This document shows, piece after piece, positions 1 through 64,000 of a stretch of DNA of 64,000 nt (positions are counted from its first letter, which is position 1; each line of letters starts with the position of its first letter). A program made the translations under genes and the position numbers. This stretch comes from Rhizobium leguminosarum bv. trifolii WSM1325. Lineage in GTDB: Bacteria > Pseudomonadota > Alphaproteobacteria > Rhizobiales > Rhizobiaceae. The notes under the pieces were generated by a model. It searched no databases, was not told where the DNA came from, and saw nothing but the letters and a program-made list of their open reading frames with translations. The stretch spans positions 248,001-312,000 of the forward strand of contig CP001623.1 in assembly GCA_000023185.1 (NCBI GenBank). The letters are read 5' to 3'.

Positions 1-479
1 TGAACGGCGGCTACCTGCAGCAATACGATTCACCGGCGCAGGTCTTTGCTCATCCGGTGAACATGTTCGTCGCCAGCTTCGTCGGCAGCCCGGCGATGAG
101 CCTTGTTCCGCTGGAGGCATCAACGGCAAGCGGCAACACTGTGTTGATCAGCGCGGAGGGCTGGCACTTCGAGCTCTCGCCACACAACGCCCAGAAGGTC
201 GCGAGGGCAACAACCAAGAAAGTCGTGCTCGGCGCACGTCACTCGGCGATCAAGCTGCACAAGAGTGCGGTGCCAGGAAGCATCCCTGCCAAGGCCTATA
301 CGGTGGAGCCGACCGGAGACGTCACCTTCGTACAGGCGTTGCTGTCTGGCGCCATCGTTAACGTCAGCGTGCCGCCGACCATTGCCGTTGCGCCCGACGA
401 GCAGATTTGGCTCGAGTTCGACCAGGAGCGGATGCATCTGTTCGACGGCGAAACAGAAATGGCCCTCAAGGCCAACTGA
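1..479 (+). CDS. ABC transporter ATP-binding protein, C-terminal part (UgpC/MalK type)
   Basis: This is the 3' end of a sugar ABC transporter ATPase gene that begins before the window. The reading frame is open from base 3, with a Met codon straddling the left edge. The visible residues (GGYLQQYDSPAQVFAHPVN, then FVGSPAM) are the typical end of the nucleotide-binding domain in MalK/UgpC proteins, followed by a TOBE-type regulatory domain of about 120 residues. The Walker motifs lie outside the window. It sits 33 bases upstream of a dehydratase gene on the same strand, so it probably energised uptake of the sugar or sugar acid that the next two enzymes degrade. The family is clear; the substrate is not. 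Confidence 0.85.
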   Translation, partial: NGGYLQQYDSPAQVFAHPVNMFVASFVGSPAMSLVPLEASTASGNTVLISAEGWHFELSPHNAQKVARATTKKVVLGARHSAIKLHKSAVPGSIPAKAYTVEPTGDVTFVQALLSGAIVNVSVPPTIAVAPDEQIWLEFDQERMHLFDGETEMALKAN

Positions 480-512
480 GACCAAGCGGATGCGTGTGAA
501 ACGAGGGCGTGG

Positions 513-1676
513 ATGACTACGAAGCTTAAAATCACGGCGATCAAGCCCTATCCAGTATGGGTAGGAACGCGCAACCAGATGCTGGTCAAGGTCGAGACTG
601 ACAACGGCATCTTCGGCTGGGGCGAGAGCGGCTTGAGCGGTCGCGAGAAGGCCGTGGCCGGCGCGATCGAGCACTATCGCGAGTTTCTCATCGGCCGCGA
701 CGCGATGCAGATTGGTCGGATCTGGCAAGAAGTCTATCGTAGCCAATATTTCGAAGGCGGACGCGTTCTGCAGGCGGCGATTTCCGCCATCGACATTGCC
801 CTGCACGACATCAAGGGCAAGGCGCTGGGGGTGCCGGCCCACGACTTGCTGGGCGGCAAGCAGCGCGACCGCATTCCCACCTTCGCCTCGACCGGTGACG
901 AGGCCGAGGGCGATGTTGCCATCGAACGAGCCCGCGAACTACGCGCACAGGGATGGCAGGCGATCCGCTTCTTCCCCATCGGGCAAAACAGCAAGGACTT
1001 CTTCGAGCCGCGGGAGTCGATCGGCGCGACCGCAACGATGCTAAACAAGGCGCGCGAGGCGCTGGGCGACGACGTCGTCCTCGGCATCGACTATCATCAT
1101 CGGCTATCGGTGGCAGAGGCGGCGAGCTTCTGTAACAAGCTCGGCCGTGGCGTGATTGATTTCCTCGAAGAGCCGATACGAGACGAGACACCGGAGGCCT
1201 ACGAATCCCTGCGCACGATGACCGACATCCCGTTCGCCATCGGCGAGGAATTTGCCAGCAAGTGGCAGTTCCTGCCCTACATCGAGCGTGGCATCCATCA
1301 GTTCAACCGGCTCGATGTTTGCAATGTGGGCGGGCTCACCGAAGCGATGAAGGTGGCTGGTTGGAGCGAGGCGCACTATGTGGACCTGATGCCGCACAAT
1401 CCCCTCGGCCCAGTCTGCACGGCCGCGACCATCCATCTCGCTGCCGCGGTGGCGAATTTCGCCTGGCTCGAGACCAGGGCGCCCGAAACAAAACTGGGCT
1501 TCGACAATTCCGACTTCTTCCCCGTGCAACCACGGCTCGACGGCCCCGACTATCCGGTCAGCGATCTGCCGGGGCTGGGCGTCGAGGTCAACGAAGAGGC
1601 GGTCAAGGCGGAGAGCTTTCGGTTCTGGGAAGCACCTCACCTGAAGCGCCGCGACGGTTCTGTTACGAACTGGTAG
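513..1676 (+). CDS. mandelate racemase/muconate lactonizing enzyme family dehydratase (galactonate dehydratase-like)
   Basis: This 387-residue protein belongs to the enolase superfamily. Its N-terminal capping domain (GIFGWGESGLSGRE) is followed by a barrel with the metal-ligand pattern expected of the family: Asp in GIDYHH, Glu in FLEEPIRDE and Glu in IGEEFASKW. A late His in PHNPLGPV suits the galactonate-dehydratase-like branch. Members remove water from sugar acids to give 2-keto-3-deoxy acids, in the cytoplasm. It lies between an ABC ATPase gene and an RraA-like aldolase gene, 19 bases upstream of the latter, which suggests one operon for uptake and breakdown of a sugar acid. The exact substrate cannot be read from the sequence. 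Confidence 0.85.
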   Translation: MTTKLKITAIKPYPVWVGTRNQMLVKVETDNGIFGWGESGLSGREKAVAGAIEHYREFLIGRDAMQIGRIWQEVYRSQYFEGGRVLQAAISAIDIALHDIKGKALGVPAHDLLGGKQRDRIPTFASTGDEAEGDVAIERARELRAQGWQAIRFFPIGQNSKDFFEPRESIGATATMLNKAREALGDDVVLGIDYHHRLSVAEAASFCNKLGRGVIDFLEEPIRDETPEAYESLRTMTDIPFAIGEEFASKWQFLPYIERGIHQFNRLDVCNVGGLTEAMKVAGWSEAHYVDLMPHNPLGPVCTAATIHLAAAVANFAWLETRAPETKLGFDNSDFFPVQPRLDGPDYPVSDLPGLGVEVNEEAVKAESFRFWEAPHLKRRDGSVTNW

Positions 1677-1695
1677 TTCACCATCGGAGTCTAAA

Positions 1696-2439
1696 ATGAC
1701 ACGTACGCCCGACATTACGCGACCGCCCAAAGATATGATCGACGCACTGAAGGAAATCGGAGCAGCGACGGTTGCCGGCACGCTTGGCCACATGGGCTTC
1801 CGCAATCCGCACATGGTCGGTCCCGTACCGCAGAACCGCGGGAAGTCGATCGTCGGGCCGGCGCTGACGCTCCAGTTCATGCCGCAGCGGCCGGACCTCT
1901 TCACAGAGGGGGAATATGCCGATCCGGAGACGCAGTTGCACCGCCACGTGCTCTATCATGCGCAGGAGGGAGATGTGGTCGTGGTCGACGCGCGCGGCGA
2001 CATGAGCTCGGGCGTGTTTGGCGATATGATGTCGACCTATTTCAAAGGCAGAGGCGGCGCTGGCATCGTAATCGACGGGTGCATGCGTGACCGGCCCAAT
2101 GTCGAGAAGCTGGATCTCCCCCTATGGCTACGAGGCTGGACTCCCAACTACCATGTGCAGACCAGCATCTATCCGAACGCGGTCAACGTTCCGATTGCCT
2201 GCGGCGGTGTCACGGTCATCCCCGGCGACATCATCGTCGCCGACGATGATGGGGTGGTGGTGCTTCCAGTCGCAATGGCCACGAAGGTAATCGACGAATC
2301 GCAAAAGCATCACGATTGGGAGGAGTTCTCGCGCGTGAAGCTTATGGAGGGCGGGTCGTTGCAGCGCTACTATCCGCTGCATGACGATGCCCGCGGAGAG
2401 TACGAAGAGTGGCGCAAAACAAACCGCTTGGAGAACTGA
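1696..2439 (+). CDS. RraA-family aldolase/demethylmenaquinone methyltransferase-like protein
   Basis: This 247-residue protein matches the RraA/HMG-aldolase family. It carries the stretch GDVVVVDARGDMSSGVFGD, then GGAGIVIDGCMRD, whose Arg-Asp pair is the metal and substrate site in 4-hydroxy-4-methyl-2-oxoglutarate aldolases, and a late PGDIIVADDDGVVVLP. Such enzymes cleave short keto acids to pyruvate plus a second product. It starts 19 bases after the dehydratase gene and probably acts downstream of it in a catabolic pathway. RraA proper is a regulator of RNase E and is shorter; the length and metabolic context here favour an enzyme. Confidence 0.8.
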   Translation: MTRTPDITRPPKDMIDALKEIGAATVAGTLGHMGFRNPHMVGPVPQNRGKSIVGPALTLQFMPQRPDLFTEGEYADPETQLHRHVLYHAQEGDVVVVDARGDMSSGVFGDMMSTYFKGRGGAGIVIDGCMRDRPNVEKLDLPLWLRGWTPNYHVQTSIYPNAVNVPIACGGVTVIPGDIIVADDDGVVVLPVAMATKVIDESQKHHDWEEFSRVKLMEGGSLQRYYPLHDDARGEYEEWRKTNRLEN

Positions 2440-2793
2440 AGTTAGGCTATCGATTACCCGAGGCGGGCGGCGACCTGCCGCATCGACTTGCGCACCGCGT
2501 CGAGGGCTTGGCTGGCGTTCTCATCACATGCCAGCGGTTGGCAACCTGGTCGGCGTGTGGGCGGGGCTTTCATGGCGGCTTGGGCCTATCCACCACCGGG
2601 GTCTCTTGCGACGGTCTCGATCTCTATCTCGATCTGGGACTGCTGGGCCAGCCAGGCGCTGGCGGTCGCCGGTTCCGGGTCGGCCGAAATGCGACCGTGT
2701 TTCTGCATTCAGGAACGCAAGTGATCGTGCCGTATCGATGCGCCGACTGACAGATAGGTGTTCGCAACGCCGTGCTGTGCGCGTCAAAGCCGC
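2440..2793 (+). other. intergenic region, no gene recognised
   Basis: About 350 bases between the RraA-like gene and the LacI regulator hold several overlapping open frames on both strands, none with a recognisable domain or a clear ribosome-binding site. Near the left end the stretch ATCGATTACCCGA (about 2449-2461) resembles half of the operator-like palindrome found just before the regulator gene and could be an auxiliary operator. Confidence 0.4.
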
Positions 2794-2838
2794 TTGACAA
2801 AAGGCGTCCGCTGCTACTATTGGGTAATCGATCACCCA
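2794..2838 (+). promoter_or_regulatory. sigma-70-like promoter overlapping a LacI-type operator
   Basis: TTGACA at 2794-2799 followed 15 bases later by TACTAT makes a plausible housekeeping promoter. Directly after it lies TGGGTAATCGATCACCCA at 2821-2838, an 18-bp palindrome with one mismatched pair, as LacI-family operators are. It sits just before the LacI-type gene, so autoregulation and control of the fructoside operon are likely. A related half site, TGGGTAATCG, recurs at 3900 near the start of the binding-protein gene. Confidence 0.6.
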
Positions 2839-2841
2839 AGG

Positions 2842-3852
2842 ATGGTGCGGATCGTGGCAGTATCGCTTTCTGACATCGCGGAACGTGCGGGCGTCTCGGT
2901 GAAGACGGTTTCCGGCGCATTGCACGGCGGTTCCGCCCGCATGTCGGACGATACGCGCCAGAAGATCAAGGCCATTGCGGAAGAACTCGGCTATGTGACC
3001 AACCTTGCGGCGCGTGGCGTGCGGCAGGGCTGGCTGCCGCTGGTCGGCGTCGTCTCCGACGGCCTCATCACGTCGCCTTTCGCCACCGAGATCGTGCGTG
3101 GCCTCGACGGGGCGGCCCGCAGCGCCGGCATGGCGGTCTTTGCGGTCAACCACAGAAGCGGCCAGTCTATCGGCTCGGTGCTCGACGAGGTGCAGCAGTT
3201 CCGACCGCGCGCCGTTGCTTATGCCGCCATGTACCACAAGGATGTCGCCCTGCCGGACAGGTTGACCGGCGCCGTCGGCGTCATGATCAACTGCCGCGAG
3301 GCTGCCGGCCGCGTCACCGCGCTGGTGCCGGATGAAGAGGGCGGCGCGCGGGAGATCGTGCGTTATCTCCTCGTCGCCGGCCGCCGTCGCATCGCCTTTA
3401 TCAACCTGCCGGGCATTCTCGCCGGCACGCTACGCGAGATGGGGTTTCGTGCGGCGCTTGAGGAGGGGGGCATTGAGCCCGTCGGCGTGTTGCCGGCGGT
3501 GCGCCGCAGCGTCTACAGCGACCGCGCGCCGAGCCTTGTTGCCTCTCATGTGGAGGCGCTTCTGAAATCCGGTCAACGGCCTGACGCCATCTTGTGCGGC
3601 AATGACCGCGTGGCGATGGAAGTCTATGCGGCGCTTGCCCGTGCCGGCCTTCGCATTCCGGATGATATCGCGGTGGCAAGCTTCGACAACCAGGTCGAGC
3701 TGGCCTCGCGGCTGGACCCGCCATTGACGACGATGGCCCTGCCGCACCGCGCCATGGGCCGCCTTGCCATGGAGATCCTCCTGGCGGAGCAGCCCGAACC
3801 GCCGCATCTGCGGAAACTGCCGTTCCATCTGGTCGAACGGGCATCCGTCTGA
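2842..3852 (+). CDS. LacI-family transcriptional regulator
   Basis: The protein opens with a LacI helix-turn-helix (VSLSDIAERAGVSVKTVSGAL), then a hinge (LGYVTNLAARGVRQG) and a periplasmic-binding-protein-like effector domain ending in PDDIAVASFDNQVELASRLDPPLTT. The length, about 336 residues, is normal. Starts at ATG 2842 or GTG 2854 are both possible; the AAGGA just before 2842 fits the GTG better. It lies directly upstream of, and in line with, the sugar-uptake operon (35-base gap) and probably represses it until a fructoside inducer is present. Confidence 0.88.
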   Translation: MVRIVAVSLSDIAERAGVSVKTVSGALHGGSARMSDDTRQKIKAIAEELGYVTNLAARGVRQGWLPLVGVVSDGLITSPFATEIVRGLDGAARSAGMAVFAVNHRSGQSIGSVLDEVQQFRPRAVAYAAMYHKDVALPDRLTGAVGVMINCREAAGRVTALVPDEEGGAREIVRYLLVAGRRRIAFINLPGILAGTLREMGFRAALEEGGIEPVGVLPAVRRSVYSDRAPSLVASHVEALLKSGQRPDAILCGNDRVAMEVYAALARAGLRIPDDIAVASFDNQVELASRLDPPLTTMALPHRAMGRLAMEILLAEQPEPPHLRKLPFHLVERASV

Positions 3853-3887
3853 ACATCGAATAGTGCCAAACAGGAGGAGAATACGAA

Positions 3888-5192
3888 ATGAGGATTTTGA
3901 TGGGTAATCGTTTACTTTCCGCACTCCTAGCGTCCGCTACCCTGGTCGCGACCGCCGGTTTCGCCGAGGCGAAGACCGTCATCCACGTCATGCACCAGGG
4001 TGATCCCGGCTGGGTAAAGGCCTATGGCGACGTTGCCACCCGCTTCGAGGCCGTCAATCCCGATGTCGACATCGAGATGATCTACGCGCCGCACGATGCC
4101 TATAACGAAAAGTTCAGCGCCGCCGTCATGGCCAAGCAGCTGCCCGATATCATGGAACTCGATGCTCCGTTCCTCGCCAATTATGTCTGGTCCGGCTATC
4201 TACAGGCCGTCAAGCCGCTGATTGACAAGGACCTGCTCAATGACATGACGGATTCGAATATCGCCCAGGGCACCTATCCGATCGACAAGGACCTCTATGC
4301 GATCGGGCTCACCGACTCCTCGGTCGTGCTCTACGGCAATAAGAAATATCTTGAAGCCATTGGCGCCCGCATTCCGAAATCGGTCGATGATGCCTGGACC
4401 CGCGAGGAATTCGAAGGCTATCTCGAAAAGCTTTCCAAGCTCGAAGGCGTGAAGTGGCCGATCGACACCTTCCGAGGTTACGGCATCAAGACCGAATGGA
4501 TCACTTATGCCTACGGCCCCCTGCTCGAAAGCGCCGGCTGCGACCTGATCGACCGCAAGACTTGGAAGGCCAGCGGCACGCTCGATGGCGAGGCCTGCGT
4601 CAAGGCGCTGACGATGATGCAGGACTGGGTGAAGAAAGGCTGGGTCGTACCGACTTCGTCAGGCACCAACCAGTTCTACGCCGAGGGACAGCCGGCCGCG
4701 CTCGCCATGGGCGGTCACTGGTTCTACGCGGAGGCGTCGGCAGCGATGAAGGACAATATCGTCGTCATGCCGCTGCCGAAGATCGGCGACAAGGGCGTGA
4801 GCCCGAACGGAACCTGGATCTGGGGCATTTCCGCGACCTCGAAAAACCCTGAGATCGCCGGCAAGTTCCTGAGCTTCCTTTTGAAGGACAAGGAGTACCG
4901 GGAGTACGCCAAGACCCAGTCCGCCTATCCGGGTTTGAAAAGCTTCGCCGCCGAATCCCCGCTCTATGCGGAAGGCGGTCCGCTCGCCGTCGCCTTTGAG
5001 CAGGCTTCCAAGACCGCGGTCGCCCGTCCGCCGCACCCGGCCTATCCGACGATCACCTCGGCCTTCATGCAGGCCGTCGACAAGATCTTCAACGGTGGTG
5101 ACGCGCAGGAAGCGCTGACGGCCGCTGCCGAGAAGATCGACGAGGATATCGAGGACAACGCCGGTTACCCGCCCTTCGACGAGCAGAAGTAA
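3888..5192 (+). CDS. extracellular solute-binding protein of a carbohydrate ABC transporter
   Basis: This 434-residue family 1 solute-binding protein has a classic signal peptide (NRLLSALLASATLVATAGFAEA) and a mature start KTVIHVMHQGDPGWVK. The strong Shine-Dalgarno AGGAGG lies upstream of ATG 3888. It would capture an oligosaccharide in the periplasm and hand it to the two permeases encoded next. With a GH32 fructosidase in the same operon, a fructose-containing oligosaccharide (sucrose, inulin or levan fragments) is the likely ligand; that is an inference. Confidence 0.88.
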   Translation: MRILMGNRLLSALLASATLVATAGFAEAKTVIHVMHQGDPGWVKAYGDVATRFEAVNPDVDIEMIYAPHDAYNEKFSAAVMAKQLPDIMELDAPFLANYVWSGYLQAVKPLIDKDLLNDMTDSNIAQGTYPIDKDLYAIGLTDSSVVLYGNKKYLEAIGARIPKSVDDAWTREEFEGYLEKLSKLEGVKWPIDTFRGYGIKTEWITYAYGPLLESAGCDLIDRKTWKASGTLDGEACVKALTMMQDWVKKGWVVPTSSGTNQFYAEGQPAALAMGGHWFYAEASAAMKDNIVVMPLPKIGDKGVSPNGTWIWGISATSKNPEIAGKFLSFLLKDKEYREYAKTQSAYPGLKSFAAESPLYAEGGPLAVAFEQASKTAVARPPHPAYPTITSAFMQAVDKIFNGGDAQEALTAAAEKIDEDIEDNAGYPPFDEQK

Positions 5193-5265
5193 GGGGTTTT
5201 GACGGGGCCGGCTCGTCCTGCCGGCCCTGGACTATCTCGGGAGGATGACCGATGAGGAGGAAACA

Positions 5266-6198
5266 ATGACTTTGCAACAGACCTCCACGCCCGCTTTGCG
5301 ACGTCCGGCCAAACGCCGCGACAACAAGCGGCTCTGGCAGGAAATGGCGATGATCGCGCCTGCCTTTCTGCTTATGGCGATATTCCTGATCACGCCGTTC
5401 CTCTTGTCCTTCTGGACGGCGATGACCAACCAGCCGCTCGTGCCGCGCCCGACGCCGGTGCGCTTCGTCGGCCTCCTGAATTTCGAGCGCGTCTTCACCG
5501 ATCCGCTGTTCTGGACCTCGCTGTGGAACGTCACGCGCTTCACCGTCTGGGTGCTGCCGCTGCAGTGCGGCCTCGCCTTCCTGACCGCGCTCCTCTTGCA
5601 TCAGAAGCTGCCGATGCAAAACCTGCTGCGCGGCCTGTTCTTCCTGCCGGCGATCACCTCCATGGTGGTGGTCTGCGTCATCTGGGGCACGCTTTTCCAG
5701 TACCCGAGCGGCCCGCTCAACCAGATCGTCGGTTTCCTTTCCGGCGGCACGATTCAGCCAATCGACTGGCTCGGCGACCCCAACTGGGCGATGTTCTCCA
5801 TCGTGTTGCTTTCAGCCTGGCAGGCCTATGGCTTTCAGATGATCATCTATCTCGCCGGCCTGCAGGGCATTCCCGAAGAACTATACGATGCCGCCCGCAT
5901 CGACGGGGCAAGCGCGCTGCGCCGCTTCTGGCACGTCACCATGCCCGGTCTTCGCCCGACCCATGTCTTCGTGCTGGTCATCACCACGATCCAGGCCTTC
6001 AAGCTCTATACGCAGGTGGCAATCCTCACCCAGGGCGGCCCGAACGAAAGCACCGAAACCGTTGTCCACTACATGGTGCGCGCCGGCTTCGAGGAGCAGA
6101 AACTCGGCTACGCATCGGCCGTGTCCGTCATCCTCTTCGTCATCGTTCTTCTGATCGCGCTCCTGCAACGCAAACTCCTGAGGCGCTTCGATGTCTGA
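5266..6198 (+). CDS. sugar ABC transporter permease (MalF type)
   Basis: This inner-membrane permease has about six hydrophobic segments, starting with MIAPAFLLMAIFLITPFLL, and carries the EAA-type loop ELYDAARIDGASALRRFWHVTMP that contacts the ATPase. ATG 5266 was preferred over an earlier in-frame ATG because the AGGAGG at 5255-5260 is correctly spaced for it. It overlaps the next permease gene by 8 bases, so the two are translationally coupled. It forms the membrane channel with its MalG-type partner. Confidence 0.88.
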   Translation: MTLQQTSTPALRRPAKRRDNKRLWQEMAMIAPAFLLMAIFLITPFLLSFWTAMTNQPLVPRPTPVRFVGLLNFERVFTDPLFWTSLWNVTRFTVWVLPLQCGLAFLTALLLHQKLPMQNLLRGLFFLPAITSMVVVCVIWGTLFQYPSGPLNQIVGFLSGGTIQPIDWLGDPNWAMFSIVLLSAWQAYGFQMIIYLAGLQGIPEELYDAARIDGASALRRFWHVTMPGLRPTHVFVLVITTIQAFKLYTQVAILTQGGPNESTETVVHYMVRAGFEEQKLGYASAVSVILFVIVLLIALLQRKLLRRFDV

Positions 6199-7084
6199 TC
6201 TCGCTTTGACCCAGCCCGTCCCGCTGGCAATCGCAAGGGGCGACGGCAAGAGAAGCCTGCGCATCGTGCAGAGCCTCTGCATCCTGGTCATCGCGCTGGT
6301 GATGATCTCGCCGCTGTTCATGCTGCTGATCGCCAGCCTGAAGGACGACCGCTTCCGCATCCTCGCTGACATGGGCAGCTTCCGCGCCTTCTGGGTCAGC
6401 GACCCGACGCTGTCGAACTACAAGGAGGTCGCCCATTTCTCCGGCGAACTGGCCTATAGCCGATATCTCTTCAATTCGTTGGTGATCCTCGTCGCCACTG
6501 TCGTCTCCGGACTGGTCGTCAATTCCATGGCGGGCTTCGTTCTCGCCTGGGGCTCGCTGCGCGGCAAGGCGGCGCTCTTGGCGCTGGTCGTCGCGCTCTA
6601 TGTCATCCCGCAGGAAAGCATCATCATGCCGCTCGTCGTCATGATGTCGCGGGCGGGGCTGACGGATACCTTCGCGGTGCAGATCCTGCCCTGGGTGGCA
6701 AGCCCGCTCTATGTCTTCCTCTTCTACCAGTTCTTCGCGCAGCTGCCGAAAGAACTTTATGAAGCGGCGGAAATGGATGGCGCGTCGGCCTTCCGCATCT
6801 ACCGGTCGATCTATATGCCGCTCAGCCTGCCGGCGCTCGCCACGGTCTCGATCCTCATGGGCATCGAAAGCTGGAACCAGTATCTCTGGCCGACGCTGGT
6901 CACCCAGACCGACTATGCTCGGCCGATTGCCGTCGCCATCGCCACCTTCTTCGGACAGGACAGCATCTACTGGGACCGCGCCATGGCCGCCTCGGTGCTG
7001 ATGATGATCCCCGTCCTCATTCTCTATCTGGCTTTCCAGCGCTGGTTCGTCAGTTCATTCGTCGGCTCCGCCGTGAAAGGTTGA
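6191..7084 (+). CDS. sugar ABC transporter permease (MalG type)
   Basis: This second membrane subunit, 297 residues, has the usual six hydrophobic segments and the EAA loop ELYEAAEMDGASAFRIYRSI. It begins inside the end of the preceding permease gene and ends 2 bases before the start of the GH32 gene, so all are one transcript. Together with the MalF-type protein, the binding protein and an ATPase it imports a carbohydrate. Confidence 0.88.
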   Translation: MSDLALTQPVPLAIARGDGKRSLRIVQSLCILVIALVMISPLFMLLIASLKDDRFRILADMGSFRAFWVSDPTLSNYKEVAHFSGELAYSRYLFNSLVILVATVVSGLVVNSMAGFVLAWGSLRGKAALLALVVALYVIPQESIIMPLVVMMSRAGLTDTFAVQILPWVASPLYVFLFYQFFAQLPKELYEAAEMDGASAFRIYRSIYMPLSLPALATVSILMGIESWNQYLWPTLVTQTDYARPIAVAIATFFGQDSIYWDRAMAASVLMMIPVLILYLAFQRWFVSSFVGSAVKG

Positions 7085-7086
7085 TC

Positions 7087-8787
7087 ATGTCTCTGCAGGC
7101 AAAATCCGAAACGTCAGCACCTGAAACCATTGAAGCGGAACTGCCCGAAGGCACGGTGCTGCATCTCTGGCTGAAGGCGCGCCATGCCGGCGGCGAGGCC
7201 AAGCTCTTCGTCGCCGTTGAGGGTAACGACATCGGCGAGCCCTCGACCCACCGCGCAGGGGAATTTGAGTTCTTCGCTGTGACGCTCGCGAAAGGCGGTC
7301 GTGCCACGCTGTCTTATGATGCGGCAGCCACAGCGCTTTCCGTCGCTTACGCCTTCCGGCCGGAAACCGTGATGAAGGAGGGCATCCGCGTCCTGCACAG
7401 CGATGCCCGCACCGCCGCCCCCGACGTGCCCGACAGCTACCACTTCCGCCCACCCTTCGGCTGGATGAACGATCCGAACGGTTTTGGACGGTTCGGCGGA
7501 AACGCTCACCTCTTCTACCAGCATTATCCTCATGAGCCGCGCTGGAACACCATGCACTGGGGCCATGCCGTCTCGAGGGATTTCGTCCGCTGGACGCATC
7601 TGCCCATGTTCCTCTTCCCGGCGGCGCATCTATCGGAAAAGGACGATGGCCGCGGCGGCGCCTTCTCCGGCTCGGCGATCCCCGGCTCCGGCCCGGAAGG
7701 CGAGGAAATCCGCGTCTTCTACACCGAGCATGTGCGTGACCGTCTACCGGAAGAGCAAATCCAGCTTTCCGCCGTCAGCCGCGACGGCATCGTCGCCGGC
7801 CCGTCGGAAATCGTGATGCCGCTGCGCCCGGAAGGCTTGAACGTCACCACCGATTTCCGCGACCCCTATGTCTTCAAAGGCCCGGACGGGCGCTGGAAGA
7901 TGCTGCTCGGCAGCCGCGACAGGCAGGGCGGCGTCGTACTGCTCTATGAAACCGCAGACGCGCAAGGCGTCGATGGCTGGACCTTCCTCGGCATCCTCCA
8001 TCGCGAGGACGGTTTCGGCATGACGGCGGCGGAATGCCCCTGCATGGTGCCGCTTTCCGGCAAAAACGCAGAAACCCGCTGGGCGCTGATCTTCGGTCTG
8101 CTCACCAGCCGCGACCCGGCCACCGGCCGCCGCAACCTCACTTCCGTCACCGTCGGTGGTTTCGATGGCCGCACCTTCGTCGCGGAATTCGTGCAGGAGT
8201 TGGATTTCGGTTCGGATGCCTATGCCTTCCAGGCCTTCGTTGATGGCGACGAGCCGGTCGGCATCGCCTGGCTCGCCAACTGGACGGATTTTTCCAAGAA
8301 GGACGATTTCCCGACGGCCATGACCCTGCCGCGCCGCATGCTTCTCGACGGCGACACCGTGCTGACCCCGCCGGTCGCAGCCGTCGAAAGCCTACGCCAT
8401 CGGTTGCTGGACGGCACCGCGCTTGCCGCCGGCAAGACCGTGCCGCTCGGCACCGGCGCCGTCGAGATCGTGCTTGATCTCACCGCGCCGGGCGCCGCCT
8501 TCGATCTCACCTTCGATCATCCGGATGTCGATCTAGGCGTTAAACTCGACGCCGATGGTCTGGCGATTGTCTTCGACGCCCGCACCGGTATGAGGCCGCC
8601 GCGTTACGTCGCCGCCGGCGCGAATCCGTCGAGCCTGCGCATCTTCCTCGATGCCGGCTCCATCGAGGTCTTCGCTGACAACGGCCGCTGGACGGGGTCC
8701 AAACGCATTCCGAGCTTTGCCGCCGCACGTTCGGCGACGCTCGCCGGCGTCGTCGCCGGGGCCGGCGTCTGGCAATTGAAACTGTGA
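7087..8787 (+). CDS. glycoside hydrolase family 32 beta-fructosidase (invertase/levanase type)
   Basis: GH32 signatures are clear: WMNDPNG near residue 126 holds the nucleophile Asp, FRDPYVF carries the RDP motif, and AECPCM holds the acid/base Glu in an ECP motif. The five-bladed propeller is followed by a C-terminal beta-sandwich (AGSIEVFADNGRWTGSKR). About 120 residues precede the catalytic domain, more than in a minimal GH32 enzyme. No signal peptide is seen, so it should act in the cytoplasm on imported fructosides. ATG 7087 was chosen; GAAAGG just before it is the ribosome site. It directly follows the permease gene. Confidence 0.9.
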   Translation: MSLQAKSETSAPETIEAELPEGTVLHLWLKARHAGGEAKLFVAVEGNDIGEPSTHRAGEFEFFAVTLAKGGRATLSYDAAATALSVAYAFRPETVMKEGIRVLHSDARTAAPDVPDSYHFRPPFGWMNDPNGFGRFGGNAHLFYQHYPHEPRWNTMHWGHAVSRDFVRWTHLPMFLFPAAHLSEKDDGRGGAFSGSAIPGSGPEGEEIRVFYTEHVRDRLPEEQIQLSAVSRDGIVAGPSEIVMPLRPEGLNVTTDFRDPYVFKGPDGRWKMLLGSRDRQGGVVLLYETADAQGVDGWTFLGILHREDGFGMTAAECPCMVPLSGKNAETRWALIFGLLTSRDPATGRRNLTSVTVGGFDGRTFVAEFVQELDFGSDAYAFQAFVDGDEPVGIAWLANWTDFSKKDDFPTAMTLPRRMLLDGDTVLTPPVAAVESLRHRLLDGTALAAGKTVPLGTGAVEIVLDLTAPGAAFDLTFDHPDVDLGVKLDADGLAIVFDARTGMRPPRYVAAGANPSSLRIFLDAGSIEVFADNGRWTGSKRIPSFAAARSATLAGVVAGAGVWQLKL

Positions 8788-8920
8788 GGGAGGACAGACA
8801 ATGGCATCGGTGGCAATCGACCGGGTTCAGAAGCAATGTAACCGCTGTCCCACTCCCACATTGGCAGCCGCCGTCTGATCTGTGATCGACATTCCATGGA
8901 TCATGAACGGGAGTTTCTCC

Positions 8921-9307
8921 ATGGAGACCTCATTGGAGTTTCTCACAACCAGGAAGCCTGGACGTGAGGTTCACCGACATTGGCCTGATGAGGTCAAGGC
9001 GAAGATCGTTTCGGAAAGCTTGAGGCCTGGCACGACTGTCAATGAAGTTGCGCAGCGCTATGGATTGCGAGCCAACAGCCTTTCCACCTGGCGGACGATG
9101 GCGCGGCAGGGCAAGCTGATCCTGCCAGCACCGGAGGATGCGGTAGAGTTCGCGGCGGTGATGGTCGATCCGCTTGTTTCGGAACCGATGCCTAAAACGG
9201 CTGGTCGCCCCGAGATCATCCTCGGCCCCGTCACCATCCGTCTTGAGGAAGGTGCGCCTGCTGCCCGGATCGCTGCCATCGCGCGTGCCTTGGCGGCGGC
9301 GACATGA
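8921..9307 (+). CDS. tnpA: IS66 TnpA accessory protein
   Basis: This small IS66 OrfA protein has a helix-turn-helix typical of the family (TTVNEVAQRYGLRANSLSTWRTMARQGKL). ATG 8921 gives about 128 residues; an earlier in-frame ATG at 8882 is possible. It overlaps the tnpB start (ATGA at 9304). TnpA probably binds the element ends; it is needed for transposition in studied IS66 elements. Confidence 0.85.
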   Translation: METSLEFLTTRKPGREVHRHWPDEVKAKIVSESLRPGTTVNEVAQRYGLRANSLSTWRTMARQGKLILPAPEDAVEFAAVMVDPLVSEPMPKTAGRPEIILGPVTIRLEEGAPAARIAAIARALAAAT

Positions 9308-9627
9308 TCTTTCCGTCGAACCGGGTTCGAATCATGGTGGCCACCAAACCCGTGGATTTCCGCAAAGGTCATGACGGCTTGGCAGCACTGGTGAAGAACG
9401 AGCTGCACAAGGACCCGTTCACTGGAACGGTCTTTGTGTTTCGGTCTCGTAAGGCAGATCGACTGAAGCTGATCTACTGGGATGGCTCCGGTATCGTCCT
9501 GGCCTACAAGAGGCTGGAAGAGCACACCTTTACTTGGCCCGGCATTAAAGATGGGCTGATGACACTGACCCATGCCCAGTTCGAAGCCCTGTTCGCTTTC
9601 GATTTGGTAGTTTCCGGCCATGCTTGA
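9304..9627 (+). CDS. tnpB: IS66 TnpB (Orf2) accessory protein
   Basis: The 107-residue protein has the IS66 Orf2 hallmarks: KPVDFRKGHDGLAALV, FVFRSRKADRLKLIYWDGSG and a late TWP. It overlaps tnpA by 4 bases and tnpC by 8, the translationally coupled order normal for IS66. This TnpB is unrelated to the Cas12-like TnpB of IS200/IS605 elements. Confidence 0.9.
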   Translation: MIFPSNRVRIMVATKPVDFRKGHDGLAALVKNELHKDPFTGTVFVFRSRKADRLKLIYWDGSGIVLAYKRLEEHTFTWPGIKDGLMTLTHAQFEALFAFDLVVSGHA

Positions 9628-11209
9628 TGCCGCCGACCTTCCCGATGATGTTGCTGCTCTGAAGGCGATGCTGATCGCGGCGCAGGCACGCGAGGCGGCC
9701 AAGGACTCTGCGATAGCCAGCAAGGACGAGCATATCGCCCGCAAGGATGAGCGGATCGAACGGCTTGAGAAGCTGGTCGAAGCCTTCAAACAGGCCGCCT
9801 TCGGACGCAAGTCCGAGAAGACCGATCCGGACCAATTCGATCTGGCACTGGAAGACCTGGAAACGGCTATGGCCGTGATCCATGCCGAGGATGAGGCGGA
9901 CACCCCGGCGGCAAACAGGCTTGCCAAGCCACGCGCGATCAACCGTGGCTCCCTTCCAAAGCATCTTCCGCGTGTTGAGGAGGTGATCGAGCCGGACAGC
10001 CTCATCTGCGGCTGCGGCGGTTGTCTGCATTGCATTGGCGAGGATGTCTCCGAGCGGCTGGACGTGGTCCCGGCGCAGTTCCGCGTCATCGTCACCCGTC
10101 GCCCCAAATATGCATGCCGGGTCTGCACCGACGGCGTCGTTCAGGCCCCGGCTCCAGCATGGCTGATCCAGGCTGGGCTGCCGACGGAAGCGACCGTCGC
10201 CCATGTGCTGGTCTCCAAATATGCCGATCACCTTCCGCTCTATCGGCAGGCCCAGATCATGAGCCGTCAGGGCATCGATCTCGACCGATCAACGCTGGCC
10301 GATTGGGTCGGTCGGGCAGCCTATGAACTGCGGCCCGTTTTCGATGCGTTGATTGAAGACCTGAAGCGCTCGACCAAGCTGTTCATGGACGAGACCCGTG
10401 CTCCAGTTCTCGATCCTGGTTCTCGTAAGACCAAGACCGGATACTTCTGGGCGCTGGCGCGTGATGATCGTCCATGGGACGGCGGTGCTCCGCCAGGGGT
10501 CGCCTTCACCTATGCGCCCGGTCGCGGAGGCATTCATGCCGAACGGATATTGCAGGGCTTCTCGGGCATTCTGCAGGTCGATGGATATGCCGGATACAAC
10601 AGGCTGATCGCACCGGAGCGTGTCGGTCCTGACATCCAGCTTGCCTATTGCTGGGCGCATGCCCGGCGCAAACTGGTGGAGATCACCCGCAACGGCTCAG
10701 CACCGATTGCCGAGGACGGCATCAAACGGATCGGCGAGCTGTATCGCATCGAAGCAGAACTACGCGGCCTTGATCCGCAGGCTCGACTCGCTGGACGGCA
10801 GGAGCGGTCCGCGCCACTGATCGTCGACACACAGACTTGGCTTGTCCATCACCGCGCTAGGGTCGCGGCAAAGTCCCCGCTCGGCGAAGCCTTGGCCTAC
10901 ATCGCCAAATACTGGGACGGCCTGCAGCTATTCCTGACCGACGGCCGCATCGAGATCGACAACAACAGCGTCGAGCGGACCATCAGGCCCATTGCCCTCA
11001 ACCGGAAGAACGCACTCTTTGCGGGCCATGACGCCGGAGCCGAGAACTGGGCGACCATCGCCTCGCTCATCGAGACCTGCAAGCTGAACGCCGTCGATCC
11101 GCTGGCTTATCTGACCGCCACGCTCACTGCCATCGTCAACGGCCATAAGCAGAGCCGGATCGGCGAGCTTCTGCCATGGAATTACAGGGGTGCGTCCAAG
11201 CTCAGCTAA
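9620..11209 (+). CDS. tnpC: IS66 transposase TnpC
   Basis: This 529-residue transposase has an N-terminal coiled coil (AREAAKDSAIASKDEHIARK), a Cys-rich zinc-binding region (CGCGGCLHCIGEDVSERLDV) and a DDE domain with DETRAPVLDPG, VDGYAGYNRL and the C-terminal DNNSVERTIRPIALNRKNAL stretch carrying the catalytic Glu. Length and frame are intact, so the element may still move. Confidence 0.92.
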   Translation: MLDAADLPDDVAALKAMLIAAQAREAAKDSAIASKDEHIARKDERIERLEKLVEAFKQAAFGRKSEKTDPDQFDLALEDLETAMAVIHAEDEADTPAANRLAKPRAINRGSLPKHLPRVEEVIEPDSLICGCGGCLHCIGEDVSERLDVVPAQFRVIVTRRPKYACRVCTDGVVQAPAPAWLIQAGLPTEATVAHVLVSKYADHLPLYRQAQIMSRQGIDLDRSTLADWVGRAAYELRPVFDALIEDLKRSTKLFMDETRAPVLDPGSRKTKTGYFWALARDDRPWDGGAPPGVAFTYAPGRGGIHAERILQGFSGILQVDGYAGYNRLIAPERVGPDIQLAYCWAHARRKLVEITRNGSAPIAEDGIKRIGELYRIEAELRGLDPQARLAGRQERSAPLIVDTQTWLVHHRARVAAKSPLGEALAYIAKYWDGLQLFLTDGRIEIDNNSVERTIRPIALNRKNALFAGHDAGAENWATIASLIETCKLNAVDPLAYLTATLTAIVNGHKQSRIGELLPWNYRGASKLS

Positions 11210-11247
11210 GCCTACACGGGCGCTTCTTGTCCCTTGAACCAGAACCC

Positions 11248-11637
11248 TCACGGGAGATGGAACCGGCTTATGTCAACTGCATTAAGCGACGTCTCAATTG
11301 CTGACCCATCATCCTTATAAACTTCAAGCTCATGGAGCTTACCCTCTACGACATGCAGAAGGACATTTACGGCAGGACGATAATCCACACCTTCCGTATC
11401 GAAGTAATATCCCTCCGTGGGAACCCGCTGTTGTACATTGGCGAGTGCACCCGACACCCTAAACTGGAGGCTACCTTCTGCGTCGATAGCTGACACTTTC
11501 GCTGTTTCCAACTGGCTGCGAAGAGCATGCGCTCCAGGAAACTCTTTTGCCAGTAACAGCTCAATGAGTTGACGTTCGCTATTAGTCAGATCACGCCACG
11601 CCTGAGACAATGCTCTTCCTCCTGCAGGTTCAACCAT
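11248..11637 (-). CDS. passenger gene inside IS66, hypothetical protein (DUF6984-like)
   Basis: This 129-residue reverse-strand gene lies between tnpC and the right end of the IS66 element, inside the target duplications, so it travels with the element. The middle (LTNSERQLIELLLAKEFPGAHALRSQL) and end (LHVVEGKLHELEVYKDDGSAI) look like a small soluble domain I associate with DUF6984, a family without a known role that resembles immunity-type proteins. No convincing ribosome site precedes ATG 11637, so the start is unsure. It converges on tnpC. Confidence 0.6.
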   Translation of the reverse strand: MVEPAGGRALSQAWRDLTNSERQLIELLLAKEFPGAHALRSQLETAKVSAIDAEGSLQFRVSGALANVQQRVPTEGYYFDTEGVDYRPAVNVLLHVVEGKLHELEVYKDDGSAIETSLNAVDISRFHLP

Positions 11638-12313
11638 ATTACACTCAGGAGACGCATACCATATAGTCCGGGCCCTCTGTTCCCGCTGGTGCGCATGACT
11701 GGCCTGAACCTCCCGTCAATGGCACCGAGCTGCCGAGTAACGGGTGGCTACCGCAAGGTGTAAGCAAGACAACGCTTACGAAGCAATACGGCGCGGCCTC
11801 GGTTATCCACGGGGTTTCCGCGGATATCGAGGACGGTGAGTTCGTCACGCTCGTCGGGCCGTCCGGCTGCGGCAAGTCCACGCTTCTGCGCATGCTGGCG
11901 GGGCTAGAGGATATCAGCGGCGGTGAAATCCGCATCGACGGCCGCGTGATGAACGACGTCGCGCCGAAGGAGCGCGATATCGCCATGGTGTTCCAGTCCT
12001 ACGCGCTCTATCCGCACATGACGGTGCGCGAAAATATGGGCTTTGCCCTGAAGCTGCAGGGGCGCGATAAGGCGACAATCAACAAGCTGGTGAGCGAGGC
12101 CGCCGGCATTCTCGCACTTGAGCCCCTGCTGGAGCGCCTGCCGAAACAGCTTTCCGGCGGCCAGCGCCAGCGTCGCCATGGGCCGCGCCATTGTACGCCA
12201 TCCGAAAGTGTTCCTCTTCGACGAGCCGCTGTCCAACCTCGACGCCAAGCTGCGGGTGACCATGGGGTAAACATTGGCCCTAAGCGGGCTCACTCTCAAC
12301 GCAATCGACACAC

Positions 12314-14455
12314 TTATGACAATAGCGACGCGCGAAGGTCATCGATCAGATCGCGTTCGAACTTTGTAAGATCGACCCCCCGGAGGTCCATCCGTTTGAC
12401 TAGCTCAATCGCACTATCCAGCGTGGGATACTCGCGAGCGACGGGAGCAAACCGTATCGCGGTCTCGGGGGGAATGCCATACTCGTCCAGCGCGAAGAGG
12501 CCGCGCTCCATGAAAAGGCTTTCGGCCTTGGCGGCGTAGAACTCGTAGTTTCCGGGTTCGACGCCGATTTTCCTCAAGACATCACCTTGGATGTGCGAGA
12601 TTGCCATTAGGCTCTGCGGGAAGGTGTATCCGACGTATTTTCTGAGAAAGCGCAATGCAAGTTCGACCGCATCGCTAACTGAAGCGTCACGCCTTCGATG
12701 TTCAACGAAGTCGTCGATTACTTCGCGAAGGCTCTTGCTGTTCTCAACCGAATAAAGCTTTGCTTGCAACTGTTTCCCGGAGAAAATCTGGTAACCTTTG
12801 AGGATTTCGGAGTCCAAGTAATCGACAATCAGGTTGCATACCGCCAGCAACTGCGGCGAGTCAGGCACCCCTCGCCAGGCCAGTGGCCTACCAAGCAGTG
12901 ACGTGTCACGCCATATTGCATCATAAATGTCATATTGCTTCTCGATGTGAACTCTGCGGTTTGCCCTGAGGGTTTCCAGGGACAATGGGCTCTCGCGCGT
13001 AACGGACTCCACGCGAGTTTTTGAGGCTGGCGTTAGGTCATCATCTTCGAGGTCCAGCAAGAGTGACATTGGCGTCGTTTCGGATTGAGTGCCGACGGCA
13101 ACCTCGATCACGCAAGTGTCTGGCTCTGGTTGCTCTTCAAGAACGTAAACTCTCCCGACGAAATACCGGCGCATCCGACCGGCTCTCCCCGCAATGTTTC
13201 TAAATGTGAAGTAATCGATGCCCGTGTTTTTGATCCGCTTGTCAAAGATAATGACATTCTCGGCGACGGTGTTCACTCCTTCGATCAACGTCGATGTGCA
13301 AATGAGAAATTTAATGGCCCCGGTTTCGAACGCCTTGACCATGTACTGTTGGAGGGCGCGGGGGATGCTACCGTGATGAATGCCCACGCCTCGGCGCAGC
13401 GCATGCGTTACGATCCATTCTTCAGGATATTCTTTCTCCAGCCACTCGACGGCCGGCCAGGTCAGATCTGTCTCAGGAAGCAAACCTTCCGCCTCAAGAA
13501 GCGTTTCCGCGGCTCTCTTTGCTGAACCTGGCGATTGGCAAAAAATCAAAGTCGGCGAGGTGAGTTCCTCGCAGAGTTCGATCAACTTCTCCTCTCGTTC
13601 ACCACCGTCTCTTGGCAGGCCGTACTGCACGATATCCAGCGCGATCGTCGAGAAATGCGACGGTAGGAACAGAAACTCCCGTTTTGACGCCAGTCCGTTG
13701 ATGCCGTCTACATGGGGACCGATCAGGTAGAATTGAGCCCCGTTGGACGAGAGCTTGTGGAAGCAAAGATTGAGATCGACGGCCCGCTCGATACTCTTCT
13801 CCATCTGTAGGTCGAGCTTGTAGAACTCATCTATCACAAAGAACGACACGTCCTGGAGATCGTCGCGATTCAAAGCGCGTTCCTGGGTAAGGACGAACAC
13901 TGTCGCTTTATCCCGAGACGAGACCTGCGTTGGGTGCGTAACGATCGCGTATCGTGAGCCGAATGTCTCGATAATGCGACGTCTCGTCTCGTCGATCAAG
14001 GCAATCGTCGGGACGATAATTGTAAGGTGTTTGTGATCGCCGGAAGCAATGATTGCATCCACGATAGCACTCTTTCCGACGCTGGTCGTCGCGCTCAATA
14101 CAACGTTTCGTTTTGACCTCAGCTCCCGGTAGATTTGGAGTTGGAGCGTATGGAAAAAGTCGACCTTGCCGATCGCAGGCGTTCGATGTGCTTCAAGCAT
14201 CAACTGCTCTTCGAACGTCGAAACGTCTTTCGAGAGATATGGGATGAGCCCGACCGACCCGACGAGGGACTCGAGGAGTGGCAGCAGACCAGGCGGAAAC
14301 AAGTCCTTTTTTGCCAGGCATCGGATGACCATTTCACGACCAAGGTCATGGGTCCTTTGCGAATTGACGAGCGTGTTGACGGCACCGAGGACCAACACAG
14401 CTTGCTCAGGCCCAAAGCCGGTAGTGAGAAAACTCCTTAGGTCCTCGAGCAGCAA
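12314..14455 (-). CDS. superfamily 2 helicase of a two-gene defence module (AbpB/HamB-like)
   Basis: This 713-residue DEAD-like helicase has motif I as [10 protein letters not shown] (about 121-130), motif II as VIDEFYK (about 207), and late motifs [32 protein letters not shown] and [11 protein letters not shown], a Ski2/Hel308-type arrangement. TTG 14455 is the probable start, with GGAG eight bases before it. It begins 2 bases after the stop of the upstream nuclease gene, so the two are coupled. Length and pairing resemble E. coli AbpB (YfjK) and Hachiman HamB, which act against phages with a DUF1837-type partner. Assignment rests on motifs and layout. Confidence 0.75.
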
Positions 14456-14457
14456 GG

Positions 14458-16083
14458 TCAGTTCTCCAGACTACGTTTGAAATTGTCTGCGAGTTGAACC
14501 GAGTCGTAGATCGGGACCAGGAAAACATGCACCCGTATGTCGGTCAACTTGGATGAGAGCTTGCTCTTTAGCTCTTGGTAGCTATCGGCGACCTCGGCTT
14601 TCAGTTTCTCTACGTAGTCGGCTGCGAAGCCGGCCTCTAACACCGAGCTGTCGTAGGCCACAAGAACCGGGATGTTCAAGATGCTTACGATGTCGTCAAG
14701 TTTGGCAAATTCTTGGAAGACCTTCGTTAGGGTCGTCTCCTTTAGATACTGCGGTTCGCGGAACTGAATAATCAGATCGCGTTCCTTTCGCAGGAAATCT
14801 TGGTGCACAAGAGCGTCTAGCTCGGAAGAAAGGAGCGTCGTCACCGCGTCCCAGTTATCTGAGACGGTTATCCTGGCGTGACCCAACCAGAGTTGGTCAC
14901 CGGCTGGATCGAAGACGACGTGCCCATTCATACAATCCGATTGGTCGGGGGACACGCTGTGCAATTTGCAAAGCGTCGGTTCACTGGAGTAGTGATGTCG
15001 GAGGATTGCGTGGAGCATGGCTTGAGACAGAAGGTCCTCATAGTCAATGTTCTTGTCCTTGAGGGCCTGGGACGTCTTCGCAAGTAGCTCGCGCGCTTGG
15101 AGGTGGTTACATTGCGCAAGCATTCGGGGCGGCAAAATCAACTCGGGGATCCACCCAGCGAGGTATTTCGCGAGTTCCAGATTTCTCCATTCCCCGCCAT
15201 CGAACTCGGCATCGTAAGAGGCGAGACTACGGCGAATTGTAGATTCTTGGACGTCATGAAGCGCGGCGAAGAAGTTTGTGGTTTGGACTTGGTAGACCTT
15301 CATGAACGTTCGATTCAGTCTTCTGGCATCCCTAATGGTCTCGTCCCACCATCCCTTCATCGCCTGTTTCGAGATCGCCTTCTTCGCAGGGTGATCCACC
15401 ATCGATACGTCGCCGGCGTTTCGGGCAATCGTGACAAGCCCTTCATAGATCTTCGCGGAAGCGGAAGCGAATATCGCTTCGCCCTCGCTTTCGAATAAGC
15501 GATGTATTCGATTGATGTTCTTTTGCTGGACGGCCTCCTTTTCGCCAGGGACTTGCCAAAGGCAAGCTTGAACCCACTCGGGCACCGATTTCCCATTGGG
15601 AGACGTCACCCCCCTTAGTTTGTTCGAGATCTGGGTGCCAAGCTTGGTAAGCGCATCCACAACATGTGGCTGAAAACGACGGTCACGAGGAGTTTTTAGT
15701 GGTCGGAGTGTGTGATTGACGTCGCGTATGCTAATGAAGCGGAAGAGGGCATCGACCGGGAACTTATCGGTTCCCAGCGATATCTCTACAAGCGACGTGC
15801 CAACCCGCTTTGCTCTGCGCTCGCAAATCTCCGTCAGGTTCCAATTGCTTTCCCCATCCGTGATCTTGACTTGGACATATTCCGTGACATCCGCCCCGTT
15901 TCGAAGCCATCTCAAGGCAATATCGTCGCCGGTCTCGCATTCGACCTGCAGCAATGCCGGATCCGACAGCATATCCAAAAGGAACGAGGCCGCGACATGA
16001 TCCTGGAATGTAAAGCCTTGGCGGGCTTTGACACCTCCGGCGTCGGACGCGGCATATGGATCTACCAGAGGCGTAATGTTCAT
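14458..16083 (-). CDS. nuclease-like partner of the helicase (DUF4297/DUF1837-like, AbpA/HamA-like)
   Basis: The N-terminal part (GGVKARQGFTFQDHVAASFL, then ETGDDIALRW and EYVQVK) has the E...D...QVK spacing of a PD-(D/E)XK nuclease fold of the DUF4297 type. The C-terminal part (ILNIPVLVAYDSSVL through DIRVHVFLVPIYDSVQLADN) resembles DUF1837/HamA. ATG 16083 gives 541 residues, near the 538 or so of E. coli AbpA; a TTG at 16131 would add 16. The gene is immediately upstream of the helicase and forms an operon with it. I infer an anti-phage system in which this protein cuts nucleic acid and the helicase senses or loads it. Confidence 0.65.
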   Translation of the reverse strand: MNITPLVDPYAASDAGGVKARQGFTFQDHVAASFLLDMLSDPALLQVECETGDDIALRWLRNGADVTEYVQVKITDGESNWNLTEICERRAKRVGTSLVEISLGTDKFPVDALFRFISIRDVNHTLRPLKTPRDRRFQPHVVDALTKLGTQISNKLRGVTSPNGKSVPEWVQACLWQVPGEKEAVQQKNINRIHRLFESEGEAIFASASAKIYEGLVTIARNAGDVSMVDHPAKKAISKQAMKGWWDETIRDARRLNRTFMKVYQVQTTNFFAALHDVQESTIRRSLASYDAEFDGGEWRNLELAKYLAGWIPELILPPRMLAQCNHLQARELLAKTSQALKDKNIDYEDLLSQAMLHAILRHHYSSEPTLCKLHSVSPDQSDCMNGHVVFDPAGDQLWLGHARITVSDNWDAVTTLLSSELDALVHQDFLRKERDLIIQFREPQYLKETTLTKVFQEFAKLDDIVSILNIPVLVAYDSSVLEAGFAADYVEKLKAEVADSYQELKSKLSSKLTDIRVHVFLVPIYDSVQLADNFKRSLEN

Positions 16084-16544
16084 CGAAAAATTGCAGGCTC
16101 CACTTGCAAACAAGATGAGCGTTGTTCGCAAACGTCTCGTTAACGGCGGCCTCTAAGCCTCAACTTTCGATTGCTTTTCGCGTCATCGATGGCGGGCGGT
16201 GAATTTCTCGAGCCGAGCGCTTGCAGACGGGGGCCTCTGATGACCGCCGTTGGCTCGAAACCGCCATCATCTGTGTTGGCTCGAATGCCGGCTTTCAGTG
16301 AACTGAAACGTAGTGGCTTCGACCCGTCATAGGGACGGAAGCTGCATTCTCCAGATTTCCTGACAATGGCTGCTATCGCAACTTGGATCTTGTAAGCTGA
16401 CAGTTTGCTCTCGGCCCCAAATTGGTCGTTCCTCCCCGCCGGGCGATGTTACCAGGATGTGCAATCTGAAATGAGCCCCCTCTGTGAGCAGTTGGGTGTG
16501 GGCTCGGATTTCATCAAGACGCCCAACTCGAACCTGCACTTAAT
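16084..16544. other. intergenic region with short direct repeats
   Basis: No convincing gene is visible in these 460 bases. The decamer TTGGCTCGAA occurs twice about 28 bases apart (near 16250 and 16279). A 70-codon reverse frame lacks recognisable features. The stretch probably holds the promoter of the defence genes and a junction between accessory segments. Confidence 0.4.
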
Positions 16545-17168
16545 TCATTTCTTCGGGACTGTTTTCGGTTTCGGTTGATACAGACGGCGTTTAACGTTTG
16601 AGCGCAGAGCGTTGCGAACATCCTTATCCACCATCGACAGGTCGAACCATTCGGAATCAAAATAGCCGCCGCACCATCGGATGGTTTCGACATATTCGGG
16701 ATCTTCCCCGTCTGCGATGATCTCCAGGAACCGCTCATATCCCAATACGCCACCAACATCTTCAGGCGGCCGCGCCCTTTCCCCGGCGACGCAGCTCCCG
16801 AGTCTGGGCGTAGCGGCGAGCGTCAAGAACTCCTCAACCGCAACAGTGTGCCGCCAGCCATCCCCGAAATCATAGTGGTAACTGAAGACGGCACCTTGCT
16901 CGAAGTCCAGCAAGCGAACCTCTTTCTGATCGAAGACCCGAGGATCGTCATCGGTCCCATCCTCCGTCAGGGTCTCGACTTCCCCATACCGTAAACCACC
17001 AATGCGGAATTCATAAAGGTGATAGTTCCACCAGTTAAATGCTGCCTGAATACCGAGATGCAGATGCTCCAGGTTCCAATGAACAGGCAGGACCAATCGG
17101 CGCCAAACGTCCGGCTTCATCTCGTCGATAGAAACTCTGACTTGCACGGCGTTTGCGGGTTTGAACAT
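16545..17168 (-). CDS. plasmid pRiA4b ORF-3 family protein
   Basis: The protein matches the pRiA4b ORF-3-like family found on rhizobial plasmids and many IS-rich islands: VRVSIDEMKPDVWRRLVLPVHWNLEHLH near the start, then FNWWNYHLYEF, and FSYHYDFGDGWRHTVAVEE, the most conserved block. Its function is unknown. ATG 17168 gives 207 residues; a TTG at 17183 is an alternative. It stands alone between the defence module and a decayed region. Confidence 0.85.
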   Translation of the reverse strand: MFKPANAVQVRVSIDEMKPDVWRRLVLPVHWNLEHLHLGIQAAFNWWNYHLYEFRIGGLRYGEVETLTEDGTDDDPRVFDQKEVRLLDFEQGAVFSYHYDFGDGWRHTVAVEEFLTLAATPRLGSCVAGERARPPEDVGGVLGYERFLEIIADGEDPEYVETIRWCGGYFDSEWFDLSMVDKDVRNALRSNVKRRLYQPKPKTVPKK

Positions 17169-17492
17169 CGCACGAATGAACAAGGTCAGGCTGCGATCGT
17201 CAAGAAGACGCTCAATTGTGACACCGTATTCGAACTGGATCGTTCTTCACGGCATCTCTGCCGGCTTGTCCAGCCCTCGAAGCTTACTATCTCTGGTGTA
17301 ACCCCAACTGGAGCATCGCCATGGATCGAAACGCGGCCGAAATGCTGTCGGAATTCTATATCAAATTCTTCCGCCGGACCGCGATGAAACGTGTGCATCG
17401 GATGCAACAACATGTCCGTGCTGTCGAAGGTTACGTCCGGCCTCGAGCATGGATGATGATGGCTGCGGGACCTGCGACGAATGCCTGGCACC

Positions 17493-17806
17493 ATGACCGC
17501 CGGCGGCAAAACTCTTCCATCAATCCAGGCGACGTTCGACGACGCGCTAGCGAAATTGCCGGACGGCTATGTCGATGGACATTTTGGTGATCGACCATGG
17601 GGCGTGACCGTTAAGCGGTCGGAGGATGGCATACGAACCTGGCTGTATGGCGAGGAGCTTAGCGGAACCGATATTGTCAGCTTCAACCTTTATCGATTGG
17701 CTGGATCGGGGTCGATCCTGAAGCCGTGCGAAATGTCTTCCGCCAAGGTGTCGAATTCGTTCTCGGTTTCGAGCCTAGCGCGCGGAGAAAGCCGTTGCGA
17801 CCATAG
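17493..17806 (+). pseudogene. small hypothetical protein gene, probably frameshifted
   Basis: From ATG 17493 the frame reads about 85 residues of protein-like sequence (PDGYVDGHFGDRPWGVTVKR, then LSGTDIVSFNLYRLAGSGSI and LKPCEMSSAKV). Near 17750 this frame runs into low-quality sequence, while a neighbouring frame continues with EFVLGFEPSARRKPLRP and stops at 17806. That pattern suggests a one- or two-base shift in a gene of about 104 codons. I do not recognise the family. Confidence 0.45.
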
Positions 17807-17911
17807 TGTCCAAATAATAAGCACAGAATTCATGTTGCATTGCAGCAAGCGCATGGCTGCACTGCGATCTAAGCGCTGGCGATCAGGGCAACCTCTGATA
17901 TCTTCGGCTCA

Positions 17912-18070
17912 ACGAAGCAATGCACCTCCTCCCGCAGAGCTTCGTGGTTTCAGGCGACCCACTCCTCCTCCCAAGGGGAGCCTGACGGAACAGCGGCACT
18001 CCTCCTCCCAGCCGTTGTCCAATCTTTTGGAAAAGCCTGCCGCACCTCCTCCCGCGGCGGGCTTTTTCAT
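17912..18070 (+). ncRNA. candidate small RNA with four anti-Shine-Dalgarno hairpins and terminator
   Basis: Four successive stem-loops each display CCTCCTCCC in the loop (17925-17933, 17964-17972, 18001-18009, 18045-18053). Stems are ACGAAGC/GCTTCGT (17912-17945), TCAGGC/GCCTGA (17950-17985), ACAGCGGC/GCCGTTGT (17990-18018) and GCCTGCCGC/GCGGCGGGC (18035-18062). The last is followed by TTTTT and is a rho-independent terminator that fixes the strand. Loops of this sequence are complementary to ribosome-binding sites and are the hallmark of the alphaproteobacterial alpha-r14 or 'cuckoo' RNA family. Whether this is one RNA or two, and its promoter, cannot be decided here. Confidence 0.75.
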
Positions 18071-18091
18071 TTTCCGAAACAAGTCCGGAAT

Positions 18092-18869
18092 TCAAGCGTC
18101 AAAGCAGACTGCCCTGTTCCACCGGTTCGCCGGATTTGGACACGATTGTGGACCCGTATGTTCGCGGGACGAGATGATGAGCGCATCATTCGGTAACGGA
18201 CGGGCCAGCTCCTTGGCTTCTTCCCATGGCGCCCGCATCCAGGTGTCGGTCTCTTCTTCCGTCAGTAATAGGACCGGCATGGCCTTTTCATGGATTGGCT
18301 TCACCAGGTCGTTGGGATCCGTGGTCAAAAACCCATAAAGATCGTCGATGCTCAGGCCGTCCCTGACCTTTCGGACACTCTGCCATTGCGGCACATGGAT
18401 GCCAGCAAAGAACATCAGCGGCTTACTTTCATCGCGAGCGAACCAGGCGTTCGGCACATTGCCGCCTTGCTGCTGGCTGGCCGGATCCGGCTCGGCGAAA
18501 CTGGTGACCGGGACGAGGCATCTGTTTTCGACGCCGAACCATCGCTTCCAGTGCGGAAAACTGAGCTTGCGCACATTGGTCGTGCCGCGATCAGCCTCCA
18601 TGCGGACCAGTTCTTCGAGATCGAATGCCTTGCCTTTCGCCACAAGTTTCTCGGCCTTGGCTTTGGCCGCTCTCAAGTGCGAAGCGCGGCGAGGGCAGTC
18701 CCCAGCGCGCATGGACCAGTTGCTTCTTTCCGTCGGCGGTGTTGCGGACGATCGGCCCCATCTGATCGGGGTTCATCTGGTAGGCGGGCATCAGGTTGAT
18801 CAGGCTTTCGGCGTCCTGGGCCCATTTGGCGACCCAGTCCTTGTCTTCCATGCGATATAGGTTGCACAT
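18092..18869 (-). pseudogene. SRAP-domain (SOS response-associated peptidase) gene, frameshifted
   Basis: The reverse frame starts MCNLYRMEDKDWV, with the catalytic Cys2 of SRAP/YedK proteins, and runs through the conserved ARWGLPSPRFAL. Near 18670 it shifts frame and continues as KAKAEKLVAKGKAFDLEELV, then NRCLVPVTSFAEPD and KPLMFFAGIH, down to a stop at 18092. SRAP proteins crosslink to abasic sites in single-stranded DNA to shield them. The frame break disconnects the catalytic N-terminus from the rest, so the gene is probably dead unless the break is a sequencing error. Confidence 0.8.
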
Positions 18870-18932
18870 AGCAGGCCATCTGCTCCGCTTGAGCTCGAAT
18901 GGCGGACAATCTAGCGGATGGCGCTGATTTCG

Positions 18933-20010
18933 CTAGTCGAGCCGGAAGACGTCGGCATTGTCCTGCCGTTCGCGCAAGCCCTTGTAGGATGGATGGCGAA
19001 GTTTCCCGTCCGTTGTCCAGGCGCCAAACTCGATCTCGGCGATCAGCGTCGGCTGGACCCAGATGACGTCGGCACTTCCGGAATAGGGCAGGGGCGGCTG
19101 CTTTCGCTTTCATCGCAGCGTGTCCAGCATCTTCCGCAACCTGATGATTTCGGCTTGCCTGAAGCCCGTGCCGACGCTTCCGACGTGGACGAGGTCGGCA
19201 CCGCGGTAGGCGGCAAGCACCAACGAGCCGAAGCCGGCAGGGGACGCTGACGACTTCTCATAACCGACAATGAAGAATGCCTCGCTCTGGACGCATTTGA
19301 CTTTCACCTCCGGCCGGAACGATAAGGCCGGTCGAGGTGCTTGCCGACGATGCCTTCCAGGCCGAGACGGCAGATATGCTCCAGCAGGACGGCTGGTCCG
19401 GCATCGAGTGTTTCCGATAGCCTGACGGCGCCGACCTGGTCATTCCCTGGGGCGTTTAACGTGTCCTCGAGAAGGTGTCGGCGCGAACGGTATTCGACAC
19501 CGCGCAGATCGTGCCCGTCCAGATAGATAAGATCGAAAGCATAAAGGATGGCGTTAGAGGGCTGGTTGCCAGCTTGTTTGCCGGATGCGCGCAGCGATTG
19601 CTGCAGCAGCCCAAAATCCGGCCGCCCCTCTTCGTCGAGCACGACCGCCTCGCCGTCGATGATCATCGTCGCCGGCCCGAGCGCTCGGGCGGCCTGCTCT
19701 ATCGCCGGAAACCGATGCGTCCAGTCAAGCCGCCACGCGTGAGGATCCGGATCCCTTGCGGCTCGATATGAACGGCAAGGCGATAGCCATCCCATTTCAG
19801 TTCCCAGCTCCACTCGCTTCCCCTTGGGGGATGGGACTTCAATTGCGCCAGCGCGGGCTCGACGCGCTCGGGCATGGGATCGAACAGCAGCTGTGGTTGG
19901 GCTGGATTGCGCTTGCCTGTGACGATACCGACTTGTCCCCGCAATTCACACAAAGGGATTAGCGCTCGCAAACGCTCGGAAAAAAATCCACAGGTAGCTA
20001 TTGGGCTCAT
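18933..20010 (-). pseudogene. ATP-dependent DNA ligase (LigD ligase-domain type), multiply frameshifted
   Basis: Reverse-strand fragments in different frames line up into one LigD-like ligase: LLFDPMPERVEPALAQLK and the nucleotidyl-transfer motif WSWELKWDGYRLAVHI (K is the adenylated lysine), then IIDGEAVVLDEEGRPDFGLL, AFDLIYLDGHDL, GLEGIVGKHLDRPYRSGR, KVKCVQSEAFFIVGYEKS, and an end reading GAWTTDGKLRHPSYKGLR with a stop at 18933-18935. At least three frame breaks are needed to join them. Such ligases work in Ku-dependent end joining; no ku gene is seen nearby. Confidence 0.85.
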
Positions 20011-20315
20011 TCCCTTCGGTATTCTGCCGATTTCTAATGTTCAGGATAATATTCCCATCCCTCCGGTTGCTTGGCTCTTTAAATGGGTCGGAACAGCACA
20101 CGCCTGCGCCCGCGCCATCAGGCGCGAAACGGTCATCGTGCCTTCAGGTGAGACCGTCCGTGCCGTCGAGAAGCTGCCGAGATCGTTGCTGCGCCTTCCC
20201 GGCGGGACGATTCTGTCGCCGAAGTCTAAGCCAGCGCACTTCACGTCCGAGGACACCGGGCCACAATCAAGCAGCTGCGCACAGCAAAGTACGTTCAGGG
20301 AGTATAACGAACTGG

Positions 20316-20603
20316 CTAACCTTTGGTGAAGTCGCTTAAGAAATTGTCAATTTCGTCGATCGGCTGCGGTCCGGGATCGGAAGGTAACTTGGCGCCCCTG
20401 GCAAGCGCACGCCGTTTGAGTTCGGAAGCTTGTTCTCGCAGGAACGCAAGATACCGTTCCCGAACCTCTTGCATTTCAATATCGCCGGCAATCCATTGTT
20501 CGATCCATACGAGGAAACGCGGATCCTCCTCCGTCGGCAATCCCGCGCGACGGAGACGATCAAAGGCTTTTTGCGCGGCAAGGCGTCGTTGTTCGCTCTT
20601 CAT
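20316..20603 (-). CDS. small hypothetical protein, possibly antitoxin-like
   Basis: From ATG 20603 the reverse frame encodes 95 residues, highly charged and helical (MKSEQRRLAAQKAFDRLRRA, RERYLAFLREQASELKRRAL). The segment RAGLPTEEDPRFLVWIEQWI with GDIEMQEVRERYL faintly resembles VbhA-type antitoxin domains, but no Fic partner is present. AAAGG lies very close to the ATG. I treat it as a real small gene of unknown role. Confidence 0.5.
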   Translation of the reverse strand: MKSEQRRLAAQKAFDRLRRAGLPTEEDPRFLVWIEQWIAGDIEMQEVRERYLAFLREQASELKRRALARGAKLPSDPGPQPIDEIDNFLSDFTKG

Positions 20604-21044
20604 AACCTTTGCTAATATCCGATTCGGCAAAAGAAAACGTGGCCGACATCTCCGGCGAACCGTAAGCGAAAATCCGCCTACGCCGCACACATTCTGATTT
20701 GCATCCGTTGCACCCCTTCCGTGAAGACCTCGTCTGTTGGTCGAAAAGAGCTGGGATCATTGCTAAGTCAATTCGATCGCCGCCAAAATGAAAACCAGGT
20801 ATCCCACTTTGGGCAGATCACCAAAACGGCCGCCGGTGTCGTCCGTTCAGTATCGGAACTTGATCGAACTCGGGTCTGCTACCGTCCGATTCAGAACACG
20901 ATCAGGCTTTTTGGATCACGCTTTCGCTGCGGGTATTCCGCAGACTTCCAGAGCTACCGCAGGTCGCATCGCCGCGTGTCTTCTAAGCAAAACGCGTCGC
21001 GCGTCCGTGAAGACGTCTCATAACATGACCTCTGGATTTGGCGC

Positions 21045-21269
21045 TTATGCGCCGCCAAAACGGCGAAGCATGGAATTGAGCCTATCGTTCTCCTCACGGA
21101 ACTTCACGAGCATGAGCCGTTTCAGATGGCGATTTTCAGCTTCAAGATCAGCCAGCTCTTTCTCCGAGCCGTCCTGATGATGCGGCAGCGTAAACTTAAC
21201 TCTGTGAAAACAAGATCTGGGAGTGAGGCTTTGGTTCGTTCGGCGCGAAGGCGGGCGATTTGGCGCCAT
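21045..21269 (-). pseudogene. SyrB-like C-terminal coiled-coil remnant
   Basis: The end of this reverse frame, KELADLEAENRHLKRLMLVK and ENDRLNSMLRRFGGA, resembles the C-terminal leucine-rich coil shared by SyrB-like proteins, two of which occur at 31.7-32.8 kb. The upstream part of the frame has no protein-like character, so this is probably a truncated copy. Confidence 0.45.
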
Positions 21270-21578
21270 GCTTGGATGGCAGTTGCTCGCAATTCTCGAT
21301 GGTGGTGGATGGAATATCGTGGCGGGTGGGAACGAGCGTCTGACGGCTTAGGAAATAGCCCGCGTTAGGGAATTGAAATTCGGCATGTGCAGCGACGCCT
21401 TCGCTTTGGCGAGGAGTCCCCTTCCGGCGCGCAAAGCGAAGGTCCGCGCAACGGCTGGATTTGCAAGCTATGGAGAGAAATCATGTCGGAAAATCCGCAT
21501 ATGGCCGATATTTGAACATGAATTACCAGGGAAAACAAAGCGTGTTGCAATCTCTGCACAGAAAGCGGATAATTGGAC
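21270..21578. other. intergenic region upstream of the AbiE operon
   Basis: About 310 bases with no recognisable gene. It must hold the promoter of the toxin-antitoxin operon that follows; AbiEi antitoxins usually bind inverted repeats here, but I could not pick a convincing pair by eye. Confidence 0.35.
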
Positions 21579-22406
21579 ATGATTTACGATAAACGGGCCG
21601 TGCTTTCCGCCTATACATCAAACTTGCTCTCCCAGGGGAGGGTGGTTTTTGATGGCCGAGAGGCGATCGAAGCGCTGGGCATCAATCGTGGCGCGTTCCT
21701 GGACTCAGCCGAGCGTTTGCAGCGTCGAAAACTACTCCTCAACCCGCGCCACGACTTCTATATCGTGGTCCCTCCACAATTCATGTCATTGGGCGCTCCG
21801 CCACCAACCTGGTACATTGACGCGCTGATGCGCCATGAGGGGAATTCCTATTACGTCGGTCTGCTTAAGGCTGCCGAACTGCACGGTGCCACGCATCAGG
21901 CCGTGATGGAGTTTCAAGTCGTGGCGGCCAAACGGCTCCCCAAGATCAAGGCCGGTCGCAACCGCTTCGTCTTCTACTACCGAAAGGATATGGAGACCGT
22001 CGCCGCGGGCGTTGTTGACAAGAAAACCGAGACGGGTTCGATGAGAGTGTCGTCACCAGCTCTCACAGCGCTCGACATTCTGCGGTATTCTCATGGCGCC
22101 GGCGGTCTTGATAACATCTTCACTGTCCTCAGGGATATCGCGCCGCAGATTGATTTCGAAAGCCTGACCAACCTGTCGCGCGTCACCGAACGGCCGGTCG
22201 TGCAGCGCCTCGGCTACCTTCTCGACAGGCTGGGTCACGGCCCACGCCTGGCGTCGATGCGTACCGCCTTGGAAGACCGCGGCAACCTGCCCTGGACGGA
22301 GCTGGACCGCAAAGAAGCCGGCGATCCCGACTTTTCTACTGAAGTGCTCGAGCGCGACCCGCGTTGGCGGGTCATCGTCCGCCGCTATCCGGAGGCCGAT
22401 GAATGA
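21579..22406 (+). CDS. type IV toxin-antitoxin system antitoxin, AbiEi family
   Basis: This protein of about 275 residues has an N-terminal winged helix (YTSNLLSQGRVVFDGREAIE, LGINRGAFLDSAERLQRR), then the AbiEi core YYVGLLKAAELHGATHQAVM and VVAAKRLPKIKAGRNRFVFY, and the SPALTALDILRYSHGAGGLD block. AbiEi represses its own operon and offsets the AbiEii nucleotidyltransferase. ATG 21579 was chosen; a TTG at 21573 is possible. It overlaps the toxin gene by 4 bases. Confidence 0.87.
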   Translation: MIYDKRAVLSAYTSNLLSQGRVVFDGREAIEALGINRGAFLDSAERLQRRKLLLNPRHDFYIVVPPQFMSLGAPPPTWYIDALMRHEGNSYYVGLLKAAELHGATHQAVMEFQVVAAKRLPKIKAGRNRFVFYYRKDMETVAAGVVDKKTETGSMRVSSPALTALDILRYSHGAGGLDNIFTVLRDIAPQIDFESLTNLSRVTERPVVQRLGYLLDRLGHGPRLASMRTALEDRGNLPWTELDRKEAGDPDFSTEVLERDPRWRVIVRRYPEADE

Positions 22407-23170
22407 TACCAGCTCAGAATTTTGTCGCGTGGGGCAATGTCGCGCCTTGGGCCGATCAACGTCAGATCGAACAGGATCTGATTATCAGCCGGGCGGTGGT
22501 CGCGATATTCACCGACCCCTTCTTGCGCGAAGCCTTGAGGTTTCGCGGCGGCACAGCCCTCAACAAACTGCACTTCCCGGCTCCGCTGCGCCACTCGGAA
22601 GACATTGATCTCATGCGCACAGCGGTCGGGCCGATCGGTCCGGTCCTGGACGCCTTGCGTGTCGTTCTCGAGCCGTGGCTTGGACACGGTCAGTACGAGT
22701 CAAGTCCGGTCGCACCGAAGTTGAAATTCCGGATTGAGGCCGAGGACGGCGGCGGCGTCCCCATCCGCCTCAAGGTCGAAACCAACATCAGCGAGATCGA
22801 AGCGTATGATCCGCCGATCGACTTGCCGTTTGGCGTGGCCAATCCATGGTTCACCGGGAATGCGTCCGTCCCGACATTCTCCCGTGAGGAAATGTTGGCC
22901 ACCAAGTTGCGCGCGCTGCTGCAGCGGGAGAAGGGTCGCGATCTCTGTGACCTGGCGCATGGCCTGGAGACGTTTGAGGGCCTGAATGTGGAGAAAGTGG
23001 CTGATTATTTTGGCCGCTACGTCGCACTTTCGGGCCAGATCATCACGCGGGCACAGGCTGAGCAACGGATGTTCGCGAAGCTTGCCCGGCCGCGCTTTCT
23101 GACCGACATGCAGCCACTGCTTCCGACACAGCAGGCCGAAGCGCTGACCGACCAAACGACCCTCCAGTAA
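22403..23170 (+). CDS. nucleotidyltransferase AbiEii toxin, prematurely stopped
   Basis: The AbiEii/AbiGii fold is clear: FRGGTALNKLHF with the GG-T motif, then HSEDIDLMRT, whose two Asp residues bind metal, and a later EEMLATKLRALLQREKGRDL. AbiEii toxins block growth by nucleotidylating an RNA or tRNA target and act in phage abortive infection. At 23168 a TAA stops the frame, but the same frame stays open for 30 more codons to 23263 and reads AAFIERLPGDTWLRTAEMRR, which looks like the normal end of the family. A nonsense change has probably clipped the last 30 or so residues; activity is uncertain. Confidence 0.85.
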   Translation: MIPAQNFVAWGNVAPWADQRQIEQDLIISRAVVAIFTDPFLREALRFRGGTALNKLHFPAPLRHSEDIDLMRTAVGPIGPVLDALRVVLEPWLGHGQYESSPVAPKLKFRIEAEDGGGVPIRLKVETNISEIEAYDPPIDLPFGVANPWFTGNASVPTFSREEMLATKLRALLQREKGRDLCDLAHGLETFEGLNVEKVADYFGRYVALSGQIITRAQAEQRMFAKLARPRFLTDMQPLLPTQQAEALTDQTTLQ

Positions 23171-23546
23171 TTTACTAGCGTTTTTGCGGCATTCATCGAA
23201 CGCTTGCCCGGTGACACGTGGTTACGCACCGCTGAAATGCGCAGGCGCTTCGGCGTGGTGTAGAGATATGAATTGGAACGATGGCGGCTAGGTGGCCCGG
23301 GATGAGCGACGGAACGAGAGAAGAGGAGCCGCCGACGCACTATTCTCGCCACTATCAAGCGACAATCTGCCACGGCTTGGGATCCGGGTTACACTTAGGC
23401 TATCGTCGTGGTCGCCGCGCTCAACGAATCCACAAGGGCAATCGCCCGACCGACACTCTTCCGCATGACAGACGCCTCTGTCGCATGCAGTGGCTGTCGA
23501 TTTTTTATTCCGAGCAGTTCAGCAAGTTTACCGAAATACCGAAGCG

Positions 23547-24248
23547 CTATTGAGAAGGAACTGGAAAGTCTAATACTTTGTCCGTGTAGCTTTCGACCAA
23601 GGCGCTAAACGGCGTGCCGTCTCGAAGTTTCAGTACGGCACGATGTTCGAGCAGGAACGGCGGCAGGCTAAGGGAACTTGTTTCATGAGCTGTTAAGCCG
23701 TCCATGTCCCAGCCTTCGGATAGAGGGGACCAGAGCAACGTGGCAGACAGGTTTGTGCGAGTGAAATTAAGAGCCTGAACGGCTCTCCCAAACGCGATAT
23801 CGCTGGTCTTCAAAGCCTGATTCATCTCTGCAGTTAATTTTGCGGGTACATACCAATTGTCGGCTTCCGACAAGACGCGGTCGCCGCAGACCAGGCGGAC
23901 GCGGCGATAAGCGATCAGCTCACCGGGTCCGACGGTCAGAAGTTCACGGATGTGCTCATCGGCCGGCTTGTCTTGCCCGCCCACACGCTGAGCTACAATC
24001 TTAGAACCTTCCGGTGCGAGCTTGTGCGCGGCGCACCAGCGATCAAGGGTCAACGTAGCACTGGCGTTACTCAGGAGATTGGCATTCAAGGTCTGAAGGA
24101 CCGCAAGCGCTTCCACTCGAGATGTCGGCGAGTTCAGCCACTGAGACCCTATAGACGGTTCTTTCGCAATTGCGATCTGGGTGCCCAGCACAATGGCAGT
24201 CGCCGCAAGTGCGGCGATGCGAAAGCGTTTCGAAGAACAAAATGACAC
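23547..24248 (-). CDS. secreted hypothetical protein, chorismate lyase/UTRA-like fold
   Basis: A signal peptide (FRIAALAATAIVLGTQIAIA) precedes a mature region with TLDRWCAAHKL, ELIAYRRVRLVCGDRVLSEA and FLLEHRAVLKLRDGTPFSAL then VESY. That order (charged Arg-Arg, then an HR... E-S-Y end) is reminiscent of the chorismate lyase/UTRA fold, so it may be a periplasmic ligand-binding protein. GTG 24248 is preferred because AAAGGA lies 10 bases before it; a TTG at 24293 is the alternative. No partner genes are visible. Confidence 0.6.
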   Translation of the reverse strand: MSFCSSKRFRIAALAATAIVLGTQIAIAKEPSIGSQWLNSPTSRVEALAVLQTLNANLLSNASATLTLDRWCAAHKLAPEGSKIVAQRVGGQDKPADEHIRELLTVGPGELIAYRRVRLVCGDRVLSEADNWYVPAKLTAEMNQALKTSDIAFGRAVQALNFTRTNLSATLLWSPLSEGWDMDGLTAHETSSLSLPPFLLEHRAVLKLRDGTPFSALVESYTDKVLDFPVPSQ

Positions 24249-24376
24249 GGAGAACGAATCCTTTCTGCAGTAAATTTGACTTCTGCGCGTCAAATTTCCT
24301 TGATTTTGGCAGGCGCGCGCGGTGTCAGCGTATTTGATGCCAGCAGCAAGATTTGAACTGCGCCTTGCGGTACCGT

Positions 24377-24511
24377 TTAACGGTCGGGTTCCCGATAGAC
24401 TTTCTTACCAACTTCCGATGTCCTGCCGTGCTGGTTCACACCTGTTGAAGCCTGTGTGCGCGAGCCGTCCTTTGCTTGCGTCGCATCAAGGTCGTCCATG
24501 ATATCCTCCAT
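24377..24511 (-). CDS. small hypothetical ORF, possibly the end of a decayed gene
   Basis: ATG 24511 begins a 44-residue protein-like frame (MEDIMDDLDATQAKDGSRTQ to KKVYREPDR). The same frame is open upstream to about 24660 and also looks like protein (FEIHVYRVSIFQDGSAGSVA), yet contains no ATG, GTG or TTG. Either the original start was lost or it follows the neighbouring gene at 24670 by frameshift. Unrecognised. Confidence 0.35.
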   Translation of the reverse strand: MEDIMDDLDATQAKDGSRTQASTGVNQHGRTSEVGKKVYREPDR

Positions 24512-24669
24512 CCGCTCGCCGACCTGTTGTTGGAATTTGCAGCCGTTGGCGACTGAGCCGGCGCTTCCATCCTGGAATATGGAAACCCGATAGACGTGGA
24601 TTTCAAATGAGGAACATGGCGGCCGTTCCGAAACCTCCTCATCAAATATCGTAACTCTCGCTTAACGGT

Positions 24670-24909
24670 TTAGCGCCTTTGTCGCCCCTCCCTCATTGCG
24701 GAATGTTCATATAGCTGGAGCGGACAAAATAGCTCGCAACCGACAGCAAAATCGAGGAGCAATTGTTGGAAAAAGGTTTTCTTTGTCGACGCAGAGCCCT
24801 CCTTCCGGTCGAGTGACAATTGTAGACCAGGCAGCGATACGCCGTCGATGGTTGCCAACCGCAGATGCGAGTAGCCAAGACGCTTCTCTGATTTCTTTTG
24901 GTGACCCAT
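24670..24909 (-). CDS. small hypothetical protein
   Basis: ATG 24909 is preceded by AAGGAG nine bases away, a strong ribosome site. The 79-residue product is basic at its start (MGHQKKSEKRLGYSHLRLAT) and has a central hydrophobic stretch (FFQQLLLDFAVGCELFCPLQ). No family is recognised. The open frame at 24377-24660 lies directly downstream on the same strand. Confidence 0.5.
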   Translation of the reverse strand: MGHQKKSEKRLGYSHLRLATIDGVSLPGLQLSLDRKEGSASTKKTFFQQLLLDFAVGCELFCPLQLYEHSAMREGRQRR

Positions 24910-25839
24910 GTCGTCGTGCTCCTTGTGCAAGCCTCCCGACGATGACGTCGCCGGCAAGATTTCAGCATTCATGAAAAAATAGCTTGCCTGTTACACTATC
25001 GTAACTCCTCACAACAGGACACTTGATGAAAACGACAAACAACGCAACAGGTGTGGCGGGTATATTTTAAAGTATATCGTCTCAAGATTGGCCGGTGGTA
25101 CGTTAACTTGCCGGAAGCCGTGAGTTATAGAATAAATTATTGTATATATTACTATATATATCGCACTCCATGTCTTTGGCGGTCGCATGAAATGGCAGCT
25201 CTCTAACGGCTACGGCAAACGCTCGCTGATCGAAAAGGCAATCGGGCGATAAAAGTCCATCATCGGGCGGCGATTCGGGGCAGTCGCGGCCTGGTCGGGA
25301 GACTGAAGGCGTCATCGGCTGCCGTTCTCAATCGCATGCTTGACTATGCACGCCCAAAATCCCTCCGCCGCAAGGCACCGCGGCATGATCAGCCGTTTCA
25401 ATGATCCCCCATCAGTTCAATTCCAGATCCGTGCACCAACGCCCGGGACGGCTTGAATGCGGTCGTCGCCGATCGCCTTCGTAGAGTTTGCTGTCTCAAT
25501 GCATCACTTCTTTTCGGAGCTTAAAGCGGCCGTGGAGAGGAACGCGCGGAACTCAACCGTCGTTCAAGAAGTCCGAAGCTGACGCTGAAAGAGTCGTCGT
25601 GGCAGGTGCACGGCCATCATTTTTACGCCTTGTGTAATTGTACAATCTATCGCCAGCGATTGGACGTGGTCATGAAAATTGCATCGACAAATGGAGATGA
25701 CAATGCCAATGACATATCCAGAGAGGTCTGCGCCGGAGCCAGGAGCTCTGCGAGAGTGTAGACTTGCCGCCTCGACCGGCCCAATTCAGCGAATGCCCGC
25801 TCCATTGCGGCACCGCCGCTCGTGAATCTCTCCTGCGAT
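24910..25839. other. gene-poor, partly AT-rich region
   Basis: Over 900 bases hold no gene I can support. Around 25060-25165 the sequence is AT-rich with small palindromes (ATATTTTAAAGTATAT near 25060 and a run of TATATA near 25143-25161). The rest contains short open frames only, including a reverse frame ending IQAVPGVGARIWN near 25420 that may be a gene relic. Confidence 0.4.
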
Positions 25840-25857
25840 TGACCTGCCACTGAACTT

Positions 25858-26787
25858 TCATCCAGCGGCGGTTAGAGCCTCGGCGGCTTTGAATACGCCA
25901 AATGGCGCGGTGTGAGCAACCGGCGGAAACGCGAAGCTTTCATCTTGCGCAGCGTTGGAGCCGGTTGCGGCGATGGTCCCGGCATAGTCTGCCGGGGTCT
26001 GATATCCGAGCGATGAGTGCGGCCGGAAATGGTTATAATCCTCAGCCCATTCAGCGATGGCGCTGCGGGCATGATCGAGGCCGAAGAAGAGGCTCTCGTT
26101 GAGCAACTCGTCGCGCATGCGACCGTTGAAACTCTCGACATAGCCGTTCTGCATTGGCTTTCCCGGCGCGATGTAGTGCCACTCGACCTTGTGATCCTTC
26201 GACCAGGCAAGAATGGCATTCGAGGTGAATTCGGTGCCGTTGTCGGAGACAATCATGTCAGGCTTGCCGCGTCGTTCGATCAGCGTCGTCAGTTCCCGAG
26301 CAACACGGCGACCGGAGATCGACGTGTCGGGGATTGCCGCCAGGCATTCGCGCGTCACATCATCGACAACGTTTAGCACCCGGAAGCGTCTACCGCAGGC
26401 AAACTGGTCGTGGACGAAATCCAGCGACCAGCGGGCATTGGCCTTCGCTTCGACCAGGATCGGCGCACGCGTGCCGACAGCACGCCGACGGGCCTTTCGC
26501 TTGCGAACGGAAAGCCCTTCCTCGCGATAAAGACGGTATATGCGATTGACCCCGGACGGCTCTCCGTCTCGCCGAAGCAGGATGAATAGCCGCCGGTAGC
26601 CGAAACGCCGTCGCTCATTAGCGAGGTCACGCAGCTTCGCTCGCAGATCGACCTCCGGCGGTCGATTGGACCGATAACGGATCGTCTTGCGGTCGGCGGA
26701 TACGATCTGGCAGGCCCGCCGTTCCGAAAGACCCATGACGGCCTTCAGATGCGTGACGGCTTCACGCTTGGCGGCAGGCCCTACCAT
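25858..26787 (-). CDS. IS3-family transposase OrfB (DDE integrase domain)
   Basis: The 309-residue product has the HTH_21 region (RREGEPSGVN-like [20 protein letters not shown]), then the DDE core: [25 protein letters not shown] and the glutamate in [13 protein letters not shown], ending [17 protein letters not shown]. It is expressed mainly as an OrfAB fusion through -1 slippage at the A7 run at 26787-26793. It appears intact. Confidence 0.92.
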
Positions 26788-27047
26788 TTTTTTGCAAGAA
26801 GCTCGCGGAGCGCGGCTGCATCAAGCATCTGTTCGGCCAACAGCTTCTTCAGCCTGGTATTCTCGTCCTCAAGCGCCTTCAGCCGCTTCGCCTCGGAGAC
26901 TTCCATGCCGCCATATTTGGCTTTCCAGTTATAAAACGTCGCTTCTGAAATCCCGTGCTTGCGGCAGAGGTCGGCCGCCTTCGCGCCAGCCTCCTGCTCC
27001 TTCAGCACACCGATAATCTGCTCTTCCGTAAATCTCTGCTTCTTCAT
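26781..27047 (-). CDS. IS3-family OrfA (helix-turn-helix)
   Basis: This 88-residue OrfA begins [20 protein letters not shown], has a helix-turn-helix ([20 protein letters not shown]) and a leucine zipper ([20 protein letters not shown]). The A7 run near its stop allows ribosomes to shift to orfB. It alone regulates transposition; the fused protein catalyses it. Confidence 0.92.
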
Positions 27048-27110
27048 TCGTCCGTCCCTTAATAGGCCGGACTCTAATCCATTCTGGAGGAAATTCTCAG
27101 TGGCAGGTCA

Positions 27111-27590
27111 CCATCGCATTCGATATTCCAGAAAATCGCGGGACTGATGGGATTCTCTCATTCACGGCGACGATTCTTTCAAGAATGAGAGACTTCACAA
27201 ACAACGATGAATGGACCTCAAAACGAAATAGATAGAAGCTTGCCAAACTTCGTCACGTTGACTCGCGATCACGCGAAACTGACGGAGAGATTGGACAATA
27301 TGGCATGTGTCGGGTTTGCATCATTGTGGTGTCCTAAAGAAAGACCCACGACATTGGCGCTGTTGGAGACTGGGCACTTAAGTCATCAAATCAGGCACCA
27401 AAGAATTTGGGATTCGCGCGAGTCTATGTAGCGGCGAAGGAGAGGCTAGTCGTCAGCATCGAGATTGTCTTGATATCTTATGGAGATGTTCGGCCTTTTT
27501 CTGGCGGCCCTGGTAATTGTTTTCGGCCAGCGTGCTGAAAACCCGGCGTGAGGAGGGTGCAGCCGGGCACCGCTTTGTGGAGGAAGTAAA
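27111..27590. other. region between IS3 element and binding-protein gene
   Basis: No full gene is recognised. Just before the binding-protein gene a short frame (27480-27551) reads MEMFGLFLAALVIVFGQRAE and stops; its hydrophobic run could be the tail of a lost permease, but this is speculative. TGGAGGAAG at 27571-27579 or so is the ribosome site of the next gene. Confidence 0.35.
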
Positions 27591-28520
27591 ATGAAAAAGT
27601 TTATCCTGGGCACTGCGATGGCGCTCGTCATGTCGACGGTGGCTCACGCGGAAACTGTCGGCGTCTCGATGGCGAAATTCGACGACAATTTCCTGACGGT
27701 TCTGCGCAACGGCATGACCGATTATGCAAAGACACTGAGCGGTGTGACGCTGCAGGTCGAAGACGCACAGAACGACGTTTCCAAGCAGCAGAGCCAGATC
27801 CAGAATTTCATCGCCTCCAAGGTCGATGCAATCATCGTCAACCCTGTCGATACCGATGCGACCACGGCAATGTCGAAGCTCGCGGCCGATGCCGGCATCC
27901 CGCTGGTTTACGTCAACCGTCAGCCGGTCAACGTCGACACGCTGCCGGACAAGCAGGCCTTCGTCGCATCCAACGAGCAGGAATCCGGCACTCTGGAAAC
28001 CAAGGAAGTCTGCCGCATTCTCGGCGGCAAGGGCAAGGCCGTCGTCATCATGGGCGAGCTTTCCAACCAGGCTGCGCGCATGCGGACCCAGGACATCCAC
28101 GACGTCATCAAGACGGATGAATGCAAGGGCCTGGAGATCGTCGAAGAGCAGACGGCCAACTGGGACCGCACCCAGGGCGCCGACCTGATGACCAACTGGC
28201 TCTCGAGCGGCATCGAATTCGACGCCGTGATCGCCAACAACGACGAAATGGCGATCGGCGCCATTCAGGCGCTGAAGGCGGCCGGCAAGGATATGACCAA
28301 GGTCGTCGTCGGCGGCGTCGACGCCACGCAGGATGCGCTTGCCGCCATGCAGGCGGGCGATCTCGACGTCACGGTGTTCCAGGATGCCGCCGGCCAGGGC
28401 AAGGGCTCGCTCGATGCAGCGCTCAAGCTCGCCAAGGGCGAAAAGATCGAGAAGAAGGTCTACATTCCCTTCCAGCTCGTCACACCTGCCAACGTCAAGG
28501 ACTTCGTCACCAAGAACTGA
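27591..28520 (+). CDS. sugar/inositol-type periplasmic binding protein (MocB/RbsB family)
   Basis: The 309-residue protein has a signal peptide (KKFILGTAMALVMSTVAHA) and a type 1 periplasmic-binding fold with FDDNFLTVLRNGM, VDAIIVNPVDTDATTAMSKL and AVIANNDEMAIGAIQALKAA. Sequence style is nearest to inositol/rhizopine-binding proteins such as MocB. GGAGGAAG precedes the ATG and a hairpin follows the stop. No permease or ATPase gene accompanies it, so it is an orphan that must borrow a transporter or is a relic. Ligand is inferred only. Confidence 0.82.
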   Translation: MKKFILGTAMALVMSTVAHAETVGVSMAKFDDNFLTVLRNGMTDYAKTLSGVTLQVEDAQNDVSKQQSQIQNFIASKVDAIIVNPVDTDATTAMSKLAADAGIPLVYVNRQPVNVDTLPDKQAFVASNEQESGTLETKEVCRILGGKGKAVVIMGELSNQAARMRTQDIHDVIKTDECKGLEIVEEQTANWDRTQGADLMTNWLSSGIEFDAVIANNDEMAIGAIQALKAAGKDMTKVVVGGVDATQDALAAMQAGDLDVTVFQDAAGQGKGSLDAALKLAKGEKIEKKVYIPFQLVTPANVKDFVTKN

Positions 28521-28533
28521 GGCGAACGCTAAG

Positions 28534-28558
28534 AGGATGCGGGCTTTGTCCGCATCCT
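28534..28558 (+). terminator. hairpin after the binding-protein gene
   Basis: AGGATGCGG (28534-28542) pairs perfectly with CCGCATCCT (28550-28558) around a 7-base loop, 13 bases after the stop codon. There is no T run after it, so termination may be weak or the hairpin may protect the mRNA end. Confidence 0.6.
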
Positions 28559-28814
28559 ATGTTCGGGCGCTCGAAGTTCCACAATCCTCAAAGATGAAGG
28601 ACCCTTGAGCTCAGGCTGCTTGAGGATGGCGCTGTAAGCCTGGGTGACACCGACAGTCTCATCTATCATCCAGCCAGCATATCCCGGGCGCGCCAGTCGA
28701 TCAGGAAAGACGCACACTTGGTCGAAGGGGTCGGGGAAGACCTCCTCCGTCTCTCTGTCGGCCTTGAGGATGTTGGCGATCTGATCGGCGATCTGCGTCA
28801 GGCCCTTCAGGTCC

Positions 28815-29390
28815 TATGACGGAACTATAGCATCGCCATTCAAATATCTCAGCGAACAAAACGAACGCGCCTGCAATATCTCCAGCGCCGGCACAAGGTC
28901 AGTATCGTTGGTGACGAGCACCACCTGGTCGACGTCGCCGCTTAGGCGTCGTCGTAGAGGTCAAGCGCCAGATTCACATCCGACGGCTTTTCCTCGAGCT
29001 TCCAGACCTGGATCTTGTAGCAGTCGCGCGGCCAGCGCCTCGGATCGTCTGCGGGAACGATATGCTGGTTGGCCTTGGAGAGCGAATAATGGCCCATCAC
29101 GAAAGAGAGCCGACCGCCGCGATGCGTCGTCAAGGCATAGTGATCTGGGCCTGCGACGATACGGAATCCTCACCCTTCGCCGCACTTTCGATGATCTTTG
29201 TGGTGAGATATTTGATCGCGCAGTCCGGATGGAGCGTCATCGTTGCAGGCGTGGCGTCCGGCGTTGGCCGGTAAAGGATCGACGGCAGAATTTGTGTTCG
29301 AACAAGGTGAGAACGTCCCATTTAAAGGCGGTCTTGCGCAAGCAACCATAGTAGAGATTGTAGCCGCCGATATAGACGCGTGTTCGAACG
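28815..29390 (-). pseudogene. NYN-domain (LabA/DUF88-like) ribonuclease gene, multiply frameshifted
   Basis: Pieces in several reverse frames assemble into an NYN-domain protein: RVYIGGYNLYYGCLRKTAFK (first catalytic Asp replaced by Gly), then LHPDCAIKYLTTKIIESAAK, HYALTTHRGGRLSFVMGHYS, KIQVWKLEEKPSDVNLALDL and VVLVTNDTDLVPALEILQ, with the late Asp residues present. At least two or three frame breaks separate them and no start codon is found. A further open frame (28529-28813) follows on the same strand and may be a relic of the same or another gene. Confidence 0.8.
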
Positions 29391-29415
29391 CTGGCACTCC
29401 TTGCCCCTAAGACAT

Positions 29416-29442
29416 AAAAAAACCGGCTTGCGCCGGCTTTTT
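29416..29442. terminator. rho-independent terminator-like hairpin
   Basis: An A-run followed by CCGGC, a TTGC loop, GCCGG and then CTTTTT forms a short GC-rich hairpin with A/T tails on both sides, which could end transcription in either direction. It sits upstream of the decayed NYN gene and downstream of nothing recognisable on the plus strand. Confidence 0.6.
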
Positions 29443-29726
29443 CCCCCAACCGCCCGGAGCGCATGTCTCTCAGGATGCTGGGTTAGTTGTTAGCTCTCAA
29501 TTGGGTGGCCCTCTCGTCAACTTGCTAGCGGACGCCAATGGCGATCGCAGGGAAGGGACGCAAGGGTCGTCCACTCCTTCACCACCTAGGACCTGTACTC
29601 CATCGCACAAACTGCTAGAAAGAGCGCCCGCGGAAATTGGAGAAATCGTCCGCTACCGGAGGCGGACGGTAGCGGTGGAACTAGAAACCCGTTTGTTTTC
29701 CGGCCGCCAGAAGGAACCTCAAAGAA
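29443..29726. other. intergenic region before the small regulator
   Basis: No gene recognised. The stretch CGTCCGCTACCGGAGGCGGACGGTAGCGG near 29648 contains a short inverted repeat (CGCTACC / GGTAGCG) that could be an operator of the small helix-turn-helix protein encoded next. Confidence 0.35.
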
Positions 29727-29984
29727 ATGAATTTGGCCTCGAAGATTGCGAAATCCCCTGTTTTCCCATCCATTGGTGCACTGCTTGCAGAGGCTCGTCA
29801 GGCTCGCGGCTATTCTTTGGACGACCTCGCAGAAACCACTGGTCTGACTGTGGCCGAGGTGACAGCTCTTGAGAGCGACGAGGATTTTGACGCGTCAAGG
29901 ATCCGAAGGACCGCAGCCGCTCTAGGTGTTTTAGACAAGATTAGAAGCACGCGTCGCGCTGAAGTCGTTACGCAACTGCGATAA
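29727..29984 (+). CDS. small XRE-type helix-turn-helix regulator
   Basis: The 85-residue product contains a phage-repressor-like helix-turn-helix: IGALLAEARQARGYSLDDLA then ETTGLTVAEVTALESDED. It is nearly all DNA-binding domain. The ribosome site is weak. It has no obvious toxin partner next to it. Likely an orphan transcription regulator. Confidence 0.65.
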   Translation: MNLASKIAKSPVFPSIGALLAEARQARGYSLDDLAETTGLTVAEVTALESDEDFDASRIRRTAAALGVLDKIRSTRRAEVVTQLR

Positions 29985-30255
29985 GGGGTGCCTGCAGTAG
30001 CTCGCCGGGGTACGGCCGCTCTTAATGGGAAACCCTTGAACGCTCCTATAGCTTATAGGCCATCCAAGCTTCAGACTCAGCCGGGTTGGACGCTTCCGCC
30101 TACTCGGGTGGCGCGAATAAATTGGCTAGCGCCTGAAGTCATTCGTCCCACTCTGGCTCTGAAGAGACGCGTGCGCGCCAGCTTGCCGACCGCAATTGTG
30201 GAAACCAGCCACGCGATCATCGCAGCACGGTGATCAATGAGCGATCTAACCGAAA

Positions 30256-30474
30256 TTATTTTTCCACCAATCGCAACACTGGCGGCGCGCCATATGAGCT
30301 GAACGTCTTGAGGTCGACTTGAACCATCGGGCCACGCCGCGTGTGCATGGTGAGGGTGCTGATATCGACGTCAATGCCGGATTTGTGTACGTCGCGGATT
30401 GCGTCATTCATTTGTTGAAGCGCTGTACGGAGTCTTTCCTCAGCATGCTTCTGTCTCGTGAAGTAAGGTGTCAT
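30256..30474 (-). CDS. small hypothetical protein
   Basis: The 72-residue product is soluble and charged: RQKHAEERLRTALQQMNDAI, then IDVDISTLTMHTRRGPMVQV and a closing DLKTFSSYGAPPVLRLVEK. AGGT precedes the ATG by a few bases. The amphipathic start suggests a helix. Family not recognised; a small gene of a plasmid accessory region. Confidence 0.5.
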   Translation of the reverse strand: MTPYFTRQKHAEERLRTALQQMNDAIRDVHKSGIDVDISTLTMHTRRGPMVQVDLKTFSSYGAPPVLRLVEK

Positions 30475-30871
30475 GGTTGACCTGATTGTTTGCTGCTTGT
30501 GTCGCTTATGCGTTTATTCGGGATAGCGCTACATATAGATAGGCATTTCGGGCATACCATCGAGCATGCTCCTCTTTAGTCTAGGAATGGTGGCCGGTCG
30601 CCAAGTAACTGCTATGGCTTTCGGCCTTTTTGACTTTCGGATTATTCCGTCCAAAGGGCGGGAGGCGGGACGAAAATATGCCTCCCGATCGTTGGGAGAG
30701 CTCCGTTATCGCTCCAGCACCAGCGCATCCCATTTGGCATTGACAGTTCTTCGCTCTCGACATGGCCTTAAGCTTGTTGCGCCACATAGAACGCCATGCC
30801 GAAGTTTTTATTCGTCCAGTTGGCGCCATTTCAGATTCCACGATTGAAAGAAATATTGGCATCATGTCGTT
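30475..30871. other. intergenic region, no gene recognised
   Basis: Nearly 400 bases with only short overlapping frames on both strands and no recognisable domain. The left 70 bases are AT-rich and may hold the promoter of the reverse-strand gene at 30474. Confidence 0.35.
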
Positions 30872-31394
30872 ATGATAAGTGCAGTAAAGCTGGGTCTGGA
30901 CGGGCGCGCCATAGAACTGGTTGACGCTGCCCCCATTCTCTTCAAGGGCTTCGATCCGATCACCTGGATGCGGAGGGGCGAGCGGTCATCGACGCGGTCG
31001 AGGCGGCTGATGTGCTGGTTGCGGATCGCCGGTCTACCGGGCGTCGTATACAGGCGCCCTCAAGCATCTTTTCGATCTTGTCGACCACCGCGCACTTACC
31101 GGAAAGCGCGTCATTCTCGCTGCCACAGGCGGCACACCGTTGCACGGTTTGATGACTGAACATCAGCTGCGCCCGCTGTTCGGTTTCTTCAACGCCCTGA
31201 CGCTGCCGACGTCGATTTACGCCACCGAAACCGATTTTGCGGATTATGAGATCACCAGTGCAGTGGTTCGCGAGCGCATCGAGCGGGCCGTTTCAGAACT
31301 ACATTCGGTGAATGACGTCCTGTTGCATCTCAAGGTTCAGCGTCTCGATGATGAGTGCGTTGGGGTGAGCGTTGCCAAGGGGCTAGTCCGGTGA
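30872..31394 (+). pseudogene. NAD(P)H-dependent FMN reductase (SsuE/MsuE-like), frameshifted remnant
   Basis: Three plus-strand frames join into the flavodoxin-fold FMN reductase: LGLDGRAIELVDAAPILFKG, then VADRSTGRRIQAPSSIF-like sequence matching the SYTG(A)LKHLFDLVDHRALTGK block, then GGTPLHGLMTEHQLRPLFGF and ATETDFADYEITSAVVRERI. The N-terminal FMN-binding loop is missing and at least two frame breaks exist, so it is dead. Related reductases supply FMNH2 to sulfonate monooxygenases, none of which is nearby. Confidence 0.78.
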
Positions 31395-31737
31395 CGCGGG
31401 AGTCGGTATTTGCAAACGTAAGCAGCATTGGCTAAAACTCGCCGAGACATCATCGCAGATACAAGGCTTCTCATAGTGAAAAAAGTGCAGCGCAGCTTTG
31501 CCATCGAGTACAAATCAGGTGGGCGAAAACTCAATTCCAAGCCGAACTCCATCTGGGGAAACATGGATCTAAAATCCGTTGCTCAAGATCTGGAGGACGA
31601 GGCAATGCCGTTTATGTCATCAACTCCTCAGGCAATAAGCAGCGAGATGCTTGTATCTGGAGAAGAACAGGCCCGGCCGTTATTGACAGTGCCGATTGAG
31701 CACGAGACAAATGCATCGGCTTTACAGGAGACCACAA

Positions 31738-32138
31738 TGGCCGACGAAAACGCTACGATGAACAATGCTGACACGCCGGCCGCCACGGCGCCCGATGTGC
31801 CGAAAAAAATCCGCAAACCTCGCGCCAAGAAGGTGGTGCCTGAAACCGCCTCAGCCGCCGTTTCTCTGGAACCGGCTGCGGCTTCGAATGCTACCCCCGG
31901 AAAGCAGAAGAGAGGACGCAAAGCAAAGTCTGACGAAGGTGCGACAAGCGCCAGACGTGCGCCTGTCAATCGTGCTCCGAGGGCGGTGCAGGCAGCGGCT
32001 GCATCGGCGGTGGCTGCAGTTGATGAGATCGCGGATCTTCTGCAACTCGAAGAGGAAAACCAGAGACTGCGAAAGCTGCTGGCGGAAAAGCTCCGTGCAG
32101 AAAATGCCGATCTGCGAAAGCGCCTCAACCTCGGTTGA
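31738..32138 (+). CDS. SyrB-like symbiosis regulator
   Basis: The C-terminus LEEENQRLRKLLAEKLRAEN followed by ADLRKRLNLG is the leucine-zipper tail that I recognise from Sinorhizobium meliloti SyrB, a repressor-type regulator that lowers syrM and exopolysaccharide expression. The front is Ala/Lys/Arg-rich (KKIRKPRAKKVVPE, KQKRGRKAKSDEG), suited to nucleic-acid binding. ATG 31738 has AGGAG upstream. The frame is open further up to 31428 (TTG) and reads protein-like sequence (IVKKVQRSFAIEYKSGGRKL), so a longer fused form or a separate short gene in the same frame is possible. Confidence 0.72.
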
Positions 32139-32266
32139 TCGGCAGCAGACGGTCAAGCGCTGGCCGCATTCTCATGCTTATTGAAGTGGATTTTGGCGGC
32201 GGTTCGTTCTGCCTCCAGCGTTTCGCTCGCTGTTTGCATGCGCAGTAGAATCCGAGGTCGACTACA

Positions 32267-32824
32267 ATGGCGTCTCCATGGAAACTTCTTGCCCGGCTGG
32301 TGTCCCCGAAACGGAAGCAGAGGCAAGAATACGGCTCGACCGATGAAGTGAAGCCTGACGTCATGGCCATCGCTCAGCCGATTGAACCAGCAGCCAAAAA
32401 CGAGCTTGGCGCCACAGACCGTCCAGCGGACGAAAGGCCACTCCTTGACAGTCGTTCCACGGCGGCGTCAGTCGACCCGGATCATGCCGACAAAGCGGGC
32501 AGCACTGTTGACGATCACGCAGATATCGAAGCCGCAAAGTCGGCGGAAGCGGCTGATCCGGCTTTGCCCGATGTGGCCAATACAGCCGCGCGTGCCGCAC
32601 CGAAGATCTTTCGAGTTGGCGGGGGTCAAACGCTAAAGCGCAGCATGCGGCGCACGAAAGTGGAAGAGATCGCGGTTGTTCTTGCACCGTCTCGAGGCGC
32701 CGCCGCTTCTGACGATGCAATCAATCTCGATGAAGAAATCCGGCTTCTCCGGGATCAGCTGGCGCGCAAGCTTCAGATACAGAATACACAATTAAAGAGG
32801 ATGCTGCAGCGGTTTGAGCGCTGA
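32267..32824 (+). CDS. SyrB-like protein with C-terminal coiled coil
   Basis: This 185-residue protein begins MASPWKLLARLVSPKRKQRQ, has a low-complexity middle and a basic block (GGGQTLKRSMRRTKVEEIAV), and ends with INLDEEIRLLRDQLARKLQI and QNTQLKRMLQRFER, the same kind of coil as the SyrB-like gene 130 bases upstream. GAGG precedes the ATG. The pair probably arose by duplication of a regulator family common on rhizobial plasmids; heterodimers through the coil are conceivable. Confidence 0.65.
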   Translation: MASPWKLLARLVSPKRKQRQEYGSTDEVKPDVMAIAQPIEPAAKNELGATDRPADERPLLDSRSTAASVDPDHADKAGSTVDDHADIEAAKSAEAADPALPDVANTAARAAPKIFRVGGGQTLKRSMRRTKVEEIAVVLAPSRGAAASDDAINLDEEIRLLRDQLARKLQIQNTQLKRMLQRFER

Positions 32825-32941
32825 AGCGTCCAGTCACGGACAGCCCGCTCCGGTTCCGTCACCAGCCTCGGGGGCGGTCGCACGCGCGCCTGAAATCAGC
32901 CGGGATGCCAATCGGCTGCTGTGTTACAGGAGGATTGAACA

Positions 32942-33058
32942 ATGTCAGGCTCTCCATTGACGCGAGTAACGGTTGCGTGTGTATCTCCGTTCGCCGTTGA
33001 CACCCTGCCGAAAGCTGTGAACAGATCGCGGTTCCTCAGCAACTCGGAGGGAACCTGA
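32942..33058 (+). CDS. very small ORF with a strong ribosome-binding site
   Basis: AGGAGG at 32930-32935 stands at good spacing before ATG 32942; the frame encodes 38 residues (MSGSPLTRVTVACVSPFAVD, then TLPKAVNRSRFLSNSEGT). It converges on fdxB. No family is recognised. The clean Shine-Dalgarno is the main support; it may be a small protein or a leader peptide. Confidence 0.4.
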   Translation: MSGSPLTRVTVACVSPFAVDTLPKAVNRSRFLSNSEGT

Positions 33059-33172
33059 TCTGGAATGGAATAGCTTCGCGCTGTGTCTTCTCCGCCTGCA
33101 ACCCCTCACTGCCCGCTAGGCGCTTTCAAAACGCGAGCGAACGGGTGCCAAAACACAAGCTGTTTAGGTTCT

Positions 33173-33604
33173 TCAGTCGGATGACGTGATATGGCTCTGA
33201 CAGTTCTTGGGGCAGACGCGGGCGCATGCGCCGCAGCCGATACAACGGCCCGGATGATCGACAATCATCAGCAATCGCTCCACCTCATCGTCTGCGCCAT
33301 CCCCGGCGTCTACAATATCGCCGGAGTCGGTGATGCCGCCAAGGTGCATGACGTCACGCGAGCAGACTTTGAAACAGCGGCCGCAGCCAATGCAGCTTGC
33401 GTTTATCCGGCTCAAATATTCGGGTAACCACCTAGACCCGTCGCGGCTTACGAATGAAACCACCATCGTGTTCTCCGATGCAGTGAGTTCTGCTCCGGCA
33501 ACGCCGGATATGGCGTTGCTCTTGAGAGTCGTTTCGGAAACGTTGGGATCGACGGTGCGACACGGATGCTTTTCCTGTAAACAGGTCTCATTGAGCGTTG
33601 CCAT
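33173..33604 (-). CDS. fdxB: nif-specific ferredoxin III
   Basis: Two [4Fe-4S] motifs, CIGCGRCFKVC and CIGCGACARVCPKNC, flank an acidic linker (GDIVDAGDGADDEVERLLMI), the pattern of FdxB ferredoxins linked to nitrogenase. SRDGSRWLPEYLSRI before the first motif is also typical. About 45 residues at the N-terminus extend beyond the usual length of about 100. AAGGAGG stands at good spacing before ATG 33604. A sigma-54 promoter and NifA site lie upstream. It supplies low-potential electrons to nitrogen fixation or cofactor assembly. Confidence 0.9.
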   Translation of the reverse strand: MATLNETCLQEKHPCRTVDPNVSETTLKSNAISGVAGAELTASENTMVVSFVSRDGSRWLPEYLSRINASCIGCGRCFKVCSRDVMHLGGITDSGDIVDAGDGADDEVERLLMIVDHPGRCIGCGACARVCPKNCQSHITSSD

Positions 33605-33684
33605 GGTACCTCCTTCAGCCGTTTGAGCTTTTTCTGAACTGATGCTCCAGCGACAAGAGCTGTCGTCCTTGCGTGAGAAGAATT

Positions 33685-33700
33685 CTCAATCGTCGTGCCA
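33685..33700 (-). promoter_or_regulatory. sigma-54 promoter of fdxB
   Basis: Read on the minus strand, TGGCACGACGATTGAG matches the -24/-12 consensus (TGGCAC, 5 bases, TTGCW) except for the final C. It lies about 80 bases before the fdxB start codon. The same TGGCACGACG core occurs in the nifH promoter in this window. Confidence 0.8.
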
Positions 33701-33838
33701 AGTCGCCCAAAAATGGCTGCGAAGTCCAACACGCTGCTATTTCATCTGCTTAGACGCCAAAAAATAAGAGACTAAAAAAGAAACCAAGTGGCTGACGCCG
33801 CGGGATGTCGTGACAATTTTGTATACTGTGTCTTATGG

Positions 33839-33854
33839 ATGTCGTTGCGTACAC
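33839..33854 (-). promoter_or_regulatory. NifA upstream activator sequence for fdxB
   Basis: TGT, ten bases, ACA (TGTCGTTGCGTACACA) is the NifA-binding pattern, placed about 140 bases upstream of the sigma-54 promoter. The outer IS66 element is inserted only 60 bases further upstream, leaving this site intact. Confidence 0.7.
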
Positions 33855-33994
33855 AATCTGCCTCGTTGAGGGCGGAACAAAAAACACGTCCAAGACGACC
33901 ACCAGCCTCTTGAGTGTAAGCGCGATTTTCCATGCACATTGACGTAGGCGGTATCTCTGAACCAGCCCCTTTCGCGAAGCGATATCCGGGTCTG

Positions 33995-35584
33995 TCAGGC
34001 AGCGGAGGCTTTGGAGAAGTTGAACGGCAGCAGGTCGCCGATGTCGGCTGCTTCTTCGCGCTGAGGCAACTCAGCAAGCACGTGGCGTAGCCAGGTGAGT
34101 GGGTCGACGCCACAGGCGCGGCAGGTCAGCATCAGACTGTAGATCACGGCGCTGGCCCTGGCTCCGTCAGCGGTATCGCTGAACAGCCACGATTTTCTTC
34201 CGGTCGCAAAAACTCTGATGTCGCGTTCCAGAATGTTGTTATCGATCGGGATCCTGCCGTCGCTGATGTAGCGCGTCAGGTAATCCCATTGGTTCAGGGT
34301 GTAGGACACGGCATCGCCTAGCTTGGTATCCGGCACGACCTTCGGCGCGATATTGTCGAGCCACGTCTTTAGGGCGATGAGGACAGGCAAGCTGTGCTGT
34401 TGCCGGAAACGACGACTGCAATCGGCCTGCGTTTCACCGGCGTCGGGCGTTTGGTCTCTTGCCTGCTTTTCGATACGGTAGAGCTGCTCGAAGAACCGGA
34501 GCGCCTGTTCCGGCGGTCCGCCTCCATTCTTCCGGGTTTTGAGAGCCTCGACGAAGCGCCGCCGGGAATGGGCCATGCATCCGACATGGGTTGCGCCATG
34601 CAATGTGCGCCATGCGGTGTATCCATCGGTCACCAATATGCCGCTATAGTTACCGAGAAAGGTCTGCGGGTGGACCTGGCCGCGGCCCTGTTGATAGTCG
34701 AGAAGCACGATTGGCTCCTCACTATCGTCGCTGCTGCGATACGCCCACATGTAAGATGTGCTGGTGGCTTCCTTGTCTTTTTCCTTCAAGACCTGAACTG
34801 TCGTCTCGTCACCATGAATGAGAGGCTGCGACTGAAGCCGCAATCTCAGCGCATCGTAGATGCGATGCAAATGCCTCTCGCTCGAACCGATCACCCAGTG
34901 CGCGAGAGCACCTCGGCTGATCGGTACGCCGGCCCGTTCGAACGTTTGCGCCACGCGGTAGAGCGGCGTGCCGTCGACATATTTGTGGACGAGTGCGAAG
35001 GCCAGCGTGGAGGCGGTGGCGATGCTGCCCGGCAATGGTTGCGGCGGCATCGGTGCGATCACGACAGGTGTGTTGATGCCGGTGCGGTCGCAATGGCGGC
35101 AGGCGTATTTGAACCGCACATTCTGCAGAACCTTAGCCTTGACCTCGATATGAAGCTGCTCGGTAATGGCCTCGCCCATGCGATGCATTTGACTGTCGCA
35201 GCAAGGGCAAACTTTCCGATCGTCGGGAAGGTCGTATTCGACACGCTCGCGGGGCAGGTCTTCTGGCAGAGGTCTGCGGCCCCGCTTTTTACCCGCGGCA
35301 CTTTCGACTGCAGGCAGGCCTGTATCCGGGAGATCGGCGACGTCGTCGCCATGATCAGGATCATCCTCGTCTGCGGCCTCTTCGGCTTCGTTGAAGAGGC
35401 GATCGACGTGCTTTTCGCTGCGGGGTGCAAACCGATGCAGCCTTGCGAGTGCCAGTTCCTCTTCCAGCTTGACGACCCGCCGTGACAGCGCTTCCTTCTC
35501 GGCTTTGAGCGCAGCGATTTCGGCAGCACTTGCCGCCAACTGCGCCATCAGCTCTGCAACATCAGGTTCGCCGGTTCGGGTCAT
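33995..35584 (-). CDS. tnpC: IS66 transposase TnpC (outer element)
   Basis: The 529-residue protein has an N-terminal coiled coil (AASAAEIAALKAEKEALSRR), a zinc-binding CPCCDSQM region and a DDE domain (HGDETTVQVL, VTDGYTAWRTL, DNNILERDIRVFATGRKSWL). It differs clearly from the TnpC of the other two IS66 copies in this window, so these are distinct elements and not recent duplicates. Its partner tnpB is split, so movement would need help from elsewhere. Confidence 0.92.
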   Translation of the reverse strand: MTRTGEPDVAELMAQLAASAAEIAALKAEKEALSRRVVKLEEELALARLHRFAPRSEKHVDRLFNEAEEAADEDDPDHGDDVADLPDTGLPAVESAAGKKRGRRPLPEDLPRERVEYDLPDDRKVCPCCDSQMHRMGEAITEQLHIEVKAKVLQNVRFKYACRHCDRTGINTPVVIAPMPPQPLPGSIATASTLAFALVHKYVDGTPLYRVAQTFERAGVPISRGALAHWVIGSSERHLHRIYDALRLRLQSQPLIHGDETTVQVLKEKDKEATSTSYMWAYRSSDDSEEPIVLLDYQQGRGQVHPQTFLGNYSGILVTDGYTAWRTLHGATHVGCMAHSRRRFVEALKTRKNGGGPPEQALRFFEQLYRIEKQARDQTPDAGETQADCSRRFRQQHSLPVLIALKTWLDNIAPKVVPDTKLGDAVSYTLNQWDYLTRYISDGRIPIDNNILERDIRVFATGRKSWLFSDTADGARASAVIYSLMLTCRACGVDPLTWLRHVLAELPQREEAADIGDLLPFNFSKASAA

Positions 35585-35791
35585 CCCAGTTTTGAATCTG
35601 AACCGCGTCGCCGCGTCAACAGATCAACACGCCACCTCAGCCAGCGATCTGATATTGCCGCACGGGATGGCGGATCATCGCATCGATATCGATCCCGTCG
35701 AGAATCCAGTGCAGTTGCTCGGTCGTCAGTATAACCACCGGCACCTCTCGGCGCGGCCATCGGAACGTATGCATCCGGTGAAGGCCGCAGG

Positions 35792-37447
35792 TTAGGCTGC
35801 TTGAGCGTTCAGTCCGTGCGGCTGCCAATTCCACGGAAGCAATTGCTCCAGCTTACTGATTGGCGTGTCGGCGATGCGGGCCAGGACGTCAGCAAGCCAG
35901 GCCTGCGGATCGATGTCGTTTAGCTTGGCACTCATGATCAGCGTGACCATGAAGGCGGCACGATCAGCGCCGCGATCCGATCCGGCGAAGAGCCACGACT
36001 TCCTTCCAAGTGCAAAACCCCTGAGCGCTCGCTCGGCGGCATTGTTCGTGAGACAAATCCGGCCGTCGTCGAGGAAAGACTCGAAGCCGTTCCAGCGCTT
36101 CAGCATGTAGTCGATCGGCTCGGCGACGGGAGAACTGCGCGACAGTTTTGCCCGCTCGGTTTGAAGCCAGCGGTGCAGTTCGCCGACAAGCGGCAGGCTG
36201 CCCTTGCGACGGTGCTCCAGGCGTTGATCGGCGGCAAGTCCGTTGATCTCACGCTCGATGTCGAACAGCGCATCGATCCGTTTGACGGCTTCCAGCGCCA
36301 TAGGCGAGATCGGCGCGGCGCGGCTGCCGCGTTTGGCATTCGTGGCGATGTCGGCCAGCACGAAGAACTTGCGCCTCGCGTGCGACCAGCAGAGCGCCTG
36401 CGTCAGCGGCCCCGGATCGCGGTCTACCTTGAACAGCGGATTGTAGCCGCCATAGGCATCAGCCTGCAGAATGCCGGTGAAGGTCTTCAAGTGGCGCTCG
36501 GGATGCTCTTGTCGTCGATCTCGCGAAGCATAGTAGAGAGCCGCCGGCGGCGATTGCCCGCCGAACGGCCGGTCATCTCGGACATAGGTCCAGATGCGAC
36601 CCGTATCGGTCTTTCCCTTCGCCAGGATCGGCACTGTGGTGTCGTCACCATGCAGCCGCTCGGCAGCCAGGACATGCGCTTCGATCAACGCATGGAGTGG
36701 CTTCAGCGCCGCGGCGCAAGCGCCGACCTGATCTGCCAGCGTCGACAGGCTGAGGTCGATACCCTCACGGCCATAGCGCTCGCTCTGGCGGTTCAGCGGT
36801 TGATGCTGCGCGAACTTCTCAAACAGTATCATCGCCAGAAGGCTGGGCCCGGCAAAGCCCCGCGGCGTCACATGGAAAGGAGCTGGTGGCTGGGTGATCT
36901 TCTCGCATTCGCGGCAGGTGAACTTCTCCCGCACCGTTTGGATCACCTTCCACTGACGCGGGATGACCTCCAGGGTCTCGGTGATGTCTTCGCCCAGCTT
37001 CGACAGCTTGCCCGAACCGCAACAAGGGCAGCTCGCCGGGGCCGCGATAACGACACGCTCGCGCGGCAGATGTTCAGGGAATGGTTTCCGTGATGGACGC
37101 TTGCGCTCGAAAGCCCTGACCGTCGAGGCTTTGGCCGCAACCTCTGCCGCCAGTTCGTCTTCGCCAGCGTCAGCTTCCAGCTCCTCGAGCTGCAGTTCCA
37201 TCTGTTCGAGGAGTCGCGCCTTGCGTTCTGACCGGCTGCCGTAAAGTTCGCGGCGAACCTTCTCGATCTCCAGCTTCAACCGCGCGATCAGCGCTTCGGA
37301 ATGCGACACGAGCGCCTTTGCGCTGGCGGCTTGCGCCTTGGCGATCGCAGCTTCTGCCTCGGCAGTGATACGCCGGGCACGCTCCTCGGCCAGCAGTGCA
37401 AGCGCACTGGCAAGGTCGTCCGGAAGCTCATCAGTCGCGTCGCTCAT
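35792..37447 (-). CDS. tnpC: IS66 transposase TnpC (inner element)
   Basis: This 551-residue transposase has an N-terminal coiled coil (AEAEAAIAKAQAASAKALVS), the zinc region CPCCGSGKLSKLGEDITETL, and a DDE domain with HGDDTTVPIL, LQADAYGGYNPL and the end TNNAAERALRGFALGRKSWL. All parts are intact and the element has perfect target duplications, so it may be active. Confidence 0.93.
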   Translation of the reverse strand: MSDATDELPDDLASALALLAEERARRITAEAEAAIAKAQAASAKALVSHSEALIARLKLEIEKVRRELYGSRSERKARLLEQMELQLEELEADAGEDELAAEVAAKASTVRAFERKRPSRKPFPEHLPRERVVIAAPASCPCCGSGKLSKLGEDITETLEVIPRQWKVIQTVREKFTCRECEKITQPPAPFHVTPRGFAGPSLLAMILFEKFAQHQPLNRQSERYGREGIDLSLSTLADQVGACAAALKPLHALIEAHVLAAERLHGDDTTVPILAKGKTDTGRIWTYVRDDRPFGGQSPPAALYYASRDRRQEHPERHLKTFTGILQADAYGGYNPLFKVDRDPGPLTQALCWSHARRKFFVLADIATNAKRGSRAAPISPMALEAVKRIDALFDIEREINGLAADQRLEHRRKGSLPLVGELHRWLQTERAKLSRSSPVAEPIDYMLKRWNGFESFLDDGRICLTNNAAERALRGFALGRKSWLFAGSDRGADRAAFMVTLIMSAKLNDIDPQAWLADVLARIADTPISKLEQLLPWNWQPHGLNAQAA

Positions 37448-37492
37448 GGCAGGATGGAATCATATTCGAGTCCGCCATTCCAGTTCTTTTGC

Positions 37493-37840
37493 TCATCCTG
37501 CCGATGTTGGCCGCCAGGTCTTTTGCGGCATCCGCCAGTCTATGCCTTCGAGCAGATAACCGAGCTGGGCCGGTGTGATCACCACCGTGCCGTCAGCGGC
37601 TGACGGCCAGATGAAGCGGCCGCGCTCCAGCTTCTTCGTGAACAGACAGGCTCCTTGTCCGTCATGCCAGATCACCTTGATCAGACCTCCACCGCGCCCC
37701 CGGAACACGAACAGATGTCCGCACATCGGATCGCGCTTCAGCGTCTCCTGCACCATCAGCGACAGACCGGGGAAGCCTTTGCGCATGTCCGTGTGACCGG
37801 TCGCCAGCCAGACCTTCACACCACTCGGAACCGGGATCAT
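37493..37840 (-). CDS. tnpB: IS66 TnpB (inner element)
   Basis: 115 residues with the conserved KVWLATGHTDMRKGFPGLSL and CGHLFVFRGRGGGLIKVIWH then DGQG blocks of IS66 Orf2 proteins. It overlaps the tnpA stop by 4 bases (ATGA), the usual coupling. Confidence 0.93.
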   Translation of the reverse strand: MIPVPSGVKVWLATGHTDMRKGFPGLSLMVQETLKRDPMCGHLFVFRGRGGGLIKVIWHDGQGACLFTKKLERGRFIWPSAADGTVVITPAQLGYLLEGIDWRMPQKTWRPTSAG

Positions 37841-38247
37841 CTCCGCCCCAGCACGACATCGAGAATGCGGCCAAGCGCGTCCGTGTCGATGTCGCTGTCT
37901 ACGCGGATACGACGGTCCCGACCGAGTTCAATCGTCACATCGCTGCGCTTCCGGCGAGACTGCGATGGGGTGGGTGGCCCCGAGGGAATAGGCGAGGCTG
38001 GAAGCGCGGCCTCGGACACGACCACCGGCACCAACGTGCTCGCTGTTTCCGTCCTCGGCTCCTCGATTTGACAAAGCTCCCTGCGCCAACGGAAGAGCTG
38101 GCTGACATGGATACCGGCCGATCGCGCAATCTCGGAAAGCACCGCACCTGGCTCGAGACAGGCTGCAACGAGCCGCTCTTTATCTTCCTGAGACCAGCGC
38201 CGCCGGCGCTCGACAGACGTGATCACTTCAATCTGATGCTTCGTCAT
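37837..38247 (-). CDS. tnpA: IS66 TnpA (inner element)
   Basis: 136 residues opening with a helix-turn-helix (RRWSQEDKERLVAACLEPGA, then LSEIARSAGIHVSQLFRWRR), the usual OrfA of IS66. It starts about 78 bases inside the element end and is coupled to tnpB. Confidence 0.92.
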   Translation of the reverse strand: MTKHQIEVITSVERRRRWSQEDKERLVAACLEPGAVLSEIARSAGIHVSQLFRWRRELCQIEEPRTETASTLVPVVVSEAALPASPIPSGPPTPSQSRRKRSDVTIELGRDRRIRVDSDIDTDALGRILDVVLGRR

Positions 38248-38537
38248 AGGACTACTCCTAGTGTTTGCACTAGGACTTCCGATGTTCGTCTCAACCTCGC
38301 AAGACGGCCCTCACCGGACGCTTACATCGGAACTTGTCTTCCGTCAACCGCTTCAGGATCAACACAAAGCCCGAGCGATCAAAGAACAGCAGCTTCACCC
38401 TATCCCGACGGCGGTTGCAGAAGGCAAACACCGCCGGAGCAAACGGGTCCAGCGCCATCGTCTCCTGGACCAGGACCGCAAGGCTATTGATGCCTGCCCG
38501 AAAGTCGATCGGTTCGCGATGCAGGTAGACCTTGAGA

Positions 38538-39032
38538 TCAGCGCCCAGTCTGAACATGACCCAACGCTCCGATTATCGCCGTCAATCCGCTGAGATCATT
38601 GCACTCCAGCGTCAGTCTCACACCATTGGGCAGGGACGCGCTCACCTTTGCTGGAGAGGAAAGCGGGCCGTTCCTGTCCATTCCCGGCAATCGCTCTTCG
38701 CGATCCGCGGCAGGCATCTCAATGTCGAACTCCCTGCTCGGGGCGACGAACTGAACGGGGATAAACGCAGATGTCGAAGACGGCGATAATGGATGGGCTT
38801 GGGTGTGCTTCCTGATCCATTTCCAAACGAGGTTCGCATTGACCCCGTGTTCTCGCGCTAGTTTCGATACCGATGCGCCGGGCTCAAGGCAGGCAGCAAC
38901 AAGGCGATCCTTCGACCCTTGATCGAAGCGGCGTCTTCCATTCAGACCGACCAGCCGTACCGCGAGTTTTTGACCTTCATCTATAACTTGGTGTCCACCT
39001 CTTTTAAGTGGACACCACATGCCAAAGCTCAC
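38538..39032 (-). CDS. tnpA: IS66 TnpA (outer element)
   Basis: The helix-turn-helix region (RRRFDQGSKDRLVAACLEPG, then SVSKLAREHGVNANLVWKWI) marks IS66 OrfA. The frame opens at GTG 39032, but the real start may be further in. A perfect hairpin TGGTGTCCAC/GTGGACACCA (38989-39017) lies over its first codons and may limit its translation. It overlaps the tnpB start by about 20 bases. Confidence 0.85.
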   Translation of the reverse strand: MSFGMWCPLKRGGHQVIDEGQKLAVRLVGLNGRRRFDQGSKDRLVAACLEPGASVSKLAREHGVNANLVWKWIRKHTQAHPLSPSSTSAFIPVQFVAPSREFDIEMPAADREERLPGMDRNGPLSSPAKVSASLPNGVRLTLECNDLSGLTAIIGALGHVQTGR

Positions 39033-39179
39033 TCAAATACAGAAGGTGCGGAGAAATTCGCGCTTACTCTTGAGTGGCCTCCTTATATTGGTCGGCCCTC
39101 ACGGAGGGGCCAATATTCCCTTATGGCCAACTCAGCGGGAATAGGCCCGACCCGGAAATAGGTACGAAGGAACAGCCGA

Positions 39180-39317
39180 ATGACAGTCAAAAACCCATTC
39201 ACATGGACGAACGACGATTTTCCCGATCTGGGCGCGTCCAATGTAGCAGCTTCGATTGAGTTCCGATCTTTTACAGGAGCTTTCCGTTTAAGCGACCGAA
39301 AGCCTTCTGGCGACTAA
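39180..39317 (+). CDS. small ORF overlapping the end of nodX
   Basis: ATG 39180 with AAGGA eight bases before it opens a 45-residue frame (MTVKNPFTWTNDDFPDLGAS, NVAASIEFRSFTGAF) that overlaps the last 30 bases of nodX in the opposite direction. Protein-like composition but no known family. Weakly supported. Confidence 0.3.
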   Translation: MTVKNPFTWTNDDFPDLGASNVAASIEFRSFTGAFRLSDRKPSGD

Positions 39318-40391
39318 CGATGTGCGAAGCTTCATGGCCGGCTTTTCAATCAGCGCCCATGATAGAGCGGCTAATGCCACGGTCCCGACCGGCTCGACGA
39401 TCCAAAGCCACCAGTGGCCGACCCATCCGATGCCGATCAGCGTGTGCATGACGAGCATATGGTAGAGGTAGATCCCGTAAGACAGATCCTGCCCGCGCAA
39501 AAGGTTAGGGCGCGGAATTGAGTACGCTGCTGACAGGACTAGACCGGCAAGAATAGCGATTCGGAATGCATCGACAGGCGCCGCATTGTTGATAGAGATG
39601 AATGCAGCGGACGTCCCTGCTACCCACCACGTGATTGCGAGATGAGTTGCCAGCCACCACAAGAGCTTCCCCTCAAAGATCCTGCTTACGCGATGCCAGT
39701 AAAGCCGAGCAAGGACTCCCATCGAAAAAATCCAGAAAGTCGGGCCCACTGTCACCGATAGGAACGGATTGTACCTATCAGTTATGTTGAAGTGCTGCGC
39801 CATGACCCAAGACCCGAGAGCGGCGACGGCAACGACTAGCGCCCCTGCTCGTTTCCACCGCCGCCAAAATTCCAGCAGCGTTGGCAGGGTGAGGTAGAAT
39901 GTCAGTTCCACCGTCAGCGTCCACAGCACCCCACTTGGGTCCGAGACGCCGTAAAAGCCGCTCATCGTGTAGGGCTCGTAGGTGAAGTAGACGGCCCAGA
40001 TTCGTGCAGCGGTCAGGATGTATACCGTGAAGTAAGACAGATACTGCAAGGTGCCAGTGACATTTAATCCCCCAGTTACCAGCAGGGCAAATTCCATCAG
40101 GGCGATGTTGACGAACAGTGCAGGAAAGATCCGGAGCGACCGCTTAACAAAAAAAGAGGCCGCAGAAGATGAGCGAATATAAGAATCTGTTACTAGAAAG
40201 CCGCTTATTACAAAGAAGATCGCAACACCCGGTGTCGAAAACAACAGATTGAAGGCCGCTGTGCCGTTCAAAGGATCGCCCAGGTGAAGCCAATTCCACG
40301 CGTGGCTGAACATCACTTGGCAGGCGGCAAAGAGCCTTAACAGGTCAAAGTTGTTCCGGTGGCCGGATGAGTGTTCATTGGATGGTCCCAT
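39288..40391 (-). CDS. nodX: Nod factor O-acetyltransferase, NodX-like (acyltransferase 3 family)
   Basis: This 367-residue multi-span membrane protein belongs to the acyltransferase 3 family: NNFDLLRLFAACQVMFSHAW holds the conserved R..A and active-site His, and GVAIFFVISGFLVTDSYI is the second hallmark. Length equals that known for NodX of R. leguminosarum, which O-acetylates the reducing-end sugar of Nod factor and widens host range. It lies downstream of nodN on the same strand, so it may belong to the nodM transcript, though 284 bases separate them. NodX rather than another OafA-type enzyme is inferred from length and place. Confidence 0.75.
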   Translation of the reverse strand: MGPSNEHSSGHRNNFDLLRLFAACQVMFSHAWNWLHLGDPLNGTAAFNLLFSTPGVAIFFVISGFLVTDSYIRSSSAASFFVKRSLRIFPALFVNIALMEFALLVTGGLNVTGTLQYLSYFTVYILTAARIWAVYFTYEPYTMSGFYGVSDPSGVLWTLTVELTFYLTLPTLLEFWRRWKRAGALVVAVAALGSWVMAQHFNITDRYNPFLSVTVGPTFWIFSMGVLARLYWHRVSRIFEGKLLWWLATHLAITWWVAGTSAAFISINNAAPVDAFRIAILAGLVLSAAYSIPRPNLLRGQDLSYGIYLYHMLVMHTLIGIGWVGHWWLWIVEPVGTVALAALSWALIEKPAMKLRTSLVARRLSVA

Positions 40392-40675
40392 GATGTCATT
40401 AGCCGGCAGATGCCGCGCAACCTTTCGGCGTTGTATTGAGAACAGAGCTCAGGTGTGGCGGTGGACGGCTTAATCGTCCGCAGCCAAGACGGTGTAATTG
40501 CCGCTTCTGGAGGACCAGATGGCCTGTCGTCGAGGGAGAGAGCCGTTTGCGCCGTGGTGACTGATTTCGCCCCAATGCCGCCTGCGGATAAAAACCCGAG
40601 CGGCATTGGCATCCCCCGTCAGATCGTTTGCCCTCGTTGGTCAACAACATCAATGGGTAGTACCTATAGCTTGGA

Positions 40676-41167
40676 TCAACTATGAGACGTCTTTGGCCGA
40701 TCTTTTGGATCAAACTGAACAATCGTGATCCAATTGGCAGTGAGTGCGGGCCGGTTCTCGTTTTCGATCTCGACAGTCACCTCGTAGGTCGTCACCAGCA
40801 TGCTTGAGCCCCGAAAACGGCAGTCAGACAATACGAAGCGGCCGCGTACGCGGCTGCCAGTCTTAACGGGCGACATGAAGCGCACGTTGTCGAAGCCGTA
40901 GTTGAGGCCCATTGACTGCTCGCGAATTTTTGGCATTCCGCTGAAATTCATCACCGACAACAGTGAGAGTGTCAGGAAACCATGAGCGATCGTTCCGCCG
41001 AACGGGCTTTCCGCCGCAGCGCGTTCGGGGTTCACATGAATGAACTGATGGTCATGCGTTGCATCCGCGAAGAGATCGACTGTTGATTGATCGATCATGA
41101 TCCACTCGGATCTTCCAACTTCCTGGCCAACTCGCCCAGACACATCCGCGAGCGAAATTTCATTCAT
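40676..41167 (-). CDS. nodN: nodulation protein NodN (MaoC-like dehydratase fold)
   Basis: The 163-residue protein is a hot-dog-fold MaoC-like enzyme: FADATHDHQFIHVNPERAAA contains the active D....H pair, and GGTIAHGFLTLSLLS is the family's second motif. NodN affects Nod factor yield in R. leguminosarum; its reaction is not established. It follows nodM by 79 bases, and the two are expected on one nod-box transcript. Confidence 0.9.
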   Translation of the reverse strand: MNEISLADVSGRVGQEVGRSEWIMIDQSTVDLFADATHDHQFIHVNPERAAAESPFGGTIAHGFLTLSLLSVMNFSGMPKIREQSMGLNYGFDNVRFMSPVKTGSRVRGRFVLSDCRFRGSSMLVTTYEVTVEIENENRPALTANWITIVQFDPKDRPKTSHS

Positions 41168-41246
41168 ACGACCTCACTTATTCTAAATTTCAATGGAAAG
41201 GTTTCGGTATTTGCCCGAAATCGTGCTAGCTCCAGGAGCTACGCAA

Positions 41247-43073
41247 TTATTCGACAGTGACCGATTTTGCGAGATTGCGCGGCTGGTCGACATCGGTTCC
41301 TTTGGTGACCGCCACGTAGTAGGCAAGCAGCTGTAGAGGTAGAGAAAAGATGATGGGGGCGATTATTTCCTCGACATCCGGCAGCACGAGCGTGTGAATG
41401 GTATCGAGCTTCGAACGCGCAGCTCCGCTCTCATCGGTGAGAAAAATGACGCGGCCGCCGCGTGCGGCGACCTCCTGCATGTTGGAGACGGTCTTGTCGA
41501 AGAATCGATCATGTGGCGCGATAATGATGACGGGCATGTTCTTATCGACAAGCGCGATCGGGCCGTGCTTCAGTTCGCCGGCGGCATAGCCTTCAGCGTG
41601 GATATAAGAAATTTCCTTGAGCTTTAGCGCGCCTTCCATCGCCAAAGGGAAACTGGTGCCGCGGCCAAGAAAGAGCGCGTGAGTGTATCCCGAAAGTTCC
41701 TTCGACAGGAGTTCGATCTTTGGCCGAACGTTCCGCAGCACCCGCCTCATGATGCGCGGCATTTCAATCAAGCTCATGACCAGTTGCCGCTCCTCGTCCT
41801 CGGTGATAGTACCGCGCGCCTTGCCTGCACTGATCGCCAGAGCAGCAAGAACTGCGAGCTGGCAAGTGAACGCCTTGGTCGAGGCGACCCCGATTTCAGG
41901 ACCTGCAAGGATCGGGAAGATGACATCGGCTTCTCGGGCAATGGTCGACTCGCTTATATTGACGACGGCGCCGACCTTCAGCCCGTGTGCCTTGCAATAT
42001 CGCATTGATGCTAGCGTGTCGGCGGTTTCACCGGACTGCGAGATGAAAAGCGCCGCCGCATGTGGCGACAGGGGGATATCGCGATAGCGGAACTCTGAAG
42101 CGACATCGATTTCCACTGAAAGGCGCGCGTAGCGTTCGAACCAGTACTTGCCGATCAGGCCTGCCAAATAGGCAGTGCCGCATGCGGAGATCACAAGGCT
42201 ACTCACGTTTGCAAAATCTATTTCCGTTGATACTTGGACCGCCCGGTGGCTGGCAATATCGATGTAGCGGGCAAGAGCTCCGGCTATGACCTCGGGCTGT
42301 TCGTAGATCTCCTTCTCCATGAAGTGGTCATAGTTACCCTTGGTCACTCGGTCGGCTGAAGCCATCGAGGTGTGTCGAGGGCGTGTGACGACCTTGCCCT
42401 CACTGTCGAAGATCCTGAAGTCTGTTTTCTCGATCACGGCCCAGTCGCCGTCGACCAGGTAGGTAACTTCGTTGGTCAAGGGAGCAAGCGTGATAGGGTC
42501 GGAGCCTAGAAACATTTCCCCATCGCCATGACCGATCACCAGCGGAGGTCCATTGCGCGCCGCCATGATAGTGGATGGGTCATCTTGGAAAATTATTGCA
42601 AGGCTGAAGGCCCCCTTCAGACGCTTCAGCATCGCATGCATAGCCTCTTGGCTACTCATACCCTCGCGACAGGATTTTGCGAGGAGATGCGCGACGACCT
42701 CGCTATCGGTGCTCGTCTCGAAATCCGCACCAGACGCCTCCAGTTCGGCCTTCAGCTCCGCGAAGTTTTCGATGATACCATTGTGAACGACAGCAATACC
42801 GTCGACAATATGGGGGTGAGCGTTTCGTTCTGTCGGCGCCCCATGAGTAGCCCAGCGGGTGTGGCCGATGCCAATGATCCCGTCTAGCGGCTGTTGCTTT
42901 AGCCTCATTTCGAGATTGACGAGCTTGCCCTGCGCACGGCAGCGCTCCAAATTGCCCTCGGAGATCGTGGCAACGCCAGCGGAGTCATATCCGCGGTACT
43001 CCAGACGCTTTAGCGCGTCGAGCAGTCGCTGCGACACCGGGTGCCGCCCGACGATGCCCACAATCCCACACAT
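41247..43073 (-). CDS. nodM: glucosamine-fructose-6-phosphate aminotransferase NodM
   Basis: The N-terminal glutaminase domain starts MCGIVGIVGRHPVSQRLLDA with the nucleophile Cys2, followed by two SIS sugar-isomerase domains (SQSGETADTLASMRYCKAHG and GRGTSFPLAMEGALKLKEIS) and the end AKSVTVE. It makes glucosamine-6-phosphate for the Nod factor backbone and duplicates housekeeping GlmS. The open frame reaches 43124, but ATG 43073 with GGAG before it gives the required N-terminal Cys; 608 residues is normal. A nod box lies about 90 bases upstream. Confidence 0.95.
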   Translation of the reverse strand: MCGIVGIVGRHPVSQRLLDALKRLEYRGYDSAGVATISEGNLERCRAQGKLVNLEMRLKQQPLDGIIGIGHTRWATHGAPTERNAHPHIVDGIAVVHNGIIENFAELKAELEASGADFETSTDSEVVAHLLAKSCREGMSSQEAMHAMLKRLKGAFSLAIIFQDDPSTIMAARNGPPLVIGHGDGEMFLGSDPITLAPLTNEVTYLVDGDWAVIEKTDFRIFDSEGKVVTRPRHTSMASADRVTKGNYDHFMEKEIYEQPEVIAGALARYIDIASHRAVQVSTEIDFANVSSLVISACGTAYLAGLIGKYWFERYARLSVEIDVASEFRYRDIPLSPHAAALFISQSGETADTLASMRYCKAHGLKVGAVVNISESTIAREADVIFPILAGPEIGVASTKAFTCQLAVLAALAISAGKARGTITEDEERQLVMSLIEMPRIMRRVLRNVRPKIELLSKELSGYTHALFLGRGTSFPLAMEGALKLKEISYIHAEGYAAGELKHGPIALVDKNMPVIIIAPHDRFFDKTVSNMQEVAARGGRVIFLTDESGAARSKLDTIHTLVLPDVEEIIAPIIFSLPLQLLAYYVAVTKGTDVDQPRNLAKSVTVE

Positions 43074-43162
43074 TGATTTGTCTCCGTTCGGTGTGCCAAA
43101 GGACGCAGGTACGATGCTTTCCATCGCGACCCATTTGAGGACCTTCTAATCTCACTCTCAGA

Positions 43163-43209
43163 GATATTTAAAATCGATTGTTGTGATCGCTGTCATCCAA
43201 ACCATGGAT
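43163..43209 (-). promoter_or_regulatory. nod box upstream of nodM
   Basis: On the minus strand this 47-base stretch starts ATCCATGGTTTGGATG and ends CAACAATCGATTTTAAATAT, matching the NodD-binding nod box in spacing and in the two conserved blocks. It would drive nodM, nodN and perhaps nodX in response to plant flavonoids. Confidence 0.88.
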
Positions 43210-43503
43210 GCGATGCCCGTAAGGCCGTTAGGCAATTTGTATTCGCGGGAATATCACGAGTCCTCACACCAACCCTTCATTGGTGGTGAGACCTGCGTCT
43301 TCTCAGCCGACCAGCTTTCACCGGTCCGGCGAGACGTGCAACGGCCACACCCTGTGCATTCGTCGGGACACTTTTAGGTTGCCGCGTTGACGTTAATACC
43401 AGAAATCTACCGAACCCCAGCCGCGCATCGACTTGGTGGCAAATGTGAGCCCGACTGTGGGGTTGACATGCAGAGCCTGGGAAATGGCGTCCTCAGGCTT
43501 GCG

Positions 43504-44055
43504 TCAGCGCTTCAACCGAGCCGGATTTCCCATGGCCTTTTCCCCTGCGGGTATATCGCGGGTGACTACGCTTCCGGCGCCGATGACGGCGTTGTCGCCG
43601 ATCGTCACCCCTGGGAGGATAATTGCTCCACCACCAATCCAGACGTCTTTACCAATCCGGACAGGCCGACCGAGCTGCAGACCAGCCTGCCGCTGCTCGG
43701 GATCGTGCGGATGGTCGGCGGTGTAAATCTGCACAGCGGGTCCGATTGCTGTCCCAGCACCGATCGTCACTTCTGCTACGTCAAGGATTACGCAGTTGAA
43801 ATTGATGTAAACGTAGGCACCAAGCCTGATGTTGAAGCCGTAGTCGCAATGAAATGACGGACGGATGACGGCTCCAGTTCCGACCTCTCCTAGTCGCTCC
43901 AGAAGAAGTGCGTTCCAATGCTCGGCCGTACTTCCCAGAGTATCATTGTATCTCTTCAGCCAAGCTCCTGTGGCCAACAGGTCCGTCTGAATCTCCTCGT
44001 CCGCCGGGTTGTACATGTCGCCCGCCAGCATCTTTTCTTTTTGAGTGCGTGTCAT
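43504..44055 (-). CDS. nodL: Nod factor O-acetyltransferase NodL
   Basis: This 183-residue enzyme is a left-handed beta-helix acetyltransferase with hexapeptide repeats: IRLGAYVYINFNCVILDVAE, VTIGAGTAIGPAVQIYTADH and VWIGGGAIILPGVTIGDNAV. The His of YTADHPHDP is catalytic in this family. NodL adds an O-acetyl group to the non-reducing end of Nod factor in R. leguminosarum. It lies downstream of nodE on the same strand, but 488 bases apart, which is wider than the tight nodF-nodE join. Confidence 0.93.
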   Translation of the reverse strand: MTRTQKEKMLAGDMYNPADEEIQTDLLATGAWLKRYNDTLGSTAEHWNALLLERLGEVGTGAVIRPSFHCDYGFNIRLGAYVYINFNCVILDVAEVTIGAGTAIGPAVQIYTADHPHDPEQRQAGLQLGRPVRIGKDVWIGGGAIILPGVTIGDNAVIGAGSVVTRDIPAGEKAMGNPARLKR

Positions 44056-44543
44056 TGTCTGTTCTCAGTTCGCGTTCATCGATGAAGTTGTTAGTCCTCT
44101 GACGCCCGGCTTGAACGAGTTTCAGATAGCTCCTCTTCTCGACGCTCTACATCGCATGGCGCAGAAGAGAAGTCCCGGCGGGAAAACGCTCGACTACGCA
44201 GCGTTTGCGTGGTCCAGAGGCTCGTTCGACAGCAGTGGATTGAAAGTGGCAGTGACTAGCCCGGCCGGCAAGCGGAATCGATAGCAAGTGGAGTTGAAGA
44301 GCCGCTCCGAGTGCCAAACCCGGAGCGGGCGCTCTTTCCAGCCGGTTGCTTCAATGATCATAACTACGGAACGCAACCATATTTTCCTCACCCCGCCTTG
44401 CGAGCAATCCCCAGCGAGCGGTTGTGGGCTAACCGTTGGTGCGAATTGACCCACATTAGTAACGGCACGCCAGTTAGCTTCTCTCCAGCGGCACCACCCT
44501 CGCGGTTGCACCTGGAACCATTCCGGCCACACCGTCCGCCTCT
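44056..44543. other. nodE-nodL spacer, no gene recognised
   Basis: These 488 bases hold only a 117-codon reverse frame without recognisable features and short frames on the other strand. No nod box is visible. The nodFE transcript probably reads through to nodL. Confidence 0.4.
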
Positions 44544-45752
44544 TCACACTTGTCTGAATGCCAGGACGGCGTTGGTGCCTCCCATGGCGAACGCATTGCT
44601 CATCGCCACACGCACCTTGCGCTCACGAGGGACATTGGGCGTGACGTCGAGATCGCACTGGGGGTCAGGCTCACGATAGTTGGCGGTGGGCGGTATGACA
44701 CCTTCTTGGATCGCCATGACGCAGGCAATCATTTCAAGTGCGCTGGCGGCACCCAGGCAATGGGCGTGCATGGACTTGGTGGAGGAGACGGACATCTTAA
44801 AAGCGTGGTCTCCGAAGACGCGCTTGATCGCGGCCGTCTCCATCTCGTCATTCGCAACGGTGCCGGTCCCGTGCGCGTTGAGGTAGTCTACATCGTCCGG
44901 GTTCAGCTCGGCATCGGCGAGGCAGCTGCGCATTGCGGCCTCGGGTCCCTCGATGGAAGGCATGACGATGTCGTAGGCATCGCCGGAGAGTCCTATTCCG
45001 GCAACCTCGGCAAGCATAGTCGCACCGCGGGCAGCGGCGTGCTCGTAGCTTTCCAGGACAGCCATTCCGGCACCCTCGCCAAGGACAACACCTTTTCTGT
45101 CGGCGGAGAACGGGCGACAGGTATCAGGGGCAAGCACGCGCAGTGCTTCCCATGATTTCAGGACTCCCCAAGTGAGCGGCGCATCGCTTCCCCCGGCAAG
45201 CATGACGTCTGCACGGCCCAGCCTGATCTGATCTACCGCGGAAGCGATGGCATGATTCCCCGCCGCGCAGGCGGAGGTGACGCCGAAGACGGGGCCGCGC
45301 AGGCCGAGATAAATGCTGACCTGACCGGCAGCCGCGCTTGGCATTCCCTTCGGTGCTGTGAAAATGCGCGCGCGGGTCACTCCGTCTAGAAGGATACTGC
45401 GGTAGGTTTCTTCAATCGTTCCCCAGCCAGGCCCGCCGACGCCCATCGCGGCGCCGTAGCGGTGGGCATTCTGTTCATTGGAGGAAAGCCCGGCCTGTCG
45501 CATGGCTTCGGTTGCAGCAATCACTGCGAGCAGGCTGAAGCGGTCCATAGAGACAAGCTGTTTGCGCGGGATGTCGTGTGTTGGAATCGCCTTGATCTCG
45601 GCACCGACCGTGCCTTCCATATCATAAAGATCAGTCGTGATGATCGGGCTGATTGCAGAGCGGCCGTCGCGCATTTCCTTCCAAATTGATGAAGCGTTCG
45701 TTCCTAATCCGCATATTCCGCCTATCCCCGTGATTACGACGCGCCTGTCCAT
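44544..45752 (-). CDS. nodE: beta-ketoacyl synthase NodE
   Basis: The 402-residue condensing enzyme has the active Cys in [18 protein letters not shown], the first His in [17 protein letters not shown] and the second in [15 protein letters not shown]. NodE with the acyl carrier NodF builds the unsaturated fatty acid that decorates Nod factor and is the main host-range determinant between R. leguminosarum biovars. Its start overlaps the nodF stop (TGATG), so they are coupled. ATG 45752 was chosen over the adjacent upstream codon. Confidence 0.95.
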
Positions 45753-46030
45753 CACGCCTCCTTCGCGATCAAACCGCGAACGGCTTCGACGACATCGCCG
45801 ATATTTTTCAGATTAGACCAAGCATCGGCCGTGTTCATCTCGATCCTGATACCGTAGGCCTGCTCCAGGTCCCAGAGCACATCGGCCAAAGCCAGTGAAT
45901 CGATGCCAAGGGAGGTCAATTCGCTATCAGCGGTGATTTCTCCGATTGCTACAGGAATCCTCCCGCCATTTTCTGATTGGGCGAGATTTTTGATTGCAGC
46001 AATAATTTCTACTGTGAGCTGATCGGCCAT
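45752..46030 (-). CDS. nodF: Nod-specific acyl carrier protein NodF
   Basis: This 92-residue acyl carrier has the phosphopantetheine attachment motif [20 protein letters not shown], where the Ser carries the prosthetic group. It holds growing acyl chains for NodE. AAGGA stands shortly before ATG 46030, which is preferred over an ATG six codons upstream. A nod box lies about 130 bases upstream. Confidence 0.95.
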
Positions 46031-46162
46031 CGTGTTCCTTTCCATCATTCCAGCGAGTCCTGAACGCGGCGCACAGCCGGGCAGAGCAAGGCTTGAGCGC
46101 GTTCGATGCTCCTGCGGGAGGGGTTGGCCCCCGTCTGGTCTGTGCTATGGAGCATGCTGAAG

Positions 46163-46209
46163 GATCGGTAAAATTGATTGATTGGATCGGAAGCATCCGC
46201 AGTATGGAT
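46163..46209 (-). promoter_or_regulatory. nod box upstream of nodFE(L)
   Basis: Read on the minus strand, the 47-base element begins ATCCATACTGCGGATGC and ends AATCAATTTTACCGATCC, a clear nod box. It points toward nodF and should control nodF, nodE and nodL. The rest of the 46031-46502 spacer shows no gene. Confidence 0.88.
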
Positions 46210-46502
46210 AATGCAATGAGCCACGCGCATCATTCGCTTCTGCCGTTGTTCATGTGGCGCTCAGATGAAGCGCGAGATCCAGGACGAGGAGAGGTTGGCG
46301 TGGGGTCGCGACTTTCAACATAGCACAAACGCTGATGGAGCCGAGCATGGCTGCCGGCCAAAATGGACCTATGGCAGCTCTCGCGACGTCACCTGCTCAT
46401 CAAATCCATCGCGATCCTAGAAACCGTGCGGCTGGTCAACGCGTGAGGTAGGCGAGTCCCGTTTGAATTGTAGTACTTTAAGCGACGGTAGCTCGACGAG
46501 GA

Positions 46503-47450
46503 TTAGGTCGCTCTGGCCTCTTGGGAGCATCCTTCGGCGGATGACTCAATGCGCGAAGCCTCCTCCAGTATTATGTTGCGCATCCAGATGTTGCCGGGGT
46601 CTGAATTGTGAAGCAAGGGCCACTGTAGTGCTTCTGTGAACGAAAGCGGAGGCAGGGGATGATCTACGATCTGCAGGGGAACCGTCGGTTCGAAATGTCT
46701 GACAAGTAGCAAGGGAAGGGTTGCTATCCGATTCGTCCCCTGTAGTAACATCGGGATCGAGTTGAAACCCGGGACCACTATTTCAATACGCCGCTTAAAA
46801 CCGTGCTCCAGCAATAGCCATTGTTCAATGGAAGGTTTCAACGTACGTCCAAACATGGCCGCGACGTGTCCCAGCGACATGAATCGCTCGAGGGAAAGCT
46901 TCCCGCGCAGCTGCTGATTGTTAGGGCAGCCGACACATACGAGCTTGTCTTCAAACAGCTTGGCACTCGGATGAGTGGCTGACATGAACTGATCCGGAAG
47001 GATCAAAAAATCCAAGTCTCCACTCCGCAGGCGCTCCTCCGGATCATCGTTGACGTGGAGCAATTCAAAACTGACGCCGGGTGCCTCGCGCGCTACGCGC
47101 TTTATGACCTTTTCGAAGAATACCAGCGTCATGAAATCCGACAGTACGATCCTGAAGCGCCGGTCAGATTCCGCGGGGACTAGTGGATCCCACGCAATCA
47201 CGGAGAGCTGAATCTGCAGTAGAGCTTCGCGAACGGCAGGGGCAAGCGCCTCGGCTCGCGGTGTCGGGACAAGTCTGCGCTGCTGCATCACAAACAGCTC
47301 GTCATTGAAGTAGGCGCGCAACCTACCGATGGCTGCGCTCATGGCTGGCTGACTGAGATTGATGCTGCGCGCTGCCGCAGTGAGCTTCCGCTCGGTCATC
47401 AAAGCATCGAGCGCCACGAGAAGGTTTAGATCCAGGCCCTTAAAACGCAT
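46503..47450 (-). CDS. nodD: LysR-type nodulation regulator NodD
   Basis: NodD begins [20 protein letters not shown] and has a LysR helix-turn-helix ([20 protein letters not shown]) followed by the flavonoid-sensing domain. ATG 47450 gives 315 residues, the usual NodD length; upstream in-frame codons would extend into the nod box. It binds nod boxes and, with plant flavonoids, activates nod operons. It is divergent from nodABCIJ and its start lies only 5 bases from the shared nod box, allowing autoregulation. Confidence 0.96.
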
Positions 47451-47455
47451 ATTCG

Positions 47456-47502
47456 ATCCATGATGTAGATGATTGTGATCCAAACAATCAATTTTACCAA
47501 TC
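47456..47502 (+). promoter_or_regulatory. nod box upstream of nodABCIJ
   Basis: The 47-base element starts ATCCATGATGTAGATGATTG and ends CAAACAATCAATTTTACCAA then TC, a near-consensus nod box between divergent nodD and nodA. It is about 180 bases before the nodA start. Confidence 0.95.
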
Positions 47503-47684
47503 TTTCGGAGTGCTTATTAGAAAGGCCGGAACTTATCAAGGCGTCAAAGCAAACTAGCGAGCGGAGGCGGATCGTATCTGTCGCAAATTGACGACGAGCG
47601 GTCCCATCTGTCCCATCAGCGTGTGCGCTTGCACCAATCTTTGCTGCTTTGGACTTGTGGCTGAGAAACGAATTGGAGCTTTGC

Positions 47685-48275
47685 ATGTCTGCTGGAGTGC
47701 GGTGGAAAATAACTTGGGAAAATGATCTCGAACCGTCGGATCATGCGGAACTGTCTGAATTTTTCCGAGCAACCTATGGTCCGACTGGCGAATTCAATGC
47801 CAAACCTTTTGAGACTGGCCGCAGTTGGGCAGGTGCGAGGCCGGAACGCCGGGCAATTGCTTACGATTCAAAAGGCATAGCAAGTCACATGGGGTTGCTG
47901 CGTCGTTTCATAAAAGTTGGTGACACCGATTTGCTGGTCGCCGAACTTGGCTTGTATGGTGTGCGGCCGGATCTCGAGGGGCTTGGCATCCCTCACTCGA
48001 TCCGCGCTTTGGCACCGGCTTTGCAGGAGCTGGCGGTGCCGTTCGCCTTCGGCACCGTCCGACATGCCATGCGGAACCACGTGGAGAGATTCTGCCGAGA
48101 CGGTATCTCCAATATCGTCACGGGGGTTCGTGTACGCTCGACCCTTCCAGATGCGCTGCCGGATATGCCCTCCACGCGCACCGAAGACGTGCTCGTCCTG
48201 GTATTTCCGATAGGGCGACCGATGAGCGAGTGGCCTTCCGGATCATTGATCGAACGAAACGGCTGCGAGCTATGA
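47685..48275 (+). CDS. nodA: Nod factor N-acyltransferase NodA
   Basis: The 196-residue protein shows NodA hallmarks throughout: [60 protein letters not shown] and the end [20 protein letters not shown]. NodA transfers the fatty acyl chain to the free amine of the chitin oligomer made by NodC and NodB. ATG 47685 with GGAG upstream was chosen; a longer in-frame start at 47649 is not expected for NodA. It overlaps nodB by 4 bases. Confidence 0.97.
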
Positions 48276-48910
48276 AGCGGCGCGCTTATATCAGCGAAGT
48301 GCCGTGGAGCGACGATCGAAGCATCTACTTGACGTTCGACGACGGTCCCAATCCGCACTGTACTGGCCAGATCCTGGATGTGCTCGCCGAACACCGCGTA
48401 CCAGCCACCTTTTTCGTCCTCGGCGCGTATGTCAAAGACCATCCGGATCTTGTCCGCCGTGTTGCGGCAGAAGGTCACTTGGTTGCCAATCACACGATGA
48501 CCCACCCCGATCTTACGGCCTGTGACCCGGAGGCGATCGAACGAGAGATAAATGAGGCAAACAAAGCCATCGTCTCGGCGTGTCCCCAAGCTGCGGTTCA
48601 ACATTTACGAGCGCCATACGGCGCTTGGAACGCGGATGTCCTTTCAAGATCGATGAACGCCGGACTTCGACCTGTTCACTGGTCGATAGACCCGAGAGAC
48701 TGGTCCCGTCCTGGAGCCAATACTATCGTGGAGGCGGTACTCGCTGCTGCTCGGCCAGGTGCAATCGTGCTTTTGCACGACGGTTGCCCACCCGATGAGG
48801 TCGGGAACTGCAAGCTTACCGGACTGCGTGATCAAACACTTTCGGCGCTCTTGGCAATTATCCCGGCACTGCATAGCCGTGGATTCTCCCTTCGTTCACT
48901 TCCCCAATAA
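48272..48910 (+). CDS. nodB: chitooligosaccharide deacetylase NodB
   Basis: The 212-residue polysaccharide deacetylase has all catalytic motifs: TFDDGPNPH (base Asp and metal Asp), NHTMTHPDL (metal His pair), RAPYG, and a late LLHDG. It removes the acetyl group at the non-reducing end of the chitin oligomer. ATG 48272 overlaps the nodA stop (ATGA), so translation is coupled. Confidence 0.97.
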
Positions 48911-48930
48911 AACCAAATCGACGAGAAATC

Positions 48931-50211
48931 ATGACCTTGCTTGAAACAACCAGCATCGCCGCCGTCTCGGTTTATGGACTGCTTTCCTCCGCCTATAGGA
49001 GTGTGCAGGTCCTTCATGCTCGGCGAACTCTCAAGTCGGAAACAGCTGAAATCACGGTTGAAGAGAGACCTTTTCCTAGCGTGGACGTTATTGTTCCTTC
49101 GTTTAACGAGAGCCCACGCGTCCTGTCAGATTGCCTGGCATCCCTTGCCAACCAGGATTATCTGGGGGTGTTGCGCGTTTATGTGGTTGACGACGGTTCC
49201 AGAAATCGCGACGCCGTCGTGGCCGAGCAGCTTGCCTATGTGGGCGACGCGAGATTCGAATTCATCATGCTTCCCAGGAATGTCGGAAAGCGCAAAGCGC
49301 AAATCGCTGCCATTTCCCGATCATCCGGGGACCTGATCCTGAACGTGGATTCAGACACCACTCTCGCCTCCGACGTCGTTTCAAAACTGAGTCAGAAAAT
49401 GCGCGATCCGGCGGTCGGTGCGGTGATGGGGCAGCTTGTAGCGAGCAATCAGAGCGACTCGTGGCTGACCCGATTGATCGACATGGAGTACTGGCTGGCC
49501 TGCAATGAGGAGCGCGCCGCGCAGGGCCGCTTCGGTGCCGTGATGTGTTGCTGTGGACCTTGTGCCATGTACCGCCGGTCCGCTTTCGTCCTGCTTCTTG
49601 ATCAATACGAGACACAGCTCTATCGGGGAAAGCCGAGTGACTTTGGCGAGGACCGTCATCTGACCATCCTAATGCTAAGCGCCGGCTTCCGCACCGAATA
49701 TGTCCCAAGCGCCATCGCCGCAACCGTTGTTCCTGACGGTTTGGCTGCCTATCTGCGCCAGCAACTGCGTTGGGCACGGAGTACATTCCGAGATACAATG
49801 CTTGGGCTTCACCTCCTCCGCGGCATGAACTGGTATCTGACTTTGGACGTCGTCGGGCAGAATGCCGGCCCTCTTCTGCTCGCATTGTCCGTGCTGGCGG
49901 GTCTTGCACAGTTCGCCCTGACGGGTTCAGTGCCCTGGTGGACGATAGGAACGATTGGATCATTGACACTGATACGATGCGGCGTGGCTGCTTATCGTGC
50001 CAAGCAGCTTAGATTTCTTGGCTTCTCGCTGCACACGCTCGTGAACGTCTTTCTATTACTTCCGGTGAAGGCTTATGCGCTCTGTACGTTGTCCAACAGT
50101 GATTGGCTGTCGCGCGGCTCCGGAGTCACCGCTTCAGGCGCCGTTCGAAAGCAGAAGGCATCCGAAGCTCCAATGCTGGCGGCCCCCGAAGCTACTTTCA
50201 GCGGCGAATAA
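48931..50211 (+). CDS. nodC: N-acetylglucosaminyltransferase NodC (chitin synthase)
   Basis: This family 2 glycosyltransferase has an N-terminal hydrophobic segment (IAAVSVYGLLSSAYRSV), then the catalytic VDDGS, NVDSDT and GEDRH motifs, the processive QQLRWARS motif, and C-terminal membrane segments (PLLLALSVLAGLAQFALTG). It makes the chitin backbone of Nod factor at the inner membrane. The length of 426 residues is normal and it follows nodB by 20 bases. Confidence 0.97.
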   Translation: MTLLETTSIAAVSVYGLLSSAYRSVQVLHARRTLKSETAEITVEERPFPSVDVIVPSFNESPRVLSDCLASLANQDYLGVLRVYVVDDGSRNRDAVVAEQLAYVGDARFEFIMLPRNVGKRKAQIAAISRSSGDLILNVDSDTTLASDVVSKLSQKMRDPAVGAVMGQLVASNQSDSWLTRLIDMEYWLACNEERAAQGRFGAVMCCCGPCAMYRRSAFVLLLDQYETQLYRGKPSDFGEDRHLTILMLSAGFRTEYVPSAIAATVVPDGLAAYLRQQLRWARSTFRDTMLGLHLLRGMNWYLTLDVVGQNAGPLLLALSVLAGLAQFALTGSVPWWTIGTIGSLTLIRCGVAAYRAKQLRFLGFSLHTLVNVFLLLPVKAYALCTLSNSDWLSRGSGVTASGAVRKQKASEAPMLAAPEATFSGE

Positions 50212-50241
50212 TCGCTGTGTCTTGCAAACCTTAGGAACCAC

Positions 50242-51270
50242 ATGAACGGTCAATCGGATCTACAGGCAGCTGTGGCTGAGACGCTCTGCCGCGGAAGCAA
50301 CCTACCGTGCATTTCGATTTCAGAAGCAATCGCTCCCCAAGTAGGAGCGATATCTTCTATTGCGATCGAGCTCGTCGGCGTTACCAAATCATATCGTGGG
50401 AAGGCCGTGGTTGACGGATTGTCTTTCAACATTGGGTCGGGAGAGTGCTTTGGCCTTTTAGGCCCAAACGGCGCCGGAAAAAGTACGATCAGCCGTATGA
50501 TTCTAGGAATGACGTCGCCCGATGCGGGCACTATTTCGGTGCTCGGAGCGCAGGTACCCCGGCAGGCTCGTTCGGCGCGCGCCCGTATCGGTGTTGTTTC
50601 TCAGTTCGACAATCTCGACATGGAGTTCACGGTTAGAGAAAACCTGATTGTCTACGGCCGGTACTTCCGCATGAAAGCCAGGGAGATCGAAGCGATCTTG
50701 CCCTCGCTGCTGGAATTTGCGCGGCTTGAAAACAAGGCAGATACAAGGGTGGCGGATCTTTCTGGAGGCATGAAGCGGCGCCTGTCATTGGCGCGCGCCC
50801 TGATCAATGACCCGCAAATCCTCATATTAGATGAACCGACCACCGGCCTTGACCCGCACGCACGCCACCTGATCTGGGAGCGTTTGCGATCGCTATTGGC
50901 GCAAGGCAAAACGATCCTGTTGACGACCCACATCATGGAAGAGGCAGAACGCTTATGTGACCGGCTGTGCGTGCTCGAAGGTGGAGTTAAGATAGCCGAA
51001 GGCCGCCCCTTTGACCTGATAAAGGAGCAGATCGGCTGCCCCGTCATCGAGATCTATGGCGGGGATCCGCAGGAGCTTAGCCTCTTGATCAAGCCATACG
51101 CACGGCGCATCGAAATCAGCGGCGAGACCCTGTTCTGCTACACCCCCGACCCAGAACAAGTTCGGGCGCAACTGCGCGGACACTGGGGTCTGCGCCTCCT
51201 GGAGCGGCCGCCAAACCTAGAGGACGTCTTCCTGCGGTTAACCGGACGCGAGATGGGGAAGTACCAATGA
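50242..51270 (+). CDS. nodI: Nod factor export ATP-binding protein NodI
   Basis: This ABC-2-type ATPase has Walker [18 protein letters not shown], signature [15 protein letters not shown], Walker [14 protein letters not shown] and the switch His in TTHIMEEAE. NodI with NodJ exports Nod factor across the inner membrane. The 342 residues include about 35 more at the N-terminus than the core domain needs; AGGA precedes ATG 50242. It overlaps nodJ by 4 bases. Confidence 0.95.
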
Positions 51271-52055
51271 GTGGAGATTCCGTAACGGCTTTGCCGGGCG
51301 GCAGCTTGAACTGGATTGCTGTCTGGCGCCGAAATTATCTTGCATGGAAAAAGGCGGCGCTGGCGTCGCTTCTGGGGCATTTGGCCGAACCTCTGATCTA
51401 CCTTTTTGGCCTTGGCGCTGGCTTGGGCGTGATGGTGGGCCGCGTTGGGGGCGTTTCCTATACTGCTTTCCTGGCAGCTGGAATGGTCGCGACAAGTGCG
51501 ATGACGGCTGCAACGTTTGAGACGATTTACGCAGCTTTCGGCCGGATGGAGGGTCAGCGCACTTGGGAAGCGATGCTCTACACACAGCTGAGGCTAGGCG
51601 ATATTGTTCTCGGTGAGATGGCTTGGGCGGCGACGAAGGCCGCTTTGGCGGGTGCCGGCATAGGCGTGGTCGCCGCCGCTCTAGGATACACGCAGTGGCT
51701 GTCGCTGCTGTATGCGCTTCCGGTCATCGCGCTGACGGGATTGGCCTTTGCAAGCCTTGGGATGGTCGTCACCGCCCTTGCTCCGAGCTATGATTATTTC
51801 ATCTTCTATCAGACGTTGGTTATCACCCCCATATTATTTCTCTCGGGTGCCGTCTTTCCAGTCGACCAACTGCCCATTGTCTTCCAGACCGCGGCGCGAT
51901 TTCTGCCCCTGTCGCATTCAATCGACCTCATACGTCCGATCATGCTCGGTCACACCGTCGTCGATGTCTGCCTGCACGTCGGCACACTTTGCATCTACAT
52001 CGTCATCCCATTCTTTTTATCGACAGCCTTGCTGCGGCGCCGACTATTGCGCTGA
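51267..52055 (+). CDS. nodJ: Nod factor export permease NodJ
   Basis: This 262-residue ABC-2-type permease has six hydrophobic segments (for example [17 protein letters not shown] and [16 protein letters not shown]) and the conserved [20 protein letters not shown] near the end. It is the membrane partner of NodI and ends the nodABCIJ operon. An IS66 relic begins 3 bases after its stop. Confidence 0.95.
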
Positions 52056-52058
52056 CGA

Positions 52059-52404
52059 TCAGCGCGCATCGGGAGCCATAGAACTCTCGAAACGAAGCGT
52101 GCGGCCGCAGATCAATCGTAGCTCAATCATCCCGGAGCAGCTCTCCCTCAATTCAGGGGTATCGTTCTGCACGGCATTTAGATCGACGGGAATGAACAAT
52201 GCATTCGAAGACACCGGGAGCAGCCCCTTCTTCTTGAGCTCGCTACGCCAGGCGTATATCTGCTGCCGCGTTACATCATGACGATGAGCAATCTCGGTGA
52301 TCGTGGCTCCAGGAACCCCAACCGACATGACAATCGCAAGCTTGTCTTCTTTGCGCCACCGCCAACGACGTTCCTGCCCAAGAATTTCAACGCGCGTCGC
52401 AATC
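52059..52404 (-). pseudogene. IS66 tnpA remnant
   Basis: The reverse frame reads RRWRWRKEDKLAIVMSVGVP then ATITEIAHRHDVTRQQIYAW, the OrfA helix-turn-helix of IS66, and ends just beside nodJ. No tnpB, tnpC or IS66 end repeats accompany it, so only a fragment is left after rearrangement next to the nod operon. Confidence 0.75.
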
Positions 52405-52407
52405 CTC

Positions 52408-52453
52408 GCCTAAGACACGTCGCTAACGACGTCGTTAAACACGTGTCTTAGGC
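52408..52453. repeat. 46-bp near-perfect palindrome between nodJ and nifT
   Basis: GCCTAAGACACGT (52408-52420) is repeated inverted at 52441-52453, and the centre TAACGACGTCGTTA (52424-52437) is itself a perfect palindrome; only three base pairs in each arm do not match. It lies between the convergent nodJ and nifT genes, so it could be a two-way terminator, though no T run follows, or a recombination or protein-binding site. Confidence 0.7.
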
Positions 52454-52688
52454 CATCAGGGCGCTAGGCGGCAGGCGGTGCCAATCGGGCGGTTACTGTC
52501 GTACTCAATATTGCAATCGGGGCGGATACAACCCTGTGGCAAAGGCAGGCTTATAAGTGTCCGTGCGATTGCATAATATTTGACTTCAGAGTTAGCGGCG
52601 ACCGGCCGGGGCGGAGATGCAAACTTTTCCACGTTGCCTATTCGTCACCAAGTCAGTCGTGCGAATTCCGCAAGTTGGGCGTTTCGCG
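52454..52688. other. spacer between palindrome and nifT
   Basis: No gene is seen. The spacer separates the nod and nif blocks. Confidence 0.4.
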
Positions 52689-52901
52689 TCAGTCCTGATC
52701 GGGTTGCTTCATTGCCTGCACTGTGATGGGTAACCGGGTGCCCTGCGGTAGGTCAGGGAGGGCGAGGAGCCATCCATGCCTCACCAATATAAAACCGCCC
52801 CACAAATCTTCATTCTCCACCGCAACAACCGGCTCCTCGACATCCTTTTTGGACATATAGATCGACAAGCCGACCCCATTCCTCCGGATCATTGCTTTCA
52901 T
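52689..52901 (-). CDS. nifT: NifT family protein
   Basis: The 70-residue protein reads MKAMIRRNGVGLSIYMSKKD, then EEPVV, DLWGGFILVRHGWLLALPDL and TRLPITVQAMKQ, matching small NifT proteins linked to nitrogenase genes; function is not well defined, maybe cofactor insertion. ATG 52901 is preferred over an earlier in-frame codon at 52925. It is the last gene of the fixABCX-nifA-nifB-fdxN run on the minus strand. Confidence 0.88.
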   Translation of the reverse strand: MKAMIRRNGVGLSIYMSKKDVEEPVVAVENEDLWGGFILVRHGWLLALPDLPQGTRLPITVQAMKQPDQD

Positions 52902-53016
52902 GGGCTGTACCTCTTTTACACGCATGAGATTTGCTCTGTTTCACGCCCGCGCGACCCGACGATGCTGCCACGCTCGAACACCTCCCCTTAGCGAGAACTG
53001 CTGATGAAGGGTGCCC

Positions 53017-53042
53017 GCCTGCGTGAAAATGCTTCCGCAGGC
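53017..53042. terminator. hairpin between fdxN and nifT
   Basis: GCCTGCG (53017-53023) pairs with CGCAGGC (53036-53042). On the plus strand a T6 run follows shortly after, but the genes here are on the minus strand, so it may reduce rather than end read-through from fdxN to nifT. Confidence 0.5.
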
Positions 53043-53085
53043 GAGCCTTTTTTGTCACTCTTTTTCTCGCGTTTAGTGCGGCTGC

Positions 53086-53280
53086 TTAGGCGGGGACGCA
53101 GGTGTTTGGCATCGGGCAAATGGCCCTGCATTTGGGCGCGTCGAACTCAATCCTGCACTCCGTGCATATTTTGGGATCGACCACGAATCTGTCAGTTTTG
53201 AAACTAATTGCGCCTGAGGGGCACTCAAATTCGCATGCGCCGCATTGGGTGCATTGTGAGGCGATGATTTTGAAGGCCAT
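53086..53280 (-). CDS. fdxN: bacterial-type ferredoxin FdxN
   Basis: The 64-residue protein has [12 protein letters not shown] and a second cluster site [18 protein letters not shown] with an 8-residue insert between cysteines, the signature of FdxN. It gives electrons to nitrogenase or to NifB. It follows nifB by 33 bases and should share its transcript. Confidence 0.94.
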
Positions 53281-53313
53281 GGTTCAGCTCCTCTGGTTTA
53301 GTCAAAGTGTGTG

Positions 53314-54786
53314 TCAAATCGCGGCTGCTAAAGCGTCGTCGTGAAGCACCGCGCTATAATGGGCGTCGATTGCCTGCTCGATGTAGGAGCCGCCATAAGC
53401 GCCCGTTGCTCGAACACCTCGGCGTGCGAGCTTATTCGTAGGGCCATTGCCGATCTGAGAACAAATCAGCAAATCTAAGCCTTCGAGCGCATTGATGATA
53501 CTGTTGAGACTAGCCTCCTCCCCCCATCCACCAAGGCAGTACGGGTCGATCTTCAGGTGACCTATCAATCCGAGGCCTTTTTTACAGACCGAGAAAATCT
53601 GTATTTCCTGCGCATGACCGAAATGTTCATTGACCCGGCCTCCACCATTGGTGGTTACAGCAATAAGGAGAAGTTCGTCAGATGGAGCTGAGACCGGTAT
53701 GGCCGCGCCCCTTGCTTCCAATGTTTGGCCGCGTCGCTCGCGCTCGATCAACTTGCGATAGGCATGGCGCTTGCCACTGTCGTTGGTCGCTTCAGCTGGG
53801 AGTTGGGAAATCGTGAATTCGTGTGCGCGATCATCACTGAGCAGACCGACTGCATCGGAACGGCACTGACGGCAATGGCGCATCACCTTCGTGTTGCCTT
53901 CAAGCCGGTCCCGAAGCGCGATTAACTCAGAAGGGGTAGGGCAACGCTGACCGTTCAGACCATATAGAGTACCATTTGAAGGCTCTGAGATCAGGGGCAT
54001 TACGTTATGCATAAACGCGCCCCTGTCCTTGACCCACTTGTTAACCTCGATGAGATGCTCGTCGTTGACGCCCGGGATCATCACCGAATTGACCTTGGTG
54101 AGTATGCCGCGTTCTGTCAGCATTTCGAGCCCCAACATTTGCCTCTCATGGAGGATCCTGGACGCGTCGATACCGTTGTAGCGGCGGCCATCATAGAATA
54201 TCCAGGGGTAGATCTCGGTCCCGATCTTCGGATCTACCATGTTGATGGTGATTGTAACGTGCCCGACATTCATGTCGACAAGCTCGTCGACATGTTCAGG
54301 GAGGGCGAGGCCATTGGTTGAGATGCAAAGCTTGACGTCGGTGATTTCGCGGGCGATCGGTATGAGGGTCGCTTTTGTCTTCCTCCAATCATAGCAGGCA
54401 TCGCCTGGCCCGGCGATGCCGACCACTGAGAGCTGCGGCACTTCGTTTGCAACCGCAATGGCCCTGCGCAGCGCCTGGTCGGGAGTGAGCCTATGTGATG
54501 CTACTCCTGGTCTGCTTTCGTTTGCGCAGTCATATTTTCGATTGCAGTAATTGCATTGGATGTTGCAGGCTGGTGCCACCGCGAGATGCATCCGCGCGAA
54601 ATAAAGATGCGCTTCCCGCGAGAAGCACGGGTGGTCTTTGATCTTTTCACGGATCGCTGGAGCCAGAGCATCCGGCTCGGAACTGCCACGGGACGAAGGC
54701 GGATAGTCACCGAACGCTGTTGCCTCCGACTCGCATGCGGCAGGTGCTGTGTCGGTGATCCTGAACGTACTCATCCCTCTGGACAT
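53314..54786 (-). CDS. nifB: nitrogenase cofactor biosynthesis radical SAM protein NifB
   Basis: NifB joins iron-sulfur clusters and a carbide to make the FeMo-cofactor core. The radical SAM motif CNIQCNYCNRKYDC follows HLAVAPA; further conserved blocks are GIAGPGDACYD and ISEPSNGTLYGLNGQRCPTP. A NifX-like domain fills the C-terminus (VNEHFGHAQEIQIFSVCKKG). ATG 54786 with GGAG upstream gives 490 residues, normal for rhizobia; the frame is open further to 54924. It lies downstream of nifA and upstream of fdxN. Confidence 0.95.
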   Translation of the reverse strand: MSRGMSTFRITDTAPAACESEATAFGDYPPSSRGSSEPDALAPAIREKIKDHPCFSREAHLYFARMHLAVAPACNIQCNYCNRKYDCANESRPGVASHRLTPDQALRRAIAVANEVPQLSVVGIAGPGDACYDWRKTKATLIPIAREITDVKLCISTNGLALPEHVDELVDMNVGHVTITINMVDPKIGTEIYPWIFYDGRRYNGIDASRILHERQMLGLEMLTERGILTKVNSVMIPGVNDEHLIEVNKWVKDRGAFMHNVMPLISEPSNGTLYGLNGQRCPTPSELIALRDRLEGNTKVMRHCRQCRSDAVGLLSDDRAHEFTISQLPAEATNDSGKRHAYRKLIERERRGQTLEARGAAIPVSAPSDELLLIAVTTNGGGRVNEHFGHAQEIQIFSVCKKGLGLIGHLKIDPYCLGGWGEEASLNSIINALEGLDLLICSQIGNGPTNKLARRGVRATGAYGGSYIEQAIDAHYSAVLHDDALAAAI

Positions 54787-54917
54787 TACGAACTCCAATG
54801 ATGCTTGAAAGCTCGGTTCCGCGAGCAAGAGCGATGCCAGTCTGAGAAACGTCACCCTGCCAGCCGGATACGCTCTTCGTTGTCCGCTTGAGACCATTTT
54901 TCTACAGGGTTTCGTTT

Positions 54918-54934
54918 GAGACACGACAGTGCCA
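54918..54934 (-). promoter_or_regulatory. weak candidate sigma-54 promoter before nifB
   Basis: On the minus strand TGGCACTGTCGTGTCTC has a perfect -24 element but a poor -12 element (TGTC instead of TTGC). A NifA-dependent nifB promoter is expected in rhizobia at about this distance (130 bases upstream of the start), but no clear TGT-N10-ACA site was found near it. Confidence 0.35.
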
Positions 54935-55028
54935 CTTGGCAGACCTCGCCGGTTGGGTGAAGCTAGAATCGCCAGGCGTCTGTTGGGCGCGACCTGGCGG
55001 ACCAGGTCTGCGCCAATGATCTCCGTTG

Positions 55029-56111
55029 TTAGAAGACTTTTCGTTCGATCCCGTGCCGGCGGAGAGAGTAACTGACCTGTCGCGGCGTACGACCAAGGAG
55101 CCGCGCAGCCTTAGCCTGAACCCATCCGGCCGTCGCCATTGCGTGTTCCAACCTCTCTTTGCCGATCAGGCCGGACTGCCCCATTATGGTTTCAGGCGCG
55201 AAGGAGGCGGCACCACCCGGCTGTCCCATTGACACCGTTTCATCTCGAGCGTGCCCATGCACTGCGCCCTTGCCAATTCGCTCGGCAACGGCCTTTTTGA
55301 GGAGCGGGGAATAGCATCGACCCTGTTCACAGGCGAGATCTTGAGGAACTATGACGTCCGAACGGGCGAGAGTTGCGGTCCTCTGTGTGCAGTTTTGCAG
55401 CTCACGAATATTGCCCGGGAACTCGCATTTTGACAGTATATCAAGCGCCGAGGGTGCGAAGCTTAACGAACGGCCGTTCTCCCTGTTGAAACGCTGGAGG
55501 AATTTTTGGGCCAAACGCGGGATGTCACCATCGCGCTGCCTGAGTGGTGGCAAAGTGATCGGTACGACATTGATCCGGTAATATAGGTCGGCTCTGAATT
55601 CTCCCGCCGCCACGGCCGTTTCAAGATTCTTATTGGTCGCGCATACCAATCTGACATTTACTTTCAATGTTCTCGTCCCACCGACACGCTCGAGTTCGCC
55701 TTCCTGCAAGACGCGCAGCAACTTGGCCTGAAACTCGGCCGAGATTTCTCCTATTTCGTCGAGCAGCAAAGTTCCACCGTGCGCCAGCTCGAACCGACCT
55801 TCTTTCTGAGAGGTAGCGCCGGTGAAGGCGCCTTTCTCGTGCCCGAACAGTTCCGATTCCAGAACGCCTGCCGACAGCGCAGCGCAATTCAACTTTACGA
55901 AGGGCTTTTCGCGGCGCGACGAGGAATCGTGTATCAGCTTTGCAAAGAATTCCTTGCCCGTGCCGCTCTCGCCTCGCAACAGGACAGGCGCGTTGCTCCT
56001 TGCGACAATCTGGGCGATTTCAAGAACCTCCTTGAGTGCGGCACTCTCGCCCACAATTTCAGCCGGCCGCAGTGCAGATTTGGGCATCTTCTCATCATCT
56101 GATTCAGCCAC
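55029..56111 (-). CDS. nifA: nitrogen fixation activator NifA, short form without sensor domain
   Basis: The protein begins almost at the AAA+ domain: [20 protein letters not shown] (Walker A), [13 protein letters not shown] (the GAFTGA loop touching sigma-54) and [11 protein letters not shown] (Walker B). Cys residues in [16 protein letters not shown] and the linker pair ACEQGRC suit oxygen sensing. The C-terminal helix-turn-helix is [20 protein letters not shown]. Usual NifA has about 500-580 residues with an N-terminal GAF domain; here only about 20 residues precede the AAA+ domain, as known for R. leguminosarum bv. trifolii. Start is GTG 56111 or ATG 56087. Confidence 0.94.
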
Positions 56112-56305
56112 GGGACTACTCCACTCAGCACATGGTTGAGAGTGCTTTGGGCACTCAGGACATGGAACGTCCTCCGCGCTACATATTGGACTTCGAAGGT
56201 CAACAAAAATTACAAATTGGTAGGGCGTTCCACCAGCCGGTTCGTCATTGTTTGCTTACCCTGCGTTTGCCACCGAATGGCTGTATCGACTACAGAAGAA
56301 GCTGT

Positions 56306-56602
56306 TCATCCAAACTTGAAGAGAACGCCGAACCCACCTCGTGGATACGTCCACTCAATGTCGCCGTCGGCTCCGCATAACACGTTGCATGTCCCGCATT
56401 CCAAGCAGCCATCGGAAACGATGATCACCTGACGTCTGTCGTTCAGCTGGTAGCATTTCGCCGGACACACTTGCGTCAAGGCGATCAGGTTTGGGGTTGG
56501 AAACAGGTGCTTCCTGACCGATATGTGTGGGCGGCCCGGGTCAACCAGATATCGGTTCTGGTAAAGCTTGTCCTCGACTCGCCGTTTAACGATGGCCTTC
56601 AT
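56306..56602 (-). CDS. fixX: ferredoxin-like protein FixX
   Basis: The 98-residue protein has the ferredoxin Cys pattern VCPAKCY, then [12 protein letters not shown], as in FixX. With FixC and the electron transfer flavoprotein FixAB it passes low-potential electrons toward nitrogenase. It lies 12 bases after fixC. Confidence 0.95.
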
Positions 56603-56614
56603 CTGGATCTCCTT

Positions 56615-57922
56615 TTAGCGCCACGCGCGGGCGAGCCGGACTGCATCTGAAATTAATCCCCACCGGGATCGTGCTTTCAAGAAGGCGGCAGACGTGGCCT
56701 TTTCTTTGTCGATTTTCGAAGTTCCATCGACGCGGACGAAACTTTGCGCAGCTTTAGATATTAACTTTGGGTATAAAACAAACAAACTCTGGCTGTTCGC
56801 GTGGAGAAACCTTGGCATCTCTTTATGCTTGATCAGATCTTTGATGACAAAAGATGAGTCGAGCATGCTCTTGTAAAGAGCCAAGTTGCTTTTCACCATC
56901 GAGCCGCCACGATCCTGTATTTCTGCGATCGCTTTGCCCGCCAGGTAACCTGATGTCATCGCAAGGTTCGAGCCCTCGCGATGTGCGGTATTGTTCAACT
57001 GGGCCGCGTCTCCAACTACGACCCACCCATTGCCGAAGAGCTGTGGGATAGCCGTATAACCGCCTTCCGGAATGAGATGAGCAGCATATTCCTTCACCTC
57101 AGACCCGGCGATCAATGGCCGGATCGAAGGATGGTGCTTGAAGGCTTCAAGCATATCGTATGGCCTTTCCATGGCCGCGACCAAACCGGAAACGAGGCAT
57201 CCTATTCCGATCGAGATGGACTCCTTGTTCGTATATAAAAAGCCAAGCCCCGGCACTCCCCGTGAAATTGTCCCGCCTGCCTCGATCACACAGCCTTCGT
57301 CTGCAGTCAGGGCGAAGCGTTCCGCGATAACGTCCTCCGGTAGGAAATGCATCTCTTTCACGGCAAGTGCCACGCTGTCCGGTTTGGGAATTTCACGCAA
57401 ACGTCCTCGTGTTCCTAGGAAGCCGTTCACCCCCTCAGCAAGCACCACGACGTCGGCAAAGATAGCCTCGCCGGGTCGGTCGGTGTATACGCCTGTCACG
57501 TTGCCGCTCGAATCCTGGATAAGTCTTGTGGCCAATGTCTCGCAGAGAACGCTGCATCCAGCCTCACGCACCTTGGCCGAGAACCATCTATCGAATTGGG
57601 CACGGATGATCGTGTATCGGTTTGGCTTCCGTTCGTTAAAGTCATCCGACCGATAGTGAATTCCGGTGTGCGACGCGCCGTCCATGATCCAGAAGCGCTG
57701 CTCGACAAGATGCCGTTCAAGAGGCGCGTCATCGCGGAAGTCTGGAATGATCCTCTCCAGCGCGTCTGCGTACAGTATCGCTCCTTGAACGTTTTTCGAA
57801 CCCGGGTATTCGCCGCGCTCCAACTGCAGCACTTTCAGACCACGCATGGCCATCGCATAAGCGGCGGCGTTACCTGACATACCCGCCCCGATCACGATCG
57901 CATCGAATCTCTCGTTCTTCAT
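56615..57922 (-). CDS. fixC: electron transfer flavoprotein-quinone oxidoreductase FixC
   Basis: The N-terminal FAD-binding motif is [20 protein letters not shown]. Further blocks include [20 protein letters not shown] and [20 protein letters not shown], typical of the ETF-QO family. ATG 57922 with GAGG before it gives 435 residues. FixC takes electrons from FixAB and splits them between quinone and FixX. It sits 10 bases after fixB. Confidence 0.95.
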
Positions 57923-57932
57923 CAGCCGCACC

Positions 57933-59045
57933 TCAGTTTACTTGCATCGATTGGTTATACGGCGCTAGTCGCCTGGTGAACGCCGCGGTCAGTGCCGGCA
58001 GAAGACCGACCGCATCAGCCACGACCGCGACATGGGCGAACTCGAAGATCGGGGCGTTGCCGTCGGTGTTGATGGCAACGATCAAATCAGCTCCTTCGAC
58101 GCCAACCCGATGTTGGACCGCCCCTGATATTCCAGCCGCAAGATAAAGCTTGGGCCGGATTGTCTGGCCCGTTTGGCCAATCTGCCGATCAACCTCCATC
58201 CAACCTTTTTGAACCAAAGGCCGGGAGCAGCCGAATTCACCGCCAATCGTCCTCGCTAGAAGCATCACGCGCTCCAGATTCTCGGCGGTGCCGATACCAA
58301 GCCCACCGGCGACCACGATGTCGGCATAAGCGAGGTTAATTTTCGACGACTGCCCATCCGGAAGGAACCCCAGAACCTTTGTGACAATCTCTTCCTCAAT
58401 CATCATTAGATCATGCCGAATGATAGGTCCGATCGTATTGGTCACTCTACTGGGGGTAGCCATGACCCGGGGCCGGACCGTCGCCATTTGCGGGCGACAG
58501 TTGAGAGTATAGATCGTGCACAGCAGCGAGCCGCCAAATGTCGGCCGGGTGGCTGCGAGCGAACCGTCGGCATCGACATCCAATTCGGTGCAGTCAGCCG
58601 TAAGCCCTGTTTCCAAGGTAGTTGCCACAGAACCGGCGAGGTCTCGCCCAAGCGAGGTGGCGCCGAGTAGCAGAATTTCCGGCTTATGAAGGATGACCAG
58701 GTCTGAGAGCGCTTTGGTGAAGGGCTCGTTTCGGTAGTCCGATAGCAGCGGTGATTCGACGAGATATGCGAGATCGGCCCCGTAAGCGAACGCCTCTGCA
58801 ATGGCAGACCGATTCCCCAGGCCTTCCGCGGTTCCAATGACCACTCCCGCCAGTTGAACGCTCAGCTTATCGGCAAGCTTGCGCCCTTCGCCAAGCAGTT
58901 CAATAGACACGGGGTGCACTTGACCTCGCTCCAGCTCGACGAAAACCCAAACGTGCCGATTGTCGCGGAAGTGTCTGGGCAATACCTTCTTCGCGCTGGC
59001 ACGACTGACGATTGGAGATTGACTTTCAGCTTCGTGGGCTTCCAT
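57933..59045 (-). CDS. fixB: electron transfer flavoprotein alpha subunit FixB
   Basis: The C-terminal FAD-binding region of ETF alpha is clear: [20 protein letters not shown], then [20 protein letters not shown] and [20 protein letters not shown]. The N-terminal part ([20 protein letters not shown]) is the ETF alpha start. AAGGAGC precedes ATG 59045. It pairs with FixA to form the bifurcating flavoprotein. Confidence 0.95.
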
Positions 59046-59061
59046 TTATGCTCCTTGTTTC

Positions 59062-59910
59062 TCACGTGAGCCCATTCGGTCGAAAGCTAGCTTCCAATGC
59101 GGGCTGGTGCTCGAAGATCGACGCGATTATTTCGTCAGACAGCGCACCGCACTCGTCATCGTCTACTTCAATCTGGATTGCTCTCTCGGCTCGTGGGGTC
59201 GGGGCGAATACGCGCTTGACGACAGTCGGCGATCCTCTCAAACCGCATTTAGCTATCTCCACAATACCGGCGTCGGCTGCACGCCAGGTCGGTATTTGTG
59301 CGCGCGCGGCACGCAACGCGTCAGCGACGGAGCCGCGACGGATGGCGTTGACACCTTCAAGGACACTGATCAAGCACGGCAGTCGGCTCTTCAGCATTTG
59401 TGTGCCGCCTTCCGAACGGCGCTCCACCGTGATCTCTCGGGCATGAAGATCGGCTGAAACAATTTTCGTTACGTAGGTCAGTTGTTGCAGTTCGAGACGC
59501 CTGGCAATCCCCGGCCCCACCTGCGCTGTATCGCCGTCGATCGTCTGCTTGCCAGTAAAAACGATTTCAGGCGCATGGCGGAGACCGAGGTTCGTAATAG
59601 CTCGGGAGATAGCAAATGAAGTTGCCAAGGTGTCTGACCCGGCGAAGTGACGGTCGCTAAGGAGTACCGCATCATCTGCCCCGTATGCCAAAGCTTTCTC
59701 CAGCGCTTGTTTTGCCATGGGCGGGCCCATGGTAAGCACAGTGACTTTACCCCCATACCGGTCACGCAGTTCAAGAGCTTCTTCCAAGGCGAAAAGATCG
59801 TAAGGATTAATGATTGTCGGCACGCCTTGGCGCATGATCGTGTTCGTAACCGGATGAACCCGGATCTGTGCGGAGTCAGGCACTTGCTTTATGCAGACCA
59901 CGATATTCAT
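59062..59910 (-). CDS. fixA: electron transfer flavoprotein beta subunit FixA
   Basis: The protein begins MNIVVCIKQVPDSAQIRVHP and continues INPYDLFALEEALELRDRYG, then VLTMGPPMAKQALEKALAYG and ETIDGDTAQVGP-like KQTIDGDTAQVGPGIARRLE, all typical of ETF beta. ATG 59910 is the correct start, with GGAG upstream; the open frame extends 60 codons further but crosses the promoter. It heads fixABCX-nifA. Confidence 0.95.
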   Translation of the reverse strand: MNIVVCIKQVPDSAQIRVHPVTNTIMRQGVPTIINPYDLFALEEALELRDRYGGKVTVLTMGPPMAKQALEKALAYGADDAVLLSDRHFAGSDTLATSFAISRAITNLGLRHAPEIVFTGKQTIDGDTAQVGPGIARRLELQQLTYVTKIVSADLHAREITVERRSEGGTQMLKSRLPCLISVLEGVNAIRRGSVADALRAARAQIPTWRAADAGIVEIAKCGLRGSPTVVKRVFAPTPRAERAIQIEVDDDECGALSDEIIASIFEHQPALEASFRPNGLT

Positions 59911-59959
59911 GCTGTCTTTGGCTCCAAACGAATGTAGCTTTTGTGTCTCGGTCGGTCCT

Positions 59960-59975
59960 AGCACTCGTCGTGCCA
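59960..59975 (-). promoter_or_regulatory. sigma-54 promoter of fixABCX
   Basis: On the minus strand TGGCACGACGAGTGCT keeps the -24 GG and -12 GC at the correct spacing, about 50 bases before the fixA start. Transcription from here would also reach nifA, giving positive feedback. Confidence 0.8.
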
Positions 59976-60050
59976 AGCCGACTGCGCGGAGATTAGCTGG
60001 CGGATCTCGGTGGGATTCGTGTTGGCTAGTCGTCGACAATGCGACAGCTT

Positions 60051-60066
60051 TGTCAGGTTTGCGACA
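60051..60066 (-). promoter_or_regulatory. NifA upstream activator sequence for fixA
   Basis: TGTCAGGTTTGCGACA is a TGT-N10-ACA NifA site about 80 bases upstream of the fixA sigma-54 promoter. Confidence 0.75.
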
Positions 60067-60255
60067 CAGGTCGCTGCATGCGCTTGGCAAGATTTTTTTA
60101 CCGCAACCGATTTCGCTAGAGCACCGCGCCGCTTTCCATTGCCAGCATTTGCATCAAGCGCAGCTCATTCGACCAAGAATTGTAGCGCATTGAAGCCGAC
60201 CCACTGCGTTCTCTTCAGGAGCAACATGACATGCTTGCGACATTGTCGTCTCCTT

Positions 60256-60271
60256 TGTCGACATAGTGACA
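60256..60271 (+). promoter_or_regulatory. NifA upstream activator sequence for nifH
   Basis: TGTCGACATAGTGACA fits TGT-N10-ACA and lies about 90 bases upstream of the nifH -24/-12 promoter, the usual range for NifA looping. Confidence 0.8.
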
Positions 60272-60302
60272 CGTCTTAGGATTCTTCGGTCCGGTATTTT
60301 AA

Positions 60303-61349
<1,047 letters not shown>

Positions 61350-61441
61350 AGATAGTCGGAACGGATGACGCACCGCGTTGATCGACAAACCATGCCTCCT
61401 AGCCGAGGCTCCATGCGAACCTTCGAGAGAGGAAAGGCCCT

Positions 61442-62953
61442 ATGAGCCTCGACTACGAGAACGACGGTGATTTCAACTCCAGGCTTATAGATGCGGTACT
61501 CTCCCAGTATCCGGATAAGACGGCTAAGCGCCGCAAAAAGCACCTTGGCGTCGCGAAGGGCCGAGAGGCAGCCGAGCAGAGCTCGGATGCGCTTTGTGAG
61601 ACCGGGGTGAAATCCAACATCAAGTCCATTCCGGGCGTGATGACTGTTCGCGGCTGCGCTTATGCCGGCTCGAAGGGTGTCGTGTGGGGCCCGATCAAGG
61701 ATATGGTCCATATATCACATGGGCCTGTCGGTTGTGGGCACTATTCCTGGTCGCAACGCCGCAACTATTACGTCGGTCTGACGGGTGTCGAAGCCTTTGT
61801 CACCATGCAATTCACGTCTGACTTTCAAGAAAAGGATATTGTTTTTGGTGGCGACAAAAAGCTCGAGAAGCTCATCGATGAAGTTGAGCAACTGTTTCCA
61901 CTGAACAACGGTGTCAGCTTGCAGTCAGAGTGTCCAATCGGATTGATCGGCGACGATATTGAAGCTGTGGCGCGCAAGAAGGCCAAGGAGCACAACAAAA
62001 CGATCGTGCCGGTGCGATGCGAAGGGTTTCGTGGAGTGTCGCAATCGCTTGGCCATCATATCGCCAATGACGCGATACGCGACTGGGTTTTCGATAAGAA
62101 AGACACCCACTACGAGGCCAGCTTTTTCGACGTTAACGTAATAGGTGACTACAATATCGGCGGCGATGCGTGGGCTTCCCGCATTCTGCTGGAGGACATG
62201 GGGTTGCGGGTGGTCGGCAACTGGTCGGGAGATGCCACACTCGCGGAGGTGGAGCGTGCGCCAAAAGCGACGCTCAACCTTATTCACTGCTACCGGTCCA
62301 TGAACTACATCGCTCGGCATATGGAGGAAAAGTACGGCATTCCCTGGATGGAGTACAACTTTTTCGGTCCTTCCCAGATCGAAGTTTCTTTGCGCAATAT
62401 CGCCGCATTTTTCGGGCCGGAGACCCAAGATAGGGCCGAAGCACTCATCACCAGATACCAACCCCTCGTCCAGGCGGTGACGGAGAAATACCGTCCGCGC
62501 CTCGATGGCAAAACTGTGATGCTCTACGTTGGCGGATTGCGTCCCCGCCATGTCATCACCGCCTATGAGGATCTCGGAATGGAGATCGTTGGCACGGGCT
62601 ACGAATTTGGCCATGGCGACGATTACGAGCGCACCAGCCACTATGTCAAAAAAGGTACGCTTATCTACGATGATGTGACCGGCTACGAGCTCGAGAACTT
62701 CGTCGAGGCCATTCGCCCGGACCTAGTAGGCTCGGGCATCAAGGAAAAATATCCGGTTCAAAAAATGGGCATACCGTTTCGCCAGATGCATTCTTGGGAC
62801 TATTCGGGTCCGTATCATGGTTATGACGGCTTCGCCATCTTTGCCAGAGACATGGATCTTGCCATCAACAATCCGATCTGGGGCCTCTACGACGCGCCAT
62901 GGAAAGAAGCGCACTGCAGCCATGCCTGCAGTTGCGGCGGACAAGACGAATAG
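61442..62953 (+). CDS. nifD: nitrogenase molybdenum-iron protein alpha chain NifD
   Basis: The 503-residue alpha chain has P-cluster Cys ligands in [17 protein letters not shown] and [14 protein letters not shown] and in [11 protein letters not shown], and the FeMo-cofactor His in [19 protein letters not shown]. It follows nifH by 92 bases and precedes nifK, forming nifHDK under NifA control. Confidence 0.98.
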
Positions 62954-63030
62954 TCTCTGCCGAGCGACAAGATGTAACAGGTCTCCCAAGGGCCACGCAG
63001 CCGCATTCGCGGCAAAAAAGGATGAAAACT

Positions 63031-64000
63031 ATGCCGCAATCGGCCGAGACTGTTCTCGATCATGCTCCTCTGTTCTGCGAGCCGGAATACAGGAAAATGT
63101 TCGCCCGTAAGAAGTTGACGTTCGAATGTCCACATCCGGATAAGGTCGTCTCTGCTCAAAGCAAATTCACCGAGACATGGGAATATCGAGAAAAGAACCT
63201 GGCCCGCGAGGCCCTTGTCGTAAACCCGGCGAAGGCCTGCCAGCCGCTGGGCGCCGTTTTCGCAGCCGCTGGTTTCGAGCGGACGATGTCATTTGTCCAC
63301 GGCAGTCAAGGCTGCGTCGCGTACTACCGCTCGCACCTGTCACGCCATTTCAAGGAACCCTCGTCGGCAGTTTCATCTTCGATGACAGAGGATGCGGCCG
63401 TGTTTGGCGGCTTGAAAAATATGATCGACGGGCTCGCCAACACCTATAAGCTTTACGATCCGAAGATGATTGCGGTCTCGACGACTTGCATGGCCGAGGT
63501 CATTGGGGATGATCTTCACGGCTTCATTGAAAACGCCAAAAATGAAGGCTCCGTTCCGGTCGATTTCGACGTGCCCTTCGCCCATACCCCAGCCTTCGTC
63601 GGCAGCCATGTCGATGGTTACGACAGCATGGTCAAAGGCATTCTCGAAAATTTCTGGAAGAGCACTGAACGTGTGCCGACGCCAGCACTCGTCAACATTA
63701 TTCCAGGCTTCGATGGCTTCTGCGTCGGCAACAACCGAGAAATCAAGCGCCTGCTCGACACGATGGGAGTCGCCTACGTTTTCCTTCAAGACGCCTCGGA
63801 CCAGTTCGACACACCTTCCGACGGCGAGTACCGCATGTATGACGGAGGGACAAAGATCGAGGACGTGAAGGCAGCCAAACATGCGGAGGCGACAATATCG
63901 CTGCAGCACTACAATACGCGCAAGACGTTGGACTATTGTCGCGAGCTTGGTCAGACGACTGCCTCGTTCCACTACCCGCTGGGCATTGCGGGCACGGACG
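63031..64000 (+). CDS. nifK: nitrogenase molybdenum-iron protein beta chain NifK, N-terminal part
   Basis: The frame is open to the right edge; about 323 of the usual 510 or so residues are visible. P-cluster Cys ligands lie in [18 protein letters not shown] and [19 protein letters not shown], and in [22 protein letters not shown] lies 9 bases before ATG 63031; an in-frame ATG at 63022 is less well spaced. No frame breaks are seen in the visible part. Confidence 0.97.

Follow-up and report, generated by a model that had tools for sequence, protein, structure and literature searches.

Four copies of one nine-base motif within some 160 bases raise the question of what kind of RNA this locus encodes, from which family it comes and what such an array of loops could do. 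In this study, we analysed the 64-kb window around the motifs (the whole stretch of DNA under examination, 64,000 nucleotides) together with the homologues of the repeated locus in other rhizobia. A 221-base RNA query from the window was identical to positions 265860-266080 of pR132501 (NC_012848.1), an 828,924-base plasmid of Rhizobium leguminosarum bv. trifolii WSM1325. The sequence shows that the window RNA belongs to the family, has four hairpins with co-varying stems, lies behind a conserved box and is homologous to a sequenced S. meliloti transcript; it is a real, conserved small RNA from a published branch of a known family. Its four-hairpin form has been known since 2011 (PMC3927594), so the RNA is not new, and the idea in the first-pass annotation that four loops in about 160 bases are unusual does not hold; both the alpha-r14 family and this form are already in print.

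Structure and family of the window RNA

The motif CCTCCTCCC occurs on the forward strand at 17925, 17964, 18001 and 18045, four copies inside 129 nt. Its total in the 64-kb window is five (the fifth at 53514), a number reached by none of 100 whole-window shuffles (mean 0.50, largest 3). The predicted fold of 17905-18072 (+) has an energy of -73.3 kcal/mol (z = -5.66; none of 200 shuffles was as low), and each of the four copies lies in the loop of its own hairpin. The first-pass annotation had claimed four consecutive hairpins that each show the same nine-base motif, and had proposed folding and a covariance-model search as checks; the motif count and the fold confirmed the claim.

The four-hairpin alpha-r14 (SmelA099-type) small RNA is placed at 17910..18070 (+), approximately 160 nt, with both ends inferred from the S. 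meliloti transcript SmelA099. Hairpin 1 (17912..17945, loop ACCTCCTCCC) has a stem of 10 pairs, 7+3 around a 2x2 internal loop; hairpin 2 (17950..17985, loop with CACTCCTCCTCCCA) has 9 pairs (6+3), and hairpin 3 (17987..18020, loop with CACTCCTCCTCCCA) has 10. Hairpin 4 (18028..18069, loop ACCTCCTCCC) is terminator-like, its G+C-rich stem of 16 pairs being followed by TTTTTC. The claim of identical loops on different stems stood for the stems, which all differ in sequence, and for the nine-base core common to the loops, and needs refining for the bases around that core, where two kinds of loop occur: hairpins 1 and 4 have GC-ACCTCCTCCC-GC, with GC pairs closing the loop, and hairpins 2 and 3 have CACTCCTCCTCCCA. 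The same CCUCCUCCC core is thus unpaired in every hairpin loop on variable stems, as in ar14 RNAs, and this loop presumably resembles the 3' tail of 16S rRNA; a pattern for that tail had no match in the WSM1325 sequence searched, which may lack the rRNA genes. That the last hairpin doubles as a terminator is supported by its stem, the U-run and homology; a terminator scan of 17600-18200 found none, under a rule that takes loops of 3-8 bases, the loop of hairpin 4 having 10.

In the covariance-model search, the Rfam family RF02344 (ar14) matched 17945-18069 at 97.3 bits, against a gathering score of 58.8. The match covers hairpins 2-4 and model positions 1-123 of 123, leaves hairpin 1 outside, and is the sole gathering-level Rfam match within the 64-kb window. 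Together with the covariation among 76 sequences described below, this score supports the assignment as an alpha-r14/cuckoo-type RNA with anti-Shine-Dalgarno (aSD) loops. A phage origin was rejected, as the RNA had no match among 50,697 phage records.

The closest known relative is found among S. meliloti RNAs. RFMSmelA075 and RFMSmelA099 are described as carrying three and four CCUCCUCCC hairpins, respectively, and a single family with a varying number of modules has been proposed (PMC3927594); the window RNA, with four consecutive hairpins that bear aSD loops, falls in the RFMSmelA099 branch. SmelA099 (smrA6) is reported as a 160-nt transcript found by sequencing (PMC2873474) and is listed with the nodule zones ZII/IZ/ZIII (PMC7143759). 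In the sequence comparison, the window RNA matched the SmelA099 locus (NC_003037 1328175-1328334, -, on S. meliloti pSymA) end to end, the ends of SmelA099 corresponding to ~17910 and ~18070. Both are plasmid-borne RNAs of 160 nt with four CTCCTCCC-loop hairpins, the same hairpin 1 stem core (CGAAGC...GCTTCG) and near-identical terminator-like fourth hairpins; they differ in replicon and species, by stem substitutions and in the bases around loops 2 and 3. The ar14 members NfeR1 (Smr14C2/SmelC397) and SmelA075 share with the window RNA the loop core, a terminator-like last hairpin and an LsrB-like promoter box, but have three hairpins rather than four. More distantly, the cuckoo-type CcsR1-4 RNAs (RSs0680a-d) of the CIN1 locus in Rhodobacter sphaeroides also form hairpins with aSD loops, two of them in RS0680a as against four here (PMC3927594). 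No ar14 RNA is named in the accessible part of an R. etli RNA-seq report (PMC4167512).

The CcsR RNAs are reported to be processed from the ccaF1 transcript (PMC10253847), whereas a box of its own lies upstream of the rhizobial RNA. An exact TGCA-N6-GCAT match lies at 17841..17854 (+), like the LsrB site of the NfeR1 promoter, for which this motif is given (PMC10746234). Of the 120-nt stretches upstream of 77 homologues, 26 contained the exact motif, against a mean of 0.2 in mononucleotide shuffles; 71 contained a looser GCAT/CTG box, a raw count without shuffle control. As sequence, then, an LsrB-type box stands upstream of the window RNA as in other ar14 promoters, and it may be bound there. 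The putative -10-like element TGATATC (17896..17902, +), at the place of a GTATRNT-like stretch in the homologues, is assigned by comparison with them, because an E. coli-type promoter scan upstream of the window RNA found none. The box and the 5' end of SmelA099 place the start just before hairpin 1, and therefore the four hairpins would be a primary transcript, not read-through of a three-hairpin RNA.

Conservation of stems and loops

For the conservation analysis, we aligned the window sequence with 75 of the 80 listed loci, drawn from at least 120 stretches in the contig search (76 rows). Two three-hairpin RNAs (L046 and L052) and one locus at a contig edge (L050) were left out, and rows with an irregular loop 4, namely L081 (loop 4 shortened to CACCTCCCGC) and L094 (five motifs), were set aside before any alignment-based analysis. 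Across the 76 sequences, 93.8% of cells were paired, compared with 89.7% in shuffled alignments and 34-48% when the structure was slid along the sequences. Both-side changes were found in 22 pairs (13.2 in shuffles) and 190 cells (64.3 in shuffles), values reached by none of 500 shuffles; these numbers are to be read as support for covariation and not as a probability, because the shuffles ignore relatedness and the structure comes from the window's own fold. The covariation was strongest in hairpins 2 and 3, with both-side changes in 9 of 9 pairs of helix 2 (86.7% of cells paired) and 7 of 10 pairs of helix 3 (96.4%); helix 1 (96.5% paired) showed them in 2 of 10 pairs and helix 4 (94.3%) in 4 of 16, with 8 of its 16 pairs invariant.

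In the predicted folds of the homologues, the CTCCTCCC motif was fully unpaired in 300 of 304 cases, and that of hairpin 1 was unpaired in all 84 stand-alone folds. The constancy of loops 1-3 proves nothing here, because the search pattern fixed these loops, and for the same reason only loop 4 tests loop constancy. With the three-hairpin RNAs and the locus truncated at a contig edge set apart, 77 of the listed loci remain; loop 4 carried CTCCTCCC at the usual spacing in 75 of them, in some cases without the ninth base, the exceptions being L081 and L094. In the latter, from Rhizobium sp. Root1334, hairpin 3 and the first part of hairpin 4 have been partially duplicated in tandem, which gives five motifs.

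The RNA was also better conserved than its surroundings. In 11 plasmid homologues its identity to the window was 0.925-0.969 (mean 0.937), and it exceeded that of the neighbouring 108-aa gene and of the SRAP stretch in all 11; mean identities were 0.859 for the promoter stretch, 0.817 for the 108-aa gene and 0.82 for SRAP, the latter two being low because L193, L195 and L196 lack those genes (SRAP where present, 0.84-0.92). These results bear out the claim of selection on a structured RNA, in that the stems stay paired and the motifs unpaired. Loss of pairing in the stems and free variation of the loops among homologues were looked for and not seen, loop 4 being the informative one for the loops.

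Genomic context and distribution

The genes around the window copy are broken, and the RNA between them is intact. Before it lies the remnant of a 108-aa hypothetical gene (17481..17808, +; tblastn over 90 of 108 aa at 17481-17750), at whose place a 327-bp gene is annotated in the plasmid matches H35, H46, H19, H3, H8 and H16. Convergent with the RNA is a broken gene for an SOS-response-associated peptidase (SRAP; 18102..18869, -), recognised by tblastn pieces and by profile matches on two pieces, the second of them below the curated cut-off. It is followed by a broken NHEJ-type DNA ligase (LigD) gene (18936..19917, -), composed of three tblastn pieces with a DNA_ligase_A_M match at 19304-19813. 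The annotation of pR132501 lists no gene at the 108-aa remnant, at the broken SRAP and LigD genes or at an open frame at 17481-18338. Among 10 other plasmid matches inspected, a convergent SRAP gene followed the RNA in seven (H3, H6, H8, H16, H19, H24 and H46), mostly with ligD, and no SRAP adjoined it in H2 (where there is no annotation), H4 and H32. The SRAP-LigD neighbourhood as a reason for the RNA was rejected as local context, SRAP following the RNA in only 6 of the 69 listed contig loci with enough flank; the 108-aa gene precedes it in only 6 of the 68 that could be judged on that side. In H19 and H46, genes for SRAP, ligD, ImuA and the Y-family and error-prone polymerases stand in a row. 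Elsewhere in the window, a DEAD-box helicase gene adjoins a Hachiman HamA gene whose protein has an N-terminal Cap4-nuclease match (12314-16131, -), and an AbiEi/AbiEii type IV toxin-antitoxin pair lies at 21573-23170 (+).

Within the genus, ar14 was present in all 40 genomes examined (that of WSM1325 included), with 4-9 copies each among the matches listed (E <= 1e-6). The strict hairpin 1-3 pattern of the four-hairpin form was found in 35 of the 40, up to four copies coexisting in one genome; because this pattern spans hairpins 1-3 only, it may let in a few L046-like RNAs with three hairpins, and it misses RNAs with an altered loop. In the low-contig genomes (10 of 40, with at most seven contigs and a match), 17 of 18 copies among the matches listed lay off the chromosome, taken as the contig with match positions in the megabase range; the exception was G036:C1, and two further low-contig genomes (G001 and G026) had no match to the pattern. 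A contig search with nearly the same pattern returned at least 120 stretches, and 76 of the 80 listed loci had at least four motifs. Among a further 40 stretches, 39 matches were long enough, 37 of which had a fourth CTCCTCCC within 135 nt, and one (L110) had more than four within 240 nt. Three chromosome records (L044, L091 and L092) carry the four-hairpin form, which is thus not plasmid-only. A PLSDB search gave matches in 497 plasmid records; in 114 of these, at least 80% of the query was covered at a single site.

The WSM1325 genome holds eight ar14 copies over the cut-off, three on the chromosome (C1), two on contig C2, which holds the window, and one each on C3, C5 and C6. Four-hairpin copies lie on C2, C3, C5 (with one altered loop) and C6; none was found on C1, whose three strong copies are of the three-hairpin kind. 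A degenerate copy is present on C2 at 112604. At C4:471853-471881 (+; L025), only the last hairpin and its CCTCCTCCC loop remain, and a pRiA4b ORF-3-like match lies nearby, as it does in the window; this remnant probably derives from the same block by decay.

A DUF1127-like gene was found on the same strand within 600 nt upstream of the RNA in 35 of 72 loci (0 matches on the opposite strand), with its stop ~165-235 nt before hairpin 1. The 72 loci include L046, L050, L052 and four of WSM1325; the profile was built from four domains of WSM1325, so the genes on C3 and C5 match by construction, and their identity comes from Pfam. Between DUF1127 and the RNA's box, a terminator-like hairpin occurred in 26 of 33 loci, against 7.1 in mononucleotide shuffles; at L044 the terminator match looks spurious, the DUF1127 match does not. 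WSM1325 has nine DUF1127 matches, on C1 (seven), C3 and C5. On the plasmids C3 (28286-28767) and C5 (118949-119435), both (+), a DUF1127 gene, a terminator-like hairpin and a four-hairpin RNA follow one another. On C1 (1696246-1697156, -; L018), a three-hairpin alpha-r14 copy is followed on the same strand by a DUF1127 gene of 48 aa. A CTCCTCCC motif and a terminator-like hairpin lie in the 3' region of this gene, and there is a second DUF1127 match at 1696246-1696350. The association of DUF1127 with CcsR RNAs is published as the CIN1 locus (PMC10253847), and its upstream DUF1127 gene has a counterpart in these 35 rhizobial loci, not at the window copy: the window belongs to the other 37 of the 72, and no DUF1127 match was found on C2.

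Proposed mode of action and rival readings

The best explanation overall, which we regard as highly probable, is that the window RNA is the pR132501 member of the RFMSmelA099-type alpha-r14/cuckoo branch and acts in the manner of its studied relative. In S. meliloti, NfeR1 is reported to silence ntrB via its aSD loops, the silencing being lost when all three are mutated, and the same paper gives two ABC-transporter mRNAs as further confirmed targets (PMC10746234). By analogy, the window RNA most likely works like NfeR1, with redundant loops that would shut off many mRNAs at their ribosome-binding sites. Transcription from ~17910 may be driven by LsrB or another LysR-type regulator under stress or symbiotic conditions, and the RNA would end at hairpin 4. 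Any of the four redundant ACCUCCUCCC loops could then pair with the GGAGG-type ribosome-binding site of an mRNA and block its translation; the targets would be numerous, many of them serving uptake and metabolism. The extra loops would let each molecule bind more without widening the set of targets, and plasmid copies would add dose to the chromosomal three-hairpin copies. The rhizobial RNAs AbcR1 and AbcR2 are alike in that transport and metabolic mRNAs are concerned (PMC10746234), but belong to another family, ar14 being the window's only gathering-level assignment.

The search for target sites in the WSM1325 genome lent no support to pairing over all nine bases. By our own count, 42 perfect GGGAGGAGG sites lie outside ar14 genes. 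Nine of these (21%) stand 3-15 nt ahead of a start codon whose frame has 60 aa or more, compared with 295 of 1680 control positions (17.6%), no clear enrichment before start codons. Nor is the 9-mer over-represented, with 66 sites in the genome against 89 for the reversed pattern; 24 of the 66 are in ar14 genes or remnants (own count). Full-length pairing is therefore not the rule, and pairing may proceed by shorter stretches. In seven of the nine start-codon sites an ATG follows 4-7 nt downstream, a raw subset count without control. Six of the products resemble known proteins, namely three enzymes (AMP-binding, GH39 and alcohol dehydrogenase), an ABC-transporter ATPase, a periplasmic binding protein and an ornithine-cyclodeaminase-like protein, and the seventh has no Pfam match; these seven candidate target genes are leads only.

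Three other readings have to be weighed. The locus could be a silent plasmid relic, intact in sequence but untranscribed or without effect, since all its neighbours (the 108-aa gene, SRAP and LigD) are broken, copies do decay, as the degenerate copy on C2 and the remnant on C4 illustrate, and in S. meliloti only one of six copies is reported as reliably seen by Northern blot (PMC7143759). However, the four loops and stems have stayed whole beside those broken genes, the RNA is the better conserved in every one of the 11 comparisons, and the stems co-vary family-wide, which makes this reading unlikely. A coding origin is virtually negligible. An ATG frame of 285 aa (17481-18338, +) is open across the RNA, but it begins in the remnant of the 108-aa gene, crosses a spacer and is not a listed gene, and the base-pair covariation speaks against it; among the aligned homologues the spacing between hairpins differs by single bases, so that they share no common frame.

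The suggestion that the loops act as a sponge or decoy, mainly titrating a partner such as a DUF1127 RNA-binding protein or GA-rich small RNAs with no silencing of their own, would suit the multivalent binding that repeated loops allow, and it agrees with the DUF1127-like genes upstream in about half of the loci, including those on C3 and C5. In Rhodobacter, CcaF1, a protein of this kind, is reported to bind RNA and to mature the CcsR RNAs with which it is co-transcribed (PMC10253847). We nevertheless consider this reading very unlikely: NfeR1 silences mRNA with the same loops (PMC10746234), the DUF1127 proteins of A. tumefaciens are reported to act through the sensor kinase PhoR (PMC12501420), and the window copy has no such neighbour, the nine matches of the genome lying on other replicons. 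Blocking of ribosome-binding sites by the NfeR1-like loops thus remains the preferred reading of the window RNA.

Our additions to the published family are modest, namely the off-chromosome bias of the four-hairpin form, the upstream DUF1127 gene at 35 of 72 loci and the intact RNA between broken neighbours. Their useful part is the layout around the RNA, with an off-chromosome form, coexisting copies and DUF1127 at about half of the loci. Which protein, if any, assists the Hfq-independent pairing is a question left unanswered in the available part of the 2023 NfeR1 paper (PMC10746234), and the DUF1127 neighbourhood offers a testable candidate for this helper. A wider picture, which we regard as unlikely, is that many rhizobial plasmids carry their own four-site aSD RNAs, that plasmid load sets the dose, that DUF1127 is the missing partner and that the window copy is an orphan. 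If true, plasmid RNAs would often adjoin a DUF1127 gene with its own terminator, DUF1127 would partner the Hfq-independent alpha-r14 RNAs, and the orphan window copy would use a partner encoded on another replicon; the plasmid load of a strain would then set the dose of a cell-wide translation brake on uptake genes.
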